Source: Ignavibacteria bacterium (lineage in GTDB: Bacteria; Bacteroidota; Ignavibacteria; Kapaibacteriales; UBA2268). Taken from it: a stretch of 64,000 nucleotides of DNA. The position numbers and the translations under genes are program-made. The stretch spans positions 1 through 64,000 of the forward strand of contig JAAYTD010000029.1 in NCBI GenBank assembly GCA_012518115.1, given 5' to 3'. The notes below the pieces were generated by a model. The model was not told where the DNA came from. It ran no database searches and saw only the letters and a list, made by a program, of their open reading frames with translations. Positions 1 through 64,000 of the stretch are shown in pieces. The first letter of the stretch is position 1; the number at the start of each line of letters is the position of its first letter.

Positions 1-2058
1 GAAGAAAAAAAGATAGTAAAAGACAATTATAAGCAGAACGTTGCTAATGACAATAAAACAAAAAATGTTGAAAATAAAGACAATAGATATCTAAATATAA
101 ACAAAAAGATAGATGAGGAAAACATACTAAGTATTGATAAAGAAAAGATAGGCATAAGCAACTACAAAGAAAACAAGAACGAAAGAAGCGATGAAAAAAA
201 GATAAACATAGAAAATAATAAACAAAATGTAGTTAGCAACGAGAAAACAAAAAGTATTGAAAAAATTGATACTAACTATGTAAATGTAAACAAAACGATA
301 GAAAATGAAAAGACACTAAATAGTGAAGAAGAAAAGGTAAACATAAACGCTAGCAAAGAAAGTAACATAACTGAGAATAAAAATGAAAGAAACGAAGAAA
401 AAAAGATAATAACAGAAAATAATAAACAAAACTTATTAAACAAAAATAAAATAAAAAATAGTGAAAATATAGATGAAAGCTATACAACTACAAATAAAAA
501 AATAGAATACAAAAATATAGTAAATCATGACGAAGAAAAAATAAACGTAAGCAACAACAAAGAAAGTAAAACAGCAGAAAATAAAAGTGGAAGAAACGAA
601 GAAAAAAAGATAATAACAGAAAATAATAAGCAAAACTTATTAAACAAAAATAAAATAAAAAATAGTGGAAATATAGATGAGCGAGAGATAAATACAAACA
701 AATATATTGACTATGAAAGTGTAATAAATCATGACGAAGAAAAGATAAACATAATCAACAGCAAAGAAAATAAGATAACAGAAAACAAATATGTAAGAAA
801 TGAAGAAAAAAAGATAATAACAGAAAATAATAAACAAAACGTATTAAACAATCATAAAACAAAAAATAGTGAAAATATAGATGAAAGCTATACAACTACA
901 AATAAAAAAATAGAATATGAAAATATAGTAAATCATGACGAAGAAAAAATAAACGTAAGCAACAACAAAGAAAGTAACAACGAAGAAAAAAAGATAATAA
1001 CAGAAAATAAGCAAAATGTATTGAATAACAAAACAAAAAATAGTGAAAATATAGATGAAAGCTATACAACTACAAATAAAAAAATAGAATACGAAAATAT
1101 AGTAAATCATAACGAAGAAAAAATAAACGTAAGCAACAACAAAGAAAGTAACAACGAAGAAAAAAAGATAATAACAGAAAATAATAAACAAAACGTATTT
1201 AATAACGAAAAATCAAAAAATATTGAAAAAATTAAAAACAGCTATATAAATACAAACAAACAGATAAACTATGAAAGTGTAGTAAACAATAACGAAGAAA
1301 AGGTAAACATAAATAACAACAAAGACATTAAAAAAATAAATAATGAAACGAAAACAAGCGAAATTAAAATCTTAGCTGATAATGAGTTTGAATTAAATAA
1401 TTTTAAGCAATCTGATGATCAAGAAGATAATAATTTTAGCCAAAATGATAATAATAACCTTAATACAAACGACAAGAATTTTCAAGGAACAAATTTTACA
1501 AAAGATGTTATCAACAATTTATCAAGTGGTTTAGATAATCGTTTTAATTTGTCTAATTCACCTGTTTATTTTAATAGTTTTAAAAATAAATCATTTACAA
1601 ATATAAAAATAACGGAATATCCTGATGCTATTGTACAATTTGCACATTCTTTATCTTCAGGAGAAATTGGTATAGCTAAGCTTATTTTACAGCCACAATC
1701 ACTTGGCACAGTCTTTGTAGAAATAAATATGAATGATACAGAGCCTGTAATTATTTTCAAGACAAATAATGAAGAGACATTAAAAATAATTGAAAATAAT
1801 ATTGGCAACTTAAAAGAAACTTTTAGTAAAACAAATCTTGAAAATATTGATTTTAGATTTGAAAAACAAGAACATTTACAACAAGATTTAACAGATAGAG
1901 ACAGACAACAAAACACTAATAAACAAGAGGAGCGTTTTAAATACGCTCAACTTCTAAATTCATTTGCCAATAACGTTCAGGAAGAACCTATTTTAGCAAT
2001 GGAAAATGAAGTAAAAACGCGACTGATACAAAGTCGAATTATAGAAAGATACATTTAA
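1..2058 (+). CDS. fliK: Flagellar hook-length control protein FliK, 5' partial
   Basis: FliK is the flagellar export ruler and substrate-specificity switch that sets hook length. The reading frame is open from base 1 to the TAA at 2058 (685 visible codons), so the start lies upstream. The ORF track's TTG start at 1021 is only an internal codon. The C-terminal part (visible residues about 535-625) has the Flg_hook pattern: LILQPQSLG, then a hydrophobic strand, then a helix, as in FliK C-terminal domains. Visible residues 1 to about 450 are Asn/Lys/Glu-rich tandem repeats without predicted fold. flgD follows after 44 nt and then flgE, the usual hook-gene neighbourhood. The domain match and context make the call firm; the repeat-rich ruler region is unusual in composition. 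Confidence 0.85.
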   Translation, partial: EEKKIVKDNYKQNVANDNKTKNVENKDNRYLNINKKIDEENILSIDKEKIGISNYKENKNERSDEKKINIENNKQNVVSNEKTKSIEKIDTNYVNVNKTIENEKTLNSEEEKVNINASKESNITENKNERNEEKKIITENNKQNLLNKNKIKNSENIDESYTTTNKKIEYKNIVNHDEEKINVSNNKESKTAENKSGRNEEKKIITENNKQNLLNKNKIKNSGNIDEREINTNKYIDYESVINHDEEKINIINSKENKITENKYVRNEEKKIITENNKQNVLNNHKTKNSENIDESYTTTNKKIEYENIVNHDEEKINVSNNKESNNEEKKIITENKQNVLNNKTKNSENIDESYTTTNKKIEYENIVNHNEEKINVSNNKESNNEEKKIITENNKQNVFNNEKSKNIEKIKNSYINTNKQINYESVVNNNEEKVNINNNKDIKKINNETKTSEIKILADNEFELNNFKQSDDQEDNNFSQNDNNNLNTNDKNFQGTNFTKDVINNLSSGLDNRFNLSNSPVYFNSFKNKSFTNIKITEYPDAIVQFAHSLSSGEIGIAKLILQPQSLGTVFVEINMNDTEPVIIFKTNNEETLKIIENNIGNLKETFSKTNLENIDFRFEKQEHLQQDLTDRDRQQNTNKQEERFKYAQLLNSFANNVQEEPILAMENEVKTRLIQSRIIERYI
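7..1350 (+). repeat. In-frame tandem repeat array inside fliK (units of about 58-68 codons)
   Basis: The landmark GAAAATAATAAACAAAAY recurs at 211, 415, 619, 823, 1003 (shortened) and 1177, with a diverged copy near 22. Spacings are 189, 204, 204, 204, 180 and 174 nt, all multiples of three, so the frame is kept. Units share phrases such as ENIDESYTTTNKKIEY and EEKKIITENN. The last two units lost about 8-10 codons each, and the 5' copies are more diverged than the central ones. The array continues to the window edge, so the total copy number is unknown. Confidence 0.9.
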
Positions 2059-2102
2059 GTTTTTACGATTTTTTTATTTTAATTTTATAAACAGGAAGTT
2101 TT

Positions 2103-2807
2103 ATGGCATCATACATACCAGATGTAAGTTTAAAAAACAATAATTCTTTTGCTTCAACAGCATTAAAAAATAACACATTATCTGCATCGGAGCAAAAAAA
2201 CGAATTTTTACAATTATTAACTTATCAACTAAAAAATCAAAATCCAACAGCCCCCTATAACAATCAGGAATTTGCTGCTCAGTTAGCTACATTTTCTCAA
2301 TTGGAACAATTGACAAGTATCAAGCAGCTACTGACTAATCAATCTGATTTGTTTGGAACATTAGCTATGAGTATAGAAAATACTGCTATACCAGGCATGA
2401 TAGGAAAATACGCTAAAGCTATTACAAATCAAGTCAAACTTGACGGAACAAATGGTGCTGTTATAGGATTTGAAAACAAATTTAACGCTGCAAGTGGCAA
2501 CTTAGTAATAAGAAATAGTTCAGGCAATATTATTAGAACAATTGAATTAAACCATTCAGAATGTATGGCAGGTGAACATACGATAAAATGGGATGGAAAA
2601 GACAATAACGGTAATGTATTGCCAGCAGGTAATTATTTTATATCGGCAGAACTAAACGATGCAAATGGTGGAATTCTAAATTCAACTACATTTGTTGTCG
2701 GCAAAATAAGTTCCGTTAAATTTAAACAAGAAGGCACAATGTTGGTTGTTGGTGGCATCGAAATTTCTCTTGACAGAATTTCTGACATAAGAGAATCAGC
2801 ATTTTAA
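2103..2807 (+). CDS. flgD: Flagellar hook assembly (cap) protein FlgD
   Basis: FlgD caps the growing hook and guides polymerisation of FlgE outside the cell. The protein is 234 residues, a normal length. Residues about 30-80 carry the conserved FlgD N-terminal core (FLQLLTYQLKNQNP, QLATFSQLEQL). Residues about 115-195 form the FlgD Ig-like region, with the typical WDGKDNNGNVLPAGNY turn. The ATG is preceded by AGGAAG at suitable spacing. It lies between fliK (44-nt gap) and flgE (49-nt gap) on the same strand, so the three are probably co-transcribed. Confidence 0.93.
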   Translation: MASYIPDVSLKNNNSFASTALKNNTLSASEQKNEFLQLLTYQLKNQNPTAPYNNQEFAAQLATFSQLEQLTSIKQLLTNQSDLFGTLAMSIENTAIPGMIGKYAKAITNQVKLDGTNGAVIGFENKFNAASGNLVIRNSSGNIIRTIELNHSECMAGEHTIKWDGKDNNGNVLPAGNYFISAELNDANGGILNSTTFVVGKISSVKFKQEGTMLVVGGIEISLDRISDIRESAF

Positions 2808-2856
2808 TAAAGACATATAAAAATCATTTTAAATAAATATAATTTGGAGAAATATA

Positions 2857-4176
2857 ATGAGTTTATCAAGATCATTATCAATTGGTACGAGCTCTTTACA
2901 AGCACACCAATCGAAATTTGACGTAATATCTAACAATCTTGCAAACGCAAGTACCGTTGGCTATAAAGCAAACAGAGCAAATTTTGCAGAACAATTTAAT
3001 CAAATTTATAATCGCGGTAAAGCGCCTGAAGCAAATACAGGCTACAGTAACGGGGGAACAAATCCTTTACAGTTTGGTTTAGGAGTAAAACTAGCTAGTA
3101 TTAGTCAAGATATGATGCAAGGAGTAATTGAATCAACAAATCGTCCATTAGATGCTGCACTACAAGGCGATGGTTTTTTTGTTGTCAATTATAATGGACA
3201 ACCTCAATATACTAGAGCAGGAGCTTTTACAAGAGATGAAGAAGGTTATCTTGTTGATACAAATACAGGTGCATTTATTCAAGGCTACAATACTGAAAAT
3301 GATGCAGACGGAAAACCTGTAAGAAATTCAGATGGCAGTAATCGTTTAGACAGAACATTAACTAACGTCAGAATACCTTGGGACACAGTGTCATTACCAC
3401 GTCAAACACAAAATATTACTATCGTAGGAAACTTGAACTCTGAAGCTCCTGAAGGCAGTGATAGTATCCGTAAAACAAGTATGACAATCTACGATAATAC
3501 AGGTGCAGCACGCGTACTCACTTTTACTTTCGAAAAAACTGCTGAAAAAGGTGAATGGAATTTATCTGCACAAATTGATGGAAAAGACACTGTAATAAGT
3601 GAAACTCTTATTCAATTTAAGACTGATGGAACTCTTGAATCACCTCTTGCTATCATGATTAACGCTGCAGATGCTAACACTACACTCGAAAGTGATGGAT
3701 TATTTGTACATCCTATAAAAATTCAACTTACTGACCCTAACAATCTAACATACGGTCTTAAAAATTACTCAGCTGATAGTACAGCAAATTTTGAAAAACA
3801 AGACGGCTTCCCTCTTGGAGATTTAATTAATTTAAATTTTGACGAACAAGGAAGATTATTAGGATCATTTACTAATGGACAAACGGAAATTCTATCGCAA
3901 ATTGCTATAGCTAAGTTCCCAAATAATGAAGGACTTGTACGAAATGGAAACAATTATTTTTCCGTATCTCCAAACTCAGGTGATGCTATTATTGGTACAG
4001 CTATTGAAATTTTTCCGACTACACAAGTTAAAGGATATGCATTGGAACAATCAAACGTTAATTTAGCTAATGAATTTACCGAAATGATTTCTACACAAAG
4101 AGCTTATGAATCTGCTTCAAGAGTCATAACTGTAAGCGATACAATGCTAGCTGAGTTAAATCAACTTAAACGATAG
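2857..4176 (+). CDS. flgE: Flagellar hook protein FlgE
   Basis: This is the structural subunit of the flagellar hook, 439 residues. The N-terminus has the rod/hook signature ISNNLANASTVGYKANRANF near residues 26-45. The middle carries the FlgE D2-type region, and the C-terminus ends in the rod/hook C domain (NVNLANEFTEMISTQRAYESASRV). Length and the fliK-flgD-flgE order favour FlgE over the related rod proteins FlgF/FlgG. A TTGGAG Shine-Dalgarno lies 7-10 nt before the ATG. The gene ends 17 nt before a strong bidirectional terminator shared with the convergent speB. Confidence 0.92.
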   Translation: MSLSRSLSIGTSSLQAHQSKFDVISNNLANASTVGYKANRANFAEQFNQIYNRGKAPEANTGYSNGGTNPLQFGLGVKLASISQDMMQGVIESTNRPLDAALQGDGFFVVNYNGQPQYTRAGAFTRDEEGYLVDTNTGAFIQGYNTENDADGKPVRNSDGSNRLDRTLTNVRIPWDTVSLPRQTQNITIVGNLNSEAPEGSDSIRKTSMTIYDNTGAARVLTFTFEKTAEKGEWNLSAQIDGKDTVISETLIQFKTDGTLESPLAIMINAADANTTLESDGLFVHPIKIQLTDPNNLTYGLKNYSADSTANFEKQDGFPLGDLINLNFDEQGRLLGSFTNGQTEILSQIAIAKFPNNEGLVRNGNNYFSVSPNSGDAIIGTAIEIFPTTQVKGYALEQSNVNLANEFTEMISTQRAYESASRVITVSDTMLAELNQLKR

Positions 4177-4193
4177 CCATAGCTAATAAAATG

Positions 4194-4232
4194 AAAAAAG
4201 CAAGTAGTTTGAAACAACTACTTGCTTTTTTC
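4194..4232. terminator. Bidirectional intrinsic terminator between flgE and speB
   Basis: A perfect 10-bp stem, GCAAGTAGTT / AACTACTTGC (4200-4209 with 4216-4225), encloses a 6-nt loop. It is flanked by an A-run on the left and a T-run on the right. It sits between the convergent ends of flgE and speB, so it can stop transcription from both sides. Confidence 0.9.
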
Positions 4233-4250
4233 TGTTTAAAAAGAAACAAA

Positions 4251-5147
4251 CTACTTGCTAAATGCAAAGTTTAACAATTTATAAATAAGACGTGCAGCCG
4301 TCAAGTTTGGATGAGATAAATTCGCGATAGGTGCTAACTCTACTACATCAAATCCTATAATTTTCTTTTTTTGTTTTATAATTTCTCTAAAAATATCTAA
4401 AGTTTCGCTATATAAAAAACCGTCAGGCTCAGGTGTGCCTGTAGCGGGCATTATAGCTGGATCAAAATAATCAACATCAAAAGTTATATATATTTCTTCA
4501 GATAAAGTATCTACAATTTGTTTTTGCCAATTATCACCATGAATACCACGTCTTAAAGCCGAAGCATAGAAAGTATTAACTTTATTTTTTCGTATAAACT
4601 CTGCCTCTTCTGAACATTGAGCTCTTATCCCTACCTGCGTTAATTTACTTGGTGTTAGAAATTCACACACTCGAGCCGCAAAACTTGCATGAGAATATTT
4701 ACTATTTTGATACTCATCTCGCAAATCAGAATGTGCATCAAAATGCAATACAGACATATTAGGATATTTCTTCAAATGAGATTTTATAGGTGCTGTTGAA
4801 ATGGTATGTTCGCCACCAAGAGTAACAACAAATTTATCATCATAAAGAAGTTTATCTACTGTTGTCATTATTTTTTGCAACATTTTTTCATCGTAGCATT
4901 CAAAAAAATCAAGAGGTTGCAAAGTTGCAATTCCTATGTCAAAACAAAGTTCTCTGTCAAATTCATCATCATAAAATTCTACATATGCACTAGCTTCAAT
5001 GATAGCATTAGGTCCGTCGATAGTTCCACCACCATAGCTTACAGTATGTTCATAAGGTGCTGGAAGTATTACTATTTTTGAGTTACTATATTGAGAAAAT
5101 TCTTCATCAATAGCTAAAAAATTATTTTCTTCATTTAAGATTTTCAT
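4251..5147 (-). CDS. speB: Agmatinase / ureohydrolase family protein
   Basis: Members of this family hydrolyse agmatine to putrescine and urea (or related guanidino substrates) at a binuclear Mn site. All expected metal ligands are visible in the 298-residue protein: His114 in GGEHT, Asp137/His139/Asp141 in HFDAHSD, and Asp224/Asp226 in DVDYFDP. The TGTPEPDGF loop resembles agmatinases more than arginases. It starts 29 nt downstream of nfnB on the same strand, so it may be the last gene of an nfnA-nfnB-speB operon, which ends at the bidirectional terminator. The ureohydrolase fold is certain; the exact substrate is inferred. Confidence 0.85.
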   Translation of the reverse strand: MKILNEENNFLAIDEEFSQYSNSKIVILPAPYEHTVSYGGGTIDGPNAIIEASAYVEFYDDEFDRELCFDIGIATLQPLDFFECYDEKMLQKIMTTVDKLLYDDKFVVTLGGEHTISTAPIKSHLKKYPNMSVLHFDAHSDLRDEYQNSKYSHASFAARVCEFLTPSKLTQVGIRAQCSEEAEFIRKNKVNTFYASALRRGIHGDNWQKQIVDTLSEEIYITFDVDYFDPAIMPATGTPEPDGFLYSETLDIFREIIKQKKKIIGFDVVELAPIANLSHPNLTAARLIYKLLNFAFSK

Positions 5148-5176
5148 TTTTCTTAATTAATAATAAATTTTTATTA

Positions 5177-6610
5177 CTACCATTCTGCCTGTTCAACTTC
5201 AATAGTTTCCCACTGCTTATTTTTTAAGTATTTATCTATCGCTCTGGCTGCCGCTCTACCTGCTCCCATTGCTAAAATAACGGTTGCACCACCTGTAACT
5301 ATATCACCGCCAGCAAATACTCCAGGTATATTTGTTTTCATAGTTTTCTTTTCAACTAATATATTCCCCCATTGATTGACATTTAGATTAGGTGAAGTTT
5401 GACTTATTATAGGATTTGAACCGTTTCCTATCGCAACAATTGCAGCTTCAATTTGTATATCTTCTATAGCATCAGGTATAGGAAGAGGTCTCCGTCGTCC
5501 CGAAGAGTCAGGTTCGCCAAGTTGCATGCGCTGAATAGTAACAGACTTTAACCAACCATTCTCATCACCGTTAAATTTAATAGGTGCAACAAGAAAATTA
5601 AATTCAATATCTTCTTCTTGAGCATGATGAATTTCCTCAATTCTTGCAGGCATTTCTGCTTCAGTTCTGCGATAAAATATTGTTGCATGCTTTGCTCCTA
5701 ATCTTTTAGCAGTCCTCACAGAATCCAGAGCTGTATTACCGCCACCGAATACTGCAACACTTTTATCTTTCATTGTTACTATAGGCGTATCATTCTCAGG
5801 GAACTTATAAGCTTTCATTAAATTAATGCGGGTTAGAAATTCATTTGCTGAATATATTCCATTTAGATGTTCGCCAGGTATATTTAGAAAATAAGGAAGT
5901 CCTGCACCTACACCGATAAATACTGAATCGAAACGCTCAAGTAATTCATCAAGAGTTTCAATAACACCAACAATATAGTTTCTTACAAATTTAACTCCTG
6001 CTTTTTCTAGCACTTCAATCTCTTTTTTTACAATTTCTTTAGGCAAACGAAATTCTGGAATACCATAAGTTAAAACTCCACCAAGTTCGTGTAAAGCTTC
6101 AAAAACTGTAACTTCATGTCCCATCTGTACTAAATCCCCCGCACAACTCAAACCTGCAGGACCGCTACCAACAACTGCAACTTTCTTACCTGTAGAAGTT
6201 TGTATTTCAGGAACTTGAATGCCGATATTTTCTCTTTGCCAATCTGCCACAAATCGCTCAAGATTTCCTATAGCTATAGGTTTAGATCTATGACTAAGCA
6301 CACATAAATTTTCACACTGCTCTTCTTGTGGACAAACTCTTCCACAAACTGCAGGTAAAGCATTGTCTTGTCTTAAAATATTAGCTGCATCTTCAAATCT
6401 ATCTTCGACAACAGCAGCTATAAACTCAGGAATTTTAACAGAAACAGGACAGCCTTCTACACATAATGGTTTTTTACACTGCAAACATCTTTCAGCTTCA
6501 AGTTTTGCCATTTCAACAGTATAGCCAAGATTTACTTCGTCAAAGTTTTTAATCCTATCTTCAGCTTTTTGACTTGGCATTGCAGGTCTAGCATTTATAT
6601 TTTTATACAT
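5177..6610 (-). CDS. nfnB: NfnB-like large subunit of electron-bifurcating transhydrogenase (GltD-type)
   Basis: The family passes electrons between NADPH, NADH and ferredoxin, or acts as the small subunit of glutamate synthase. Two Fe-S cysteine groups are visible in the N-terminal domain (Cys42/45/50/54 and Cys89/93/99/103). They are followed by an FAD Rossmann motif GSGPAG (148-153) and a second nucleotide-binding motif FGGGNTALD (288-296). The protein is 477 residues. The gene overlaps the 3' end of an NfnA/PyrK-type gene by 8 nt. That pairing favours NfnAB (NADH-dependent reduced ferredoxin:NADP+ oxidoreductase) over a glutamate synthase subunit, because no gltB large subunit is nearby. 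A sulfide dehydrogenase (SudAB) reading is possible for the same gene pair. Confidence 0.8.
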   Translation of the reverse strand: MYKNINARPAMPSQKAEDRIKNFDEVNLGYTVEMAKLEAERCLQCKKPLCVEGCPVSVKIPEFIAAVVEDRFEDAANILRQDNALPAVCGRVCPQEEQCENLCVLSHRSKPIAIGNLERFVADWQRENIGIQVPEIQTSTGKKVAVVGSGPAGLSCAGDLVQMGHEVTVFEALHELGGVLTYGIPEFRLPKEIVKKEIEVLEKAGVKFVRNYIVGVIETLDELLERFDSVFIGVGAGLPYFLNIPGEHLNGIYSANEFLTRINLMKAYKFPENDTPIVTMKDKSVAVFGGGNTALDSVRTAKRLGAKHATIFYRRTEAEMPARIEEIHHAQEEDIEFNFLVAPIKFNGDENGWLKSVTIQRMQLGEPDSSGRRRPLPIPDAIEDIQIEAAIVAIGNGSNPIISQTSPNLNVNQWGNILVEKKTMKTNIPGVFAGGDIVTGGATVILAMGAGRAAARAIDKYLKNKQWETIEVEQAEW

Positions 6611-7457
6611 TGTTTTGCTCCATTTTTTTCTGCATTTCGTTAGCTTGTTTTTCTAAATTACATTCCAACTCTTTATCTCTATATATATTATTACGTTGCA
6701 TTAATATGGTAAAATCTACTTCATGAGCATCAAACTCAGGACCATCTACACAAACAAAAACATTCTTGCCACCAACAACTGCACGACATCCACCACACAT
6801 TCCGGTACCGTCAAGCATGATCGAGTTTAAACTAACTACAGTTTTTATACCATAAGGCTTAGTTAAACTAGCTACCGCTTCCATCATAGGAACAGGACCA
6901 ATAGCTAAAACAAAATCTATTTTTTGCTCTTCAATTACTTGCTTTAATTTTTCTGTAACTAAACCTTTCATTCCTTCACTACCATCGTCAGTTGTTATAT
7001 AAACTTCATCAGCAAAAGTAGAAACTTCATCTTTCAAAATAATATATTCTTTACTTTTAGCTCCTAATATTATCGTTACATAATTACCTATCTCTTTAAT
7101 AGCTTTAGCCGTTGGATATGCAATAGCCGCTCCAACACCTCCGCCAACAATTACACAATTACCAAATTTTTCTATATGTGTAGGTTTGCCAAGCGGACCA
7201 ACAATATCAAGAATAGTATCACCTGCTTCAAGTTTTTGCAACTCAGAAGTTGTCTTTCCTACAGATTGCACAATGATAGTTATTGTCCCCGTCTCTACAT
7301 TCGAATCTGCAATTGTCATTGGAATACGTTCGCCTTCTTCAGATATTCGTAACATTATAAATTGTCCCGGCTTACGTTTTCGTGCAATCAACGGACTTTC
7401 TATCTCAAAAAGTTTCACCCTCTCATTGAGAAATTTAGTTTTTATAATTTTATTCAT
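6603..7457 (-). CDS. nfnA: NfnA-like FAD/NAD/[2Fe-2S] subunit
   Basis: The partner flavoprotein has 284 residues with a ferredoxin-reductase layout. There is an FAD-binding barrel (about 1-95), an NAD-binding domain (about 98-200, with the VGGGVGAAIAYP glycine loop) and a C-terminal [2Fe-2S] site. The cluster ligands are probably Cys221, Cys224 and Cys236 in GMCGGCRAVVGGKNVFVC, with a nearby Asp, as in NfnA. The same family includes PyrK and SudB. It is first in the reverse-strand operon and overlaps nfnB by 8 nt, implying translational coupling and complex formation. A TATATTTG box lies about 75 nt upstream. Confidence 0.8.
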   Translation of the reverse strand: MNKIIKTKFLNERVKLFEIESPLIARKRKPGQFIMLRISEEGERIPMTIADSNVETGTITIIVQSVGKTTSELQKLEAGDTILDIVGPLGKPTHIEKFGNCVIVGGGVGAAIAYPTAKAIKEIGNYVTIILGAKSKEYIILKDEVSTFADEVYITTDDGSEGMKGLVTEKLKQVIEEQKIDFVLAIGPVPMMEAVASLTKPYGIKTVVSLNSIMLDGTGMCGGCRAVVGGKNVFVCVDGPEFDAHEVDFTILMQRNNIYRDKELECNLEKQANEMQKKMEQNNV

Positions 7458-7529
7458 AAAATTTTCTAATAATTATTTTAAAAAATGATTGTTGTCTGCT
7501 GACATTATCTACTGATTTATGCCTAATTA

Positions 7530-7537
7530 CAAATATA
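7530..7537 (-). promoter_or_regulatory. Candidate -7 promoter box upstream of nfnA
   Basis: TATATTTG on the reverse strand matches the Bacteroidota -7 consensus TAnnTTTG. No clear TTTG -33 box is seen at 19-20 nt, so this is a partial match. Confidence 0.35.
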
Positions 7538-7613
7538 CGAATATTTTTGTAATTTAGATTAAAAATAGGAACAAGTATTTTTGCACTAATGATATTATTT
7601 AATTTCAACTTAT

Positions 7614-7710
7614 TATACCAAATTGAATTATATATGATTTTTGTGATTTTTTAAAATTCCCCTTCGGAACGAAGGGGTGGCAAGCGAAGCTTGACAGAGT
7701 AGTTAATAAA
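7614..7710 (+). repeat. Interspersed repeat copy A (left half of MITE-like family)
   Basis: This copy begins with TATACCAAATTGAAT, the terminal sequence of the element at 28.2 kb. It continues through a TGATTTTTGTGATT phrase into the conserved core, hairpin CCCCTTCG/CGAAGGGG (7659-7677), then a second small palindrome AAGCgaaGCTT (7682-7692). No right-hand terminal repeat is present, so the copy looks truncated. Together with the terminator and promoter box it accounts for most of the 323-bp gap between nfnA and the next gene. Confidence 0.8.
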
Positions 7711-7750
7711 AAAAACATACATTTTGAAAAATCAAGATGTATGTTTTTTT
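7706..7750 (-). terminator. Intrinsic terminator after the dockerin-like T9SS gene
   Basis: The 11-bp stem AAAACATACAT / ATGTATGTTTT (7712-7722 with 7737-7747) is bounded by A- and T-runs. It is the first terminator downstream of the reverse-strand gene ending at 7781. Confidence 0.8.
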
Positions 7751-7780
7751 ATTTTCTTTGAAAATATACACAGCAAAATC

Positions 7781-9244
7781 TTATAAACTTATCTTTTTTA
7801 TAATAGTTTGTTTGTTTTCTAAAATAACTATAACAAAATATATCCCTTTTGTCAAATGGTTTATATTCAACTTATTATCATAATTATGTGTATAATATTC
7901 ATCAATATCTTTTCCAGAATAGTCAATTATTTTTATTTTTTGTATCATATAATCAGAAGAAACAACATTTAAATTATATCTATCATAGCTTATACTAAGC
8001 CCATCTTGTTTTTCTTCTGTTATAGAGCTATTTACTTGTTTTTGTTCAAGTTTATTAATAACACCAGAATTCGAAATCCCATAGAAATCTTCAACTAAAA
8101 TATCACATGTATTTTCTATATCTTGAGATATTAATTTTTCAACAACAATATAGCAGACGGGATTTGCATAATAATTTTCTTCTAATCCCCTGTTTTTAGA
8201 AGTAATTACAAAATTTATCCACGAACTGTCTTTGTTTATATTATAAAAGATATTATTTTCTCTGAAAAAATTCGATTTTTCTATTCCTAATACTTTTAGC
8301 TTATCATTTATTCCTATTTTTTGTAGATTTAGACTAGCTGCTACTGCTATTAAATTTTGTTGGTTTTGCTTTATATATACTGGGAGATGTAGTATTTTAG
8401 AATCTTTCAGAAAACAGACATTTTCTTCAAAAAATTGTTTTTTTACTTTCGGCGGCGTTGCTCCCCACGTACTATCCATATTGTAAACAACCACTAAATG
8501 ATCAGAATTCGTTACAACTCCGTTACCGTCGCAATCACAATAAGTAGCTGCTAAGGTATCCCATGCAATAGCTTTTTGAGATTTCCATAAAGTACTTGTC
8601 GGATTACGCTTAAAAGCTCGCATTTTCTGTTTAGGTTCTTCCAAGTATTTAGAAATAATAGCAAAATCACGACTGTCCACAATATTGTTATTGTCAGCAT
8701 CGCCGGGCCAAACATCAACATAGCTATGTACTTTATAACTAAATTTCGGAGTAATAGGAATTAAAAGTTCAATTATCGTATCACGAAAAACAGTAGCACG
8801 CACTTTCTCTAAATGAAAATCAACAACTTCACCATGAATTGCATTCGGACATACAACAAATTCAAGATGAATAACTTTTGGATTATTGGGTGAGTTTGAA
8901 TCAGCCGGAAATCCTGTTCCCGCTTCAACGATTATTCTTGCAATATCAGCAATAGTATCAACAGCAGGTTGTACAATATGATGAACACCTGGGTCCCCCC
9001 AGTCAGTTGAGACCTTCATTTCTGAATACTTTATGTATTTTGTTTTATTATGAATTAACTCAAAAGCAACATTACTACAATTTTCAATACTATCTAATCT
9101 TATATCTATTCCAAATGTAAAAGTAGCTGTAACAAAATCAGCGCGTACACCTTCTACATCTGTTCTTTCAAAACTTACAACTTGTGAGTAGGCATTCAAC
9201 AATAATGTGAAATAGCAAAATATAAATATGAAAAATCGTTTCAT
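7781..9244 (-). CDS. Secreted protein with dockerin-like calcium loops and T9SS sorting domain
   Basis: No enzyme family is recognised. Residues 1-20 form a signal peptide (MKRFFIFIFCYFTLLLNAYS). The region at about 175-265 has two EF-hand/dockerin-like loops (PGDADNNNIVDSRDF and DCDGNGVVTNSDH), suggesting calcium binding. The last 75 residues look like a T9SS type A sorting domain: beta-rich, KIIDYSGKDI, HLTKGIYFVIV, ending KKISL. The protein (487 residues) is probably exported by Sec and then across the outer membrane by T9SS. It is a single gene with its own downstream terminator, located after the nuo operon terminator. Confidence 0.75.
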   Translation of the reverse strand: MKRFFIFIFCYFTLLLNAYSQVVSFERTDVEGVRADFVTATFTFGIDIRLDSIENCSNVAFELIHNKTKYIKYSEMKVSTDWGDPGVHHIVQPAVDTIADIARIIVEAGTGFPADSNSPNNPKVIHLEFVVCPNAIHGEVVDFHLEKVRATVFRDTIIELLIPITPKFSYKVHSYVDVWPGDADNNNIVDSRDFAIISKYLEEPKQKMRAFKRNPTSTLWKSQKAIAWDTLAATYCDCDGNGVVTNSDHLVVVYNMDSTWGATPPKVKKQFFEENVCFLKDSKILHLPVYIKQNQQNLIAVAASLNLQKIGINDKLKVLGIEKSNFFRENNIFYNINKDSSWINFVITSKNRGLEENYYANPVCYIVVEKLISQDIENTCDILVEDFYGISNSGVINKLEQKQVNSSITEEKQDGLSISYDRYNLNVVSSDYMIQKIKIIDYSGKDIDEYYTHNYDNKLNINHLTKGIYFVIVILENKQTIIKKISL

Positions 9245-9299
9245 TGCTTCACTAAAATATATTAATAATTTTAAAATGAATGCAATAATTGTACCAAAT

Positions 9300-9334
9300 A
9301 AAAAAAACTTCTAAATATAATTTTAGAAGTTTTT
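9300..9334 (-). terminator. Intrinsic terminator of the nuoJKCD operon
   Basis: Perfect 9-bp stem ACTTCTAAA / TTTAGAAGT (9307-9315 with 9322-9330), 6-nt loop, with an A-run on the left that becomes the U-tract for reverse-strand transcription out of nuoD. Confidence 0.85.
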
Positions 9335-9358
9335 AATAAATATTTTACAACTGTTTTT

Positions 9359-10510
9359 TTATCTATCGACTTCGCCAAGCACAATATCAATACTTCCTAG
9401 TATTAATATCAAGTCTCCTATCATATATCCTTTAGTAATATATGGTAACACACTTAAATTAACGAAGCAAGATGAACGGCATCTTACTCGCGATGGTTTC
9501 AGTGTACCGTCACTTGTAATGTAGAAACCAAGTTCGCCTTTTGGACTTTCACATGAAAAATAGAATTCTCCAACTTCAGGTTTTATACGTTTCGGCAAGT
9601 TTGCTCTAACATCACCTTCAAACGGCATTTGTTCTAAAGCTTGTTCAATTATTTTACAACTTTCTTCCATCTCTGCCAGTCTAACCCATAATCTATCCCA
9701 ACAATCTCCCACAGTTCCTACTTCACCTTTACCAACAGGAACATTCCAATCAAACTTATCGTAATTCAAGTAATTTCTTGTCTTACGCAAATCAAAAGGC
9801 ACTCCTGAGGCACGCAATACAGGACCAGAACAAGCAAAATTAATTGCAACATCAGCCGGTAAGACTCCTATATTAGCAGTTCTTTCAATAAGAATTTTAT
9901 TATATAAAAATAATTTATCTGCTTCTTTGATTCTTTCACGCACTGCTTTTATAACAGCAAGACAATCGTCTTTAAATCCGGGATAAATATCGCGTTGCAA
10001 ACCACCTATCCAAAAATAATTATATAAAAGACGAGCTCCTGAACATTTTTCAAAAATGTCTATAATCATCTCGCGATCAATAAAGAAATAAAGAAACGGC
10101 GTATAAGCACCGGCATCCATAACAAATGTACCTGTTGCTATTTGATGATTTGCAATTCTATTAAGTTCACATAAAATTGTACGAATATAAGTTACTTTTT
10201 CAGGTACTTCTATCCCAAGCAATTTTTCCATACCTAAAACATAAGGTAGCTCATTATTCATTGACGAAATATAGTCTAATCTGTCAATAAAAGGAATAAC
10301 TTGCGGATAAGTTGAATTTTCAGCACATTTTTCAAAACATCTATGTAAATAACCTATACGTGGCCATATTTCCGATACAACTTCTCCTTCAAGTTCAGCT
10401 TCAAGTCGTAAAACTCCATGTGTAGAAGGATGTTGAGGACCGAAATTCATTACAACACGATCCGTGTCTATATTACCATATTCAAAATCAAGTATTCTTC
10501 TTTTTTGCAT
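9359..10510 (-). CDS. nuoD: NADH-quinone oxidoreductase subunit D
   Basis: NuoD is the 49-kDa-type subunit of complex I that helps form the quinone site. The 383-residue protein has the hallmark MNFGPQHPSTHGVLRL near residue 22. It also shows the conserved RVRCRSSCFVNL and the C-terminal GDLILILGSIDIVLGEVDR ending of the [NiFe]-hydrogenase-like fold. It is separate from nuoC, not a NuoCD fusion. It lies 27 nt after nuoC and is the last gene before a terminator. Confidence 0.96.
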   Translation of the reverse strand: MQKRRILDFEYGNIDTDRVVMNFGPQHPSTHGVLRLEAELEGEVVSEIWPRIGYLHRCFEKCAENSTYPQVIPFIDRLDYISSMNNELPYVLGMEKLLGIEVPEKVTYIRTILCELNRIANHQIATGTFVMDAGAYTPFLYFFIDREMIIDIFEKCSGARLLYNYFWIGGLQRDIYPGFKDDCLAVIKAVRERIKEADKLFLYNKILIERTANIGVLPADVAINFACSGPVLRASGVPFDLRKTRNYLNYDKFDWNVPVGKGEVGTVGDCWDRLWVRLAEMEESCKIIEQALEQMPFEGDVRANLPKRIKPEVGEFYFSCESPKGELGFYITSDGTLKPSRVRCRSSCFVNLSVLPYITKGYMIGDLILILGSIDIVLGEVDR

Positions 10511-10537
10511 AATTTATTTCTATACAGTTTATTTAGT

Positions 10538-11026
10538 TTATTTTAATTTATTAGGTGTAGCATCAATTCCATGATATTCTGTAGGAGCTACATAATCTTT
10601 GCGAAGTGGAAATCCCTCCCAGTCGTCCGGACAAAGTATACGTTGCAAGTCAGGATGATCTGAAAATATCACACCAAACATATCATATACTTCTCGTTCA
10701 TGCCAATTAGCTGTTTTCCAAACGCGTTCAACAGTAGGAAGCATTGGCTTTGTTCTATCTAAAGTTACTTTCAACACAAAATAATGGTTGTGTTTAATAG
10801 AATAAAGATGATATACGACACCCAAAGAATCTTTATAATCCATGCCTGTCAAATTAGCTAAATAATCAAACTCTAAACCAGATTCATCTCTTAAAAACAT
10901 ACAAATCTCTTTGATAGAATCAGGCAATATATTAACAAAAGGATCAATTTTATCACCTTCAAAAAAACCAAGAATTTTGTCGCCAAACTTCTCTTGTAAA
11001 ATAGAAAATATCTCTTTACTTGTCAT
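10538..11026 (-). CDS. nuoC: NADH-quinone oxidoreductase subunit C
   Basis: NuoC is the 30-kDa-type subunit of the complex I connecting module. The core YHLYSIKHNHYFVLKVTLDR, VWKTANWHEREVYDMFGV, and DDWEGFPLRKDY are characteristic. The ORF track begins at a GTG at 11032, but an AAGGAG Shine-Dalgarno sits 8 nt before the ATG at 11026 and only 2 nt before the GTG. I therefore choose ATG (MTSKEIF, 162 residues). It follows nuoK almost without a gap. Confidence 0.94.
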   Translation of the reverse strand: MTSKEIFSILQEKFGDKILGFFEGDKIDPFVNILPDSIKEICMFLRDESGLEFDYLANLTGMDYKDSLGVVYHLYSIKHNHYFVLKVTLDRTKPMLPTVERVWKTANWHEREVYDMFGVIFSDHPDLQRILCPDDWEGFPLRKDYVAPTEYHGIDATPNKLK

Positions 11027-11031
11027 TATCA

Positions 11032-11343
11032 CTACTCCTTCAAATCTTTAATTTCATCAACCGAAATATGCTTGAAATTTTGATAAATATTTAAAAATAT
11101 AGCTAAAGCAACTGCAACCTCTGCAGCAGCCAATACGATTACAAATAAAGTAGCTACATGCCCTTCTATATCTAAACCAGCAAAACGAGCAAAAGCAACA
11201 AAATTTATATTAGCAGAGTTCAAAATTAGTTCTAATCCCATTAAAACTAAAATTGCATTCTTTCTCGTTAATATCGCAAACAAACCAAACGAAAAAAGTA
11301 TTGAACTCAAAATTAAAAAATGCGTTAATCCTATTTCCATCAT
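11032..11343 (-). CDS. nuoK: NADH-quinone oxidoreductase subunit K
   Basis: A 103-residue membrane subunit of complex I, homologous to MrpC/ND4L. Three transmembrane helices are visible. The GLELILNSANINFVAF segment and the later EVAVALAIFLNIY helix carry the conserved intramembrane glutamates of the proton-translocation path. The stop codon abuts the nuoC start region, and nuoJ lies 47 nt upstream, giving the order J-K-C-D. Confidence 0.95.
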   Translation of the reverse strand: MMEIGLTHFLILSSILFSFGLFAILTRKNAILVLMGLELILNSANINFVAFARFAGLDIEGHVATLFVIVLAAAEVAVALAIFLNIYQNFKHISVDEIKDLKE

Positions 11344-11390
11344 AAATATTTTAATTAATAATATTTCCTTAAAAACAATTCAATAACAGT

Positions 11391-11939
11391 TTAATTCTTA
11401 CGACGTGCAATAAGTGCAGCTCCAATAAAAGCAACCAATAACAATATAGCAGCCGCAATAAAAGCAGCTATATAATTAGTAAACAATAAGTTTCCTATAT
11501 CTTGCAAGGTAGATTCGGGAAGTTCCTCTAAAGGAACTTGTTTCCAATCACCTAAAAGAAAAACTAAAACCAAACCTATACCTGAACATGCAGATATTAA
11601 AGCGCCAATAGCAGTCTTTGTACTGTCTAAAACCGCAGTACGTTCATTAGCTTCTGTCATACGAGTTGTAAGCATAACACCGAATATAATTAGCGTTAAT
11701 ATTCCACCTATGTAAACCATAATCTGAGTTACCGCTATAAAATCAGCTGCTAACATAGCATATATGCCAGCTACACCAAAAAAGCAAAACAATAAAGCTA
11801 CTGCTGAATGCATCAACTTGTTCGCTAGAATTGTAACCAACCCCGAAACAACAATAAGAAGAGCTAAAGCATAAAAAATTATTCCATAAAAATTTATAGA
11901 AGATTGCAGTTCATTTATAAATTTCGATATTTCCATAAT
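11391..11939 (-). CDS. nuoJ: NADH-quinone oxidoreductase subunit J
   Basis: Complex I membrane subunit (ND6-like) with about five transmembrane segments. The signature region is MHSAVALLFCFFGVAGIYAMLAADFIAVTQIMVYIGGI. The ORF track starts at TTG 11963; the internal ATG at 11939 (MEISKFINEL) fits the usual NuoJ N-terminus better and is preferred, giving 182 residues. It is the first gene of the partial nuo operon; nuoA/B/E-I/L-N are not in this window. Confidence 0.92.
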   Translation of the reverse strand: MMEISKFINELQSSINFYGIIFYALALLIVVSGLVTILANKLMHSAVALLFCFFGVAGIYAMLAADFIAVTQIMVYIGGILTLIIFGVMLTTRMTEANERTAVLDSTKTAIGALISACSGIGLVLVFLLGDWKQVPLEELPESTLQDIGNLLFTNYIAAFIAAAILLLVAFIGAALIARRKN

Positions 11940-12061
11940 ATTTATCTTTTTTAAGTAGAACAATTTTTAAATTTTAAATATAGTTAAAAATCAAACTGCA
12001 AAATAACATTTTTTTCCCAAATAGCATAAGAATTTTTCATTTTTATGCCCAAAAAATTTTT

Positions 12062-12096
12062 TTTGTTGTTTTTTATAAAAAAAAAATGTATTTTTG
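12062..12096 (+). promoter_or_regulatory. Candidate promoter for tRNA-Arg
   Basis: TATTTTTG at 12089-12096 matches TAnnTTTG. TTTG at 12062-12065 (23-nt spacer), or GTTG ending at 12068 (20-nt spacer), could serve as the -33 box. It lies about 100 nt before the mature tRNA 5' end. A 20-codon ATG frame at 12131-12193 lies in the leader but has no other support. Confidence 0.4.
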
Positions 12097-12198
12097 TACT
12101 TCATCTTTAAATTAAAATAAAGTGAATAAGATGAAAATTGTATTTCAATATATGAGAAATGCAAATTTATTAAGTCCAGAATTATTTTTATAAAATCA

Positions 12199-12272
12199 GC
12201 GCCGGTAGCTCAGCTGGATAGAGCATCAGCCTTCTAAGCTGAGGGCCACTGGTTCGAATCCAGTCCGGCGTG
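12199..12272 (+). tRNA. tRNA-Arg (anticodon TCT)
   Basis: Cloverleaf readable by eye. The acceptor GCGCCGG pairs with CCGGCGT (first pair G-U), the D arm contains AGCTCAGCTGGATAGAGC, and the anticodon stem TCAGC/GCTGA encloses the loop CTTCTAA (anticodon TCT, reading AGA). The T arm is CTGGTTCGAATCCAG. The 3' CCA is not encoded. AGA is a frequent codon in this AT-rich genome. Confidence 0.95.
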
Positions 12273-12274
12273 CT

Positions 12275-12312
12275 AACCTCATTAAACAATAGTGCTTAAT
12301 GAGGTTTTTTTT
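12275..12312 (+). terminator. Intrinsic terminator after tRNA-Arg
   Basis: Perfect 11-bp stem AACCTCATTAA / TTAATGAGGTT (12275-12285 with 12296-12306) followed by eight T residues, only 3 nt after the tRNA. Confidence 0.9.
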
Positions 12313-12317
12313 ATTTT

Positions 12318-12412
12318 GTCTGAACTGTGATTTATTAGGTGGTTATTAATTAATAACTACCCCATCAAGCTTCGCTTGCCACCCCTTCGTGCGAAAGGGA
12401 ATTTTAAAAATT
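12318..12412 (-). repeat. Interspersed repeat copy B (core in inverse orientation)
   Basis: It contains GTCTGAACTGTGATT at 12318. The family core follows in reverse orientation: AACTACCCCATCAAGCTTCG, CTTGCCACCCCTTCG, then CGAAAGGGAATTTT. No terminal inverted repeat is present. It fills the gap between the tRNA terminator and the fumarase gene end. Confidence 0.75.
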
Positions 12413-12431
12413 ACGGTAAGCATATGATCAC

Positions 12432-14051
12432 TTAAGAAAGTATTTGTTTAAAAAAATCATTCCCTTTGTCATCAACTAATATGAAAGCAGGAAAATCTTC
12501 TACTTCTATTTTCCATATAGCTTCCATTCCAAGTTCAGGATATTCTAAACACTCCACTTTTTTAATATTTTTTTCTGCTAAAATTGCTGCCGGTCCGCCT
12601 ATAGAACCAAGGTAAAATCCGCCATATTTTTTACAAGCATCAGTAACTTGCTGAGATCTATTACCCTTAGCTATCATTACCATACTTCCGCCATTAGATT
12701 GAAATAAATCTACGTAAGCATCCATTCTACCGGCAGTTGTAGGCCCAAATGATCCTGACGGCATTCCTTTCGGAGTTTTTGCCGGTCCTGCATAATATAT
12801 AGGATGATCTTTCATATATTGTGGCAAGCCTTTACCGGAATCTATGCGTTCTTTCAATTTAGCATGTGCAATATCACGTCCTACAATAATAGTTCCAGTA
12901 AGAGATAACCTTGTTGAAACAGGATACTTATGCAATTCTTCTAATATTTTATTCATCTGTTGGTTGAGATTGATTTTTACTGCATTCCCTTCTCCTTCAT
13001 TTCGTAATTCTACAGGTATCAATTTTCCCGGCTCTTTTTCCATTTTTTCAATCCAGATGCCATCTTTATTAATTTTTGCTTTAATATTTCTGTCTGCAGA
13101 ACACGAAACAGCCATTCCAATAAAACAAGATGCACCGTGTCGTGGTAAGCGTACTATTCTTATGTCGTGAGCAAAATACTTTCCACCAAATTGCGCGCCT
13201 AATCCTAATTTTTGTGAAGCTTTTAATATTTTTTCTTCAAGTACTATATCTCTGAAAGCTTGTCCAAACTCATTACCTTCTTTTGGTAATTCGTCGTAAT
13301 ATTTAGCAGAAGCTAATTTAACAGTTTTTATACAAATATCTGCTGATGTTCCGCCTATAACGAATGCGATGTGATAAGGCGGACAAGCAGCTGTTCCTAG
13401 TGTTTTCATTTTTTCTGTCAAAAACTTTTCTAAACTATCAGGATTCAACAGTGCTTTTGTTTCTTGAAATAAATATGTTTTATTAGAAGAACCACCACCC
13501 TTTGCTATAAATAGAAATTTATACTCATCACCATCAACTGCTTGAATATCTATTTGAGCCGGCAAATTTGTACCTGTATTCACTTCATCATACATATTTA
13601 AAGGTGCATTTTGTGAGTATCGTAAATTATTTTCAGTATATGTTTGATATACTCCTTTAGAAAGATATTCTTCATCACCACCATTAGTCCGTACATTCTC
13701 GCCTTTTTTAGCGATAATTGTAGCTGTTCCTGTATCTTGACAGAATGGCAAAACACCTTTAGCAGAAATTTCGGCATTACGAAGCATAGTTAATGCTACA
13801 TATTTATCGTTTTCACTTGCTTCAGGATCTAAAAGTATATTTGCTACTTGTTTTTGATGTGCCGGTCTTAGAAAGAAAGAACAGTTATACATAGCAGTAT
13901 TTGCTAATATTGTTAGTGCTTCAGGTTCGACACATAATATATCTTGCGAGTCAAATTTTTTCACAGATATATGTTCTTTTGTTAAAAGTTCATATTCCGT
14001 TTCATCCTTTCCTATCGGAAATGGGTTTTGATAGTTAAATTTTTTATTCAT
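12432..14051 (-). CDS. fumA: Class I (Fe-S) fumarate hydratase
   Basis: Interconverts fumarate and L-malate in the TCA cycle using an oxygen-sensitive [4Fe-4S] cluster. The length (539 residues) and sequence fit the single-chain class I enzymes. Candidate cluster cysteines are Cys104 (LPFCQDTG), Cys223 (TAACPPYH) and Cys317 (AVSCSADRN). Their spacing of 119 and 94 residues equals that of the structurally known Leishmania class I enzyme as I remember it. It lies directly downstream of malate dehydrogenase on the same strand, giving two consecutive TCA steps. Whether the transcript is shared is uncertain (91-nt gap). A tartrate dehydratase-like activity cannot be excluded from sequence alone. 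Confidence 0.9.
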
Positions 14052-14142
14052 AATAAAATTTTAGAAATTGAAAAAAAACATCATCTACCTATTGTTAATG
14101 ATAGATGATGCTATAATTTTTGTTTATCGTTTAATCATGTGT

Positions 14143-15078
14143 CTATCCAATTAATTTCATAGCTTCTTTTATTGTATTTGCAACATGGTTAGCAGATTTA
14201 TCAAACAGTTCTTTTTCGTCAACATTAAGATTTAGTTCTAAAATTTTTTCGACACCATTTTTACCGATAATTACGGGAACACCTACACAAACATCTTCAT
14301 AATCATATTCGCCTTCAAGTAATACGGTACAAGGTAAGAGCCGTCTTTGATTTTTCACAATAGCTTCTACTATTTCTGCCACTGCAGTTCCAGGAGCATA
14401 CCAAGCAGAACCAGTTTGCAAGAGTTGTACTATTTCTCCACCACCTTTTGCTGTTCTATCACAGATTGCATCAAGTCTATCTTGAGCAACAAGTTCTGTT
14501 ATAGGAATACCATTCACAGTAGTATAACGTGGCAAAGGAACCATTGTATCTCCATGTCCACCAAGGACAAGTGCATGAATATCTTTAACGGAAATATCTA
14601 ATTCCATTGCCAGAAAAGTTCTATATCTAGCAGTATCGAGAATACCTGCCATTCCTATAACTTTATTACGAGGCAAATTAGTTTTCTTTAATGTTACGTA
14701 AGTCATTACATCTAATGGATTAGATACAACTATAAAACAAGCATTTGGAGAAAACTTTATTGCTTGTTCAGTGCAAGTGCTAACAATACTTGCATTAATT
14801 CTAAGTAAGTCATCTCTTGACATGCCCGGCTTACGTGCTATGCCAGCTGTAATTACAACGATATCCGAGTTTGCAGTATCACTATAATCACTTGTACCGA
14901 ATATTTTTGAATTTGAACTAAAAATCGGCATAGATTGATACATATCTAACCCTTTGCCTTTTGATGTTCCCTCTGCAATATCACATAGCCATATTTCTTC
15001 CACTAATTCTTTGTTTGCCATTACTTGAGCACAAGTTGCCCCAACGTTTCCAGCGCCGCCAACAATTGTAACTTTCAT
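14143..15078 (-). CDS. mdh: Malate dehydrogenase (LDH-like type)
   Basis: NAD-dependent oxidation of malate to oxaloacetate. The 311-residue protein begins with the nucleotide-binding GGAGNVGATCA loop. It has the mobile-loop arginines (ARKPGMSRDDLLRIN), the VSNPLDVMTY strand, and the catalytic histidine in LGGHGDTMVP. GMSRDD with arginine favours malate over lactate. A GAGG Shine-Dalgarno precedes the ATG. The gene is upstream of class I fumarase on the same strand. Confidence 0.95.
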   Translation of the reverse strand: MKVTIVGGAGNVGATCAQVMANKELVEEIWLCDIAEGTSKGKGLDMYQSMPIFSSNSKIFGTSDYSDTANSDIVVITAGIARKPGMSRDDLLRINASIVSTCTEQAIKFSPNACFIVVSNPLDVMTYVTLKKTNLPRNKVIGMAGILDTARYRTFLAMELDISVKDIHALVLGGHGDTMVPLPRYTTVNGIPITELVAQDRLDAICDRTAKGGGEIVQLLQTGSAWYAPGTAVAEIVEAIVKNQRRLLPCTVLLEGEYDYEDVCVGVPVIIGKNGVEKILELNLNVDEKELFDKSANHVANTIKEAMKLIG

Positions 15079-15223
15079 ATTAAAACCTCAATTAAATATA
15101 GTTCATAAAAAAAATTGAATAAAAAAAGAGTATTCTTCTTATTTATCAATAACTTTGGAAAAGTATTAAAGACGTTTGAAAAATAATTTATTGTATGTTT
15201 TTTTAATTATATTCTAAAAAATT

Positions 15224-16483
15224 CTAAAAAAAATTATCAGGAATAATAGAAGCAATTGCCCAATTGTTTTCACAAAAATATTTATTGCTTAGTGTATGTA
15301 TATCATCTAAAGTCACTTGGTCAATTTTTTGAATTATATCTACCGTTTGCTCATATTTTCCAAAAACAATTTCGTTTTTTAGTAAATTTTGCATACGTGA
15401 AGACAAGCTTTCTTGCTCTATAATTGTAGCGGTTTTTAGTTGTTCTTTGGCACGATTCAATTCTTTTTTTGTCGGCATTTTAAGCATTAACTTTTGCATT
15501 TCTTTATAAATCAAATCAATAGTTCTCTTATATTTTTTAGCATCTGTTGCAGCATAAATATACCATGAACCGCAATCTGTATAGCTATTGATTGATGAAT
15601 AGATAGAGTAAGCTAAACCGTGTTTTTCACGTAAATTTTGATACAAACGCGAGCTCATACCGTCTCCAAAAAGTGTATTCAGCACAGCTAGTGGATAATA
15701 TTCTGTACTTTGAAGTCCTTGCGTTTGTTTTCCTAAAACGATGTGCGCTTGTTGTATAGTTTTTTTTATTGTTTTATTAACATAGTTTATTGTAGGTTTT
15801 GTGCGTAATTTTATAGGTAAAGTACAATTTAATTCTTTTTCAGAAAAATACTTATTTACAAGTTTTACAACATTTTTATGATTAACATCACCTACAACAC
15901 ACACTACTATGTTTTCAGCTCTATAAAAAGTTTTATAAAAATTTTCAAGTTCCTTATAATCAATTTGCTTAACAGTATCTTGCCAGCCAGTTATAGGGTT
16001 AGCAAGATTATGATTTGAAAATGTAGCAATATCAGCTAAATCAAAAATATATTCTTCGGGATCATCTTCATAAGATTTAATTTCTTCCAATATAATAAGC
16101 TTTTCGCGTTCAATTTCATCTTCAATAAATATAGCATTCAAAACAATATCACAAAGTAGTTCAAATGTTTTTGCAAAATGGTTTTTAATTGCGCGCACAT
16201 AAAAACATGTTTGTTCTTTGGTTGTGAATGCATTAGAATAAGCACCTAAAGTTTCAAATTCATTTGCTATTTGTTTTGAATTACGTTTTTTTGTATGTCG
16301 AAAAACAGCATGCTCCATAAAATGAGCTATTCCTGATATTGAATCGTCGCGAGCTCCTATATTTACACATATTCCCGCCGAATATGAAGCAGTATTCTGC
16401 ACTTGTTCAGAAATTACAACTAAACCGTTTTCAAAAACACTTTTTTCGTAATTCCCGATCTTTAGTGTATCTATAATTTTCAT
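15224..16483 (-). CDS. M16-family zinc peptidase (processing-peptidase type)
   Basis: M16 peptidases are inverzincin metalloproteases. The active-site motif HFMEH is at residues 54-58 of the protein starting at ATG 16483, with the downstream conserved Glu region ENIVVCVVGDV further on. The R/Y-containing C-terminal half (GDGMSSRLYQNLREKHGLAYSIYSSI) is also typical. The ORF track's TTG start (16495) adds only MCCL and is less likely. Length (419 residues) matches single-unit bacterial proteins of the YmxG/PqqL class. It starts 15 nt after the TlpA-like gene, so the two are probably co-transcribed. The substrate is unknown. Confidence 0.88.
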   Translation of the reverse strand: MKIIDTLKIGNYEKSVFENGLVVISEQVQNTASYSAGICVNIGARDDSISGIAHFMEHAVFRHTKKRNSKQIANEFETLGAYSNAFTTKEQTCFYVRAIKNHFAKTFELLCDIVLNAIFIEDEIEREKLIILEEIKSYEDDPEEYIFDLADIATFSNHNLANPITGWQDTVKQIDYKELENFYKTFYRAENIVVCVVGDVNHKNVVKLVNKYFSEKELNCTLPIKLRTKPTINYVNKTIKKTIQQAHIVLGKQTQGLQSTEYYPLAVLNTLFGDGMSSRLYQNLREKHGLAYSIYSSINSYTDCGSWYIYAATDAKKYKRTIDLIYKEMQKLMLKMPTKKELNRAKEQLKTATIIEQESLSSRMQNLLKNEIVFGKYEQTVDIIQKIDQVTLDDIHTLSNKYFCENNWAIASIIPDNFF

Positions 16484-16498
16484 TAAGCAACACAAAAA

Positions 16499-17038
16499 TT
16501 ATTCTTGTTCTGTTTCTACTTCAGTTCCAATAGCTGCTGCTTTTTTGATTTCTTTTAATAAATTGATTTCATCGCCAGGAGCATAGCCATTATGTTCATA
16601 AACAATATTTTTATTCCCATCGAGAACATAAGTATGTGGTGGATTGTTTACGCCCATAGCGCGTTTGAAATCGCTATTCTGGTCAAGATAAACTTCATAA
16701 TTCCAACATCTAGCTTTAACAAAAGGAGCTACACGTTTGCTATTTCTTGAATCATCAATAGAGACAGCTATAAACTTAACGCCTGTTTCTTCTTGCCATT
16801 CTTCATAAACTTCATTGATTGTATTGAGCTCTTCCAAACAAGGTTTGCACCAAGTTGCCCAAAAACTTATGACAATAGGCTTGCCATCATTGTCAAAATC
16901 TGCAGTACTTACTGTTTTTCCTGCTAAATTTTTTAAATTAACATTAGCAATTTTTTTTGTCGTTTCCTGTGAAAATAATGTAGAATTTATTAAAAAAATT
17001 GCAAAAAATAGTGAAATTGCAAAAAAATTCTTTTTCAT
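16499..17038 (-). CDS. Exported TlpA/ResA-like thioredoxin-fold protein
   Basis: Probable periplasmic thiol-disulfide oxidoreductase. From the preferred ATG at 17038 (AAGGAT Shine-Dalgarno 7 nt upstream) the protein has 179 residues. It has a signal peptide (about 1-24, FFAISLFFAIFLINSTLFS) and the redox motif WCKPC (Cys64, Cys67) in ISFWATWCKPC. A later cis-Pro region NNPPHTYVLD is present. The upstream in-frame TTG extension in the ORF track would bury the signal peptide and is rejected. It leads a two-gene unit with the M16 peptidase. Confidence 0.85.
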   Translation of the reverse strand: MKKNFFAISLFFAIFLINSTLFSQETTKKIANVNLKNLAGKTVSTADFDNDGKPIVISFWATWCKPCLEELNTINEVYEEWQEETGVKFIAVSIDDSRNSKRVAPFVKARCWNYEVYLDQNSDFKRAMGVNNPPHTYVLDGNKNIVYEHNGYAPGDEINLLKEIKKAAAIGTEVETEQE

Positions 17039-17053
17039 TTCGTATATCCTTCG

Positions 17054-17061
17054 TATTTTTG
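17054..17061 (+). promoter_or_regulatory. Candidate -7 box for the T9SS cargo gene at 17135
   Basis: TATTTTTG matches TAnnTTTG. The -33 position has TTTT rather than TTTG. It lies in the divergent intergenic region. Confidence 0.35.
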
Positions 17062-17076
17062 TAAAACAAGTTATTT

Positions 17077-17084
17077 CAAAACTA
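17077..17084 (-). promoter_or_regulatory. Candidate -7 box for the TlpA-like gene
   Basis: TAGTTTTG on the reverse strand matches TAnnTTTG, with ATTG 20 nt upstream as a possible -33 box. Together with the forward box this gives overlapping divergent promoters. Confidence 0.35.
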
Positions 17085-17134
17085 ATAAAAATAATACGTA
17101 AAAACAATAATTTTATTTCGTAGGAGCTAAAAAA

Positions 17135-17860
17135 ATGAAAAAAATCTTATTTATTATCACTTTAACAATGTTTGCTTTTTCTACTATATTGGCTGAAAAC
17201 AAATTAGAATCGGCAAGTTTTATCATTACAAATTTAGACGATATTGCTAAAGTAGAAAATGTCAATCAAAATGCTAAAATTAGTTTTGTTTTGCAAAACA
17301 AGTCTACAAAAGATGTAAATGTTGTAATGAATTTAAAGAAAATCTCTATGACAGATGGACATGCAGCAGAATTTTGTTTTGGTGAAAATTGTATGATATA
17401 CGACGGTTCAATACCTGAAACAAATACTGAACCTTTTGTTTTGAAAGCAGGTGCTGCAACAGATCCAATGTATGAAAGCTATATAAAAATGCAACCCTAT
17501 GGAGTAGAAGGCAAAGACACTTTATTGGTAACAATTTACAATAATGATAACAAGGACAATGATTTTGTACAGTTCAATGCTATTTGGGATTTTTCTAATG
17601 GTTCAATTAACATAAGCAACAGTAATCTAAAGATTTATCCTCAACCTGTTACAAACATTTTACATATTATTTCAACTTCTGATAATACTATAGAAACCGT
17701 TGAATTTTTTGATTTAAGTGGTAAATTTATTTATAAGGCAAATGTATCTAACGATACTAATATATTTACGGTTAACACTGAATTTTTGCCGTCAGGAGTT
17801 TTCATAGCTTATTTAACAAGTAATGGAAAAAAAACGACAACATTTAAAGTTGTAAAATAA
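17135..17860 (+). CDS. Secreted protein with T9SS C-terminal sorting domain
   Basis: Function not recognised. The 241-residue protein has a signal peptide (MKKILFIITLTMFAFSTILA) and a beta-rich middle domain (about 22-150) with a CFGENC cysteine pair. The C-terminal T9SS type A domain starts near residue 160 (LKIYPQPVTNILHI, VEFFDLSGKFIYKA, LPSGVFIAYL). It has a good TAGGAGC ribosome site. It is transcribed divergently from the TlpA-like gene, and a terminator follows. Confidence 0.75.
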   Translation: MKKILFIITLTMFAFSTILAENKLESASFIITNLDDIAKVENVNQNAKISFVLQNKSTKDVNVVMNLKKISMTDGHAAEFCFGENCMIYDGSIPETNTEPFVLKAGAATDPMYESYIKMQPYGVEGKDTLLVTIYNNDNKDNDFVQFNAIWDFSNGSINISNSNLKIYPQPVTNILHIISTSDNTIETVEFFDLSGKFIYKANVSNDTNIFTVNTEFLPSGVFIAYLTSNGKKTTTFKVVK

Positions 17861-17889
17861 TTTTTTGTTATGTTCATCATAAATCTTGT

Positions 17890-17934
17890 AAAGACTGGAC
17901 GTTATTTTTTTCTCTTTGTTCAGTCTTTTTTTTG
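17890..17934 (+). terminator. Intrinsic terminator after the T9SS cargo gene
   Basis: Stem AAAGACTG / CAGTCTTT (17890-17897 with 17921-17928) with a 23-nt loop and an eight-T tail. The loop is longer than usual. Confidence 0.65.
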
Positions 17935-17985
17935 CTTATAATTTTTACTTATATTTACTTATATTTATTTTATACATTTTAAAAA

Positions 17986-19008
17986 ATGCTTCTTGCGATA
18001 GAATCTTCTTGTGATGAAACCTCAGCAGCAGTTATACATAATTCTGTTGCTTTAAGTAACATTATTTCGTCACAATATTTTCATAGTAAATATGGCGGAG
18101 TAGTTCCTGAGCTAGCTTCGCGCGCTCATTTGCAAACTATTTCAAAAATTATATCTGAGGCTCTAAGTAGCGCTGGGGTTAGTTTTTCTGACATAGAGGC
18201 ATTAGCTGTAACAAGTGAGCCGGGTTTAATAGGTTCGCTTGTTGTAGGTTCTAACTTTGGCAAGGGCTTAGCAATAAAGTATAATTTGCCTATTGTTCCT
18301 GTTAATCATATTGAAGGACATATTTTTTCTGGATTTTTACGAGATGAAACACCAAAATTTCCTGTAATTACTTTAGTTGTAAGTGGCGGACACACTGCAA
18401 TTTTTTATGTAAAATCTTATAATGATTATGAAATTGTCGGTTTAACTCGCGATGATGCAGCAGGCGAAGCTTTTGATAAAATTGCAAAACTTTGTAACTT
18501 GCCGTATCCTGGTGGTCCTGAAATAGACAGATTAGCAAAAAGTGGTAATTGTAAAAAATATAATTTCCCGCGTTCAATGATTAATTCGAAAGATTTTGAT
18601 TTTAGTTTTAGTGGATTAAAAACATCTGTACGGTATTTTGTCCAAAAAAACTTTCCAAACGGAATCCCAGACGATGTTATTCCTGATATTGCGGCATCCG
18701 TTCAAGCTGCAATAGTTGAAGTTCTTGTAACAAAAACAATTAATGCTGCAAAAAAATATAAAGTAAAAACTATATTTATAGCAGGCGGAGTAAGTGCTAA
18801 CTCTAGCTTGCGATATGAAATGAAACAACAAGCTGAAAAAAATAATATGATAGCACTAGCGCCTGAAATGTCGTACTGTATGGATAACGCTGCTATGATA
18901 GGATTTATAGCAGAAAAAAAGTTTTTGGAAAATAAAAACAAGTATAATGCTCTTACTTTTACAGTTTCATCAAATTCATTAAGATCTTCACAATATAAAA
19001 GAAAATAA
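17986..19008 (+). CDS. tsaD: tRNA N6-threonylcarbamoyladenosine transferase subunit TsaD
   Basis: TsaD (Gcp/YgjD/Kae1) transfers the threonylcarbamoyl group to A37 of ANN-decoding tRNAs. The 340-residue protein has the N-terminal MLLAIESSCDETSAAV, the iron-binding HIEGH motif (His108, His112), the VVSGGHT loop, and the C-terminal MSYCMDNAAMIG segment. Length is standard. No strong Shine-Dalgarno is seen. The ABC exporter begins 39 nt downstream on the same strand. Confidence 0.97.
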   Translation: MLLAIESSCDETSAAVIHNSVALSNIISSQYFHSKYGGVVPELASRAHLQTISKIISEALSSAGVSFSDIEALAVTSEPGLIGSLVVGSNFGKGLAIKYNLPIVPVNHIEGHIFSGFLRDETPKFPVITLVVSGGHTAIFYVKSYNDYEIVGLTRDDAAGEAFDKIAKLCNLPYPGGPEIDRLAKSGNCKKYNFPRSMINSKDFDFSFSGLKTSVRYFVQKNFPNGIPDDVIPDIAASVQAAIVEVLVTKTINAAKKYKVKTIFIAGGVSANSSLRYEMKQQAEKNNMIALAPEMSYCMDNAAMIGFIAEKKFLENKNKYNALTFTVSSNSLRSSQYKRK

Positions 19009-19047
19009 AATAAGAAAACAGATTATAAATAATAACAATATAAGAAA

Positions 19048-20919
19048 TTGCATACTTCATATAAAAATACTGAACCGAAAAAAAGCACCTTTAATATCTT
19101 AAAACATACTTGGCAGTTTGTTTTGCCTGTCAAAGGGTTGTTTATTTTGTCTTTAATATTAAATTTCTTTTTTTCACTATTTTCAGTTTTATCAATTACT
19201 TTAATTAAGCCGATTATAGAAATTATTTTCGATACATCTGCTACTACAGAACAGAAAAAACAGCCAGAAAACTTAACTTTTTTAGAGCAACTAAAAGACG
19301 ATGTATTTTCGTATGTACAAGATGTAATAACGGTCTCAGATACTTCAGAAACATTATTTCGTTTTGGTGTTTTAGTTTTTTTAGTTTTTTTGCTTAAAAA
19401 TATTTTTAAGCTTAGTGGTAATATTGTTAACTGTAAATTTGAAGAGAGTGTAATTAAGGACGTTCGTGATACGATTTTTAAAAAAATCAGTTCGCTTTCT
19501 TTAGATTTTTTCAATCGGAGTAAACTTGGTAATTTGATGTCAATAATTACAAATGATGTAACAATAGTTAATCAAACTGTAATAAATGCTACTACTTCCA
19601 CTTTACGAGAAGGTTTGCAAATTTTACTTTTTCTTGCCGTTCTATTTTCTATTTCCGTAAAATTAACTTTAATCACTTTTGTAGCTGGTCTCGCTATTTT
19701 AGGAATAATCAGAATAGCTTTAAAATATCTAAAGCGTTATGCAAGCAGAATGCAAGAAGCTATGGCAGATTTTACAAGTACAATGTCTGAAATACTTTCT
19801 GGTATTCGTGTTGTAAAAGCATTTGTGGCGGAGAAGAATGCAAATGCACGTTTTAGAAATGACACTAAAAATTATGTTGTTTCTTCTGTTAAACATACAA
19901 AAATAACTTCGTTAGTTCCTATTTTAAGTGAACTTGCAGCAATTTGTGCGCTTGTTGTAGTTCTTGTTCAAGGTGGTTTATTAATCTCTCAAGGTGAAAT
20001 TCCGAGTGCAGATTTAATGCTATTTTTATTTGCACTGTTTTCTATAATGGCACCAATAATTGTAGTTACAAACAATATTGCAGGATTTCAGCGTGGAATA
20101 GTAGCTGGAAATAGAATTTTTAGAATTCTTGACTTAGAACCAAGTGTTCAAGATGGAGATATCGAATTTAGCCATTTTCAAAATAGTATTGAATTTAAGA
20201 ATGTTAGTTTTAAATATGATACTGAAAGAGAAGATTATGTTTTGAAAAATATTAATTTGAAGATAGAGAAAGGTAAGCAAATAGCTTTAGTAGGCGCTAG
20301 TGGAAGTGGAAAATCTACTATTTTAGATTTAATTGTTCGCTTTTATGATGTATGCGACGGTTCAATTCTCATTGATGGCATTGACTTACGAAAATTAAAA
20401 TTAAGTTCCTACAGAAAACTGTTTGGCATTGTTTCGCAAGAAAACATATTATTTAATGATACTATAAAAGCCAACATTACTTACGGCTTACAAGATTTTG
20501 ATGAACAAGATGTGATACAAGCATCTAAAAATGCTAATTGTTATAATTTCATACAAAACATGCCTAATAAATTTGAAACACATTTAGGTGATAGAGGCGT
20601 CAATGTCAGTGGCGGTGAAAGACAAAGAATAGCTATAGCTCGAGCGATTATCAGAAATCCGGATATTTTAATATTTGATGAAGCTACTTCAGCACTTGAC
20701 GCAGAATCGGAAAAAATTGTGCAAGAAGCTATAAACAATTCACTTAAAAATAAAACAGCAATTATTGTAGCTCATAGATTATCTACTGTTATTAATTGTG
20801 ATGAAATTATTGTGTTTGAAAACGGAGAAATTGTAGAACGCGGAACGCATCAACAACTTATTGATAAAGACGGAACTTATAAAAAATTATATGAACTACA
20901 GTTCAAAGCAAACAACTAG
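19048..20919 (+). CDS. MsbA-like ABC exporter (fused permease and ATPase)
   Basis: Half-transporter of the type that flips lipids or exports hydrophobic compounds, working as a homodimer. The N-terminal 340 residues contain about six transmembrane helices. The ATPase follows with Walker A GASGSGKST (about 416-424), signature VSGGERQRIA (about 520), Walker B ILIFDEATSALD (about 540-551) and the H-loop AHRLS. The predicted start is a TTG with no ATG nearby upstream of the conserved part, so the start is uncertain. An MsbA role (lipid A core export) is plausible for a Gram-negative host, but other type 1 exporters look alike. Confidence 0.85.
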   Translation: MHTSYKNTEPKKSTFNILKHTWQFVLPVKGLFILSLILNFFFSLFSVLSITLIKPIIEIIFDTSATTEQKKQPENLTFLEQLKDDVFSYVQDVITVSDTSETLFRFGVLVFLVFLLKNIFKLSGNIVNCKFEESVIKDVRDTIFKKISSLSLDFFNRSKLGNLMSIITNDVTIVNQTVINATTSTLREGLQILLFLAVLFSISVKLTLITFVAGLAILGIIRIALKYLKRYASRMQEAMADFTSTMSEILSGIRVVKAFVAEKNANARFRNDTKNYVVSSVKHTKITSLVPILSELAAICALVVVLVQGGLLISQGEIPSADLMLFLFALFSIMAPIIVVTNNIAGFQRGIVAGNRIFRILDLEPSVQDGDIEFSHFQNSIEFKNVSFKYDTEREDYVLKNINLKIEKGKQIALVGASGSGKSTILDLIVRFYDVCDGSILIDGIDLRKLKLSSYRKLFGIVSQENILFNDTIKANITYGLQDFDEQDVIQASKNANCYNFIQNMPNKFETHLGDRGVNVSGGERQRIAIARAIIRNPDILIFDEATSALDAESEKIVQEAINNSLKNKTAIIVAHRLSTVINCDEIIVFENGEIVERGTHQQLIDKDGTYKKLYELQFKANN

Positions 20920-21054
20920 TAAAACACTATATAAAAAATTATAAATTTATGCTAAATTAACAATTTAACTTATTAACAAAAAACTCTGTAGATAATTTTA
21001 ACAAAGTTACATGTTTGTTATTAAATAGTTTTATGTAAATTAGTGTAAATTTAT

Positions 21055-21062
21055 TATATTTG
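21055..21062 (+). promoter_or_regulatory. Candidate -7 box for the GAF-GGDEF gene
   Basis: TATATTTG matches TAnnTTTG. TATG lies 19 nt upstream, a 3-of-4 match to the -33 box. Confidence 0.35.
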
Positions 21063-21135
21063 TTGTATTGTATACATAGTTATAATTAAATATTTAACTT
21101 TGGGTTGCTTAATTTTTAAAAAAACGTCTTCTTTT

Positions 21136-23505
21136 ATGGAAAAAAACATAAAATTTATATTAAAACAGATAAGTTATCGAGAAATACTTTCGATACTTTT
21201 AATTATTGTCGGTATTTATTTTGCTATAGATTGTTCTGATGTTACGCTAAAAATAATTTCTGTCTTTGTAGCATTTTTCGGGCTTGTGAGCCTTATAAAC
21301 ATAATTGCACAAAAAATCACTTATTCCGTTAAACATGATAGATTTAAGATTAAATCTGCAACTCAACTGAAAACAACTGTTATATCAGATGTGCAAGCTA
21401 AACGTACTACTATCGATAACTTTGAAGTTAGTCAAAGTGATGATAATGCAATGCTTGATTTTATAGGAGCTGATGAAGGATTTGTCATTGTAAATAAATC
21501 TGCAAATATAAAACAATCCGAAACCATCACAACAAATGAAACTCAACAAAAACAACAAAAAATATTTGCTATAGATTTTGAAATTAAAGAAAAAGATATA
21601 CATAAAAAAGTAAATGAAGAACCTGAAATTATTATTGATATAAACAAAGAAGAAGAAAAGTCGAGTAATATTATTGCTGAAAAAATTGTAAAAGAAAGTG
21701 AAAATATACAAGTCAAGATTTTAGAAGCTGAAGATAATCAAGAAGAAGAAAAGATAGTTGATGAAGAAGCAACAGAAGAAAAAAAGATAATTGATGAAGA
21801 AAAAATAGAAGAAGAAAAAGTAGAGCAAAAAGAAATAGTAGAAGAGGAAAAAGAATATCTTGAAAAATTAGAGTTTAAAAACAATGATATATTAGATGAT
21901 GATACATCTGAAAAAGAAAACATAGAAGATGTATTGCAGAATGTAAAATTGCAAAAAGAAGATGAAGAAGAAACGCAAAAAGAGCAATCTAAATTAGAAA
22001 TCCCTCGTTCATTGATAGTTGATGATAAAGAGTTCAACAATCCTATGGAGGAATTTGGTTTTCTCGTCTCTCGTTTTCTCGTTATTATTCGCTCTGTTAT
22101 TGAAGCGAATACAGTTGCTTTTGTTTGGGTTAATTATGAAAATCAGAGTTTACTTTTTGATGTTTATATGAATTCACCAAAAGTAAAAGATAAAATTAGA
22201 AAAAACACAAAAATTCCTTTTGGTAACGATATTTTAAGTCAAATAGTACAAAATGCTAAACCGGAGATTTTAACAAATATAAATCCAATTGCAGAACTTG
22301 ATTTAATTCCTTATTATTCTGAGAATGTAAATACTGCTTCTTTCATTGGCATTCCAATACTGTTTGAAAATAAAGTTGTTGGAATTTTATGTGCCGATAC
22401 AGATAAAGTAGAGGCTTATGAAGAATCAACAGTAGCATTTTTAGGACAATTTACTCGATTGTTATCGACATTATTTTCTTCTTATACTAAAAAATTTGTT
22501 ACTCAAAATGCAACTAAGATATTAGAAGCTATCAATAATTTAACAAAAATTATTACAGAAAAAGATTATTCTTTTTCCAATGTTTGTGCTGCATTGTTAG
22601 AATTAATAGCAGAAATGTATGAGTGTTCTTCTGTAGGAATTTGTATCTATAACGAACAGACTAAAGAATGGCAAGTTAGTAACTATAAATCCACTGAAGA
22701 AGTTGTTGACGATTTGTTTTTTAGCACACCTATTGTTTTAGACAGATCTTTAGTAGGAATTAGCATTGCTGACTGTAGAAATATTTTTATAGCACAACTT
22801 CCTGATGAATATACACGAGTTAACAACTATGAACCACTTATTGAAAACGGCTCTTTTATTTCTATTCCTATTAAATCTGTAACAAATATTTACGGAGCTC
22901 TATTCTTAGAAGCTAGAGCTAGTTCCATTCTTAACGCTGTTGAATTTGAAGTACTTGAAGCGTTATGTAACCATATAGGTGAAATATATGAAAAAATTAA
23001 TATGGTTAGGTTGTTCAACGAAAATGTATCTATTGATAGACAAACTGGAATACTAAATAATAAAGCGTTGAAAAACAGGATACAAGAAGAGCTCGTTAGA
23101 AATCAAGAAGTTGAACAGAAATTATCTTTAGTGCTAATATCTTTAGATAAGTATTCTGCTTTTAATGATATTAATAAGAAAAATAAAATTATAAACTATC
23201 TCATAAAAGAAATTCGTAAGCATCTGAAAAAATATGAAATTATAGGTAGAATTAACGAAGATGTTATAGGAATTTTAAATATAAATCAAGATGCTGAACA
23301 AGTAAAACATTATGTAGAAAAAGTTAGACATCAAATAGCTACAAAATTTGTTGAAATAAATGGACACAAAATCGTTCTTACAATTAGCGCTGGAATTGTA
23401 ACTGCTGTCAAGAGTGATACTTTTGAATCATTTACAACAAATGCAACGATAGCTTTGCACAAAGCTCAAGAACGAGGCGGAAATGCTTTGCAAATATATC
23501 AATAG
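21136..23505 (+). CDS. Membrane sensor with two GAF domains and a degenerate GGDEF domain
   Basis: I prefer the ATG at 21136 (789 residues) over the TTG at 21100. Two transmembrane helices lie near the N-terminus (SILLIIVGIYFAI and IISVFVAFFGLVSLINII). They are followed by an acidic Glu/Lys-rich linker of about 150 residues, probably extended or coiled. Two GAF-type modules follow (ORF-track residues about 320-455 and 475-640). The last 150 residues have the GGDEF fold pattern (DRQTGILNNKAL, then ISAGIV, then HKAQERGGNALQIY). However, the active-site position reads GRINEDVIG instead of GGDEF, so diguanylate cyclase activity is unlikely. It may be a signalling receiver or scaffold; the ligand is unknown. 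Confidence 0.75.
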   Translation: MEKNIKFILKQISYREILSILLIIVGIYFAIDCSDVTLKIISVFVAFFGLVSLINIIAQKITYSVKHDRFKIKSATQLKTTVISDVQAKRTTIDNFEVSQSDDNAMLDFIGADEGFVIVNKSANIKQSETITTNETQQKQQKIFAIDFEIKEKDIHKKVNEEPEIIIDINKEEEKSSNIIAEKIVKESENIQVKILEAEDNQEEEKIVDEEATEEKKIIDEEKIEEEKVEQKEIVEEEKEYLEKLEFKNNDILDDDTSEKENIEDVLQNVKLQKEDEEETQKEQSKLEIPRSLIVDDKEFNNPMEEFGFLVSRFLVIIRSVIEANTVAFVWVNYENQSLLFDVYMNSPKVKDKIRKNTKIPFGNDILSQIVQNAKPEILTNINPIAELDLIPYYSENVNTASFIGIPILFENKVVGILCADTDKVEAYEESTVAFLGQFTRLLSTLFSSYTKKFVTQNATKILEAINNLTKIITEKDYSFSNVCAALLELIAEMYECSSVGICIYNEQTKEWQVSNYKSTEEVVDDLFFSTPIVLDRSLVGISIADCRNIFIAQLPDEYTRVNNYEPLIENGSFISIPIKSVTNIYGALFLEARASSILNAVEFEVLEALCNHIGEIYEKINMVRLFNENVSIDRQTGILNNKALKNRIQEELVRNQEVEQKLSLVLISLDKYSAFNDINKKNKIINYLIKEIRKHLKKYEIIGRINEDVIGILNINQDAEQVKHYVEKVRHQIATKFVEINGHKIVLTISAGIVTAVKSDTFESFTTNATIALHKAQERGGNALQIYQ

Positions 23506-23795
23506 CTAACTATAAAAAATGAATATTGCAATTTTCATAAATAATTATCAATTTTAGAACTTGCATAATTGTCTTTAAATAAAATTATTTTTATAGTATT
23601 AAATCCAAAATAAATTAGTATCTTTAAGAAGATTTTTTCAATTGAGTGAAACTAATTGGTCAGACTGCATTACACACACAATAGCCAAATGTATGAACTA
23701 CAACTTTTTCAATAGAAAAAGATAAAAATTTGAAAACAAGTTGAATTTTAGTATAGTTATTTCCATAAAAATAGTATAAGAAGTATCAAATAAGC

Positions 23796-26306
23796 ATGGC
23801 AAAGAAAGAACAAATAACAATAACTGATTATATATCAGGCATTGAGATACCTGCAACACCAGAAGAGACTGAAGCAGTTCAAATCTTTTCACGTCAATTA
23901 GTTGAAGATTACGGCTATCCTGTTACTCACATTCAAACGCGACCGCAACACCGTGTAAAAGTTCGTCCTTCAGACACAAAAAAGGAGTACCCTGTGGACA
24001 TTGCTGTGTTTTCAGGTTCACTAAAAATGGACGAAACGCTTTACATTATTGTAGAATGTAAAAAGAAAAACCGCAAAGATGGCAGAACTCAGTTAGAAAA
24101 TTACTTAACACTTTCATCGGCTTATCTTGGTGTGTGGTTTAACGGTGAGGAACGCCTTTTTATTCGCAAATTTGTAAAGTCAAACGGTGAAGTATATTTT
24201 GAAGAAATACCCAATATTCCCAAATATAAGCAACGTATTGAAGATATCGGACAGTTCAAACGCTCTGATTTAAAACCAACTCACAATTTAAAAGCCATCT
24301 TCAAATCTATTCGCAATCATTTAGCAGCAAACACTGTTGGAGCAACTCGTGATGAAGTTTTAGCACAACAACTTATCAATATTATTTTTTGCAAAATTTA
24401 CGATGAAAAATATACTGCACCTGACAAGATTGTTCGTTTTCGTGCAGGAATTGACGAAAAACCACAGGAAGTAGAAGCACGAATTTTAGATCTTTTCAGT
24501 GAGGTAAAAACCAATTCGCCGGAAGTAATTGACAGTGAAGATAAAATAACATTAGATACAAAATCTTTAATGTTCATTGTTGGCGAACTGCAAAATTATT
24601 CCTTAATGGAAAGCGAGCGCGATGTTATTGCTGATGCTTTTGAAACCTTTATCGGACACGCCTTAAAAGGTGGACAAGGACAGTTTTTTACTCCACGAAA
24701 TGTAGTAAAAATGATTGTTGACATTATACAGCCTACCGAAAGCGATAAAATTATAGACCCCGCTTGCGGAAGTGGCGGTTTCTTAATCGAGGCATTAAGA
24801 TATGTTTGGCATAAAACAAATCAAAAATATACAAAATTGGGCTGGAATGATATTGAAATTACCAAGAAAAAAATAGAAATTGCCACGAAAAATTTCAGAG
24901 GAATTGACAAAGATTACTTTCTTTCAAAAGTTGCCAAAGCCTATATGAATTTGGTTGGAGACGGCACAACAGGGATTTTCTGCGAAGATAGTTTAGAAAA
25001 TCCTAAAAATTGGCGTTCCGAAGCCAAAACAAAAATTGAATTAGGAACTTTTGACGTGTTACTTACTAATCCGCCTTTTGGCGACAAAATTAAAGTGAAA
25101 GGCGAAGATAAACTCAAACAATTTGAACTTGCACATAATTGGCAATTAAAAGAAAATATTTATTCAAAAGGCAAACTTAAATCGGAACGACCACCTCAAA
25201 TTCTTTTCATAGAACGTTGTATGCAACTATTAAAAAATAATGGACGAATGGCAATGGTGTTACCCGAAGGCACTTTTGGCAATCCATCTGATCGTTATAT
25301 TTGGAATTATATATTGCAGAACTCACAAATAGAGGCTATTATTAGTATGCCAAGTGATACTTTTCAGCCACATACACACTTTAAAACGAGTGTAATGGTG
25401 CTTAGAAAAGGCAAGCCTAAAGTAAGCGATTATCCTATTTTTATGAGTATTCCTGCTACTTGCGGTCATAACAAAAACGGCAAAGAAATATACAAACTAA
25501 ACAACGATGGCTCTTTTATTTTTGACGAAAACAATAACCCTATAATTGATGATGAAATAGCTTTTGTAGCAGACCAATATCAGGAATTTATGAATGGAAA
25601 ATTAAACACGAAAAGTCACTTAGGATTTAGTTTAAATTTTTCACAAATAAAAAATTGGATTTTCATACCCGATTATTATGACCCCGAACTACGCCAAGAA
25701 ATTGACGACCTGAATAACACCGATAAGTTTGAGGTGAAAACTATCGGCAATTTACTTAAAGATAAAGAGTTACAAATAAAGCGAGGAAATGAAATAGGTT
25801 CACAGTTTTATGGAAAAGGCGAAATCCCATTTATCCGTACAAGCGACATTGTAAATTGGGAGTTGAAAATAGATCCAATAAAATGTGTACCAGAAGAAAT
25901 TTACGAACAATACAGAAAACAACAAGATGTAAAAGAAAACGATATCTTATTCGTTAAGGACGGCACCTTTTTAATTGGCAGAAGTGCAATAGTTACCAAA
26001 GCCGATGAGAAAATTATCATTCAAAGCCACTTGCTAAAAATGAGAGTATCCAAAGAGAGTAAAATAACACCTTTCTATCTTTTGTATTTGCTAAATACAC
26101 CCATTGTACAGAAACAGATTGAAAAATACACTTTTATTCAAGGTACTATTTCTACTATTGGAGACCGAGTAAATGAATTAAGTCTGCCTATTCATAAGGA
26201 CTTAAATAAGATAAAAGAAATTTCAGATGAAGTAAAAAGTATTATTGACACTAAACGAATATTAAAAGAAAGAATTGATAATTTAATCAACAATTCAAAA
26301 GTATGA
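23796..26306 (+). CDS. Single-chain restriction-modification enzyme (nuclease, N6-methylase and specificity domain)
   Basis: The 836-residue protein combines three parts. Residues about 1-130 resemble the HsdR N-terminal nuclease, with a PD-(D/E)XK pattern PVD68 ... VE87CK89. Residues about 160-610 are an HsdM-type adenine methylase with FFTPR (298-301), SAM motif DPACGSGG (321-328) and catalytic NPPFG (425-429). Residues about 640-836 form a half HsdS-like target-recognition domain with a trailing helix. No separate hsdR motor or hsdS gene is adjacent. It therefore looks like a type IIG/type I-derived enzyme that cuts and methylates without translocation. Base usage seems richer in C and G than the neighbours, and no TAnnTTTG promoter is apparent, consistent with horizontal transfer. 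The final four bases overlap the next gene. Confidence 0.82.
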   Translation: MAKKEQITITDYISGIEIPATPEETEAVQIFSRQLVEDYGYPVTHIQTRPQHRVKVRPSDTKKEYPVDIAVFSGSLKMDETLYIIVECKKKNRKDGRTQLENYLTLSSAYLGVWFNGEERLFIRKFVKSNGEVYFEEIPNIPKYKQRIEDIGQFKRSDLKPTHNLKAIFKSIRNHLAANTVGATRDEVLAQQLINIIFCKIYDEKYTAPDKIVRFRAGIDEKPQEVEARILDLFSEVKTNSPEVIDSEDKITLDTKSLMFIVGELQNYSLMESERDVIADAFETFIGHALKGGQGQFFTPRNVVKMIVDIIQPTESDKIIDPACGSGGFLIEALRYVWHKTNQKYTKLGWNDIEITKKKIEIATKNFRGIDKDYFLSKVAKAYMNLVGDGTTGIFCEDSLENPKNWRSEAKTKIELGTFDVLLTNPPFGDKIKVKGEDKLKQFELAHNWQLKENIYSKGKLKSERPPQILFIERCMQLLKNNGRMAMVLPEGTFGNPSDRYIWNYILQNSQIEAIISMPSDTFQPHTHFKTSVMVLRKGKPKVSDYPIFMSIPATCGHNKNGKEIYKLNNDGSFIFDENNNPIIDDEIAFVADQYQEFMNGKLNTKSHLGFSLNFSQIKNWIFIPDYYDPELRQEIDDLNNTDKFEVKTIGNLLKDKELQIKRGNEIGSQFYGKGEIPFIRTSDIVNWELKIDPIKCVPEEIYEQYRKQQDVKENDILFVKDGTFLIGRSAIVTKADEKIIIQSHLLKMRVSKESKITPFYLLYLLNTPIVQKQIEKYTFIQGTISTIGDRVNELSLPIHKDLNKIKEISDEVKSIIDTKRILKERIDNLINNSKV
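26268..26300 (+). repeat. Direct repeat, left copy (3' end of the restriction gene)
   Basis: This copy reads GAAAGAATTGATAAT TTAATCAACAATTC AAAA. It recurs with one mismatch at 26557-26589, 289 bp downstream. It encodes the C-terminal ERIDNLINNSK. Confidence 0.85.
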
Positions 26307-26509
26307 AACCGAAAATAATTAAGCGTGAGATAAAAATAACAGGACATTTAAGTTGTGAGGGACAACTGCATCTTTCTAACGGCTCTATTGTCCAATTTTC
26401 AGCAGATGAGGAGTTTGGCATACAACAGTGGGGAGCCTCAAAAGATGAACTGTGGATAACATTGCCTGTTGTTGAAAAATATTGGCAGAAATTATTAAAT
26501 CAAATATGA
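26303..26509 (+). CDS. Small protein of unknown function coupled to the restriction gene
   Basis: A 68-residue protein whose ATG overlaps the upstream stop codon (ATGA), so translation is probably coupled. It has no recognised motif. It starts with a basic segment (KPKIIKREIKI), has a beta-rich middle (GHLSCEGQLHLSNGSIVQFSADEEFG) and ends in an amphipathic stretch. Possible roles are a specificity or control accessory to the restriction enzyme, or an unrelated inserted gene. It sits exactly between the two direct repeats, which favours a cassette-like insertion. Confidence 0.55.
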   Translation: MKPKIIKREIKITGHLSCEGQLHLSNGSIVQFSADEEFGIQQWGASKDELWITLPVVEKYWQKLLNQI

Positions 26510-26556
26510 ACTGATTTAGTTTTTTGTAAAACCACTTTAAAACTAAAAGTTAACCT

Positions 26557-26590
26557 GAAAGAATTGATAATCTAATCAACAATTCAAAAG
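26557..26590 (+). repeat. Direct repeat, right copy (relic 3' end of the restriction gene)
   Basis: It matches 26268-26300 with a single T-to-C change, and in the same reading frame would encode ERIDNLINNSKGEL followed by a stop. This looks like the original gene terminus left behind after the 68-codon gene was inserted, or after a local duplication. Confidence 0.8.
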
Positions 26591-26675
26591 GTGAACTGTA
26601 AATTTCTTATCTGTCGTTGAAAAATATTGATACAAAATAGAATTTATTTGTTTTTAAATACCATTTTTTAAGCCA

Positions 26676-27731
26676 TTACTTGCATTTTATCACACCATTT
26701 TCAAGTAAAGTATCTATTAACGGTATAATATGTTCTTTAACACGCACAGGATTATTTCGATGTCCGCCCGGAACTTGCAAACAATTTTTCATACCAAAGA
26801 GATTTTGGAATTCAGTTTTATAGGAAAAGAGCTCGTCTTCGTCAGCAAACAAAGCCCACGTTTGTTCTTGTTCCTCTTTAGTAGGTGCAAGTTTTTGTTC
26901 TAATTCAGCGTATTTTGCAATATCTTCATCTGTTGTTGAAACCAATTCCAACTTATCAAATTGTTCAGACGGCTTCAGACAAGGATTGATAATAATTCTC
27001 GGTACCCCCTTAACTCGCAAAGTTGTAAATCCTCCCATACTTGAACCGACAACTAAGTCTATTCCTTCATAATCAATCAACGTTTGTGCTTGCCTAATAT
27101 TTGCCAAAATGTTTTCAAACCGTTCTACTCCATTAGAAAAAGCAGGAGCAAAAATAACAGCTCTCTTGCCTAACTGATGTTGCAATTCCGTAGCTGTAAA
27201 ACCAAATGCTCCACTGTTATAACCATGAACAAAAAGGATACGCAACTTTCGTAATTCCGCATATTTTGGTGTTAAATAGGCATGCTCAGACTGGTAACGT
27301 TTTACTCTGTTTAGGTCTTTCTCGGTCGGAGCAGACAAACGCGATAGCTCCATATTATTTTGTAAATCATTCAGTTTTACAGCTGTTGCCAAAAAGTGTT
27401 TACCAATAGCTACAATATATTCCTTGCGAGAGAGTGCAGTATTACAATCAAGAAGATAAAGAGCCTTCGCAAGTTCATCCTTCGCATACAAAGGAAGTTC
27501 TACACTTGCTTCTTGTTCAAGGAAATTCAACACTTCCTCAACAGAATGAGGCGTATCTTCACTTGCATCATGCAAATAACCAGCAATTTTTTCTAACCAA
27601 GTTCGCCCTTGACTAGCTACGGTAGTAAGATGTCCCTCGAAATAATCCGAACCAGATTTATCTTTTTGATTAGCATGTAAACGCTTTGCCACACTAGCGG
27701 CAGCAGAAATAAATAAATTATAGTTTATCAT
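26676..27731 (-). CDS. Fusion of HD-type (SpoT-like) hydrolase and YqiA-like esterase
   Basis: The 351-residue protein has two domains. Residues 1 to about 160 match the HD phosphohydrolase of RelA/SpoT and Mesh1. The pattern includes His34, HD54-55 in GYLHDASEDTP, and VKLNDLQNNM with Asp122, the metal and catalytic pattern of (p)ppGpp hydrolases. Residues about 163-351 look like a YqiA/UPF0227 alpha/beta-hydrolase: FVHGYNSGAFGF, nucleophile elbow GSSMGG (Ser231), and the late histidine in PGGHRNN. I do not know this fusion as a named family. It sits in the accessory island, convergent with the restriction gene unit. The substrate is unknown. Confidence 0.7.
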   Translation of the reverse strand: MINYNLFISAAASVAKRLHANQKDKSGSDYFEGHLTTVASQGRTWLEKIAGYLHDASEDTPHSVEEVLNFLEQEASVELPLYAKDELAKALYLLDCNTALSRKEYIVAIGKHFLATAVKLNDLQNNMELSRLSAPTEKDLNRVKRYQSEHAYLTPKYAELRKLRILFVHGYNSGAFGFTATELQHQLGKRAVIFAPAFSNGVERFENILANIRQAQTLIDYEGIDLVVGSSMGGFTTLRVKGVPRIIINPCLKPSEQFDKLELVSTTDEDIAKYAELEQKLAPTKEEQEQTWALFADEDELFSYKTEFQNLFGMKNCLQVPGGHRNNPVRVKEHIIPLIDTLLENGVIKCK

Positions 27732-27788
27732 AAATCAATCTGAATATATAACTTAAAGACAATTATAGACTTCCCCACTATAAAAATT

Positions 27789-28154
27789 TTATCCCTTAAA
27801 AATAAAATAAACTGCCAAAACTAAAAGCACAAACCCTATGATATGGTTAGGTTTTATCTGCGTTTTAAAAGCTATGTAGGAGAAAATTATAAAAACTACA
27901 AGCGTGATAACCTCTTGCAACACTTTGAGTTGCACTAACGAAAATGGTCCACCGTTATTAACAAACCCAATTCTGTTTGCTGGAACCTGAAAACAATATT
28001 CAAAAAAAGCAACACCCCAACTAAAAACAATAATTCCGAAAAGCGGCAGTTTGTTAAACCATGAATAATCAGTAAGTTTTAGATGTCCGTACCACGCAAA
28101 AGTCATAAAAATATTAGAGCAAATAAGCAGCCCGATAGTAAGTAATGCTTTCAT
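27789..28154 (-). CDS. DUF486 family small membrane protein (DMT-like)
   Basis: The 121-residue protein has four hydrophobic helices and the DUF486 pattern: ICSNIFMTFAWYGHLK, then FFEYCFQVPANRIG, then LVQLKVLQEVITL. These proteins resemble half-size drug/metabolite transporters, but the function is not established. It lies 57 nt upstream of the HD-YqiA fusion on the same strand and just beside the MITE-like element. Confidence 0.85.
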   Translation of the reverse strand: MKALLTIGLLICSNIFMTFAWYGHLKLTDYSWFNKLPLFGIIVFSWGVAFFEYCFQVPANRIGFVNNGGPFSLVQLKVLQEVITLVVFIIFSYIAFKTQIKPNHIIGFVLLVLAVYFIFKG

Positions 28155-28240
28155 AAAAAAACGTATTGTTAAAAAAACAGATACAAAAATAATAATTTTT
28201 ACTAGCCCAACAAACTTAAATTATTTAAGTAATTGTTTTT

Positions 28241-28470
28241 ATACCAAATTGAATTATATATTAGTTCGTTTTTATTGTCAGAACTATGATTTATATGATT
28301 TTTGTGATTATGAGATGTTTTAAAAATTCCCCTTCGGCACGAAGGGGTGACAAACGAAGTTTGACGGGGTAGTAAATAAGCCACACCTCCCCCTGCTACG
28401 CGGGTACTCCTCTCAAGAGGAGAATTTGACTACTACATTATTTGGAACAAATTACTATTCAATTTGGTAT
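28241..28470. mobile_element. MITE-like element with terminal inverted repeats (repeat copy C)
   Basis: A 230-bp noncoding element bounded by the inverted repeat ATACCAAATTGAAT (28241-28254) and ATTCAATTTGGTAT (28457-28470), 14 bp perfect. The flanks extend it to TATACC...GGTATA, compatible with a TA target duplication of the IS630/Tc1 type, though this is inference. Inside are GTCAGAACTATGATT, the CCCCTTCGgcaCGAAGGGG hairpin core, a CTCCTC/GAGGAG hairpin (28407-28422) and no ORF of substance. It is the only full-length family copy in the window and fills most of the 28155-28582 gap. Confidence 0.75.
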
Positions 28471-28554
28471 AATTAAGAATTAACTAAAAAGGACTGCATC
28501 TTAAAAATAGAAACAGCCCTAATTTATTATTTTGTAAGAAAATATTGGATGGTA

Positions 28555-28586
28555 GTAGTTTTGAATGAATTACTATTCAAAACTAC
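28555..28586 (-). promoter_or_regulatory. Hairpin overlapping the phosphohexomutase stop codon
   Basis: A perfect 12-bp stem GTAGTTTTGAAT / ATTCAAAACTAC with an 8-nt loop covers the gene's TAG. No U-tract follows, so it could be a 3'-end stabiliser or a factor-assisted terminator. Confidence 0.5.
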
Positions 28587-29998
28587 ACCTTAGTCATTTT
28601 CGTTCCTTCTTCGATAAGTTCAATAACTTTGCCTATTGAATCAGCTTCAGCATAGAATCTTATTAAAGGCTCTGTTCCAGAGGGTCTAATGAGTAACCAA
28701 CCATTTTCTATAAAAAACTTATAACCATCTTTTGTAGATACATCTAAAACAGGATTTTTTCCTAATCTATCTGGTCGTTTTTCAGCAGCTGCCAAAATAG
28801 CTTTCTTTTGTGCTGGTGTTACTCTAATATCTTTTCGCATATATCTATGTTGTCCGAGTTCCTCTTCTAATTCTTTACATAGCTCTTGCAAAGTCATTTT
28901 ACGTGTTACCATAACTTCTAATAAAAGCATTGCATTAAACAATCCGTCACGTTCAGGAATATGTAAAATCGTTCCTAATCCACCCGACTCTTCGCCGCCA
29001 ATTAATACATTCTTTTCAGCCATAATTTCGGCAACATATTTAAAGCCAACAGGAGTTTCTATAAGTTCAAGACCTTTTGCATTACAATAAGCATCGACCA
29101 TAGAAGTAAGAGAAACTGTTTTAACAACTACACCTCTCTTTCTCTTTTTCTCATAAAGATACTTAAGCAGTATCATATAAATAAAGTGAGAGTCAACAAA
29201 CTCACCGTCGCTATCTATAACACCAAGTCTATCTGCGTCGCCATCTGTAGCTAGTCCAATATCAAATTTTTCATCAATAACTTTATCTTTCAACGGATAA
29301 AGGTGTTCAGCAATAGGTTCAGGATGATCTATTTCACCAAATCCTGGATTATAATGATTATGTATTTCTACAAGGTCAGGCAAAAGTGCTTGTAGAGTGT
29401 TCATTCCAGCACCATACATAGGATCAAGAATTATACGCAAATTTGCATCTCTAATAGCATCAACATTAATTTTTTTCTTTATTAATCTAATGTAGGATTC
29501 TCTAGGATTAAATAATCTTATTCTCTTAGATTTAACATAGTCTTCAAAAGGTTCTAATTTTAGTTGTGAAACTTTCCTTCTGCTAATTGTTGAAAGTTCT
29601 TTTTCTACCTCTGCAATTTGTTCAGGTGTTGCAGGTCCTCCAAAGTTCGCTTTGAGTTTATATCCATTATATTCAGGGGGGTTATGACTAGCTGTAATAA
29701 CTACTCCTATTTCAGCCCCTTTTTGTTTTGTATGGAAAGATACTTGCGGTGTTGAAGCAAATGTTTCAGTTAAATGAACTAGTACGCCTTGACTTGCAAA
29801 AATACGAGCAGCTTCATGAGCAAATTCTTTAGATAGAAACCGCGTATCATAACCTATAACTGTTGCAGCTTGCTTATGCGGTTTCAATTGATTTTTTATT
29901 ACATAGTTTGCAGTAGCTAGAGCTACCATAGATAAATTTTCAAATGTAAAATCTTTAGCTATAATTCCTCTCCAGCCATCCGTCCCAAATTTAATCAT
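28583..29998 (-). CDS. Phosphoglucomutase/phosphomannomutase family protein
   Basis: Alpha-D-phosphohexomutase that moves phosphate between C1 and C6 of hexoses, 471 residues. Visible landmarks are the substrate entry FGTDGWRG at the N-terminus, the phosphoserine loop TASHNPPEYNG, the metal loop DGDADRLG, the sugar loop GGEESGG, and the phosphate-binding RPSGTEPLIRFYAE. Whether it acts as PGM, PMM or GlmM cannot be read from these motifs. It starts 24 nt after pnp on the same strand and is likely co-transcribed with it. Confidence 0.92.
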   Translation of the reverse strand: MIKFGTDGWRGIIAKDFTFENLSMVALATANYVIKNQLKPHKQAATVIGYDTRFLSKEFAHEAARIFASQGVLVHLTETFASTPQVSFHTKQKGAEIGVVITASHNPPEYNGYKLKANFGGPATPEQIAEVEKELSTISRRKVSQLKLEPFEDYVKSKRIRLFNPRESYIRLIKKKINVDAIRDANLRIILDPMYGAGMNTLQALLPDLVEIHNHYNPGFGEIDHPEPIAEHLYPLKDKVIDEKFDIGLATDGDADRLGVIDSDGEFVDSHFIYMILLKYLYEKKRKRGVVVKTVSLTSMVDAYCNAKGLELIETPVGFKYVAEIMAEKNVLIGGEESGGLGTILHIPERDGLFNAMLLLEVMVTRKMTLQELCKELEEELGQHRYMRKDIRVTPAQKKAILAAAEKRPDRLGKNPVLDVSTKDGYKFFIENGWLLIRPSGTEPLIRFYAEADSIGKVIELIEEGTKMTKV

Positions 29999-30022
29999 AC
30001 TAACTCCTTCAAATTTATTTAA

Positions 30023-32185
30023 TTATTTATTTTTATTTTTTGTCTTTTCTTTTTCTCTTTCAGGTCTCGGCAGCAAAGCTTTTCTACTTAATCTATATTT
30101 GCCATCTCTTATCTCAAGCAATTTAACATCTACTTTATCGCCAACTTTCAGATATTTTGAAATATCTTCAACTCTTTCATGTGCTATAAGCGATATATGC
30201 AATAAGCCTTGTATTTTTGGTAAAAACTCTACAAATGCTCCGAGATTTTCACGTATTTCTTTGACAACGCAGTCTCTATAGATTTCACCTTCTTCAGGTT
30301 TTTGAGTTAATTTTAATATCATTTCTTTTGCTGCATCACTAGCTTCTTGTGTTGTAGCTGCAATAAGTACTGTACCATCTTCTTCTATACTAATCTCTGT
30401 ACCTGTTTCACGCGTAATCATTCGTATCGTTTCACCACCTGTGCCAATAACCGCTCCTATCGTATCTTGCGGAATTCTAAGAGTTTCAAATCGTGGTGCA
30501 TATTTAGATAACTCTTGTCGCGGCTCAGCTATACATTCGTTCATTATGCCAAGTATATGTAATCTACCAGCTTTTGCTTGTTCTAAAGCTTCACGCATAA
30601 ATTCTACAGATAAACCTTCATCAATCTTAATATCCATTTGACAAGCTGTTATACCATCAACTGTTCCCGTTACCTTAAAATCCATATCTCCTAAAAAGTC
30701 TTCATCACCCAATATATCGCTTAAAATAGCTACTTTTTCTTCTTCTTTAATTAAACCCATTGCAATTCCTGCTACTGGTTTCTTTAAAGGAACACCTGCA
30801 TCGAACATAGCTAAACTACCTGCACAAACTGTAGCCATAGAAGAAGAACCGTTAGATTCTAATATATCGGAAATTACTCTAATAGTATAAGGAAAATCTG
30901 ATTCGCTCGGCAAAAGAGTTTTTAATGCGCGCCACGCTAAATGACCATGCCCTATTTCACGTCTTCCTGTCATCAAACGACCTGTTTCACCAACACTGAA
31001 AGGGGGAAAATTATAATGTAAAATAAAACGCTCATTATAAGTCGGATTTAATCCGTCAATAATTTGTTCGTCACGACTTGTTCCAAGTGTTACAGAAGTT
31101 AAACTTTGTGTCTCGCCACGTGTGAAAAGTGATGAGCCATGTGAGCGTTTTAACAATCCAACCTCGCAATTTATAGGACGTATTTCATCTAATTTACGAC
31201 CATCTAAACGTATCTTGTCGTCAAGAATCATTGAACGCATGAATTTCTTTTCTAAGTTACCTGTTATATTATCAACCCAACGCTCTATATTTTCAGTATA
31301 CTCTTCATATTCCGGATTTGCTTCAGTTACCGCAAATCTTTCTTTTGTAGCTTCTAAAGATTTCTCACGAATAGCAAGACGACTTTCTCGTCTTTCATTC
31401 TTTGTAGTAATAGTATGAACATACTTTTTCATATCTTCATAACAAGTTTCTTCAACAAAAGCTACGAGCTCTTCAGGTAATTCTTCTTCCGTAAAAGCAC
31501 GCTTTTTAACTTCTACTTGCGATAGTAAATCTTCTTGCAATTTATTTAGAATTCTTATGTGCTCATGCCCGAAATCCAAAGCTTTAATGAAATCTTCTTC
31601 AGAAATTTCTTTCATTTCGCCTTCAACCATCAAAATTGCAACACTAGTACCTGCAACTGTGATGTCAATATCGCAGTCTTCCAATTCCGCATTAGAAGGA
31701 TTAATAATAAATTCACCTTGTTTGCGACCTACTCGCACTTCAGAAACTGGAACTTCAAACGGAATATCTGATATAAGTAAAGCTGCTGAAGCACCTACCG
31801 CCGCCAACGTGTCAGGATTAACATCAGGTTCATAAGAAAACACATTAGCTATTATTTGAGTATCATAATGCCAAGATTTTGTTATCATCGGTCTTATAGG
31901 ACGATCAATAAGACGAGCGCAAAGAATTTCATGATCGCTCGGTCGTCCTTCACGTTTTAAAAAACTGCCGGGAATCTTGCCCGCCGCAGATAGCTTTTCT
32001 CTATATTCAACTTGCAAAGGTAAAAAGTCTATGCCTTCTAACTCTTTCTCCGACGCTACAGCCGTTACTAAAACTTGCGTGTCCCCACAACTAACGAGAA
32101 CTGAACTAGCAAACTTTGCTAAACGACCTGTTTCTAAAATATAATCTTTACCGGCAAATTTAATAGCTGATGTGATTTTTTGCAT
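30023..32185 (-). CDS. pnp: Polynucleotide phosphorylase
   Basis: 3'-5' phosphorolytic exoribonuclease of the degradosome, 720 residues. It has two RNase PH domains (the second with FTRGETQSLTSVTLGT and RREIGHGHLAWRAL), then a KH domain (IPQDTIGAVIGTGGETIRMI), then an S1 domain (FVEFLPKIQGLLHISLIAHERVEDISKYLKVGD). It ends in a short Lys-rich tail. All expected domains are present. A TATATTTG box lies about 52 nt upstream of the ATG. Confidence 0.97.
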   Translation of the reverse strand: MQKITSAIKFAGKDYILETGRLAKFASSVLVSCGDTQVLVTAVASEKELEGIDFLPLQVEYREKLSAAGKIPGSFLKREGRPSDHEILCARLIDRPIRPMITKSWHYDTQIIANVFSYEPDVNPDTLAAVGASAALLISDIPFEVPVSEVRVGRKQGEFIINPSNAELEDCDIDITVAGTSVAILMVEGEMKEISEEDFIKALDFGHEHIRILNKLQEDLLSQVEVKKRAFTEEELPEELVAFVEETCYEDMKKYVHTITTKNERRESRLAIREKSLEATKERFAVTEANPEYEEYTENIERWVDNITGNLEKKFMRSMILDDKIRLDGRKLDEIRPINCEVGLLKRSHGSSLFTRGETQSLTSVTLGTSRDEQIIDGLNPTYNERFILHYNFPPFSVGETGRLMTGRREIGHGHLAWRALKTLLPSESDFPYTIRVISDILESNGSSSMATVCAGSLAMFDAGVPLKKPVAGIAMGLIKEEEKVAILSDILGDEDFLGDMDFKVTGTVDGITACQMDIKIDEGLSVEFMREALEQAKAGRLHILGIMNECIAEPRQELSKYAPRFETLRIPQDTIGAVIGTGGETIRMITRETGTEISIEEDGTVLIAATTQEASDAAKEMILKLTQKPEEGEIYRDCVVKEIRENLGAFVEFLPKIQGLLHISLIAHERVEDISKYLKVGDKVDVKLLEIRDGKYRLSRKALLPRPEREKEKTKNKNK

Positions 32186-32236
32186 AAAAATCCTGTTTTA
32201 ATGTTTTTCTGTCTTGTTACTAAATATATTAATCTA

Positions 32237-32244
32237 CAAATATA
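32237..32244 (-). promoter_or_regulatory. Candidate -7 promoter box of pnp
   Basis: TATATTTG on the reverse strand matches TAnnTTTG. The -33 position reads TTTT instead of TTTG. Confidence 0.4.
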
Positions 32245-32410
32245 CGTAAAAATAAACTAAAAAAAAAATGGATAAAACGAAATTATAAAATAATTGAATT
32301 GAATTTTAAGCAAGTAAGTTATAGTTCTATGCAAAGCTTAATGAAAATTATAGACATAGTTTTTATATAAATAAATTCGCACTTAAAACACTTATATCAA
32401 AAATAAAAAA

Positions 32411-35127
<2,717 letters not shown>

Positions 35128-35146
35128 TTATAAAAAATTAACGTTT

Positions 35147-35178
35147 CAAAAATACAAAAAAAGAAATAAAGAAACAAA
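35147..35178 (-). promoter_or_regulatory. Promoter of ligA
   Basis: Reverse strand TTTG (35178-35175), a 20-nt spacer, then TATTTTTG (35154-35147): both boxes of the Bacteroidota-type promoter match. It overlaps the terminator of the upstream gene. Confidence 0.55.
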
Positions 35179-35210
35179 AAAAGACTGCATTATTAGCAGT
35201 CTTTATTATT
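35174..35210 (-). terminator. Intrinsic terminator downstream of the 35355-36842 gene
   Basis: Perfect 9-bp stem AAAGACTGC / GCAGTCTTT (35180-35188 with 35196-35204), 7-nt loop, with an A-run that gives the U-tract on the reverse strand. It lies about 150 nt past the gene end, beyond repeat copy D. Confidence 0.75.
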
Positions 35211-35212
35211 TT

Positions 35213-35283
35213 TATACCAAATTGAATTATATAAATTCTCCTTTTGGACGAAGGAATGGCAAGCGAAGCTAGACGGGGTAGTT
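35213..35283 (+). repeat. Interspersed repeat copy D (left half)
   Basis: It starts with TATACCAAATTGAATTATA. It runs into a diverged core (AAATTCTCCTTTTGGACGAA, then GGCAAGCGAAGC and GACGGGGTAGTT). The GATTTTTGTGATT phrase and the right terminal repeat are missing. It accounts for much of the 248-bp gap upstream of ligA. Confidence 0.75.
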
Positions 35284-35354
35284 GTTTCTATGCTTGCCGA
35301 AGTGAACGGAATAAAAAACTCCGCAAAAATACATTTGCGAAGCTAGCTAAAAAA

Positions 35355-36842
35355 CTACTCTATTTCATACCAATAACAAGAAATATTTTTATCTGTCCAC
35401 CAATTAGACAATAATATCTTATTGTCTTTTATATAACTGACCTTACAAGGTAAATCTATTTTGATTTCTTTAACTCTATTTCCTTGCATATCAAAAACAT
35501 CTATACAATGATCAGACAATGCAGTACCCTTAGAATACCATACATAAATTAAGCCATTATCTATAAATAAACCTCTTGTCCTATAATAATTTGTATTATA
35601 TTCTAAAAACTCACGTTTATCTAATTTTTCAGAAAAGCTTTTCTTCAAAATTTTATATTGTGCTTGTAAACCTAAATGTATAGTTTCAAGATAGTCACCA
35701 TTCTTATCATATTTTTGCAAAGAAAATGAATTATTTTGTAAAAAATAAATATCAGAATTATATTCAACAACAAAAGGTTCAGCCATTATCTTGCCAAGTC
35801 TATAATGCTTAGCTAAAGTATCAGAAACACCAAAGTATTTAACTATATTATAATTTGTATCAGTAAGAGCTAACAATTTAAAAGTACTATCTAAATAAAT
35901 ATCATCAAAATGATATATCTTAAATATTAAACGACCATCTTCTAACATTGTAAAATCAATTGAAAAAGCTGTTTTGTCTTTAAGTATAGTATCAACACCA
36001 TGTTTATACTTGATAATTTCATTGGAATTAACATTTGTTTTGATAATATTGCGTTCATGTCTTTTCTTTTCTTTATTGTAAAGAGAATAGAAAGACCAAA
36101 TAAAAATACTATCAGAAGGAGTTTTCAAATCAATATTTGCAAAAAAATCTATTTTATCTCCTGTAGGTAATGTCGCGTAATCTGTTATAACCTCTTTTGT
36201 TAAATGTCCAGTAGTATCAAAAAGAAAAAACTGTAAAATATTAGTAGCTATCTTATATTTATCAATATCAGAGCAAAATGAAAAGGTATAGTAATCATAA
36301 GGAGTTTCAAAATTGTTATTTTCTTTATCCTTCAAGACTGTTTTTTTTAAGAATCTCAAACCTTTAATTTTACTACCATAAAATTTTTGCAAATCTATTT
36401 TTGAGTCTAAATCTTTTATAAAATTAATATATTTATCTATATCAATAATTTCTTCCTTCAAAAGAACTTCATTTTCAGCATTTACAATAATTATACTCGC
36501 AAAATAATCTACATTATAGTGTTTAGCATAAAAGCCTTTAGGATCATAAATAAAAGTTGAAGTATTCAGACCATAGTTCTTTTTAAACTCATCTAAATAA
36601 TCATTAGAATTAACATTACCTGAATAAAATACTTGCAAATCAAGAACAGAGTTAGAAAGTTCTAGACCCTGTAACTTTTTCATCTTATTAGGTTCTACAC
36701 AACCTATACAAGTCATATAGTTATCTATAAATATCCTACATTTTATAACAGGCTTAGCAGTACCGTCAACATTAGAAGAGGAAAATAAAGGGAAAAAACA
36801 AAGAAAAAAGATTAACAGGCTGAATTTAAGTAAGTTTTTCAT
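35355..36842 (-). CDS. Exported thioredoxin-like plus propeller-like protein, function unknown
   Basis: The 495-residue protein begins with a signal peptide (LLKFSLLIFFLCFFPLFSSS). Residues about 35-145 resemble a thioredoxin-fold module, with a CIGC pair near residue 45 and a predicted-strand pattern (FASIIIVNAENEVLL). From about 160 onward, repeated strand-turn units (for example EPFVVEYNSDIYFLQNN, LFIDNGLIYVWYSKG) suggest a beta-propeller like the 6-bladed propeller proteins common in Bacteroidota. The call rests on pattern, not clear motifs. A terminator-like hairpin sits in its 5' leader. Confidence 0.5.
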   Translation of the reverse strand: MKNLLKFSLLIFFLCFFPLFSSSNVDGTAKPVIKCRIFIDNYMTCIGCVEPNKMKKLQGLELSNSVLDLQVFYSGNVNSNDYLDEFKKNYGLNTSTFIYDPKGFYAKHYNVDYFASIIIVNAENEVLLKEEIIDIDKYINFIKDLDSKIDLQKFYGSKIKGLRFLKKTVLKDKENNNFETPYDYYTFSFCSDIDKYKIATNILQFFLFDTTGHLTKEVITDYATLPTGDKIDFFANIDLKTPSDSIFIWSFYSLYNKEKKRHERNIIKTNVNSNEIIKYKHGVDTILKDKTAFSIDFTMLEDGRLIFKIYHFDDIYLDSTFKLLALTDTNYNIVKYFGVSDTLAKHYRLGKIMAEPFVVEYNSDIYFLQNNSFSLQKYDKNGDYLETIHLGLQAQYKILKKSFSEKLDKREFLEYNTNYYRTRGLFIDNGLIYVWYSKGTALSDHCIDVFDMQGNRVKEIKIDLPCKVSYIKDNKILLSNWWTDKNISCYWYEIE

Positions 36843-36862
36843 AGTATTAAATTTTGAATTGT

Positions 36863-36896
36863 AAAAAAAACTCTGCTTTTATATTTCAAGCAGAAT
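36863..36896 (-). terminator. Terminator hairpin in the 5' leader of the 35355-36842 gene (possible attenuator)
   Basis: The reverse-strand stem ATTCTGCTT / AAGCAGAGT (one G-U pair) with a 9-nt loop is followed by eight U residues. It ends only about 20 nt before the start codon. No reverse-strand gene lies upstream within 900 bp. Confidence 0.65.
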
Positions 36897-36998
36897 TTTA
36901 TAAAGTTATATTATATGAAAGCTTGACGTTACGAAAATAATAATAAGCAAAAAGAAAAACAAATTGTTTACAAAAAAAAATATTTTCAGTAATACTAT

Positions 36999-37023
36999 TT
37001 ACAATATTTTTCGTATATTGTAA
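36999..37023 (+). promoter_or_regulatory. Perfect inverted repeat upstream of the LolA-like gene
   Basis: TTACAATAT-7 nt-ATATTGTAA, 33 nt before the ATG. It could be an operator for a dimeric repressor. A T-rich stretch follows, so a terminator or leader hairpin is an alternative. Confidence 0.5.
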
Positions 37024-37056
37024 AAGTTTTTTTCACTAATATTATTAAAATAAAAA

Positions 37057-37758
37057 ATGAGAAAGATTGTTTTTTTATTTGCATTAATTTTTGCAAGCAA
37101 TAGTATGTTTGCAGAAACTGCTTTAGATGTTTTAGAAAATTGTTCTAAAGCAATGAAATCAGAGAAACGCGCTGATTTCAAAACTATTAAACAAGTTATT
37201 GTAAACAAAGCTATGGGACAAGAATTTACAACGACTTTGTATCGGAAAGATGGCACTAAGTTCAGATTAGAGGTAAAAAGCCCGATGGGTGAACAAGTTA
37301 TAATCAAAAACGAAAATGATTGTGCTATTATCAAACCTGTTGTTCAAGATTTACCTGCTGAACAGTGGGACCAAGTTTTATCACAAATAAAATCTCAAGA
37401 TGTGGACATACGTCAATATATTGAAGAAGCTGCTGATTTCACTTTGGAATTAAAAGGAGTTGAAGAATTTAATGGAAAGTCTTGCAAACTTATTGAGATG
37501 AAACCTAAAGAAGCAATAGAAGATTTTATAAGCATGACTCTTTGCATTGATGCTCTAACTAATTGGTTAGTAGGTTATAAAATAAAAATCTCTGAAGGTG
37601 ATATTGAGATGTTATTTTCTGATATGAAAAAGGTAAAAGGAGTTATATATCCTGGAGTTATTACAACTAAATTTAATGGTACTGAATCTAGCACAACTAC
37701 CATTGAATCTTTTGAAGTTAACTTAGATTTAGATGATAATTTATTTAACAAGCCATAG
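37057..37758 (+). CDS. LolA-like outer-membrane lipoprotein-sorting family protein
   Basis: Probable periplasmic lipid-carrier fold. The 233-residue protein has a signal peptide (IVFLFALIFASNSMFA) and then the LolA-like alternation: an N-terminal helix (ALDVLENCSKAMKSEKRADF), strands with TLYRKDGTKFRLEV, GVEEFNGKSCKLIEM, and IDALTNWLVGYKI. It resembles the Bacteroidota 'outer membrane lipoprotein-sorting protein' annotation class. Substrate unknown. It is a single forward gene between two reverse-strand genes, ending at a strong shared terminator. Confidence 0.65.
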   Translation: MRKIVFLFALIFASNSMFAETALDVLENCSKAMKSEKRADFKTIKQVIVNKAMGQEFTTTLYRKDGTKFRLEVKSPMGEQVIIKNENDCAIIKPVVQDLPAEQWDQVLSQIKSQDVDIRQYIEEAADFTLELKGVEEFNGKSCKLIEMKPKEAIEDFISMTLCIDALTNWLVGYKIKISEGDIEMLFSDMKKVKGVIYPGVITTKFNGTESSTTTIESFEVNLDLDDNLFNKP

Positions 37759-37777
37759 ACTTTTGTAATTATTACAT

Positions 37778-37822
37778 CTCAAAGGTTTGTTTCTTGTTAT
37801 GTAGAAACAAACCTTTTTTTAT
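37778..37822. terminator. Bidirectional terminator between the LolA-like and PtsN-like genes
   Basis: Perfect 14-bp stem AAAGGTTTGTTTCT / AGAAACAAACCTTT (37781-37794 with 37803-37816), 8-nt loop and T-tail, overlapping the 3' end of the convergent gene. Confidence 0.92.
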
Positions 37823-38280
37823 TCATCTTCTTCCATTTGCACAAAGAAATCAAGTATTGCTTGTTCTGTCCTACATTTATCTAATTCACTTATATTCTTT
37901 TCATTATGAAGAATACGAGATGCTCTACTTAATACTCTTAAGTGCATACCTGTATTGTTTTCTCTTCCTACTAGCAAGTAAACATATTTTACAGGTTTAC
38001 TATCAATAGAATTAAAATCTACATTTTCTTTAAGCTTAGCAAACGCGCCAACAATACCTTTAACAGCATTAGTTTTAGCGTGAGGTAAAGCAACACCTTG
38101 TCCGATCCCTGTTGTCATCAAGTTTTCTCTTTCGATAACTTTTTTCTTTACTTCTTCTAAATTTTCTATTTTTCCGCTTTTAGCAGCTAGTTCGCACATT
38201 TTTTTTAGAAGATCCTTTTTGTTATTTGCTTGTAATCCTATTCTTATATTTTCTATAGGAAGTATTTCATTTGTTTTCAT
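37819..38280 (-). CDS. PTS EIIA-type (PtsN-like) regulatory protein
   Basis: The 153-residue protein is a PTS EIIA domain of the fructose/nitrogen class. The phosphorylatable histidine is His67 in GIGQGVALPHAKT, followed by VVGAFAKL-like and LVGRENNTGMHLRVLSRASRIL segments. No EIIB/EIIC genes are nearby, so a regulatory (nitrogen-PTS) role is more likely than sugar transport. It starts 2 nt after the glycosidase gene and is the last gene of a long reverse-strand run. Confidence 0.85.
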   Translation of the reverse strand: MKTNEILPIENIRIGLQANNKKDLLKKMCELAAKSGKIENLEEVKKKVIERENLMTTGIGQGVALPHAKTNAVKGIVGAFAKLKENVDFNSIDSKPVKYVYLLVGRENNTGMHLRVLSRASRILHNEKNISELDKCRTEQAILDFFVQMEEDE

Positions 38281-38282
38281 AC

Positions 38283-39767
38283 TTATCTTCTCCTTTGTTT
38301 ACGTTTTAACTTCATAACTTCTTTTTCTTTTTCTAATTTCACTGCTGCAAGAGCTACGGATATTCTCCGAGAAGTATAAGGATTTGCATCATTCAACAAA
38401 TTTTTTCCGTTTACTACCATAGTCGTAGAACCTCCCCCGTCTAAATTTTGAGCATTATAGCATCCTATATATTCCATAATATCTGCAAGTTGAGTTAAGT
38501 TTACTCCTTCTGTTTCATACATTTTTCTTGAATCTGCAACAACAAGGAACATTTTTGTTTTGTCTTTATCAAATCCGATAGCTGTTCTTGGCAATTGTTT
38601 AGAAATAAAACGTCTTGACTTTGAACCTTCTTCATAAGCTTCATGCTGTGCTATTCCGTCTCGCACCAAACGTGGTGTACCCGAAACAGAACTTGCAAAA
38701 AGTTCACTTTCGTGTATATTTGTCCAAAAATGTATATTAACTTTTTCGCCAACTTTGGGAATTAAATTTGTATCTATATCTTTGCCGAAAGAAATTAAGC
38801 AGTGTCCGGGTTTAATAGGTACGGAACCGGTATCTATTGATACAACTTCGCATCTAACGAAAGCATTAACAAAAGGAATATCTATATATTTTAATGTTAC
38901 TTTTTTTAAGTTGTATTCAGAATTTGAAGCTCTTTGAGTTTCAAAGAGCTCTGCTCTATAAGCATCTAAAGTCATAGTTTGTTCTGTGGAATCGTCATAA
39001 GGTTCATCTTGCAAAACATCATCTAATCCTTTCAGCAACAGTTCTTCTGTTTTCTTAGAATTAATGTATGGAATAGTATCACCTCCAAATCTGTTATACA
39101 TTACCACCCCTGTTGTGTCTTTCCGTCTATTTACTGATGTTAAGCTTATTCGCTTTCCTGCAACTAATATCTCACCTTGTAGCTTAAAGTATCCCATAAA
39201 AGGCTCACCTACATCATTAAAAAAAGTACTTGTCCATTTTTTATGTGTAGGCATTTCAGCTACTTCTCCTTCAATAATAGTAGGACCTACTGGATAGTTT
39301 GTATAAACTCGCCAGAAATTTGCATTTACTCCTCCTATAACAGAATAGTTTTGTTTGTTATTTTCACTATCTTTTTGCAACATTTCAGGCAATTTCTCAA
39401 GTTCCATAATATTATTACCTGCTTTTATAGTTTTCAAAGTAGTTTTTTTATCTTTTAAATTGACCTGTAAAATATGGATATCATTTTTATATTTATTAAG
39501 TTTAATAAGAACTCTTTTATAAGCTATTCCTTCTGCAAGCAAAGTATCAATTAAAAAAGTATGTTCAGGTTTATAGTTTTTCTTTGTAGTTTTTTTCTTT
39601 GTACTTCTCTTCTTTGTACTTCTCTTCTTTGTAGTTTTTTTCTTTGTTTTCTTGGCTGCGTAAGTTTCTACTGGAAACACAGCAGGCAAAACGATATTGA
39701 AAGAAAAAAAGAATATCAGAAAACGAAGTATCAAACTATTAAATTTATTTTTTGAATATCCTTCCAT
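38283..39767 (-). CDS. Phosphodiester glycosidase family (NAGPA-like) exported protein
   Basis: The C-terminal region (LADIMEYIGCYNAQNLDGGGSTTMVVNGK) is the hallmark of the phosphodiester glycosidase/DUF2233 family, related to the mannose-6-phosphate uncovering enzyme. Bacterial members are thought to act on envelope glycoconjugates. The 494-residue protein has an N-terminal membrane or signal segment (LILRFLIFFFSFNIVLPAVF). An unusual Lys/Thr-rich stretch (KKTKKKTTKKRSTKKRST...) follows at about 35-65, probably binding polyanions or acting as a linker. The C-terminus is also basic (KLKRKQRRR). The gene lies between aroA and the EIIA gene. Confidence 0.78.
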   Translation of the reverse strand: MEGYSKNKFNSLILRFLIFFFSFNIVLPAVFPVETYAAKKTKKKTTKKRSTKKRSTKKKTTKKNYKPEHTFLIDTLLAEGIAYKRVLIKLNKYKNDIHILQVNLKDKKTTLKTIKAGNNIMELEKLPEMLQKDSENNKQNYSVIGGVNANFWRVYTNYPVGPTIIEGEVAEMPTHKKWTSTFFNDVGEPFMGYFKLQGEILVAGKRISLTSVNRRKDTTGVVMYNRFGGDTIPYINSKKTEELLLKGLDDVLQDEPYDDSTEQTMTLDAYRAELFETQRASNSEYNLKKVTLKYIDIPFVNAFVRCEVVSIDTGSVPIKPGHCLISFGKDIDTNLIPKVGEKVNIHFWTNIHESELFASSVSGTPRLVRDGIAQHEAYEEGSKSRRFISKQLPRTAIGFDKDKTKMFLVVADSRKMYETEGVNLTQLADIMEYIGCYNAQNLDGGGSTTMVVNGKNLLNDANPYTSRRISVALAAVKLEKEKEVMKLKRKQRRR

Positions 39768-39852
39768 ATCATTTTATAAATCTAAATCATAACAAACTAA
39801 TCATTTTTTTAAATATAAACATTTTTTATCTATTTTCTGCAAAAAAAAATTA

Positions 39853-41451
39853 TTATATAGTTTGTATTAATCCTAAATCTGTCCAGAAATTGGGATAAGA
39901 TTTAGAAACACATTCGCTATTTTGTATTTTTACTTTTCCTTTAGCATTCATTCCAGCAATAGCTAGCGCCATAGCAATTCTATGGTCATTATGCGAAAAA
40001 ACTTCTCCGCCTTGAAGTTTAGAAGGATTAACAATAAATCTATCATTTTCTAAATCTATTTCAATTTTAGCGCCTAATTTTGAAAACTCTTGCAAAATAG
40101 CATCTCTCCTATTGCTTTCTTTATAAACAAGTCTGCTTATTCCTTGAATATAACAAGCTTGCTGTGCATTTAACGCTAGTACAATTAAAGGTGGAATAAG
40201 GTCGGGCGTATCTATTGCATTAAAATTAAAACCTGAAATTACACTTTTATACAATATCAAAGTATCGTTTTTCAATTCCATATTGATACCAATATCTAAG
40301 AAAAAATCATATATTCTTTTATCTGGCTGTTTAGAATGAAAATTAATTCCTTCAATACAAACTCCACCACGAATAGCACCTAAAACTAAGAAATTAGCAG
40401 CTGCACTCCAATCAAGTTCAATAGATATATTTTTAGCAGGAACATAGCTCTGTCCGCCGCTAATATAAAATCTTTGATATTTATCACATATTATATTAAC
40501 GCCAAAATGCCGTATAACATCAATAGTTAAGTCAACGTAATATTTAGAACTTAAGTTAATTACATCAATGACACTGTAGCCTTCGCATATCGGTAACGAC
40601 ATAAGTAAGCCCGATAATAGCTGTGAAGTTTTAGAAGCATCTATCTCGTAAGTACCAGATTTTATATTGTCATATAATTTCAAAAAAGTAAATTCTTTAT
40701 TCCCGGGCAAGTTATTTTCTATTGCTTTGAAGCTAGTAAAAACATCTTCTAAAATTTTAGAATTTCTACATTTTTCATTTTTATTATTTTCAAAAAGTAA
40801 TTCATGGTTATTAAGTATTTTTTGACAATGCTTCAATTCATTATATACGTCATTAATTTGTTCTGAATTACGTTTACTTTTTATTTCCAAATTTTGACGT
40901 GTTTCTTCGCATAGATTGGAAAAAGATTGTAGATTAGATTGATTTTTTTCTTCATCGTCAATTAACTCAAAGTATTTCATAGAATTTTCTTGTATTTTCA
41001 GAAATACTTTTTCAAGTTTATAGAATTTAGCGATCTTTTCTTCTATTTCCTTTTCACTTTTTATTTCTTCTATTTTTTTCGTTTCTATACTATATTTGAT
41101 ATTAGTTATATTTAGGATTTTTTGTAAATTTTCAGTTAATCTATTTTTCAAAGCATCGTCAATAAAGATATAGATAGGAATTTCATTAATATAATGAGGA
41201 GCTAGTAAAGAAATGGTACGTATTAGCAAAGCAGATTCATAACAAAATAATATATCATCTTTAATCAGTGCGTAAATAGCAGCAAGAGTGTTTTTTATAT
41301 CATCGCATAGCTGCTTTTCTTTTGCAATAATTTCTAATGTTTCAATATCATCAGCTAATAAAGCCGCCATAGCATATCTTATAGCATAACTCTTTGATAT
41401 CGGCGGCCTTACATTTATAATTTTCTCGTTATCTACTATCTCAACGAACAT
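39853..41451 (-). CDS. aroA: 3-phosphoshikimate 1-carboxyvinyltransferase with long insertion
   Basis: EPSP synthase of the shikimate pathway. Landmarks include the N-terminal RPPISKSYAIRYAM, ESALLIRT, KTSQLLSGLLMSLP, LDWSAAANFL, the catalytic Asp region DTPDLIPPL, NDHRIAMALAIAG, and the terminal CVSKSYPNFWTDL. The length is 532 residues against about 430 for the family. The excess is mainly a Lys/Glu/Asn-rich, probably coiled-coil insertion at about 122-262. N-terminal motifs are also diverged from typical AroA. It starts 6 nt after the YqaA-like gene. Confidence 0.87.
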   Translation of the reverse strand: MFVEIVDNEKIINVRPPISKSYAIRYAMAALLADDIETLEIIAKEKQLCDDIKNTLAAIYALIKDDILFCYESALLIRTISLLAPHYINEIPIYIFIDDALKNRLTENLQKILNITNIKYSIETKKIEEIKSEKEIEEKIAKFYKLEKVFLKIQENSMKYFELIDDEEKNQSNLQSFSNLCEETRQNLEIKSKRNSEQINDVYNELKHCQKILNNHELLFENNKNEKCRNSKILEDVFTSFKAIENNLPGNKEFTFLKLYDNIKSGTYEIDASKTSQLLSGLLMSLPICEGYSVIDVINLSSKYYVDLTIDVIRHFGVNIICDKYQRFYISGGQSYVPAKNISIELDWSAAANFLVLGAIRGGVCIEGINFHSKQPDKRIYDFFLDIGINMELKNDTLILYKSVISGFNFNAIDTPDLIPPLIVLALNAQQACYIQGISRLVYKESNRRDAILQEFSKLGAKIEIDLENDRFIVNPSKLQGGEVFSHNDHRIAMALAIAGMNAKGKVKIQNSECVSKSYPNFWTDLGLIQTI

Positions 41452-41457
41452 TTAATT

Positions 41458-42063
41458 CTAAATAAATATATATTTTACTAAAACAAATCCTAGAATAATT
41501 AAAAGCAGAAAAGCTATTGTTATTTTGTCAAAATATTTTTCTAATATATCTTTTGCTTTTTCACCAAAGAAGTAAATAACAACAGCTTCAGCAAAGAATC
41601 GCAAACTTCTTCCTATGATACAAACTATAATAAATTGCAAGAACGGCATAGTCGTTGCTCCTGCTGCTATTGTCGCTATTTTAAAAGGTATAGGCGAAAA
41701 AGCAGCACCTGCAAGGAACCACACTCCTATTTCACTGTTATATTTTTCCACGATAACTTTCCATACTTCTTGCCCGTTGTATATTTCAACAATGTAACTT
41801 CCTATAGTTTCAAATAGTGCAAACCCGATAAAGTATCCTAACATAGCTCCAATAACAGAACCTATTGAAGTAACAGCTGCAATTTTAAATGCTTTTTTAG
41901 GAGTTGCTACTCCCATAGCTAGTAACAAAATGTCAGGAGGAATAGGGAAAAAAGAAGCTTCTGCTAATGAAAGTAAGAAGAGAAACCACATAGCTTGTCG
42001 TTTCTCTGCAAAACTTTCCATCCATATTCTTGACTTATGAAGAATATCTTTTATTTTTTTCAT
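41458..42063 (-). CDS. YqaA/DedA-family (VTT domain) membrane protein
   Basis: The 201-residue inner-membrane protein has the VTT pattern: SLAEASFFPIPPDILLLAMGV, GSVIGAMLGYFIG, and FLAGAAFSPIPFKIATIAAGATTMPFLQFI. DedA-superfamily proteins act in lipid-carrier or phospholipid recycling and proton-dependent envelope homeostasis; the exact substrate of YqaA types is not settled. It lies 22 nt downstream of the VWA-OmpA gene and 6 nt before aroA. Confidence 0.88.
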   Translation of the reverse strand: MKKIKDILHKSRIWMESFAEKRQAMWFLFLLSLAEASFFPIPPDILLLAMGVATPKKAFKIAAVTSIGSVIGAMLGYFIGFALFETIGSYIVEIYNGQEVWKVIVEKYNSEIGVWFLAGAAFSPIPFKIATIAAGATTMPFLQFIIVCIIGRSLRFFAEAVVIYFFGEKAKDILEKYFDKITIAFLLLIILGFVLVKYIFI

Positions 42064-42085
42064 TTTTATTGTAGCAAGAAGAAGT

Positions 42086-43450
42086 TTATTTTGATTGAAT
42101 TACTATTTCAGTTCTACGATTCAAACTACGTCCGAAGTCCGTATCATTACTAGCTATAGGTCTTTTTTTTCCGAATCCTTTTACTTGTATTTTATCAGCA
42201 GAAATCCCACGTCCTATAAGATATGTTTTCACTGCATTAGCTCTTTTTAGTGATAAGTTATCATTAAAAGCATCTGAACCTACAGAATCTGTATGTCCTT
42301 CTACAAGAATTGCTATGTTTTTTTTGTTCAACATAAAATCAGCTAGTAAATTTAATTCGCTAACATTTTCAGGTAATTCATACTTTGCTGTTTGGAAAAG
42401 AAGGTTTTCGATAATTAACTTTCTCCCTAATTCCATTATTGGAATAGTTTTTTTAATTACTCTACTTAAATTTTTATCGAATAGTCCTATTTCTATGGAA
42501 TCAGGTATAGAAGTATGTTCTGATCTATATGTAACATAGAACAAGTTTGTAATTTGTTGAGTAAAGTTATCAAGAACTGTCGAAAAAGCATATTCTATAT
42601 TATAAGTTGTACCTCGTGTATTTTCAGACAATATAGCATAATTTTTCAATTTTGGAGGTGTAATAGAAAAGACTCTCAAATCGATTCTTTGTGCTCTTTC
42701 TATAACACTTTCTAAAGTTTCAAGCGTTCTACCGTCCCCGCCTTCATCACCTTTTTGATGATATGGAGCATCTGTTATAAGTATAGCTATACGGTTAGCT
42801 TCATCTCTAAATTGGATACGTTGAGTTACTGTTTTCAATGCTTCAAGCGCATTTTCCTTTTCGTCTCCACCGCCGAACGCTCTTACTTTTTTTATCCAGC
42901 TTAAGAAGTTATCTATATTTGAAGTAGGTTGATATACTCGTTCTATATTATCTGAAAAAAGTATTAATCCTAACCTATAATCTATTCCTCTTTCGCGTAA
43001 TTTCCCTGCAAAAGAAGTAACATTTTCAACAACTCCATCAATTTGCGGTTGCATAGAACCTGTAATATCAATTACGAAAATCAGATCCCAAGGTAAATTA
43101 TTAGCCATTGGAACTTTTTCAACTGTAAGTGCTTTAAACTCAATATTATTCTCATAAATTGTAATTTGTTCAGGCAACAATGTATCCAATGGTTCTCCTA
43201 ATTTATTATAAGCTTCTATCAGTAACTTAGTTTCTGGAAAACGTGTGATATCTACTCCTTTAACTGTAATATCTATTTCTTCTCTATCTGCTTCTATTTT
43301 AGCACGTTCTAACAGTTTTTGTTTCTTTTCTTTTTCTGCTTTCTTATCTTTCCATGTTCTTTCGGCAACTAATGAGTTGTTAGTTAAACTAAAAAATATA
43401 AATATATAACAGATTATTTTTTGTGGATTAAGTTTTATTTTTTTTAACAT
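42086..43450 (-). CDS. VWA-domain and OmpA-like peptidoglycan-binding protein
   Basis: The 454-residue exported protein has a signal peptide near residues 8-28. A von Willebrand A domain spans about 115-300 (FVIDITGSMQPQID as the metal-site motif, then AILITDAPYH). A C-terminal OmpA domain spans about 355-454 (LVEGHTDSVGSDAFN, LSLKRANAVKTYLIGRGI, GRSLNRRTEIVI). It probably anchors to peptidoglycan and binds a protein partner in the periplasm. It follows the two large outer-membrane-type genes and the GldM-like gene, so it may belong to that machine, in the place OmpA-like PorE holds in T9SS. Confidence 0.85.
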   Translation of the reverse strand: MLKKIKLNPQKIICYIFIFFSLTNNSLVAERTWKDKKAEKEKKQKLLERAKIEADREEIDITVKGVDITRFPETKLLIEAYNKLGEPLDTLLPEQITIYENNIEFKALTVEKVPMANNLPWDLIFVIDITGSMQPQIDGVVENVTSFAGKLRERGIDYRLGLILFSDNIERVYQPTSNIDNFLSWIKKVRAFGGGDEKENALEALKTVTQRIQFRDEANRIAILITDAPYHQKGDEGGDGRTLETLESVIERAQRIDLRVFSITPPKLKNYAILSENTRGTTYNIEYAFSTVLDNFTQQITNLFYVTYRSEHTSIPDSIEIGLFDKNLSRVIKKTIPIMELGRKLIIENLLFQTAKYELPENVSELNLLADFMLNKKNIAILVEGHTDSVGSDAFNDNLSLKRANAVKTYLIGRGISADKIQVKGFGKKRPIASNDTDFGRSLNRRTEIVIQSK

Positions 43451-43481
43451 GTTATCAAATTTTTTATTTTATATTAACAAA

Positions 43482-43527
43482 TTTCCCTACTAACCAATCC
43501 TATGGAAAACGATGATTAGTAGGGAAA
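43482..43527 (-). promoter_or_regulatory. Long hairpin between the 43573-45006 gene and the VWA-OmpA gene
   Basis: Perfect 12-bp stem TTTCCCTACTAA / TTAGTAGGGAAA with a 22-nt loop in a 122-nt gap. No strong U-tract follows, so it may be partial termination, a processing site or a leader structure. Confidence 0.5.
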
Positions 43528-43572
43528 AGTTAGTTTTGTTTAAAAAGATTAAATATTTAAATATAGTATTAA

Positions 43573-45006
43573 TTATATAGTTAATCTCAAAACCGGAGAA
43601 ATCATAAAGAAATTCTTTATTTCATAAGGTCTTGCTTCACGGATTGGCGTAGTGTATTTCATTTCTACGTATAACCAATCTCCTAAAAGTGGTATCCAAA
43701 CTCTACCTAAAAGATTATTATTAGATAGTTGAACACTAGCTCCAAAAGGAAAAGTAGCTTGATTACGGTATTCTATTTTAGCATATAACCAATCTAAAGG
43801 TTCGCTAGGTTTATATGTTTTTAATCCTTCAATATTTTCATTTGAAATATGAGCTACTTGATTAGGAGTATCTTTATCTGTATAATACAATCCCATTTCA
43901 GCTACTTCAGAATAACTAACACCTAAATCAAAGCGTAGATAATTTTCAGGATTTCGTGAATCTAACCACCAATTATAAAATAGCCCAAAATGACCTGATG
44001 CTTTAGAAACAGGAACTATAGATGTTATTTCATGTCCATATGCTGAAATATAATCAACTTCTGGATCTAAAGCATATGAACCCCATTTATGCTGCTCAAT
44101 ACCTGTTGTTCTTATATCTTCCACAGGTAAACGTACATCTACACTAAAACCTGCCTGCGGGTAAATAGGTAAATGGAAATCTAAACCTGCTATCAAACTA
44201 CCGCTTATTGCACCATTTAAAGTACGTTCTTTAACCCAAGTAAAGAAAGAATTAGAAGGATCTACTCCGCTTGTAACTCTATATCCACCACCTAGATAAG
44301 CATTCATTAAATATGGAATTGCACGTGAAGTATTAATATCTTTATTCAAATAAAGTGGACGTTGTAACTCTATACTACCTTCTCCCGATGACCAGAATTG
44401 ATAACCTATTTTATCGTTACCAAGTCTTGACGTTAGCCAAAAACCAGTATTGCCAATTTTGACGTTCTGCTCAAAAAGTGACAAAGAAAAGGCTTGATAA
44501 ACATCTGTCGGACGCAAATAATCTAATATAGCATCAGCTTGATATGTTGAAACAGGAACTTCTACAGGAATTTCTTTATAGCAATATGTTCTACCTGTTC
44601 CTGTACCGGAATAGCTAATTTCACCTGTAAGTTTCTTTTTCAAGGCTGAGGAAATATATTGTTCGATTTGATGAGTCTTCATAAAAGCATCCCCGCAAGA
44701 AATAAGCAGTATTTGAAAATGTCCATATTGAACATCAAATGCACCGGGAGCAGCAAGTACTTCTATGTTACTAAGATTCAACAAATTTCTATCAAAACCT
44801 GCACCTAAAAAAGCAGATTGAATATGTATTTGCAAGTCAGGTTCGCATATTTTCCAGCGCGGAAAATACTTTACTATATCTTGATCTAAGGTTGTAAGAG
44901 CGTCTAACATACCTTGTTCTTTTTCTGTATATTCTTGTGCAATTAAATTTGTTCCACATAAATAAAAAGTAATTGCAATCATTAAAATTAAATTTATTTT
45001 TTTCAT
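43573..45006 (-). CDS. Large outer-membrane-type protein of unknown function
   Basis: The 477-residue protein has a signal peptide (LILMIAITFYLCGTNLIA). Residues about 25-180 are globular with several cysteines. From about 180 to the end the sequence alternates aromatic and polar residues in strand-length runs, closing in a hydrophobic strand FFMISPVLRLTI, typical of an outer-membrane barrel. No family is recognised. It shares size, layout and neighbourhood with the 45042-46877 gene, and both may be partners of the GldM-like protein. Confidence 0.6.
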   Translation of the reverse strand: MKKINLILMIAITFYLCGTNLIAQEYTEKEQGMLDALTTLDQDIVKYFPRWKICEPDLQIHIQSAFLGAGFDRNLLNLSNIEVLAAPGAFDVQYGHFQILLISCGDAFMKTHQIEQYISSALKKKLTGEISYSGTGTGRTYCYKEIPVEVPVSTYQADAILDYLRPTDVYQAFSLSLFEQNVKIGNTGFWLTSRLGNDKIGYQFWSSGEGSIELQRPLYLNKDINTSRAIPYLMNAYLGGGYRVTSGVDPSNSFFTWVKERTLNGAISGSLIAGLDFHLPIYPQAGFSVDVRLPVEDIRTTGIEQHKWGSYALDPEVDYISAYGHEITSIVPVSKASGHFGLFYNWWLDSRNPENYLRFDLGVSYSEVAEMGLYYTDKDTPNQVAHISNENIEGLKTYKPSEPLDWLYAKIEYRNQATFPFGASVQLSNNNLLGRVWIPLLGDWLYVEMKYTTPIREARPYEIKNFFMISPVLRLTI

Positions 45007-45041
45007 TTCGTCTTTATATTTAATTTAGTTAAAAAAATGAA

Positions 45042-46877
45042 TTAAAAGTTGAATATTAAACGTACCATCGGCATAAACAAACCGTCTTTCTCCCAACTGC
45101 GTACCTGATCTTTAAATGCAGCTACGTATCCTTTTGCATCTAATCTTATATAAAACAATTCTCTCACTACAGGTATTTGTAACCATATGTTACCGGATAA
45201 AGCTTCATCAAAATACTGTACAGTAATTCCATAAGGTGTTGTTACATCAGAAGCCATAAATTCTGCTTTCATTGAAATTCCACCTATTGTTTCACTTGAT
45301 TCCTTTATATAATTCCAAACTGTTTCACCTTCAGAAGTCTCTTCTTGTTTATTGCGCCAAGCTTCAACACCAAAAACAGTTCCACCAATACCGAAACGCA
45401 TTAGATAGCCTGCATCAATAGAAATACCGAAAGTATAATGCATTTGTCCTGTAAATCTTACTAAATAATCATTATACAATACATCATTTTTAATGTAATT
45501 AAAAGTACCTTCATCCATTAATTTTTGGCGATTTTTATAAGTCGCTTCTTTTGCATCATCAAAAATATAAGAGCCGCCGAAACTAAATACTCCACTTTGT
45601 GGGATTATTTTTATTGGGAAATCGGCATTCAACGATAATCCAAAACCACCGCAAGTCATTGTTCTATCGATGTTAAACACATCTTTTGAAAAAGATGACC
45701 AACCTGAAGTAGGTAACACTAAACCAAATTTCATATTCTCCCAAATAGCTCTTACCGCAAGTCTTTCACTCCAAAAGCTTGGATAATTAATTTCATCTAT
45801 TCCATATCTAATCTCTGCACCATAACTCGGCAGATTAGCATTCGCATTACTATAAGGTGCTAATTTTATTGAGCCGTCTTCAGCGGTATATTCATAATAT
45901 TCAGTAGTATATTTTTTCCAACTAATTAAATCTGGGCTAATAAGTAGTTCATTTTCTTTCCAATAATCAGCCGGCTGCCCGTCACTTATTCTAATAAATT
46001 TTGCAACATCCATATCAGTTACATCATTTTCATTAGCTATCATAGAAGAAGTTTTTCCATAATTTTTCACAAAAACGAGTTCTGAACCTATACCTCTAAC
46101 CTCTGGAGTAATTAGATTGAAGTTCCCTTGTCTGAATTCAACAATAAGTTTGTCGTATAAGTTTGTTGTTTTTGTTGCATCATCTTCGTCTTCTATCATA
46201 AAGTTCATTAATTCATGATAAGTAAGTATGTTTTTTTCATTTGATACTGCATTTCCAATAACTTGGTTATAGTAAGCAATCAAATACTCTTCATACTCAT
46301 CTTTAGCAATTCTCTCTTTACAAAGAATAAGAGCTATGATGTCAGGTGGCGTTCCAGGCTCCTCTACGGGCTTAGTAATCATAAACATTTGATAGATGTC
46401 CGCCTTTTGCCTTCTTGTACCCCCTATTGCTTGTTGATACGCAAGTTGTAGTTCAACATCATTAACTTCAAGATCTTCAAGATATTCGAATTGATCAATA
46501 TCTCCGTTAAAAGCTCTTCTTATAGCAGGTAATGACCTAGTTCCAGTAGCCATAACTTTTCTAACTTCGTTAACAATATTTTCTAATCTTTCCGGATCTA
46601 CTACATTTTGGCTTGAAGCTATGTTTTCTTCCTCCGCAGCTGCTTCTTCTTCAAACTCTGTTTTCTTTTTTATAATTTCTTTTAATGAACGTACTTGTCT
46701 GTCATTCATTTCATAAAAAGAAACACTAGAAAATCTAAAGTTGTTAAAATTACTTAATATCTCTTTCAATTTGTTTTGTGAAGATATTCCGTCTTGCGCT
46801 TTTATATCACTATTTAGAGTAACTAATAAACCTAGTGCTAAAGCGAAGAAAATAAAATTACTTTTTCTTTTAAACAT
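45042..46877 (-). CDS. Large outer-membrane-type protein with helical N-terminal domain
   Basis: The 611-residue exported protein has a signal peptide (FIFFALALGLLVTLNSDIKA). A charged, mostly helical region (about 30-300) with a Glu-rich stretch EEEAAAEEEN follows. The C-terminal half is beta-barrel-like (aromatic, glycine-rich strands) and ends in MVRLIFNF, a classic terminal strand with final Phe. It starts 33 nt after the GldM-like gene. Function unknown; a secretion or surface-machine component is inferred from context only. Confidence 0.6.
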   Translation of the reverse strand: MFKRKSNFIFFALALGLLVTLNSDIKAQDGISSQNKLKEILSNFNNFRFSSVSFYEMNDRQVRSLKEIIKKKTEFEEEAAAEEENIASSQNVVDPERLENIVNEVRKVMATGTRSLPAIRRAFNGDIDQFEYLEDLEVNDVELQLAYQQAIGGTRRQKADIYQMFMITKPVEEPGTPPDIIALILCKERIAKDEYEEYLIAYYNQVIGNAVSNEKNILTYHELMNFMIEDEDDATKTTNLYDKLIVEFRQGNFNLITPEVRGIGSELVFVKNYGKTSSMIANENDVTDMDVAKFIRISDGQPADYWKENELLISPDLISWKKYTTEYYEYTAEDGSIKLAPYSNANANLPSYGAEIRYGIDEINYPSFWSERLAVRAIWENMKFGLVLPTSGWSSFSKDVFNIDRTMTCGGFGLSLNADFPIKIIPQSGVFSFGGSYIFDDAKEATYKNRQKLMDEGTFNYIKNDVLYNDYLVRFTGQMHYTFGISIDAGYLMRFGIGGTVFGVEAWRNKQEETSEGETVWNYIKESSETIGGISMKAEFMASDVTTPYGITVQYFDEALSGNIWLQIPVVRELFYIRLDAKGYVAAFKDQVRSWEKDGLFMPMVRLIFNF

Positions 46878-46910
46878 TATATATATTCCTATTATTATTT
46901 TTAAAATTTA

Positions 46911-49226
46911 TTATCTTCTCGGAGGTTGCCTTTTTGGTGTTTGTTGTTGCTGTCTACCTGGTGGTATTCTTAACCCTGTTGACGGCGTATAATCAACACT
47001 AAACATAATTTCCGTATCCATTTTCGAAGTTTTTGAATTAGTTGGGTGCTTAGCAGTAACAGATATCGGAATTGTTACCATACCTTGCGCTGATTTTACA
47101 TTCACGCCTGAATTTTTGGTTATTTCCATTTCTATCATATAGCCCGTTTCAGCATCACCACCTACTATTTCAGGTTGACTTGTAACAGAATATCCATTTA
47201 TATCTATATTTGCATCTCTTAAAGAAGGCTCGGATAATGTAGATTTTGCGTTTTTATCATCTAAACCTGTACTTGGTCCAAGAATAGAAACTCCTGAAAT
47301 TTCGATTTTAATTTTATTACCTGATTGCGTATATTTTGGCGCCAAATCAAAAGCTAGTATAGCTGGATCTTCTAATTTAATATCAGCTTCCGAAGAATAA
47401 AGCGGTATTTCTTGATAAGTATAAGGTTGTACCCATACAAGATTTACTTTTATTTTATTATTTTTAGCCAAACATTCTATATTGTCATCTCTAGTAATTT
47501 GATAGCCATTTATAGATTTAGGAGTTTCACCATCAAATGAAACATAAGTTTTAAATTGACTAGCAGAAATATCATTTTGAGAGTTTGGCAACATCTCAAC
47601 CGCAACTTTACTACCGTAATTAGCTCTTCTTGCTAATCTATCTGTAGTTCTCCTTTCATCAACAATTCCTGCTTCATAAACATATAAAGTGTCGTAAACA
47701 ACTTCTGACTTACCTGATATCTCATGCGTATACTCCATTATATACTTTCCTGCAGGCAATTCCTGATTTACCGTTCCTATTAAAGTATACTTTTTATCTC
47801 GTTCAGGATTTAGTTGATGAGGTGGTAGAGCAAATGTGACAGATGCACTATTTCCTAAAATTCTACCAGTAATTCTATTATTTCCTTTATAAGGTCCGGC
47901 TTCTATTTCGAAAGTATGTTTAGCATTTGTAAAACATCTATCGTCAGTAAGTGTAGAAATATAAGGTCTTGCAGTACTAGGTTTTGCAGTTTGAACACGT
48001 ATATTTATATCAAAATTACCTCTGTTTTGATCAAAATTCACCGATTGACCAGGACTTACTAATTTTGCTATATAGCTATAAAGTCTTAATTTTCCTATCA
48101 AATCAGCTGCATCAGGTTCGTTTTGAACTAATTTCATTGCTTCTTCAATACTAGCGTCAAATTTACGCGATGCCTCTAAAGTGTTTACTTTTGATTGAGC
48201 AACAAGTGCATCTATATCTTCAAGAGCATCTAATTGTGTATGTCGTCTTTTTAGTTCTCTGGCAACTTTTTTAAGATCGCGAACTGATAATTGTACTGTT
48301 CCTATATTAACCATAGCATCGTCAGATACTTCAGAAGCTTTACCTTCTAAAGATGCAACACCTAATATTCTATTTGTTTGAGAAGCAAAACGTAATTTAT
48401 AAATACCTGCCTTACTTCTATCGCTAGGTTCAAAATTCACAATAAATGCACGTTTTTGAGCTCCAGTTGTAAACTGTTTAGCAGCTTCCCTAGTTCTAAA
48501 ATCAGAATAGTAGAACGCTGAATCTTCACTCATTCCACGAGGAACAGAACCATTTCCTACTCTTCTAACAGGCTTATAAATAGGTTCAAAATCAAGAGTA
48601 CTTTGCAGAGAAGCTACATCAAGTTTATTATAAGCAGCATCCTTATCAAATTGAAGTTTATAAGCACCGACAAACTGCCAAGGCTCACCATTAGGACCAG
48701 GGAAACTCTGACCACTTTCAAAAGTCATAAAATCTATATCATTATTCCTTATGTATTCATCTGTCTGGAAAGTTGGCATAGAATCCGTAGTTTGAGAAGG
48801 AATATAAAATATTTGATATTCTAAATCTTCTACATTTGCAAGAGAAAGTAGTGTCGCAATTCTTTCGTCATATTCTTTTGAAGTCTCTCCCTCTCTTTTC
48901 TTTACATCTAAAGTTACATCTGTCACGCCAACTTCTATCAAGTATTCACGCGATGTCTTTAGTTCCGATCCAAAAATTTCTTTAATTGTTGCCATATCTG
49001 CTTCTGCAGGCAACGTAATTTCATCTTGTGGCTTTGTGTTTATACTTTCCGAGCCTGAACCGGAATACAATTGCGAAAGAATACTTTCAACGATTTTCAT
49101 CGTTTCATTATTCTGTTTCTGCAAATGCTCCTCTGCTTCATCTCGTTCAACGATAATGATCAGCAGCTCAAGCAATACAGCGAGATACAACACGAAATAG
49201 ACTTTAGCTACTCCACCTTTAGACAT
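46911..49226 (-). CDS. Inner-membrane anchored periplasmic protein, GldM/PorM-like candidate
   Basis: The 771-residue protein has one N-terminal transmembrane helix (VYFVLYLAVLLELLIIIV) carrying a buried glutamate and preceded by a short cytosolic tail. A helical region and several beta-sandwich-like segments follow, ending in a Pro/Gln/Arg-rich tail (RIPPGRQQQQTPKRQPPRR). This layout resembles GldM/PorM, the periplasm-spanning rod of the T9SS motor. The canonical GldM N-terminal sequence is not conserved and no GldL partner is adjacent in the window. A GGAGG ribosome site precedes the ATG. It heads the reverse-strand run that continues with two outer-membrane-type proteins and a VWA-OmpA protein. 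Confidence 0.45.
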   Translation of the reverse strand: MSKGGVAKVYFVLYLAVLLELLIIIVERDEAEEHLQKQNNETMKIVESILSQLYSGSGSESINTKPQDEITLPAEADMATIKEIFGSELKTSREYLIEVGVTDVTLDVKKREGETSKEYDERIATLLSLANVEDLEYQIFYIPSQTTDSMPTFQTDEYIRNNDIDFMTFESGQSFPGPNGEPWQFVGAYKLQFDKDAAYNKLDVASLQSTLDFEPIYKPVRRVGNGSVPRGMSEDSAFYYSDFRTREAAKQFTTGAQKRAFIVNFEPSDRSKAGIYKLRFASQTNRILGVASLEGKASEVSDDAMVNIGTVQLSVRDLKKVARELKRRHTQLDALEDIDALVAQSKVNTLEASRKFDASIEEAMKLVQNEPDAADLIGKLRLYSYIAKLVSPGQSVNFDQNRGNFDINIRVQTAKPSTARPYISTLTDDRCFTNAKHTFEIEAGPYKGNNRITGRILGNSASVTFALPPHQLNPERDKKYTLIGTVNQELPAGKYIMEYTHEISGKSEVVYDTLYVYEAGIVDERRTTDRLARRANYGSKVAVEMLPNSQNDISASQFKTYVSFDGETPKSINGYQITRDDNIECLAKNNKIKVNLVWVQPYTYQEIPLYSSEADIKLEDPAILAFDLAPKYTQSGNKIKIEISGVSILGPSTGLDDKNAKSTLSEPSLRDANIDINGYSVTSQPEIVGGDAETGYMIEMEITKNSGVNVKSAQGMVTIPISVTAKHPTNSKTSKMDTEIMFSVDYTPSTGLRIPPGRQQQQTPKRQPPRR

Positions 49227-49747
49227 ATAGTTAAACCCTCCAACGACATTAAGTCGATAAAAATATTAAAATTTGTTTCTAAATCAATAATAAAATATAG
49301 TGAATTCAAAGTTGTTTATACTTAAAATATACTAAAAGTATAAACAATATTATGCACAAAAAACAATTTTTCTCTTTTTCATATTTTACGAAAAAGATAA
49401 ATATATTAGTTTTTTTTTAATTTACAAAGAAAAAAAAATTAAAAACCTCAAAGTATTTAAAAAAAACGACAAATATGAAACTTCATAGTGTTTTTGTAGT
49501 ATTTTTTTAATGCAAAATGTAATATTTTAAACAATAATTTAGTAAATTATATTTTGTCAATATAGAATTTTACTTGGCTAAAACACAGAGTATTGCAAAA
49601 TATTACGATAAAAAAACATCTTTTTCTTTTTCATTCATTTTCTTTTCTTTTAATTGATTAATATAACTATCTTTTGCTAATAAATTTATATATTTGCTAA
49701 AATTTTTTGTTTTTTTTCAATATTTAACTTTTTATCTTTGTTTAATT
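49227..49747. other. Long AT-rich divergent intergenic region
   Basis: About 520 bp of A/T tracts separates the divergent GldM-like and PAS genes. I see a promoter at the right end, but no coding, RNA or repeat signature elsewhere. The A/T tracts may be bent DNA. Confidence 0.4.
49706..49740 (+). promoter_or_regulatory. Candidate promoter of the PAS-murF-rlmN operon
   Basis: TATCTTTG at 49733-49740 is a full match to TAnnTTTG; TTTG at 49706-49709 is a possible -33 box with a 23-nt spacer. The ATG follows only 7 nt after the box, so the transcript would be leaderless or nearly so. Confidence 0.5.
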
Positions 49748-50074
49748 ATGCTCGAAACCTACTTGAAATCCATTGATGTTGCTATCACAATTTGCGATAT
49801 TAACCTTAATATTGTATATATGAACGAAAAATCTAAAGCAACTTTTCCTAATGCAAATATAGGCGATTCATTAATAGATTGCCATAAAGAAAGTTCAATT
49901 TTGTTAATGAAAAAATTAATAACTGAAGCTAAATCAAACTCTTACTCTATAGAAAAGAATGGAGTAAAAAAAATTATTCATCAAACACCTTGGATAGAAA
50001 ACGACAAAATATCTGGCTTGATTGAATTTTCTATCGTCGTTCCTTTAGAAATGTCACATTTTAAAAGAGATTAA
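49748..50074 (+). CDS. Small PAS-domain protein
   Basis: The 108-residue protein from ATG 49748 (the upstream TTG frame in the ORF track is rejected) is essentially one PAS domain: ETYLKSIDVAITICDINLNIVYMNEKSKATF, then IGDSLIDCHKESS, then KKIIHQTPWIENDKISGLIEFSI. No output domain is attached. It sits 2 nt before murF, so it is translationally linked to cell-wall synthesis. A sensory or protein-binding role is inferred; ligand unknown. Confidence 0.75.
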   Translation: MLETYLKSIDVAITICDINLNIVYMNEKSKATFPNANIGDSLIDCHKESSILLMKKLITEAKSNSYSIEKNGVKKIIHQTPWIENDKISGLIEFSIVVPLEMSHFKRD

Positions 50075-50076
50075 TT

Positions 50077-51471
50077 ATGAAAAATACAGCAACTTTTACT
50101 TTGTTAGAACTTAAATCCGCTCTCACTGCAATTGATTTTATAAATTTTGGAAATGAACTCAATGTTTCAGGCGTTTCAACAGATTCTCGCACTTTAGAAA
50201 AAAACAATATTTTTATTGCACTAAAAGGCGAAGTATTTGACGGACATGATAGTCTTACAGACGCATTCAAAAAGGAAGCTAGTGCAGCTATTATTTCAGA
50301 AAATTGGTTCAAAAATCATAAAAATAATATAGATTTTCCAGCGATAGTTGTAAAAGATACTTTAAAAGCACTTGCCGAACTCGCTTTTTTTCATAGAATT
50401 AGATTTAATTTCCCTGTAATAGCTGTAGCAGGTTCAAATGGAAAAACTTCAACAAAAGAGCTCATAGCATCAGTATTATCTCAGCGCTATAAAGTTTTGA
50501 AAACTTATAAAAATTTAAATAATCAAATAGGTGTTCCACTAACAATGTTACAATTTGATAGTACACATCAAGCTGCTGTAGTAGAAATTGGAACAAATTC
50601 ACCGGGTGAAATTTCATTACTCTCGGAGCTCCTAAAACCTGATTTAGGTGTTATAACTAATATCGGAAAAGAACACTTAGAACAACTGATCGACCTCGAA
50701 CAAGTTGAAATAGAAGAAACATTTCTATTCGGAAATTTAATGAAAACAGGTGGCGTTTGTTTTATTAATTGTGATGACCAAAGACTAGCTAAGTATAAAA
50801 ATATATTAAAGAACTCTATAACTTATGGAACAGATAAAAGTCAAAAAAATGATTTTAATGTAGAAATAGAGCTAAAAAACGATTTAAAACCAAGTCTATA
50901 TTTTAACATAAATGATGAAAATTTTGTTGCTAACTTAAATGCTGTCGGATATGCTATTGCCCTAAATGCTACTGCTGCAATACCAATAGGAGCTTATCTC
51001 GGACTTACAGGCTCAGAAATTAAAGCTGGTTTAGAAGCTTATAGAGAAAATTCAACGGAACAATCATACGCTAGAATGGCTTTGCAAAATATAGGAAAAT
51101 TCCTTTTCTTAAATGACTGCTATAACGCAAATCCTGATTCTATGCTAATGTCTATAAAAACACTCTTGGCGTATAAACAAGCTAAAAAACATATTGCTAT
51201 TTTAGGTGATATGTTTGAACTAGGCGAAGCAACGGAAGAAGAACATAGTAATGTTTTAGAAAATGCCTCTAATTCACTTTATAAAGTATTAGTTACAGGA
51301 AAAAACATGGAACAAGCTGCACAAAAAAATAAGCGAAATAATATCATCTACTTTGAAACATTAGAAGAGATTGCAAATTATATGAAAAAATTAGATGATA
51401 TTGAAAACACTGTGTTTTTACTTAAAGGCTCCAGAGGAATGAAAATGGAGAACATTTTTTTACATCTATAA
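50077..51471 (+). CDS. murF: UDP-N-acetylmuramoyl-tripeptide--D-alanyl-D-alanine ligase
   Basis: Adds D-Ala-D-Ala to the UDP-MurNAc tripeptide in the cytoplasm. The 464-residue protein has the Mur ATP loop GSNGKTSTKE (119-128), KNLNNQIGVPLTML, the VVEIGTNSPGEI motif typical of MurF, and the C-terminal NDCYNANPDSM and KGSRGMKME signatures. It lies outside a dcw cluster, between a PAS gene and rlmN, on one short operon. Confidence 0.96.
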   Translation: MKNTATFTLLELKSALTAIDFINFGNELNVSGVSTDSRTLEKNNIFIALKGEVFDGHDSLTDAFKKEASAAIISENWFKNHKNNIDFPAIVVKDTLKALAELAFFHRIRFNFPVIAVAGSNGKTSTKELIASVLSQRYKVLKTYKNLNNQIGVPLTMLQFDSTHQAAVVEIGTNSPGEISLLSELLKPDLGVITNIGKEHLEQLIDLEQVEIEETFLFGNLMKTGGVCFINCDDQRLAKYKNILKNSITYGTDKSQKNDFNVEIELKNDLKPSLYFNINDENFVANLNAVGYAIALNATAAIPIGAYLGLTGSEIKAGLEAYRENSTEQSYARMALQNIGKFLFLNDCYNANPDSMLMSIKTLLAYKQAKKHIAILGDMFELGEATEEEHSNVLENASNSLYKVLVTGKNMEQAAQKNKRNNIIYFETLEEIANYMKKLDDIENTVFLLKGSRGMKMENIFLHL

Positions 51472-51480
51472 ATCTTATGT

Positions 51481-52530
51481 ATGAAGTTCATTAAAAATCT
51501 ATCACTTAACGAATTAAATCAATACTTTGAACTATTAGAAGAAAAAAAATTTCGTACTAAGCAGCTATTAGAAGCGATCTATAAAAATAGAGTTAATAGC
51601 TTTGATGAAATATCTAATTTCCCTAAAGAACTACGACAAAAACTCAGCAATGATTTTTCGTTATCTTCTTTAGAATTTGTAGATTATGTGCTATCTCAAG
51701 ACAATTCTAAAAAAATTCTATACAAAGTAAAAAATTCTAATGATGATTTTGTTGAAACTATATTTTTGCCAAACTCCAAAAATTTATACACCGCTCCAAT
51801 AAATACTTTATGTATTTCAACTATGTTAGGTTGCCCTATCAATTGTGCGTTTTGTGCTACTGCAAAACTAGGATTTAATAGAAATTTAACAATAAGTGAA
51901 ATTCTTGACCAAATTTTACTTACTGAACAGATTTTTAATCAAAAAATAAACAATGTTGTTCTTATGGGAATGGGCGAACCTCTTCTAAATTATAACAATG
52001 TTTTGGAAGCTCTTAAAATATTAACCACATACAATATTATAAATCGTAAAAATATAACTTTATCTACCGTCGGTATTCCGCAGAAAATCATACAGTTAGC
52101 TGATTCAGATATAAAAATTAAACTAGCGCTATCTTTACATTCACCTTTCGATGAAGTAAGAAAACAACTAATTCCTAACGCTTATAAACTAAATGAAATT
52201 TTTAAAGCTTTGGATTACTATTATAAAAAAACTAAGCTAGCTATTACCTTTGAATATATATTATTTAAAACAATAAATAATCGTGAAGAAGACATACAAA
52301 AATTAGTCAAATTATCGCGACGTTTTCCGTCAAAAATTAATATTATTCCTTTCAACGATATTTCTTTTACAGGTACTTCTCAAAACTTTTCAGGAGCTAG
52401 TAACGACGAAATTAACTTGTTTGCAGAAAAGTTAAACAAAGAAAAAGTACTAGCTATTGTCCGAAATTCGCAAGGGCAAGACATTGCTGCCGCTTGCGGG
52501 CAACTTGCATATAATCTTCAAAAAAAATAA
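51481..52530 (+). CDS. rlmN: 23S rRNA (adenine2503-C2)-methyltransferase RlmN
   Basis: Radical SAM methylase that modifies A2503 of 23S rRNA (and A37 of some tRNAs). The 349-residue protein has the cluster motif CPINCAFC (Cys118/122/125), GMGEPLLNYNN, and the C-terminal catalytic cysteine in AAACGQLAY. It starts 9 nt after murF. An intrinsic terminator begins right at its end. Confidence 0.96.
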   Translation: MKFIKNLSLNELNQYFELLEEKKFRTKQLLEAIYKNRVNSFDEISNFPKELRQKLSNDFSLSSLEFVDYVLSQDNSKKILYKVKNSNDDFVETIFLPNSKNLYTAPINTLCISTMLGCPINCAFCATAKLGFNRNLTISEILDQILLTEQIFNQKINNVVLMGMGEPLLNYNNVLEALKILTTYNIINRKNITLSTVGIPQKIIQLADSDIKIKLALSLHSPFDEVRKQLIPNAYKLNEIFKALDYYYKKTKLAITFEYILFKTINNREEDIQKLVKLSRRFPSKINIIPFNDISFTGTSQNFSGASNDEINLFAEKLNKEKVLAIVRNSQGQDIAAACGQLAYNLQKK

Positions 52531-52570
52531 AAAAACATTGCACAATTTTTACCTTGTACAATGTTTTTAT
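52530..52570 (+). terminator. Intrinsic terminator after rlmN
   Basis: Stem AAACATTGcACA / TGTaCAATGTTT (one mismatch), 10-nt loop, T-tail. It is immediately followed by GTCTGAACTATGATT (52571-52585), a fragment of the interspersed repeat family. Confidence 0.75.
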
Positions 52571-52586
52571 GTCTGAACTATGATTA

Positions 52587-52784
52587 ATCCCTAACTCCGT
52601 CTCTTTAGGTAGTCTATGTTTAATTTTTCCAATAGATCTCTTATTTTTTAGTTGTTTCAGTAGTATGCCACTGGTCACTGATTTTAATTTTGAATATGCT
52701 TTTAGAAATTTCTATAATGTCTTTTGGAGAATAATTGCTCAATAATTTTGCCTCTTTAATTTTTACGTATAGTTTATAAATATA
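52587..52784 (-). pseudogene. Frameshifted protein remnant, possibly a transposase C-terminus
   Basis: Reverse-strand reading gives LLSNYSPKDIIEISKSIF, KIKISDQWHTTETTKK, then a stop. Shifting by one base at a six-T run (52644-52649) restores KIRDLLEKLNIDYLKRRS before a stop. Both halves look like real protein, and the style recalls the end of an IS1634/IS4-type transposase, which is my inference and unverified. The first half is in frame with the methyltransferase immediately upstream, after that gene's stop codon, so a former C-terminal extension is the alternative. Confidence 0.4.
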
Positions 52785-53762
52785 TTAGAACAAAGTTTGT
52801 ACCTTGTTTCTATCTTCTAACCGCTTTTTTGCAATCGTAAAATAATCAACATCAAGTTCATAACCGATAAATTTTCTTTTTAGCTCTATACAAGCCAATC
52901 CTGTTGATCCGCTTCCCATAAAAGGGTCTAGAACAATTTGTTCATCAAATGTTGTTAGCTTTACTAAATGTTGCATCAATTCAACTGGTTTTACTGTTGG
53001 ATGGAAATTGAAGTATTCTTTACTTTGTCTAACTTTTGGTACTACAAAAAATTTATCATATCCATCTTCAAATTTATCAGTTCTTAATATATTTGCCGGC
53101 ACCCTACCTTTTTCGTGTGGATTATGTCCCACTTTACCTTCATTGTCATCATAAGGAAGTCTTGTTTCTTCAAAATTTAACGCACCTGTACCATATTTAA
53201 TTATATTTTGAGCTACATTTAAACCTTTTTCTAAAGGTTTTTGTATTAAAATTATCGGTTCGTATGCTGGTTTTAATCCCAATCCTGCTCCATCATATTT
53301 TTTCCCTAACTCTGAACTTGGAGATAATTTATGTTTTTTTTCTACCTTGTAATTATCGGCACCATTTTTTTTATATCCTTGAACGTATTTATATTCTCCA
53401 ACTTTTTCACTTTCAATATTGAGCTCTGAATCTATTAACAACCCAACATTTCTACTTTTGGGCATTCCATTCAGATAAGCCCAAAATAATACATCTTTAA
53501 TCAAAAAACCACTGTCTTCTAAGTCAACCATTAATCTATGCATTAATCTAACGGAACTAAAGATCAACCCAAAACCGCCCGGTTTAATTTTTTTTAAACT
53601 ATTTTCCCATATTTCCTTATCTGGCAAATCCTTATCCCAATAATTATTTTGATATGAAATACCATAAGGCGGATCAGTTATTATTGAATCAATATAGTTA
53701 TCTTCTATATCTTCTAATGAATATGAACTTTTATTATAAATTTGAAACATGTTAAACATCAT
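52785..53762 (-). CDS. Type II DNA methyltransferase (N4/N6 class)
   Basis: The 325-residue protein shows DPPYG near residue 32 followed much later by the SAM-binding motif DPFMGSGSTG near 288, and IGYELDVDYFTIAKKRL. This is the beta-type permuted order of amino-methyltransferases. It probably protects the site cut by the adjacent endonuclease, whose stop codon it overlaps by 11 nt. Whether it makes N6-methyladenine or N4-methylcytosine cannot be decided; DPPY occurs in both, though it is more usual for adenine. Confidence 0.88.
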   Translation of the reverse strand: MMFNMFQIYNKSSYSLEDIEDNYIDSIITDPPYGISYQNNYWDKDLPDKEIWENSLKKIKPGGFGLIFSSVRLMHRLMVDLEDSGFLIKDVLFWAYLNGMPKSRNVGLLIDSELNIESEKVGEYKYVQGYKKNGADNYKVEKKHKLSPSSELGKKYDGAGLGLKPAYEPIILIQKPLEKGLNVAQNIIKYGTGALNFEETRLPYDDNEGKVGHNPHEKGRVPANILRTDKFEDGYDKFFVVPKVRQSKEYFNFHPTVKPVELMQHLVKLTTFDEQIVLDPFMGSGSTGLACIELKRKFIGYELDVDYFTIAKKRLEDRNKVQTLF

Positions 53763-54372
53763 TAATAGTTAAAAGATCATCTATTGTTAAATATGTTGGT
53801 ATATTTCTTTTATAGTTTACTAATAATTTATATACGAAATCCTTTTTTTTGTCTGGTGGAACAATAACTTTAAAATTGTATTCCTGAATCATTTTTTCTA
53901 TTCCTACACTTTGCGTCGAACGAGTACTTGTATTTGCAACTGCTTTAACTCTTTTTAATAAGTATTGTCCTAATTTTTTATGCTGTCCATAAACAATAAA
54001 TTGTAAATCAGCTGCTCCCTTCCAAATTCCAACAGCCGTAAATAGTCTTTTATCACTAAAAGCCATAGCTTTTTCTTCATTAGTATCGTTCCATGTTCCG
54101 CCTAATCTTTTAGAAAAAATACTACACTGTTTAACTTCAAGAAATTTTCCAGTTTTTGAGTTTTTACAGTCAAATCCATGCTTGTTAATATTTAACAAAT
54201 CGTATCCTAAATAATTACCAACAATAGCATCTCTTATTTCATTAATTGTTGTGTCAGTATCATAAGATTGAAACTCATCTTGAAATTTCGTTAATTCTTC
54301 TAATGCAATAATTCCTTTAGTTTTAAAAGAATTTGGTATCGGTTTGTACTCACCTTTTTGAAAAATATCCAT
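53752..54372 (-). CDS. Putative type II restriction endonuclease
   Basis: The protein has 206 residues from ATG 54372; the TTG two codons upstream is less likely. A PD-(D/E)XK-type nuclease pattern is visible: HGFD, then eight to ten residues, then FLEVKQ (Asp70 and Glu81/Lys83 in the ORF-track numbering). The rest is not recognised. The tight 11-nt overlap with a methyltransferase gene supports a restriction partner. Recognition site unknown. Confidence 0.7.
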   Translation of the reverse strand: MDIFQKGEYKPIPNSFKTKGIIALEELTKFQDEFQSYDTDTTINEIRDAIVGNYLGYDLLNINKHGFDCKNSKTGKFLEVKQCSIFSKRLGGTWNDTNEEKAMAFSDKRLFTAVGIWKGAADLQFIVYGQHKKLGQYLLKRVKAVANTSTRSTQSVGIEKMIQEYNFKVIVPPDKKKDFVYKLLVNYKRNIPTYLTIDDLLTINDV

Positions 54373-54414
54373 ATTCAAATAGTTAAAATAATTTAATTAA
54401 TTGCAACATTTTTT

Positions 54415-54530
54415 TATCCCGTTAGGGATAAAATGTTGGTAAAAAGTTCATCTTTCTTTATGTTTCGTCCCGTATGGGACGAGATTAGTAGATTATATTT
54501 CTTTTACCGATATGTTGTACCTACGGTACA
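54415..54530. repeat. Triple short-hairpin repeat (CCCGTAGGGAC-type)
   Basis: Three small palindromes spaced about 50 nt apart: TATCCCgttaGGGATA (54415-54430), TCGTCCCgtatGGGACGA (54465-54482) and TGTACCtacGGTACA (54516-54530). They are linked by ATGTTGGTAAAAAG-like and TTTTACCGATATGTTG segments. This layout resembles intergenic repeats widespread in Bacteroidota genomes. It fills the gap between the restriction pair and lspA. Confidence 0.75.
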
Positions 54531-54563
54531 TCTTTATGTTTTTATATTTCACTAAAACTTATC

Positions 54564-55166
54564 TTAATTTTCTAATACTTTGTTTTTGTCTTTTTTAGGA
54601 AAAACTTCATTCCATTCCGGTAATTTATTATGTAAAATAACAAGTAGAATAACGCCACAAGTTACGCAACTGTCGGCTACATTAAAGACAGGAAAATGTG
54701 AATAATATTTTCCGAATAAATTAATATCGGGAATATCTACTAATATAAAATCAACAACTCGTCCATAAAATAAAGGCGCTTCTCCGAACAAAACTCCATA
54801 AAAATTTCTATCTATAGCATTACCAAACGCTCCTGCTAAAATTAAAGCTATAGCAAGTTTAATAAGATTGTTTTTACTAACTTTACATAAAGAATGCAAA
54901 TAGTAAGCTAGAGCTCCTGAAGCTATGAGCGAAAAAAGACTCAAAAAAATTTTGCCCCAACCAAAAGATATACCAAACGCCATACCTTCGTTTTCAATAT
55001 AAGTTAATTGTAAAACATCACCGATAATTGGGATAACTTCACCGTAATACAAACCCGTATGTTCTATGCCACAAAAAGAAAATCCTTTTACAGCAAGTTT
55101 TGTACATTGATCTAATATAACTAACAAAAGTGCTATTATAAAAAATACTTTTGAATTGTTTTTCAT
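54564..55166 (-). CDS. lspA: Lipoprotein signal peptidase (signal peptidase II)
   Basis: Inner-membrane aspartyl protease that removes lipoprotein signal peptides. The 200-residue protein has four hydrophobic helices and the catalytic aspartates Asp119 (GNAIDR) and Asp165 (FNVADS). The NEGMAFGISFG motif of the family is also present. Length is slightly above average owing to a longer C-terminus. It starts 6 nt after ettA and is likely co-transcribed. Confidence 0.95.
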   Translation of the reverse strand: MKNNSKVFFIIALLLVILDQCTKLAVKGFSFCGIEHTGLYYGEVIPIIGDVLQLTYIENEGMAFGISFGWGKIFLSLFSLIASGALAYYLHSLCKVSKNNLIKLAIALILAGAFGNAIDRNFYGVLFGEAPLFYGRVVDFILVDIPDINLFGKYYSHFPVFNVADSCVTCGVILLVILHNKLPEWNEVFPKKDKNKVLEN

Positions 55167-55172
55167 TACTTT

Positions 55173-56858
55173 TTATTTGATTAATTTTTTATATCTAATT
55201 CTAGTCGGCTCAATATCTTTTCCTAATCGTTGGCGACGATTTTCAAGATAGTCCGTATATCCGCCTTCAAAGAAATATACTTGACTATCGCCTTCAAATG
55301 CGAGCATATGCGTAGCAACTCTATCTAAAAACCATCTATCGTGTGAAATGATAACTGCACAGCCTGCAAAATTTTCCAAACCTTCTTCGAGAGCTCGCAA
55401 CGTGTTTACATCAATATCGTTTGTCGGCTCGTCAAGTAGCAACACATTAGCTTCGCGTTTCAAAGTAAGTGCCAAATGCAATCTATTTCTTTCACCGCCA
55501 GAAAGAATACCACATTTTTTTTGTTGGTCAGCACCACTGAAATTAAATTTTGCTACATAAGAACGAGAACTAACACTACGCCCACCAACTGTTATATAGT
55601 CATGCCCGCCAGAAACTACTTCCCATACGTTTTTTTCGGGGTCAATTTCTGCATGTTGCTGATCAACATATCCTATTGAAACCGTTTCACCTATTTTAAA
55701 AGTACCTTCGTCTGGTTTTTCTAATCCCATAATCATTCGGAAAAGAGTAGTTTTTCCCGCTCCGTTTGGTCCTATTACGCCAACTATTCCCGCAGGTGGC
55801 AGATTAAAATTCAAATCATCAAAAAGTAATTTATCACCGAATGCTTTTTTTACATTTACTGCTTCAATTACGTTATTCCCAAGTCTAGGTCCATTTGGAA
55901 TAAAGAGCTCTAATTTTTCTTCTTTTTCTTTAACGTCTTGATTAAGTAAGTTTTCGTAAGCGCTTAATCTAGCTTTAGATTTAGCGTGGCGAGCTTTAGG
56001 CGACATTCTCACCCATTCCAACTCACGTTCTAATGTTTTTTGTCGCTTAGATTCACCTTTACTTTCTTGTTCTAATCTTTTAGCTTTTTGTTCAAGCCAA
56101 GAGCTATAATTGCCTTCCCAAGGAATACCTTCGCCACGATCTAACTCAAGTATCCAACCTGCAACATTATCAAGGAAATAGCGGTCGTGAGTGATAGCTA
56201 TAACTGTTCCTTTATATTGTTGCAAATGTTGCTCCAACCACGCTACAGAATCAGCATCTAAATGGTTTGTAGGCTCATCAAGTAAAAGAATGTCAGGTTC
56301 TGTAAGTAACAGTTTACATAGAGCTACACGGCGTCTTTCACCTCCCGAAAGATTTTTTATTATAGCATCATTTGGCGGACAACGTAAAGCATCCATAGCT
56401 CTATCGAGTTTGTTATCTAAGTTCCATGCATCTTTAGCTTCTAAAACATCTGTTAGAGCTCCTTGACGTTCTATAAGTTTGTTCATTTCTTCGTCGGTCA
56501 TCGGTTCCGCAAATTTAGCACTGATTTCATCATATTCATTTAGCAAATCAACTATTTCTTGCATTCCTTGTTGAATTTCTTCCCGCACGGTTAATGTATC
56601 GTCTAACACCGGTTCCTGTTCTAAAATACCTACAGAATATCCCGGAGACATAACTAGCTCGCCCTGAAAAGATTTTTCAATTCCTGCAATAATTTTAAGT
56701 AAAGTTGATTTTCCCGAACCATTAAGTCCGATAATACCGATTTTAGCACCATAATAAAAAGAAAGATAAATATCTTTCAAAACTTGTTTATGAGGTGGAA
56801 AAATTTTATTCACTCCAATTAGTGAAAAAATTATTTTTTTGTCGTCAACTGTAGCCAT
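55173..56858 (-). CDS. ettA: Energy-dependent translational throttle protein EttA (ABC-F)
   Basis: Ribosome-associated ABC-F ATPase that gates translation according to ATP/ADP. The 561-residue protein has two ABC domains, each with a Walker A (GLNGSGKSTLLK, GPNGAGKTTLFR) and a signature (LSGGERRRVALCKLLL, LSGGERNRLHLALTL). The EttA-type arm and linker (WVRMSPKARHAKSKARLSAYE) and terminal EPTRIRYKKL are present. A TATATTTG box lies about 40 nt upstream. Confidence 0.94.
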   Translation of the reverse strand: MATVDDKKIIFSLIGVNKIFPPHKQVLKDIYLSFYYGAKIGIIGLNGSGKSTLLKIIAGIEKSFQGELVMSPGYSVGILEQEPVLDDTLTVREEIQQGMQEIVDLLNEYDEISAKFAEPMTDEEMNKLIERQGALTDVLEAKDAWNLDNKLDRAMDALRCPPNDAIIKNLSGGERRRVALCKLLLTEPDILLLDEPTNHLDADSVAWLEQHLQQYKGTVIAITHDRYFLDNVAGWILELDRGEGIPWEGNYSSWLEQKAKRLEQESKGESKRQKTLERELEWVRMSPKARHAKSKARLSAYENLLNQDVKEKEEKLELFIPNGPRLGNNVIEAVNVKKAFGDKLLFDDLNFNLPPAGIVGVIGPNGAGKTTLFRMIMGLEKPDEGTFKIGETVSIGYVDQQHAEIDPEKNVWEVVSGGHDYITVGGRSVSSRSYVAKFNFSGADQQKKCGILSGGERNRLHLALTLKREANVLLLDEPTNDIDVNTLRALEEGLENFAGCAVIISHDRWFLDRVATHMLAFEGDSQVYFFEGGYTDYLENRRQRLGKDIEPTRIRYKKLIK

Positions 56859-56895
56859 ATTTCTCTCTATTTTTTTTAGTAATCAAAACTATTTG

Positions 56896-56903
56896 CAAAT
56901 ATA
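56896..56903 (-). promoter_or_regulatory. Candidate -7 promoter box of ettA-lspA
   Basis: TATATTTG on the reverse strand matches TAnnTTTG; no clear -33 box. Confidence 0.35.
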
Positions 56904-56985
56904 CAAAAAAAATCTACAACTTTCTAATTATTCTAAATTCTGCAGTTGAAAAAGCATTATTTTTAATAAATTCTCTGCTTATATT

Positions 56986-57081
56986 GTCTGAACTATGATT
57001 TTTGTGATTAGTGTGATTTTGAGATATTTTTAAAATTCCCCTTTGGAACGAAAGGGTAGCAAACGAAGTTTACAGGGTATT
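56986..57081 (+). repeat. Interspersed repeat copy E
   Basis: It starts with GTCTGAACTATGATTTTTG, continues through the GTGATT phrase and the core hairpin CCCCTTTggaaCGAAAGGG, and ends near AATACCATTTTGAAT, a degraded version of the terminal sequence. It fills a third of the 303-bp gap upstream of ettA. Confidence 0.75.
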
Positions 57082-57103
57082 TAATACCATTTTGAATAAC
57101 AAT

Positions 57104-57141
57104 AAAAAAAGCAAGAGACAACAAGCCCTTGCTTTTTTTAT
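57104..57141 (-). terminator. Intrinsic terminator of the fibronectin-like gene
   Basis: AAAAAAAGCAAG / CTTGCTTTTTTT with a 12-nt loop, 20 nt past the stop codon at 57162. The GC part of the stem is only 5 bp. Confidence 0.7.
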
Positions 57142-57161
57142 TTTACGTTCAACAAAATGTA

Positions 57162-60100
57162 TTATTTTGCAACAACAAATTGTGTAGCTGCAATCATTTT
57201 ACCATTATAATTCACATAACAGAAATAAGTTCCGTTACTATAGTTAGTAAGATCTAAGTTAATCATTGTGCTACCTTCATAAGAACCTACAATTTGTTTA
57301 ACTCTTGCTCCAGCTTCATTTACGATAACAATTTCTGCATTTTCAAGATGTTTCAAAGTTGTGAAGTTCAATGAAACAGTAGAAACTGCTGGAACAGGCA
57401 ATACTTTAAGTCCATCTATCAAAGTAATATCAAAAATTGAAAGTACATTTGAAGTTGTGAATGTCCATACATTTGACCATTCAGCAGCTCCAGCTTCATT
57501 TACAGCACATACACGCCAATAATAAGTCTTACTTGTATCAAGATAACGTAAAGTTGGGTAACGCGTACCTACTGTTTTTGATACATTAATCGCACATTTA
57601 TCGAAATTCTTATCTGTTGATACTTGCAACCTATAATATTCAGTATTTTCAGTTGGTAACCATTCTAAAGTTATTTCATCCCATACTAAATTTTGTGTTC
57701 CATCAGCTGGTAATTTAAGTTCAACTTTATCTTCTGGAATTGATTTTATTGTTCTAAATGACCAGATAGAGCTCCATTGACTTGTTGCCTCATAAGTTTC
57801 ACCATCGATTGTTTTTTCATTTATCGCACATACACGCCAATAATAAGTTTGATAGTTCTCTAATGGAGTTTCAATTTTATAGCTAGTGTCAATCAAGTTC
57901 TCAATTGCAACAACATCTTCTTCAAAATTAAGATCCTTAGAATACTCTAACTTATATTTAGTTGTAAATGCTCTCTTATGCCATCTAAGTTCTAATGTAA
58001 TTGGAGCCTTATACATTGAATTGTATGGTTCAATAAGAATAGGTGCATCTGGTAATTGCAAGCCTGTTGTAAATGAGAAAGTTTCCGACCATTCACTTAA
58101 AGTTTCCTTATTTGTAGCTCTTACTCGCCAATAATAAGTAGTATGTTCTTTTAAATATGTTTTTCTATATTGATTTTCTGTAACCCTTATTACTGTTTCA
58201 ACTTCTTCAGTGAAGTCAGCGTCTAAAGCAATTTGGAAATCATATAAAGTTGCATTAACTACATTTTCCCATTTGAAGTCTGCTACAGTATATTTTAGTG
58301 TATCATTATTTATAGGTAAAGTCAAAATAGGTGCCGCCAATTTTGTTCTGAAAGAATATACTTCTGAAAAATCACTTGGACATTCTGTATTGCTTTCATC
58401 TGTAACAGAAACTCGCCAAAAGTATTGTTTATTATTTGCTCCTAAAATCAAAGTAACATGATCTGCTCTTAATACTGTATCTATTAGTATTTCACTAAAA
58501 TCTTCCACTTCTGATACTTGCAAATTATATTCTGAATTGTTGCGGTAACTCCATTTAAATTCAACATCAGAAGGAACAGAAGTAGCATTGTTCTCAGGCG
58601 CCAATAAACTAGGCGGAGCTACTGCTGTACGAAATTCTGCAATTTCCGACCAAAAGCTATCGTTTAAAGAATCTAAAGCTTTTATTTTCCAGAAATACTT
58701 AGTTTCATAATTAGGTATATTAACTAAAATTGAATCAATATTTTTATCAACTACAACTGAATCATATTTAACAAATCTACTATCTGTTGAAAAATAAATC
58801 AAATAAGATAAAGCATCGGCTGATTTTTCCCATTTAAACTCTTTATTATTATTTCTAAAGCAAGTTTCTGAAATTGTTGGATAAAGGATTTTAGGTGTAT
58901 TATACGGCGTTTTAAATTGCCAAATTAAGCTCCAACCAGCTTCACAATTTCCTTCAATTATCTTAACTCGCCAAAAAATTGACTTGTTTGTAATATCAGG
59001 TATATTTAAATCAAATGTATAATGCAATTCGCTTGTTTCCTCCGATAAAATTATATCGCTTTCATTAAACTCATCAGTATAAGAAAGTTGAACTAAGTAT
59101 GTATAGTTAGCAACTGGATTATCATGATTCCAAGATAACTCTATTTCATTGTTACTAGTTAATGCTTCTGAGCCTTTCGCATTATTAGGAGGGGTTAGCA
59201 AAGTTACAGGTTCAGGACGTGTTGTAAACTCTCTTACTTCTGAATATTCGGATTCACATTGAGTTGAAGTATCGATAGCTTTAACTCTCCAATAGTATTT
59301 ATGATTAAATTCAGACAAAAAACCCTGTACACTATCTGCGTATGATTCAAAACTTCTAGTTATTGTTCGGAAATTAGCTGAATCTGAAACATCAACTACA
59401 TATTTATGTTTTGACCCATCAGGTTTAGTCCACCTAAACATCGGTGTAACAGAAACACAAGTATTTCCATCTTCTATTGAAAAATTTGAATATAAAGGAA
59501 TTGCAGGTGAATTAATCATAACTAAGTTAAGCACATTTGACCACTGACTTACACAATTAGCATAAGACGAAACAGCACGAACACGAAAATATAAATTTTC
59601 ATCTACAGGTAAGTCAATAAACCTACAAGATGATGTTTCTGTTGTAATAGTAAACAACGCAGTAGAAAAGTCAGAACGTTCGGATACCACTACTTCAAAT
59701 TTATAATAACCCTGACCATCATATTCCCAAGTTAACTCACATGATCCATCAGAAGTACAATAAGTACCAGCTGTAGTTTCTATATTTGGCAATAAATCCG
59801 GCTCTAATGCTGTATTAAAAATGTTAATAGCAGTGTCTGCAGTAATGGCTGTATTTACATAATTCGTTATAATACGCCAAGAATATTTTCTTGCAGGTAA
59901 TAATTCTTTGTCATAAGCTAAAACAGTTGAAGCTAATTGAATTTCATAAACCTTACTCGGAGTTTGAATACCCTCCTCATAAATTTCTAATTTATAATTA
60001 GCTACTGGCTCTGTACCAGCATATGACCAAGAGAAATGAACTGGATGTCTTACATCTACACAATCTGAACCATCAGCGGGTTCTAGTAGATTTGTTGTCG

Positions 60101-60164
60101 CATTTAAGTTAAACGACATGGCTAATAACAAGATTAAACTTGTAAAAATTTTTTTGTATATCAT
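57162..60164 (-). CDS. Large secreted protein with about nine fibronectin-type repeats and T9SS sorting domain
   Basis: The 1000-residue protein has a signal peptide (FTSLILLLAMSFNLNA). About nine repeats of roughly 100 residues follow, each closing with a strand like TYYWRVRATNKETLSEWSETFSFTT, the fibronectin-III-like pattern common in Bacteroidota surface proteins. The final 75 residues are a T9SS type A domain (LKVLPVPAVSTVSLNF, IVIVNEAGARVKQI, YSNGTYFCYVNYNGK). It is probably a surface adhesin or scaffold; no catalytic domain is visible. It is a single gene with its own promoter box and terminator. Confidence 0.8.
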   Translation of the reverse strand: MIYKKIFTSLILLLAMSFNLNATTNLLEPADGSDCVDVRHPVHFSWSYAGTEPVANYKLEIYEEGIQTPSKVYEIQLASTVLAYDKELLPARKYSWRIITNYVNTAITADTAINIFNTALEPDLLPNIETTAGTYCTSDGSCELTWEYDGQGYYKFEVVVSERSDFSTALFTITTETSSCRFIDLPVDENLYFRVRAVSSYANCVSQWSNVLNLVMINSPAIPLYSNFSIEDGNTCVSVTPMFRWTKPDGSKHKYVVDVSDSANFRTITRSFESYADSVQGFLSEFNHKYYWRVKAIDTSTQCESEYSEVREFTTRPEPVTLLTPPNNAKGSEALTSNNEIELSWNHDNPVANYTYLVQLSYTDEFNESDIILSEETSELHYTFDLNIPDITNKSIFWRVKIIEGNCEAGWSLIWQFKTPYNTPKILYPTISETCFRNNNKEFKWEKSADALSYLIYFSTDSRFVKYDSVVVDKNIDSILVNIPNYETKYFWKIKALDSLNDSFWSEIAEFRTAVAPPSLLAPENNATSVPSDVEFKWSYRNNSEYNLQVSEVEDFSEILIDTVLRADHVTLILGANNKQYFWRVSVTDESNTECPSDFSEVYSFRTKLAAPILTLPINNDTLKYTVADFKWENVVNATLYDFQIALDADFTEEVETVIRVTENQYRKTYLKEHTTYYWRVRATNKETLSEWSETFSFTTGLQLPDAPILIEPYNSMYKAPITLELRWHKRAFTTKYKLEYSKDLNFEEDVVAIENLIDTSYKIETPLENYQTYYWRVCAINEKTIDGETYEATSQWSSIWSFRTIKSIPEDKVELKLPADGTQNLVWDEITLEWLPTENTEYYRLQVSTDKNFDKCAINVSKTVGTRYPTLRYLDTSKTYYWRVCAVNEAGAAEWSNVWTFTTSNVLSIFDITLIDGLKVLPVPAVSTVSLNFTTLKHLENAEIVIVNEAGARVKQIVGSYEGSTMINLDLTNYSNGTYFCYVNYNGKMIAATQFVVAK

Positions 60165-60214
60165 AATGAATTTATAATAAAAAGTAAAACATAATATTCT
60201 AATTTGAATAATTA

Positions 60215-60222
60215 CAAATATA
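60215..60222 (-). promoter_or_regulatory. Candidate -7 promoter box of the fibronectin-like gene
   Basis: TATATTTG on the reverse strand, about 50 nt before the ATG; -33 box not evident. Confidence 0.35.
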
Positions 60223-60404
60223 AATAAATTATTTCATATTATTTATAACGAGATATATTTTTTTCTTCGTTTTGCATAACATAAATAATATATTTACAAA
60301 TAACATGCCATTTTTATAAACTAAAAGCAAAATTTATTGTTTAATATCAAACTTTTTATAAAAATAAAAAATATGTAAATAATTGTTGACGATTATAGCA
60401 TTTA

Positions 60405-61403
60405 TTATAGTTTTTCTGCTACACGCATTTTTGCACTACGCGCTCGTGGATTACGTAATATCTCTTTTTCGCTTGGAACAATCGGTTTTTTAGTCAAAAT
60501 TTCCAAGTTTGGCACGTCATTTGATAGTGTTTCTATGTACTTATTTATCTTGGTCTTCCGAGCATTTGCCTTGAATATTTGTTTTACAACTCTATCTTCA
60601 AGAGAATGATAGGAAATAACGACTATTCGACCTGAAGTAGTTAGCACACTTATAATATCAGTTAGAGTTTTGGTTAAAACATCAATTTCTTGATTAACCT
60701 CTATTCTAATCGCTTGGAAGACCCTAGATAATGTTTTGAAATGTTGAGAGCTTGGCGTAATTTCTTCAATTATTTTACGCAAATCAAAAGTTGTATTAAA
60801 CGGTTGGATATTTCGCATTTCTACAATGCGTTTAGCTATGGAACGACTACGTGGCTCCTCGCCATAAGTATAAAGAATTGTTGAAATTGCTTCTTCTGAA
60901 TAAGTGTTGAGTATCTCGCGAGCAGTTATTCCATTTTCACCAAAACGCATATCAAGCGGTGAATCAACGCGATAACTTATACCACGCTGATCGGTATCTA
61001 ACTGCTGCGACGAAACGCCCAAATCCAACAGAATACCTGCTGGATTTATTCCTCTTTGTTGGCAAATGCTGCTTGCCTCTGAAAATGAAGTGTTAAACAG
61101 TACAAGCCTCGGCGGTAAAGAATTTATCTCTTCCTCAAATAAAGTTTGTGCCCGCAAAATAGCAGCTACATCCTTGTCGAATGCAAATAAATTTCCCCCA
61201 GAATCAAATCTTTGCATTATTACGCGTGCATGCCCTCCACCACCGAGCGTACCGTCTATATAAGTACCTTCTCTGTCAGTAACTAAAAAATCTACCGCCT
61301 CCTCTAATAAAACAGGAGAATGATAATCGTAGTCCCCCAACTGCGATTTGTCAATTCTTAACTTAGATGAAGCTGATTTTCTTCTACTCTTTCGTGCTGA
61401 CAT
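60405..61403 (-). CDS. rsmH: 16S rRNA (cytosine1402-N4)-methyltransferase RsmH
   Basis: Methylates C1402 in the ribosomal decoding centre. The 332-residue protein has the SAM loop DGTLGGGGHARVIM, DLGVSSQQLDTDQRGISYR, LDMRF, and the C-terminal VVISYHSLEDRVVK signature. The first 20 residues are a basic extension (MSARKSRRKSASSK). It overlaps mraZ by 20 nt. No ftsL, ftsI or mur genes follow, so the usual cell-division cluster is broken after rsmH. Confidence 0.96.
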   Translation of the reverse strand: MSARKSRRKSASSKLRIDKSQLGDYDYHSPVLLEEAVDFLVTDREGTYIDGTLGGGGHARVIMQRFDSGGNLFAFDKDVAAILRAQTLFEEEINSLPPRLVLFNTSFSEASSICQQRGINPAGILLDLGVSSQQLDTDQRGISYRVDSPLDMRFGENGITAREILNTYSEEAISTILYTYGEEPRSRSIAKRIVEMRNIQPFNTTFDLRKIIEEITPSSQHFKTLSRVFQAIRIEVNQEIDVLTKTLTDIISVLTTSGRIVVISYHSLEDRVVKQIFKANARKTKINKYIETLSNDVPNLEILTKKPIVPSEKEILRNPRARSAKMRVAEKL

Positions 61404-61854
61404 TTTCTGGCTTGACCATTACTTTTGAAGCAATGCTTTCAAAAGATTCATCACAACTATTCATATATTCATCATAAGTAGCAGGATCCCAAAATTCAAT
61501 ATGATCTAAAATGCCAACTATAGTAACTTTACTTTCTATTCCCGCCCAATCAAGCAAATCTTTAGGGAGAGTTATCCGCTGCTGCGAATCTAAGGTTACA
61601 TCTTCACTGCATTCTAACATGCGACGCAAAAATTGACGATTTTGAGCATCATATTGATTGAGTTCCTCTAAACTTTTCTTATGCTTCTCTTCCCACTCAT
61701 TTATAGGATAAGCAAAGATACATTTGTCCAACCCGCGAGTAACGACAAAAGTATTCTCCGCTAACTCCGGAATACTTTTACGCATCTTCGCAGGTAAGCT
61801 CACACGACCTTTATTGTCAAGTGAAAACGTCTCTTTGCCTTTAAATGAAGCCAT
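61384..61854 (-). CDS. mraZ: Transcriptional regulator MraZ
   Basis: AbrB-like DNA-binding regulator that controls the division and cell wall cluster. The 156-residue protein carries two swapped-hairpin motifs: FSLDNKGRVSLPAKMR (N-terminal) and VTLDSQQRITLPKDLL. It is first in the mraZ-rsmH unit. Its upstream region has TGGG boxes spaced at 10-bp intervals overlapping a well-formed promoter, which suggests autoregulation. Confidence 0.95.
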   Translation of the reverse strand: MASFKGKETFSLDNKGRVSLPAKMRKSIPELAENTFVVTRGLDKCIFAYPINEWEEKHKKSLEELNQYDAQNRQFLRRMLECSEDVTLDSQQRITLPKDLLDWAGIESKVTIVGILDHIEFWDPATYDEYMNSCDESFESIASKVMVKPENVSTKE

Positions 61855-61914
61855 AAAATTAATCTAAATTCTACTCTGATAAATATATTTTATAATGAAA
61901 ATGAAAATTTTTAT

Positions 61915-61969
61915 CCCATTTTCACCCATTTTCATACACAAAAATACATATTTTCCCATTAAATACAAA
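61915..61969 (-). promoter_or_regulatory. mraZ promoter with overlapping MraZ-type boxes
   Basis: Reverse strand: TTTG (61969-61966), a 19-nt spacer, then TATTTTTG (61946-61939), a full match to the Bacteroidota promoter. TGGG boxes lie at 61958-61955 (inside the spacer), 61928-61925 and 61918-61915 (just downstream of the -7 box). The last two are exactly 10 bp apart (TGGGT GAAAA TGGGA), and the third is in the same 10-bp phase. This fits the known MraZ operator pattern of phased TGGGN repeats. Confidence 0.75.
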
Positions 61970-62099
61970 ATAAATTCCATTTTTATTGCAAAATTTTATA
62001 AAAATGTTGAAAATTTCTAACAAAAACAGAAATTAACGCTAAAAACACAATAAAATATGTTTTTTCATTTTCCCTTTTTTAAAATTTTTTTTATTCAGA

Positions 62100-62131
62100 T
62101 TTGGTTGTTTTTTAAAAAAATCTTATATTTA
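62100..62131 (+). promoter_or_regulatory. Candidate promoter of the 62252-63271 gene
   Basis: TTTG (62100-62103), a 20-nt spacer, then TATATTTA (62124-62131), one mismatch to TAnnTTTG. It implies a leader of about 110 nt. Confidence 0.4.
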
Positions 62132-62251
62132 ATATATTTAATACTATCATTTAATTTTAGATAGTTATAATTTAATTTTTGTCAAAATTGATTGACAAAG
62201 ACAAAAAATACAGGAAAAAATAATTTTTAAAATAATATCGGAAGGTGGATT

Positions 62252-63271
62252 ATGAATTCAGTAAGGAACTTAAAAAGAAACAGTTTATTAGTAGTTGCAT
62301 TTTTTATTGCAACATTTTTTACTTTTGCTACAACTAATTATGAAGCAAAAGCAAAAGTAGATTTTTCTCATACAGCCAAAGTAGATGGTATTGCTTATCA
62401 ACATTATCGTAATACTGATGATGTAACAGGAGTATTGTCTTTATTTACAGTATGGTTAGATTCAAACGGTAATTTACAGCGTAAAGATGGCTGGCTTTAT
62501 CCAAATACTAATAGTTTCTCTATAAACACAGAGAACTATGGGCAAGAATTGTTCAAAAATTTCAAGGGAATAGATACCAGTACTTGTGAGCCTGTTATTA
62601 CTCTGCCAGTTCCAAATATAAATATAAGTAAGGAAGATTGGCAAGGGTTTTACAAAAATTTCAAGGGAATAGACACTATTAATGTTAGTACAGCTCATCC
62701 TGTTATTACTCTGCCAGATTTGAACATAAGTAAAGAAGACTATGAAAAAACAAAGGAAGAACTCCAAAAACTTTTCAAAAACTTAGATACAAGCAATACC
62801 ATTAATCGCAGACACAAAAAATATTTTTCACCAAAACTGCTCACAATACCAAATACAAGCAAGAACAATTATTCAAAAATCGAAAAAGATTGTCAAAAAC
62901 TACTTAAGCAGCTAGAAACTATAGAGAAAGATTATTCAAAGTTAGAGAACGAATATTTAAAAATAGAAAAAGATTTACAAAAGCTTCTCAAACAGTTAGA
63001 AACAATAAAAAATTTTGTTGTACATACCAACGAAAACGAACTAATTATTTCAAATTCTAAAAAAGGTACTGTAAGCATTACAGACATACGAACAGGAAAT
63101 ATCATACTAAAAGATATTGAGGTTTCTTCTACGCCTGTAAGAGTTAAGCTACCTGCAGGAGTTGATACAAAAAGTGCTTATTCCATAACATTTACAGATG
63201 CAGAAACAGGAGCACAAACAACAGTTATTTCATTTCCTACTCCAGAAAACATAGAATTTCAAAAGAAATAA
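62252..63271 (+). CDS. Exported protein with internal duplications, function unknown
   Basis: The 339-residue protein has a basic N-terminus and signal segment (LLVVAFFIATFFTFATT), preceded by an AGGTGG ribosome site. Two units of about 36 residues are nearly duplicated (KNFKGIDT ... PVITLP ... NISKED). A coiled-coil part then repeats KIEKDxQKLLKQLETI twice with a short spacer. The C-terminal 85 residues are beta-rich (ELIISNSKKGTVSITDIRTGNIIL) and resemble, weakly, a T9SS-type sorting or Ig-like domain. No family recognised. Confidence 0.6.
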   Translation: MNSVRNLKRNSLLVVAFFIATFFTFATTNYEAKAKVDFSHTAKVDGIAYQHYRNTDDVTGVLSLFTVWLDSNGNLQRKDGWLYPNTNSFSINTENYGQELFKNFKGIDTSTCEPVITLPVPNINISKEDWQGFYKNFKGIDTINVSTAHPVITLPDLNISKEDYEKTKEELQKLFKNLDTSNTINRRHKKYFSPKLLTIPNTSKNNYSKIEKDCQKLLKQLETIEKDYSKLENEYLKIEKDLQKLLKQLETIKNFVVHTNENELIISNSKKGTVSITDIRTGNIILKDIEVSSTPVRVKLPAGVDTKSAYSITFTDAETGAQTTVISFPTPENIEFQKK

Positions 63272-63334
63272 CAATAGAAAAATTCTTTTCAAACAGTAAT
63301 TTTATCTGAGCTAAATATAAACAATTAGATTTTG

Positions 63335-63367
63335 ACTTCCACTCATTTTTAAGTGGAAGTTTTTTTT
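63335..63367 (+). terminator. Intrinsic terminator after the 62252-63271 gene
   Basis: Perfect 9-bp stem ACTTCCACT / AGTGGAAGT (63335-63343 with 63352-63360), 8-nt loop, then a T-run. Confidence 0.88.
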
Positions 63368-63394
63368 ATAAAACTATAAAATAAGATACTTTAT

Positions 63395-63426
63395 ATTGAA
63401 GTTTTTTATTTTTTTTTGTATATTTG
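63395..63426 (+). promoter_or_regulatory. Candidate promoter of the 63466 operon
   Basis: ATTG (63395-63398), a 20-nt spacer, then TATATTTG (63419-63426), full -7 match, about 40 nt before the ATG. Confidence 0.45.
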
Positions 63427-63465
63427 CAATTATCCAAATAATAGTTAATTATATTTTATAAAAAA

Positions 63466-63717
63466 ATGTATCTTCACATTATAAATTATGCAGTTCGAAT
63501 TATAATTATTATTCTTGGTATCATTATGGTTAGCGGAATTATAACGCCACCAAGAGAAAATGCAGAATTTTTTACCATTATGGGCGTTGTATTTATTCTA
63601 TTCGGGCTTTATCGTTTAGTTTTATACAGATTTAAATCGCAAAGATATGATTTTTCTTCGGGCAATATAATTAGTAAAGATGATGAAGATAAGGAGGAAG
63701 AAAATGACAAACAATAA
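63466..63717 (+). CDS. Small membrane protein with two helices
   Basis: The 83-residue protein has two transmembrane helices (YAVRIIIIILGIIMVSGII and FFTIMGVVFILFGLYRLVLY). They are followed by a polar, acidic tail (ISKDDEDKEEENDKQ). No family recognised. The 3' end overlaps the next gene's start by 14 nt, and the tail sequence AAGGAGG serves as that gene's ribosome site, so the two are coupled. Confidence 0.7.
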   Translation: MYLHIINYAVRIIIIILGIIMVSGIITPPRENAEFFTIMGVVFILFGLYRLVLYRFKSQRYDFSSGNIISKDDEDKEEENDKQ

Positions 63718-64000
63718 ACTTTCATTTTTTAGCAAATTTTTATTTTTGGTATGTACATTCAGTCTTTTATTTTCTTGCAATAGCGACAAACCTAAACGTC
63801 CGATTAGCCATGAAACAATAGATTCGGGATCTGTTGAAATTTTTTGTGATGAAGCTTATTATCCTATTTTAGATAGCGTTTTCAATATGCATCGCGCACG
63901 ATATAAAAACGTTGAAATTACTGTCCAAAGTGTGAATGCAAGAAACGTGCTCGCTCATCTCTTAGCAGGCAAAACTCGCTTAGCTATTGTTGGACGCGAC
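63704..64000 (+). CDS. PstS-like substrate-binding lipoprotein, 3' partial
   Basis: This ORF runs off the window and is absent from the ORF track. The 99 visible residues start MTNNKLSFFSKF. They include a lipobox LLFSC (Cys25) and then the phosphate-binding-protein-like start SGSVEIFCDEAYYPILDSVFNMHRARYKNVEITVQSVNARNVLAHLLAGKTRLAIVGRD. This matches the PstS/PBP-like fold opening (a GSVEI strand, a helix, and LAGKTRLAIVGRD). AAGGAGG lies 6 nt before the ATG. Whether it belongs to a pst transporter operon lies outside the window. Confidence 0.7.
   Translation, partial: MTNNKLSFFSKFLFLVCTFSLLFSCNSDKPKRPISHETIDSGSVEIFCDEAYYPILDSVFNMHRARYKNVEITVQSVNARNVLAHLLAGKTRLAIVGRD

Follow-up and report, generated by a model that had tools for sequence, protein, structure and literature searches.

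A conserved four-gene envelope cluster of the Kapaibacteriales as a probable part of a divergent T9SS energising module

A systematic survey with the standard T9SS profiles placed the T9SS in the Bacteroidetes in the narrow sense only (PMC4793230). Later papers took BLAST hits as a sign that the system may occur in the Chlorobi and Ignavibacteriae (PMC5837995, PMC11285876). Two described components are of particular interest for comparison. In F. johnsoniae, the motor requires residue Glu49 of GldL (PMC8986121). PorE (PG1058) contains a peptidoglycan-binding OmpA module (PMC7192894), which it has in common with the VWA-OmpA protein described below. No account of the module reported here was found in literature searches on the T9SS of Kapabacteria or Ignavibacteria that included GldM.

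The window, which is the whole stretch of 64,000 nucleotides that was analysed, belongs to an uncultured member of the Bacteroidota, order Kapaibacteriales. It contains a cluster of four genes, named M, B611, B477 and VWA-OmpA (Table 1). These genes probably make up the trans-envelope portion of a divergent energising module for the T9SS, in a genome in which canonical GldL, GldM and GldN were not detected by profile. The genes are separated by 33, 35 and 122 nt in the order M, B611, B477, VWA-OmpA, and their coordinates and close spacing are as first read from the letters of the DNA. Scans for promoters and terminators gave no excess compared with shuffles. No matches above cut-off were found for M, B611 and B477 in the Pfam or NCBIfam scans. 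A 126-aa ORF is located upstream of the cluster (window 49694-50074, plus strand), and its homologue has the same place in a termite-gut relative (L021:4584-4940).

Table 1. Genes, domains and transmembrane segment of the cluster, in positions of the window.
Feature	Position	Strand	Description
M	46911..49226	-	771-aa inner-membrane protein; proposed GldM-like motor shaft
B611	45042..46877	-	611-aa exported protein; proposed outer-membrane barrel
B477	43573..45006	-	477-aa exported protein; N-terminal alpha/beta domain and C-terminal beta-barrel (AF2 model)
VWA-OmpA protein	42086..43450	-	454-aa exported protein; proposed cell-wall anchor
TM helix of M, residues 9-27	49146..49202	-	Hydropathy 2.53; Glu20 codon at 49167-49169
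OmpA-C domain, residues 351-445 of VWA-OmpA protein	42116..42400	-	Pfam
VWA domain, residues 122-274 of VWA-OmpA protein	42629..43087	-	Pfam

The cluster is conserved well beyond the window. M is present in 57 of 60 related genomes (41 of 43 genera). The order M-B611-B477-VWA/OmpA recurs in ten families, as seen in 19 larger neighbourhoods with changing flanking genes. The complete ordered set was found in 62 of 80 named contigs, most of which are labelled Candidatus Kapaibacterium, Ignavibacteria or similar. Among the 18 incomplete contigs, nine stop within M or B611 or immediately behind one of them, four carry second M copies adjoining a GldL-like gene, four are without a VWA-OmpA gene next door, and one (L211) is without a called B477. 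The sequence-only reading had named separation of the genes in relatives as evidence against its proposal. Apart from the extra M copies and L211, M, B611 and B477 remain adjacent in every contig that does not end there; the VWA-OmpA gene is not found next to them in four loci. The four-gene unit is therefore real, and its VWA-OmpA gene can separate. Unrelated envelope genes might still be adjacent by chance or through general co-expression, since nearby genes can remain neighbours for long where genomes rearrange slowly, and since the VWA-OmpA gene is missing from the neighbourhood in those four loci. However, the four genes keep their order across sequences of 30-40% identity while the flanks differ in nearly every genome, and the sister families have retained a comparable arrangement. 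Such an explanation is very improbable; the four genes are not together by chance. The cluster was also found on L196 and L233, contigs labelled Desulfobulbaceae and Bradyrhizobiaceae; these MAG labels, or the binning, are therefore probably wrong.

M has a single N-terminal TM helix (N-in); beyond it lies a large periplasmic region of several domains. The single hydrophobic segment, residues 9-27 (VYFVLYLAVLLELLIIIVE), includes Glu20. This residue is invariant in 26 aligned relatives (alignment A1); in 101 distinct relatives matched by motif, the position is E in 100 and N in 1. The earlier description of an inner-membrane protein with a single TM helix and a buried Glu is thus borne out. The AF2 model of M (mean pLDDT 82, pTM 0.48) has a helix at residues 5-55, an alpha/beta part, a helical part, and then beta domains at residues 402-746.

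The relationship between M and GldM was searched at the sequence and structure levels. The Pfam and NCBIfam scans gave no match of M to the GldM profiles TIGR03517 and PF12080, and the Pfam models of MotB/ExbD/TolR gave no match either. In hhalign, M 590-722 aligned weakly to GldM 294-405 (E 0.0056, probability 6.5%), a profile score reached by 0 of 100 column shuffles. The C-terminal part of the sister-family M aligns weakly to the same GldM region (294-405, E 0.0077). Searches of the PDB with M by phmmer and by profile identified nothing, and no relative of M was found among viral contigs. GldM structures are present in the PDB. In the Foldseek search of M, the best 50 of 1757 matches were Ig-repeat proteins, and no GldM was among these 50. 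Matches of this kind are expected for beta domains like those of M, and they neither confirm nor rule out GldM. The label "GldM-like" is hence supported by the layout of M and by the analogy of its partner, and not by homology in sequence or fold. With moderate confidence, M works like GldM. Homology of M to GldM is likely at most, and in sequence or fold it is not established.

Some relatives have unusual forms of these proteins. In family f12 (L123, L125, L126), M is divided between two genes: one encodes a TM protein of 200 aa, and the other an exported protein of 360 aa that matches the C-terminal part of M from family f46 (hhalign 95%). Family f31 (L168-L170), another family of the Bacteroidota, has another divergent GldL/GldM pair, of which the GldM (380 aa) is without the helical D1 and is still found by the canonical profiles. 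The f31 GldM and GldL are clearly related to the canonical proteins (hhalign 97% and 96%, respectively), but bridging to the class through them failed, and M scored no higher against a GldM profile that included f31.

A candidate motor partner was identified from the sister families f46, f12 and f13, where the gene directly before M encodes a two-TM hairpin protein (GldL-like). The GldL-like profile (A2) and the M profile match an identical set of 46 of 100 class genomes, and none has only one of the two; kinship among the class genomes inflates this agreement. About 30 of the 46 genomes are from families that did not feed profile A2, and for these the co-occurrence involves no circularity. 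In four Kapaibacteriales loci, full-length M immediately follows the GldL-like gene; in L151, L158 and L164, the gene that immediately follows it encodes a PorU-like C25 sortase. The TM2 Glu of the family was found in 39 of 40 sequences, and the profile alignment places it on GldL Glu49. The similarity to the GldL profile is weak, with 2 of 150 shuffles as good, and no Pfam match to the MotAB/ExbBD/TolQR families was found. The window's genome encodes two GldL-like proteins, one of 445 aa on contig C83 (with the TM2 Glu) and one of 268 aa on contig C8; neither gene is linked to the cluster. The four-gene cluster is thus not the whole machine, since the gene for the motor partner lies elsewhere in this genome.

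The separate location of the GldL-like genes in this genome might favour a passive tether, which would join the inner membrane, the peptidoglycan and the outer membrane in a Tol-Pal-like or OmpA-like manner and without a motor. The long periplasmic region of M would fit such a role, and OmpA domains and barrels are common in tethers. However, the near-invariant TM Glu of M and the two-TM partner with its TM2 Glu are marks of a proton motor and not of a tether, which makes a purely passive structure improbable. Additional copies were also observed. In f46 (L119:3551-9877 and similar loci), the genes are arranged in tandem as GldL-like, second M-like, GldL-like, M, two barrels and VWA-OmpA; the second M-like protein has about 500 aa and no TM Glu. 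The additional GldL-like and M-like genes point to genomes with more than one motor. A 1181-aa T9SS cargo protein with LamG and PNGase F C-terminal domains adjoins a GldL-like gene (L149:8125-11670, on C8 of the window's own genome).

The AF2 model of B477 (mean pLDDT 84, pTM 0.64) shows a barrel-like C-terminal part behind an alpha/beta domain at the N-terminus. The best Foldseek matches of this model are weak and are the outer-membrane barrels FapF, FadL and AlgE (E 7e-4 to 5e-3). B611 consists of an N-terminal periplasmic region and a C-terminal region in common with B477 (hhalign 98%, E 1e-13, about 140 columns). Both proteins are related to the two proteins encoded after M in the sister families. 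Comparison of B611 and B477 with GldN gave no credible match, and the NCBIfam scan, which includes the curated PorP/SprF model, assigned them to no family. The earlier description of two unrecognised outer-membrane-type proteins agrees with the empty profile scans and with the B477 barrel model, and extends to B611 through the common C-terminal region. The best reading is that B611 and B477 are paralogous outer-membrane barrels. They may stand in place of the GldK/N ring. In the VWA-OmpA protein, Pfam identified the VWA domain (1.7e-13) and the OmpA domain (1.6e-20), which confirms the predicted peptidoglycan-binding domain. Its match to the PorE model in NCBIfam is limited to the OmpA domain.

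Several T9SS components outside the motor are present in the window's genome. SprA (E 9e-288 to about 1e-288), a full PorU (E 3e-204), a second PorU-like protein and PorV (E 2.5e-88) were identified. There are 109 Por_Secre_tail (CTD) matches, 99 of them over the cut-off, and three lie within the window. SprA was found in 99 of 100 class genomes, and the exceptional genome is 68% complete. The canonical motor profiles behaved differently. GldM (TIGR03517) has no match in the window's genome and none among those listed for the class, versus 48 of 198 phylum genomes over cut-off. GldL (TIGR03513) likewise was not found in the window's genome and has no class match above the cut-off, which 48 of 198 phylum genomes exceed. 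GldN (PF19841) is absent from the matches in the window's genome and from those listed for the order or the class, versus 28 of 118 phylum genomes. The sequence-only reading had suggested a search for porL/gldL, sprA and sprE, and had regarded a complete canonical gldKLMN locus elsewhere, together with no structural similarity of M to GldM, as evidence against it. SprA was found, and canonical GldL, GldM and GldN were not detected by profile. Its option of a divergent T9SS or gliding-type machine is well supported by context: SprA, PorU, PorV and about 99 CTDs, these missing canonical profile matches, the co-occurrence of M with the GldL-like protein, and the linkages of the GldL-like genes to M and to PorU-like sortases.

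In 54 of the 100 class genomes, all but one of them with SprA, neither M nor a GldL-like protein was found at the search sensitivity used. Either further-diverged versions exist, or SprA is energised otherwise in these genomes. This distribution also bears on whether the module serves the T9SS at all. M and the GldL-like protein might form a trans-envelope motor of the 5:2 type for another process, such as adhesin movement, envelope integrity or transport via the barrels. Their joint absence from these 54 genomes would be consistent with such a role, and so would the acidic TM residue of M (as in MotB/ExbD-type motors), the resemblance of the barrels to channel proteins, and the several GldL-like paralogues and second M-like proteins. 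However, GldL-like genes adjoin PorU-like sortases, the window's genome encodes about 99 T9SS cargo domains, no GldLM besides this module was detected in it, and by analogy with the studied T9SS an energy source is required for SprA. A motor for a different process is therefore unlikely, and the assignment of the four genes to a T9SS energising module is preferred.

A mechanism for this T9SS module may be proposed as follows. M would span the periplasm from its one inner-membrane helix, and would form a proton-driven motor of the GldLM kind with the GldL-like protein encoded on C83. By analogy, a pentamer of the GldL-like protein probably surrounds an M dimer. Proton flow through the helices of both proteins, via the TM2 Glu and perhaps Glu20, might change or turn M. 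The far end of M might then act on B611 and B477 at the outer membrane, where they would occupy the place of the GldK/N ring and PorP of standard systems. The VWA-OmpA protein may tie the assembly to the peptidoglycan, as PorE does. The energy would be passed to the SprA translocon, possibly through contact with M; SprA would export the CTD-tagged cargo, and PorU and PorV would process it.

The Kapaibacteriales and sister lineages might have a T9SS whose motor and outer-membrane module is unrecognisable as GldKLMN. It would consist of M with a proton-active TM Glu, an extended GldL-like ring, and two barrels and a VWA-OmpA protein in place of the GldK/N lipoprotein ring; for this full picture, the arguments are about evenly balanced. 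The absence of the standard motor genes could explain why the T9SS is missed in the Kapaibacteriales. A candidate replacement module makes the energising of SprA-bearing systems directly testable, and profiles built from it could find the system in uncultured lineages. The module is also a natural experiment on which motor and ring parts are essential.

Among the closest known systems, the module resembles GldLM. M has a single N-terminal TM and a large periplasmic region, and its partner is a two-TM hairpin protein that has an invariant Glu in TM2 as well as a cytoplasmic tail. The L-before-M gene order is present in relatives, and the genes are found with SprA, PorU, PorV and CTD cargo. However, GldM has about 510 aa and no acidic TM residue, whereas M has about 770 aa and one such residue (Glu20). 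Unlike GldL, the GldL-like proteins of this order have an extended N-terminus, which contains two more TM segments, and they are mostly encoded elsewhere. The curated GldM and GldL models were not matched, and GldN was not detected. M also resembles the single-TM partners MotB and ExbD of the MotAB/ExbBD/TolQR motors in its acidic TM residue, with a possible 5:2 type. For the GldK/GldN (PorK/PorN) ring and PorP/SprF, the likeness is in position: the genes after M sit where gldN follows gldM, and encode outer-membrane-side proteins. B611 and B477 differ in being of the beta-barrel type; they match neither the GldN nor the PorP profile and show no evidence of a ring. The VWA-OmpA protein is comparable to PorE, since it is exported, has a C-terminal OmpA peptidoglycan-binding domain and adjoins T9SS-type components. 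PorE is a lipoprotein with TPR, propeller and CRD; the VWA-OmpA protein has VWA instead, and no obvious lipoprotein cysteine at its N-terminus.
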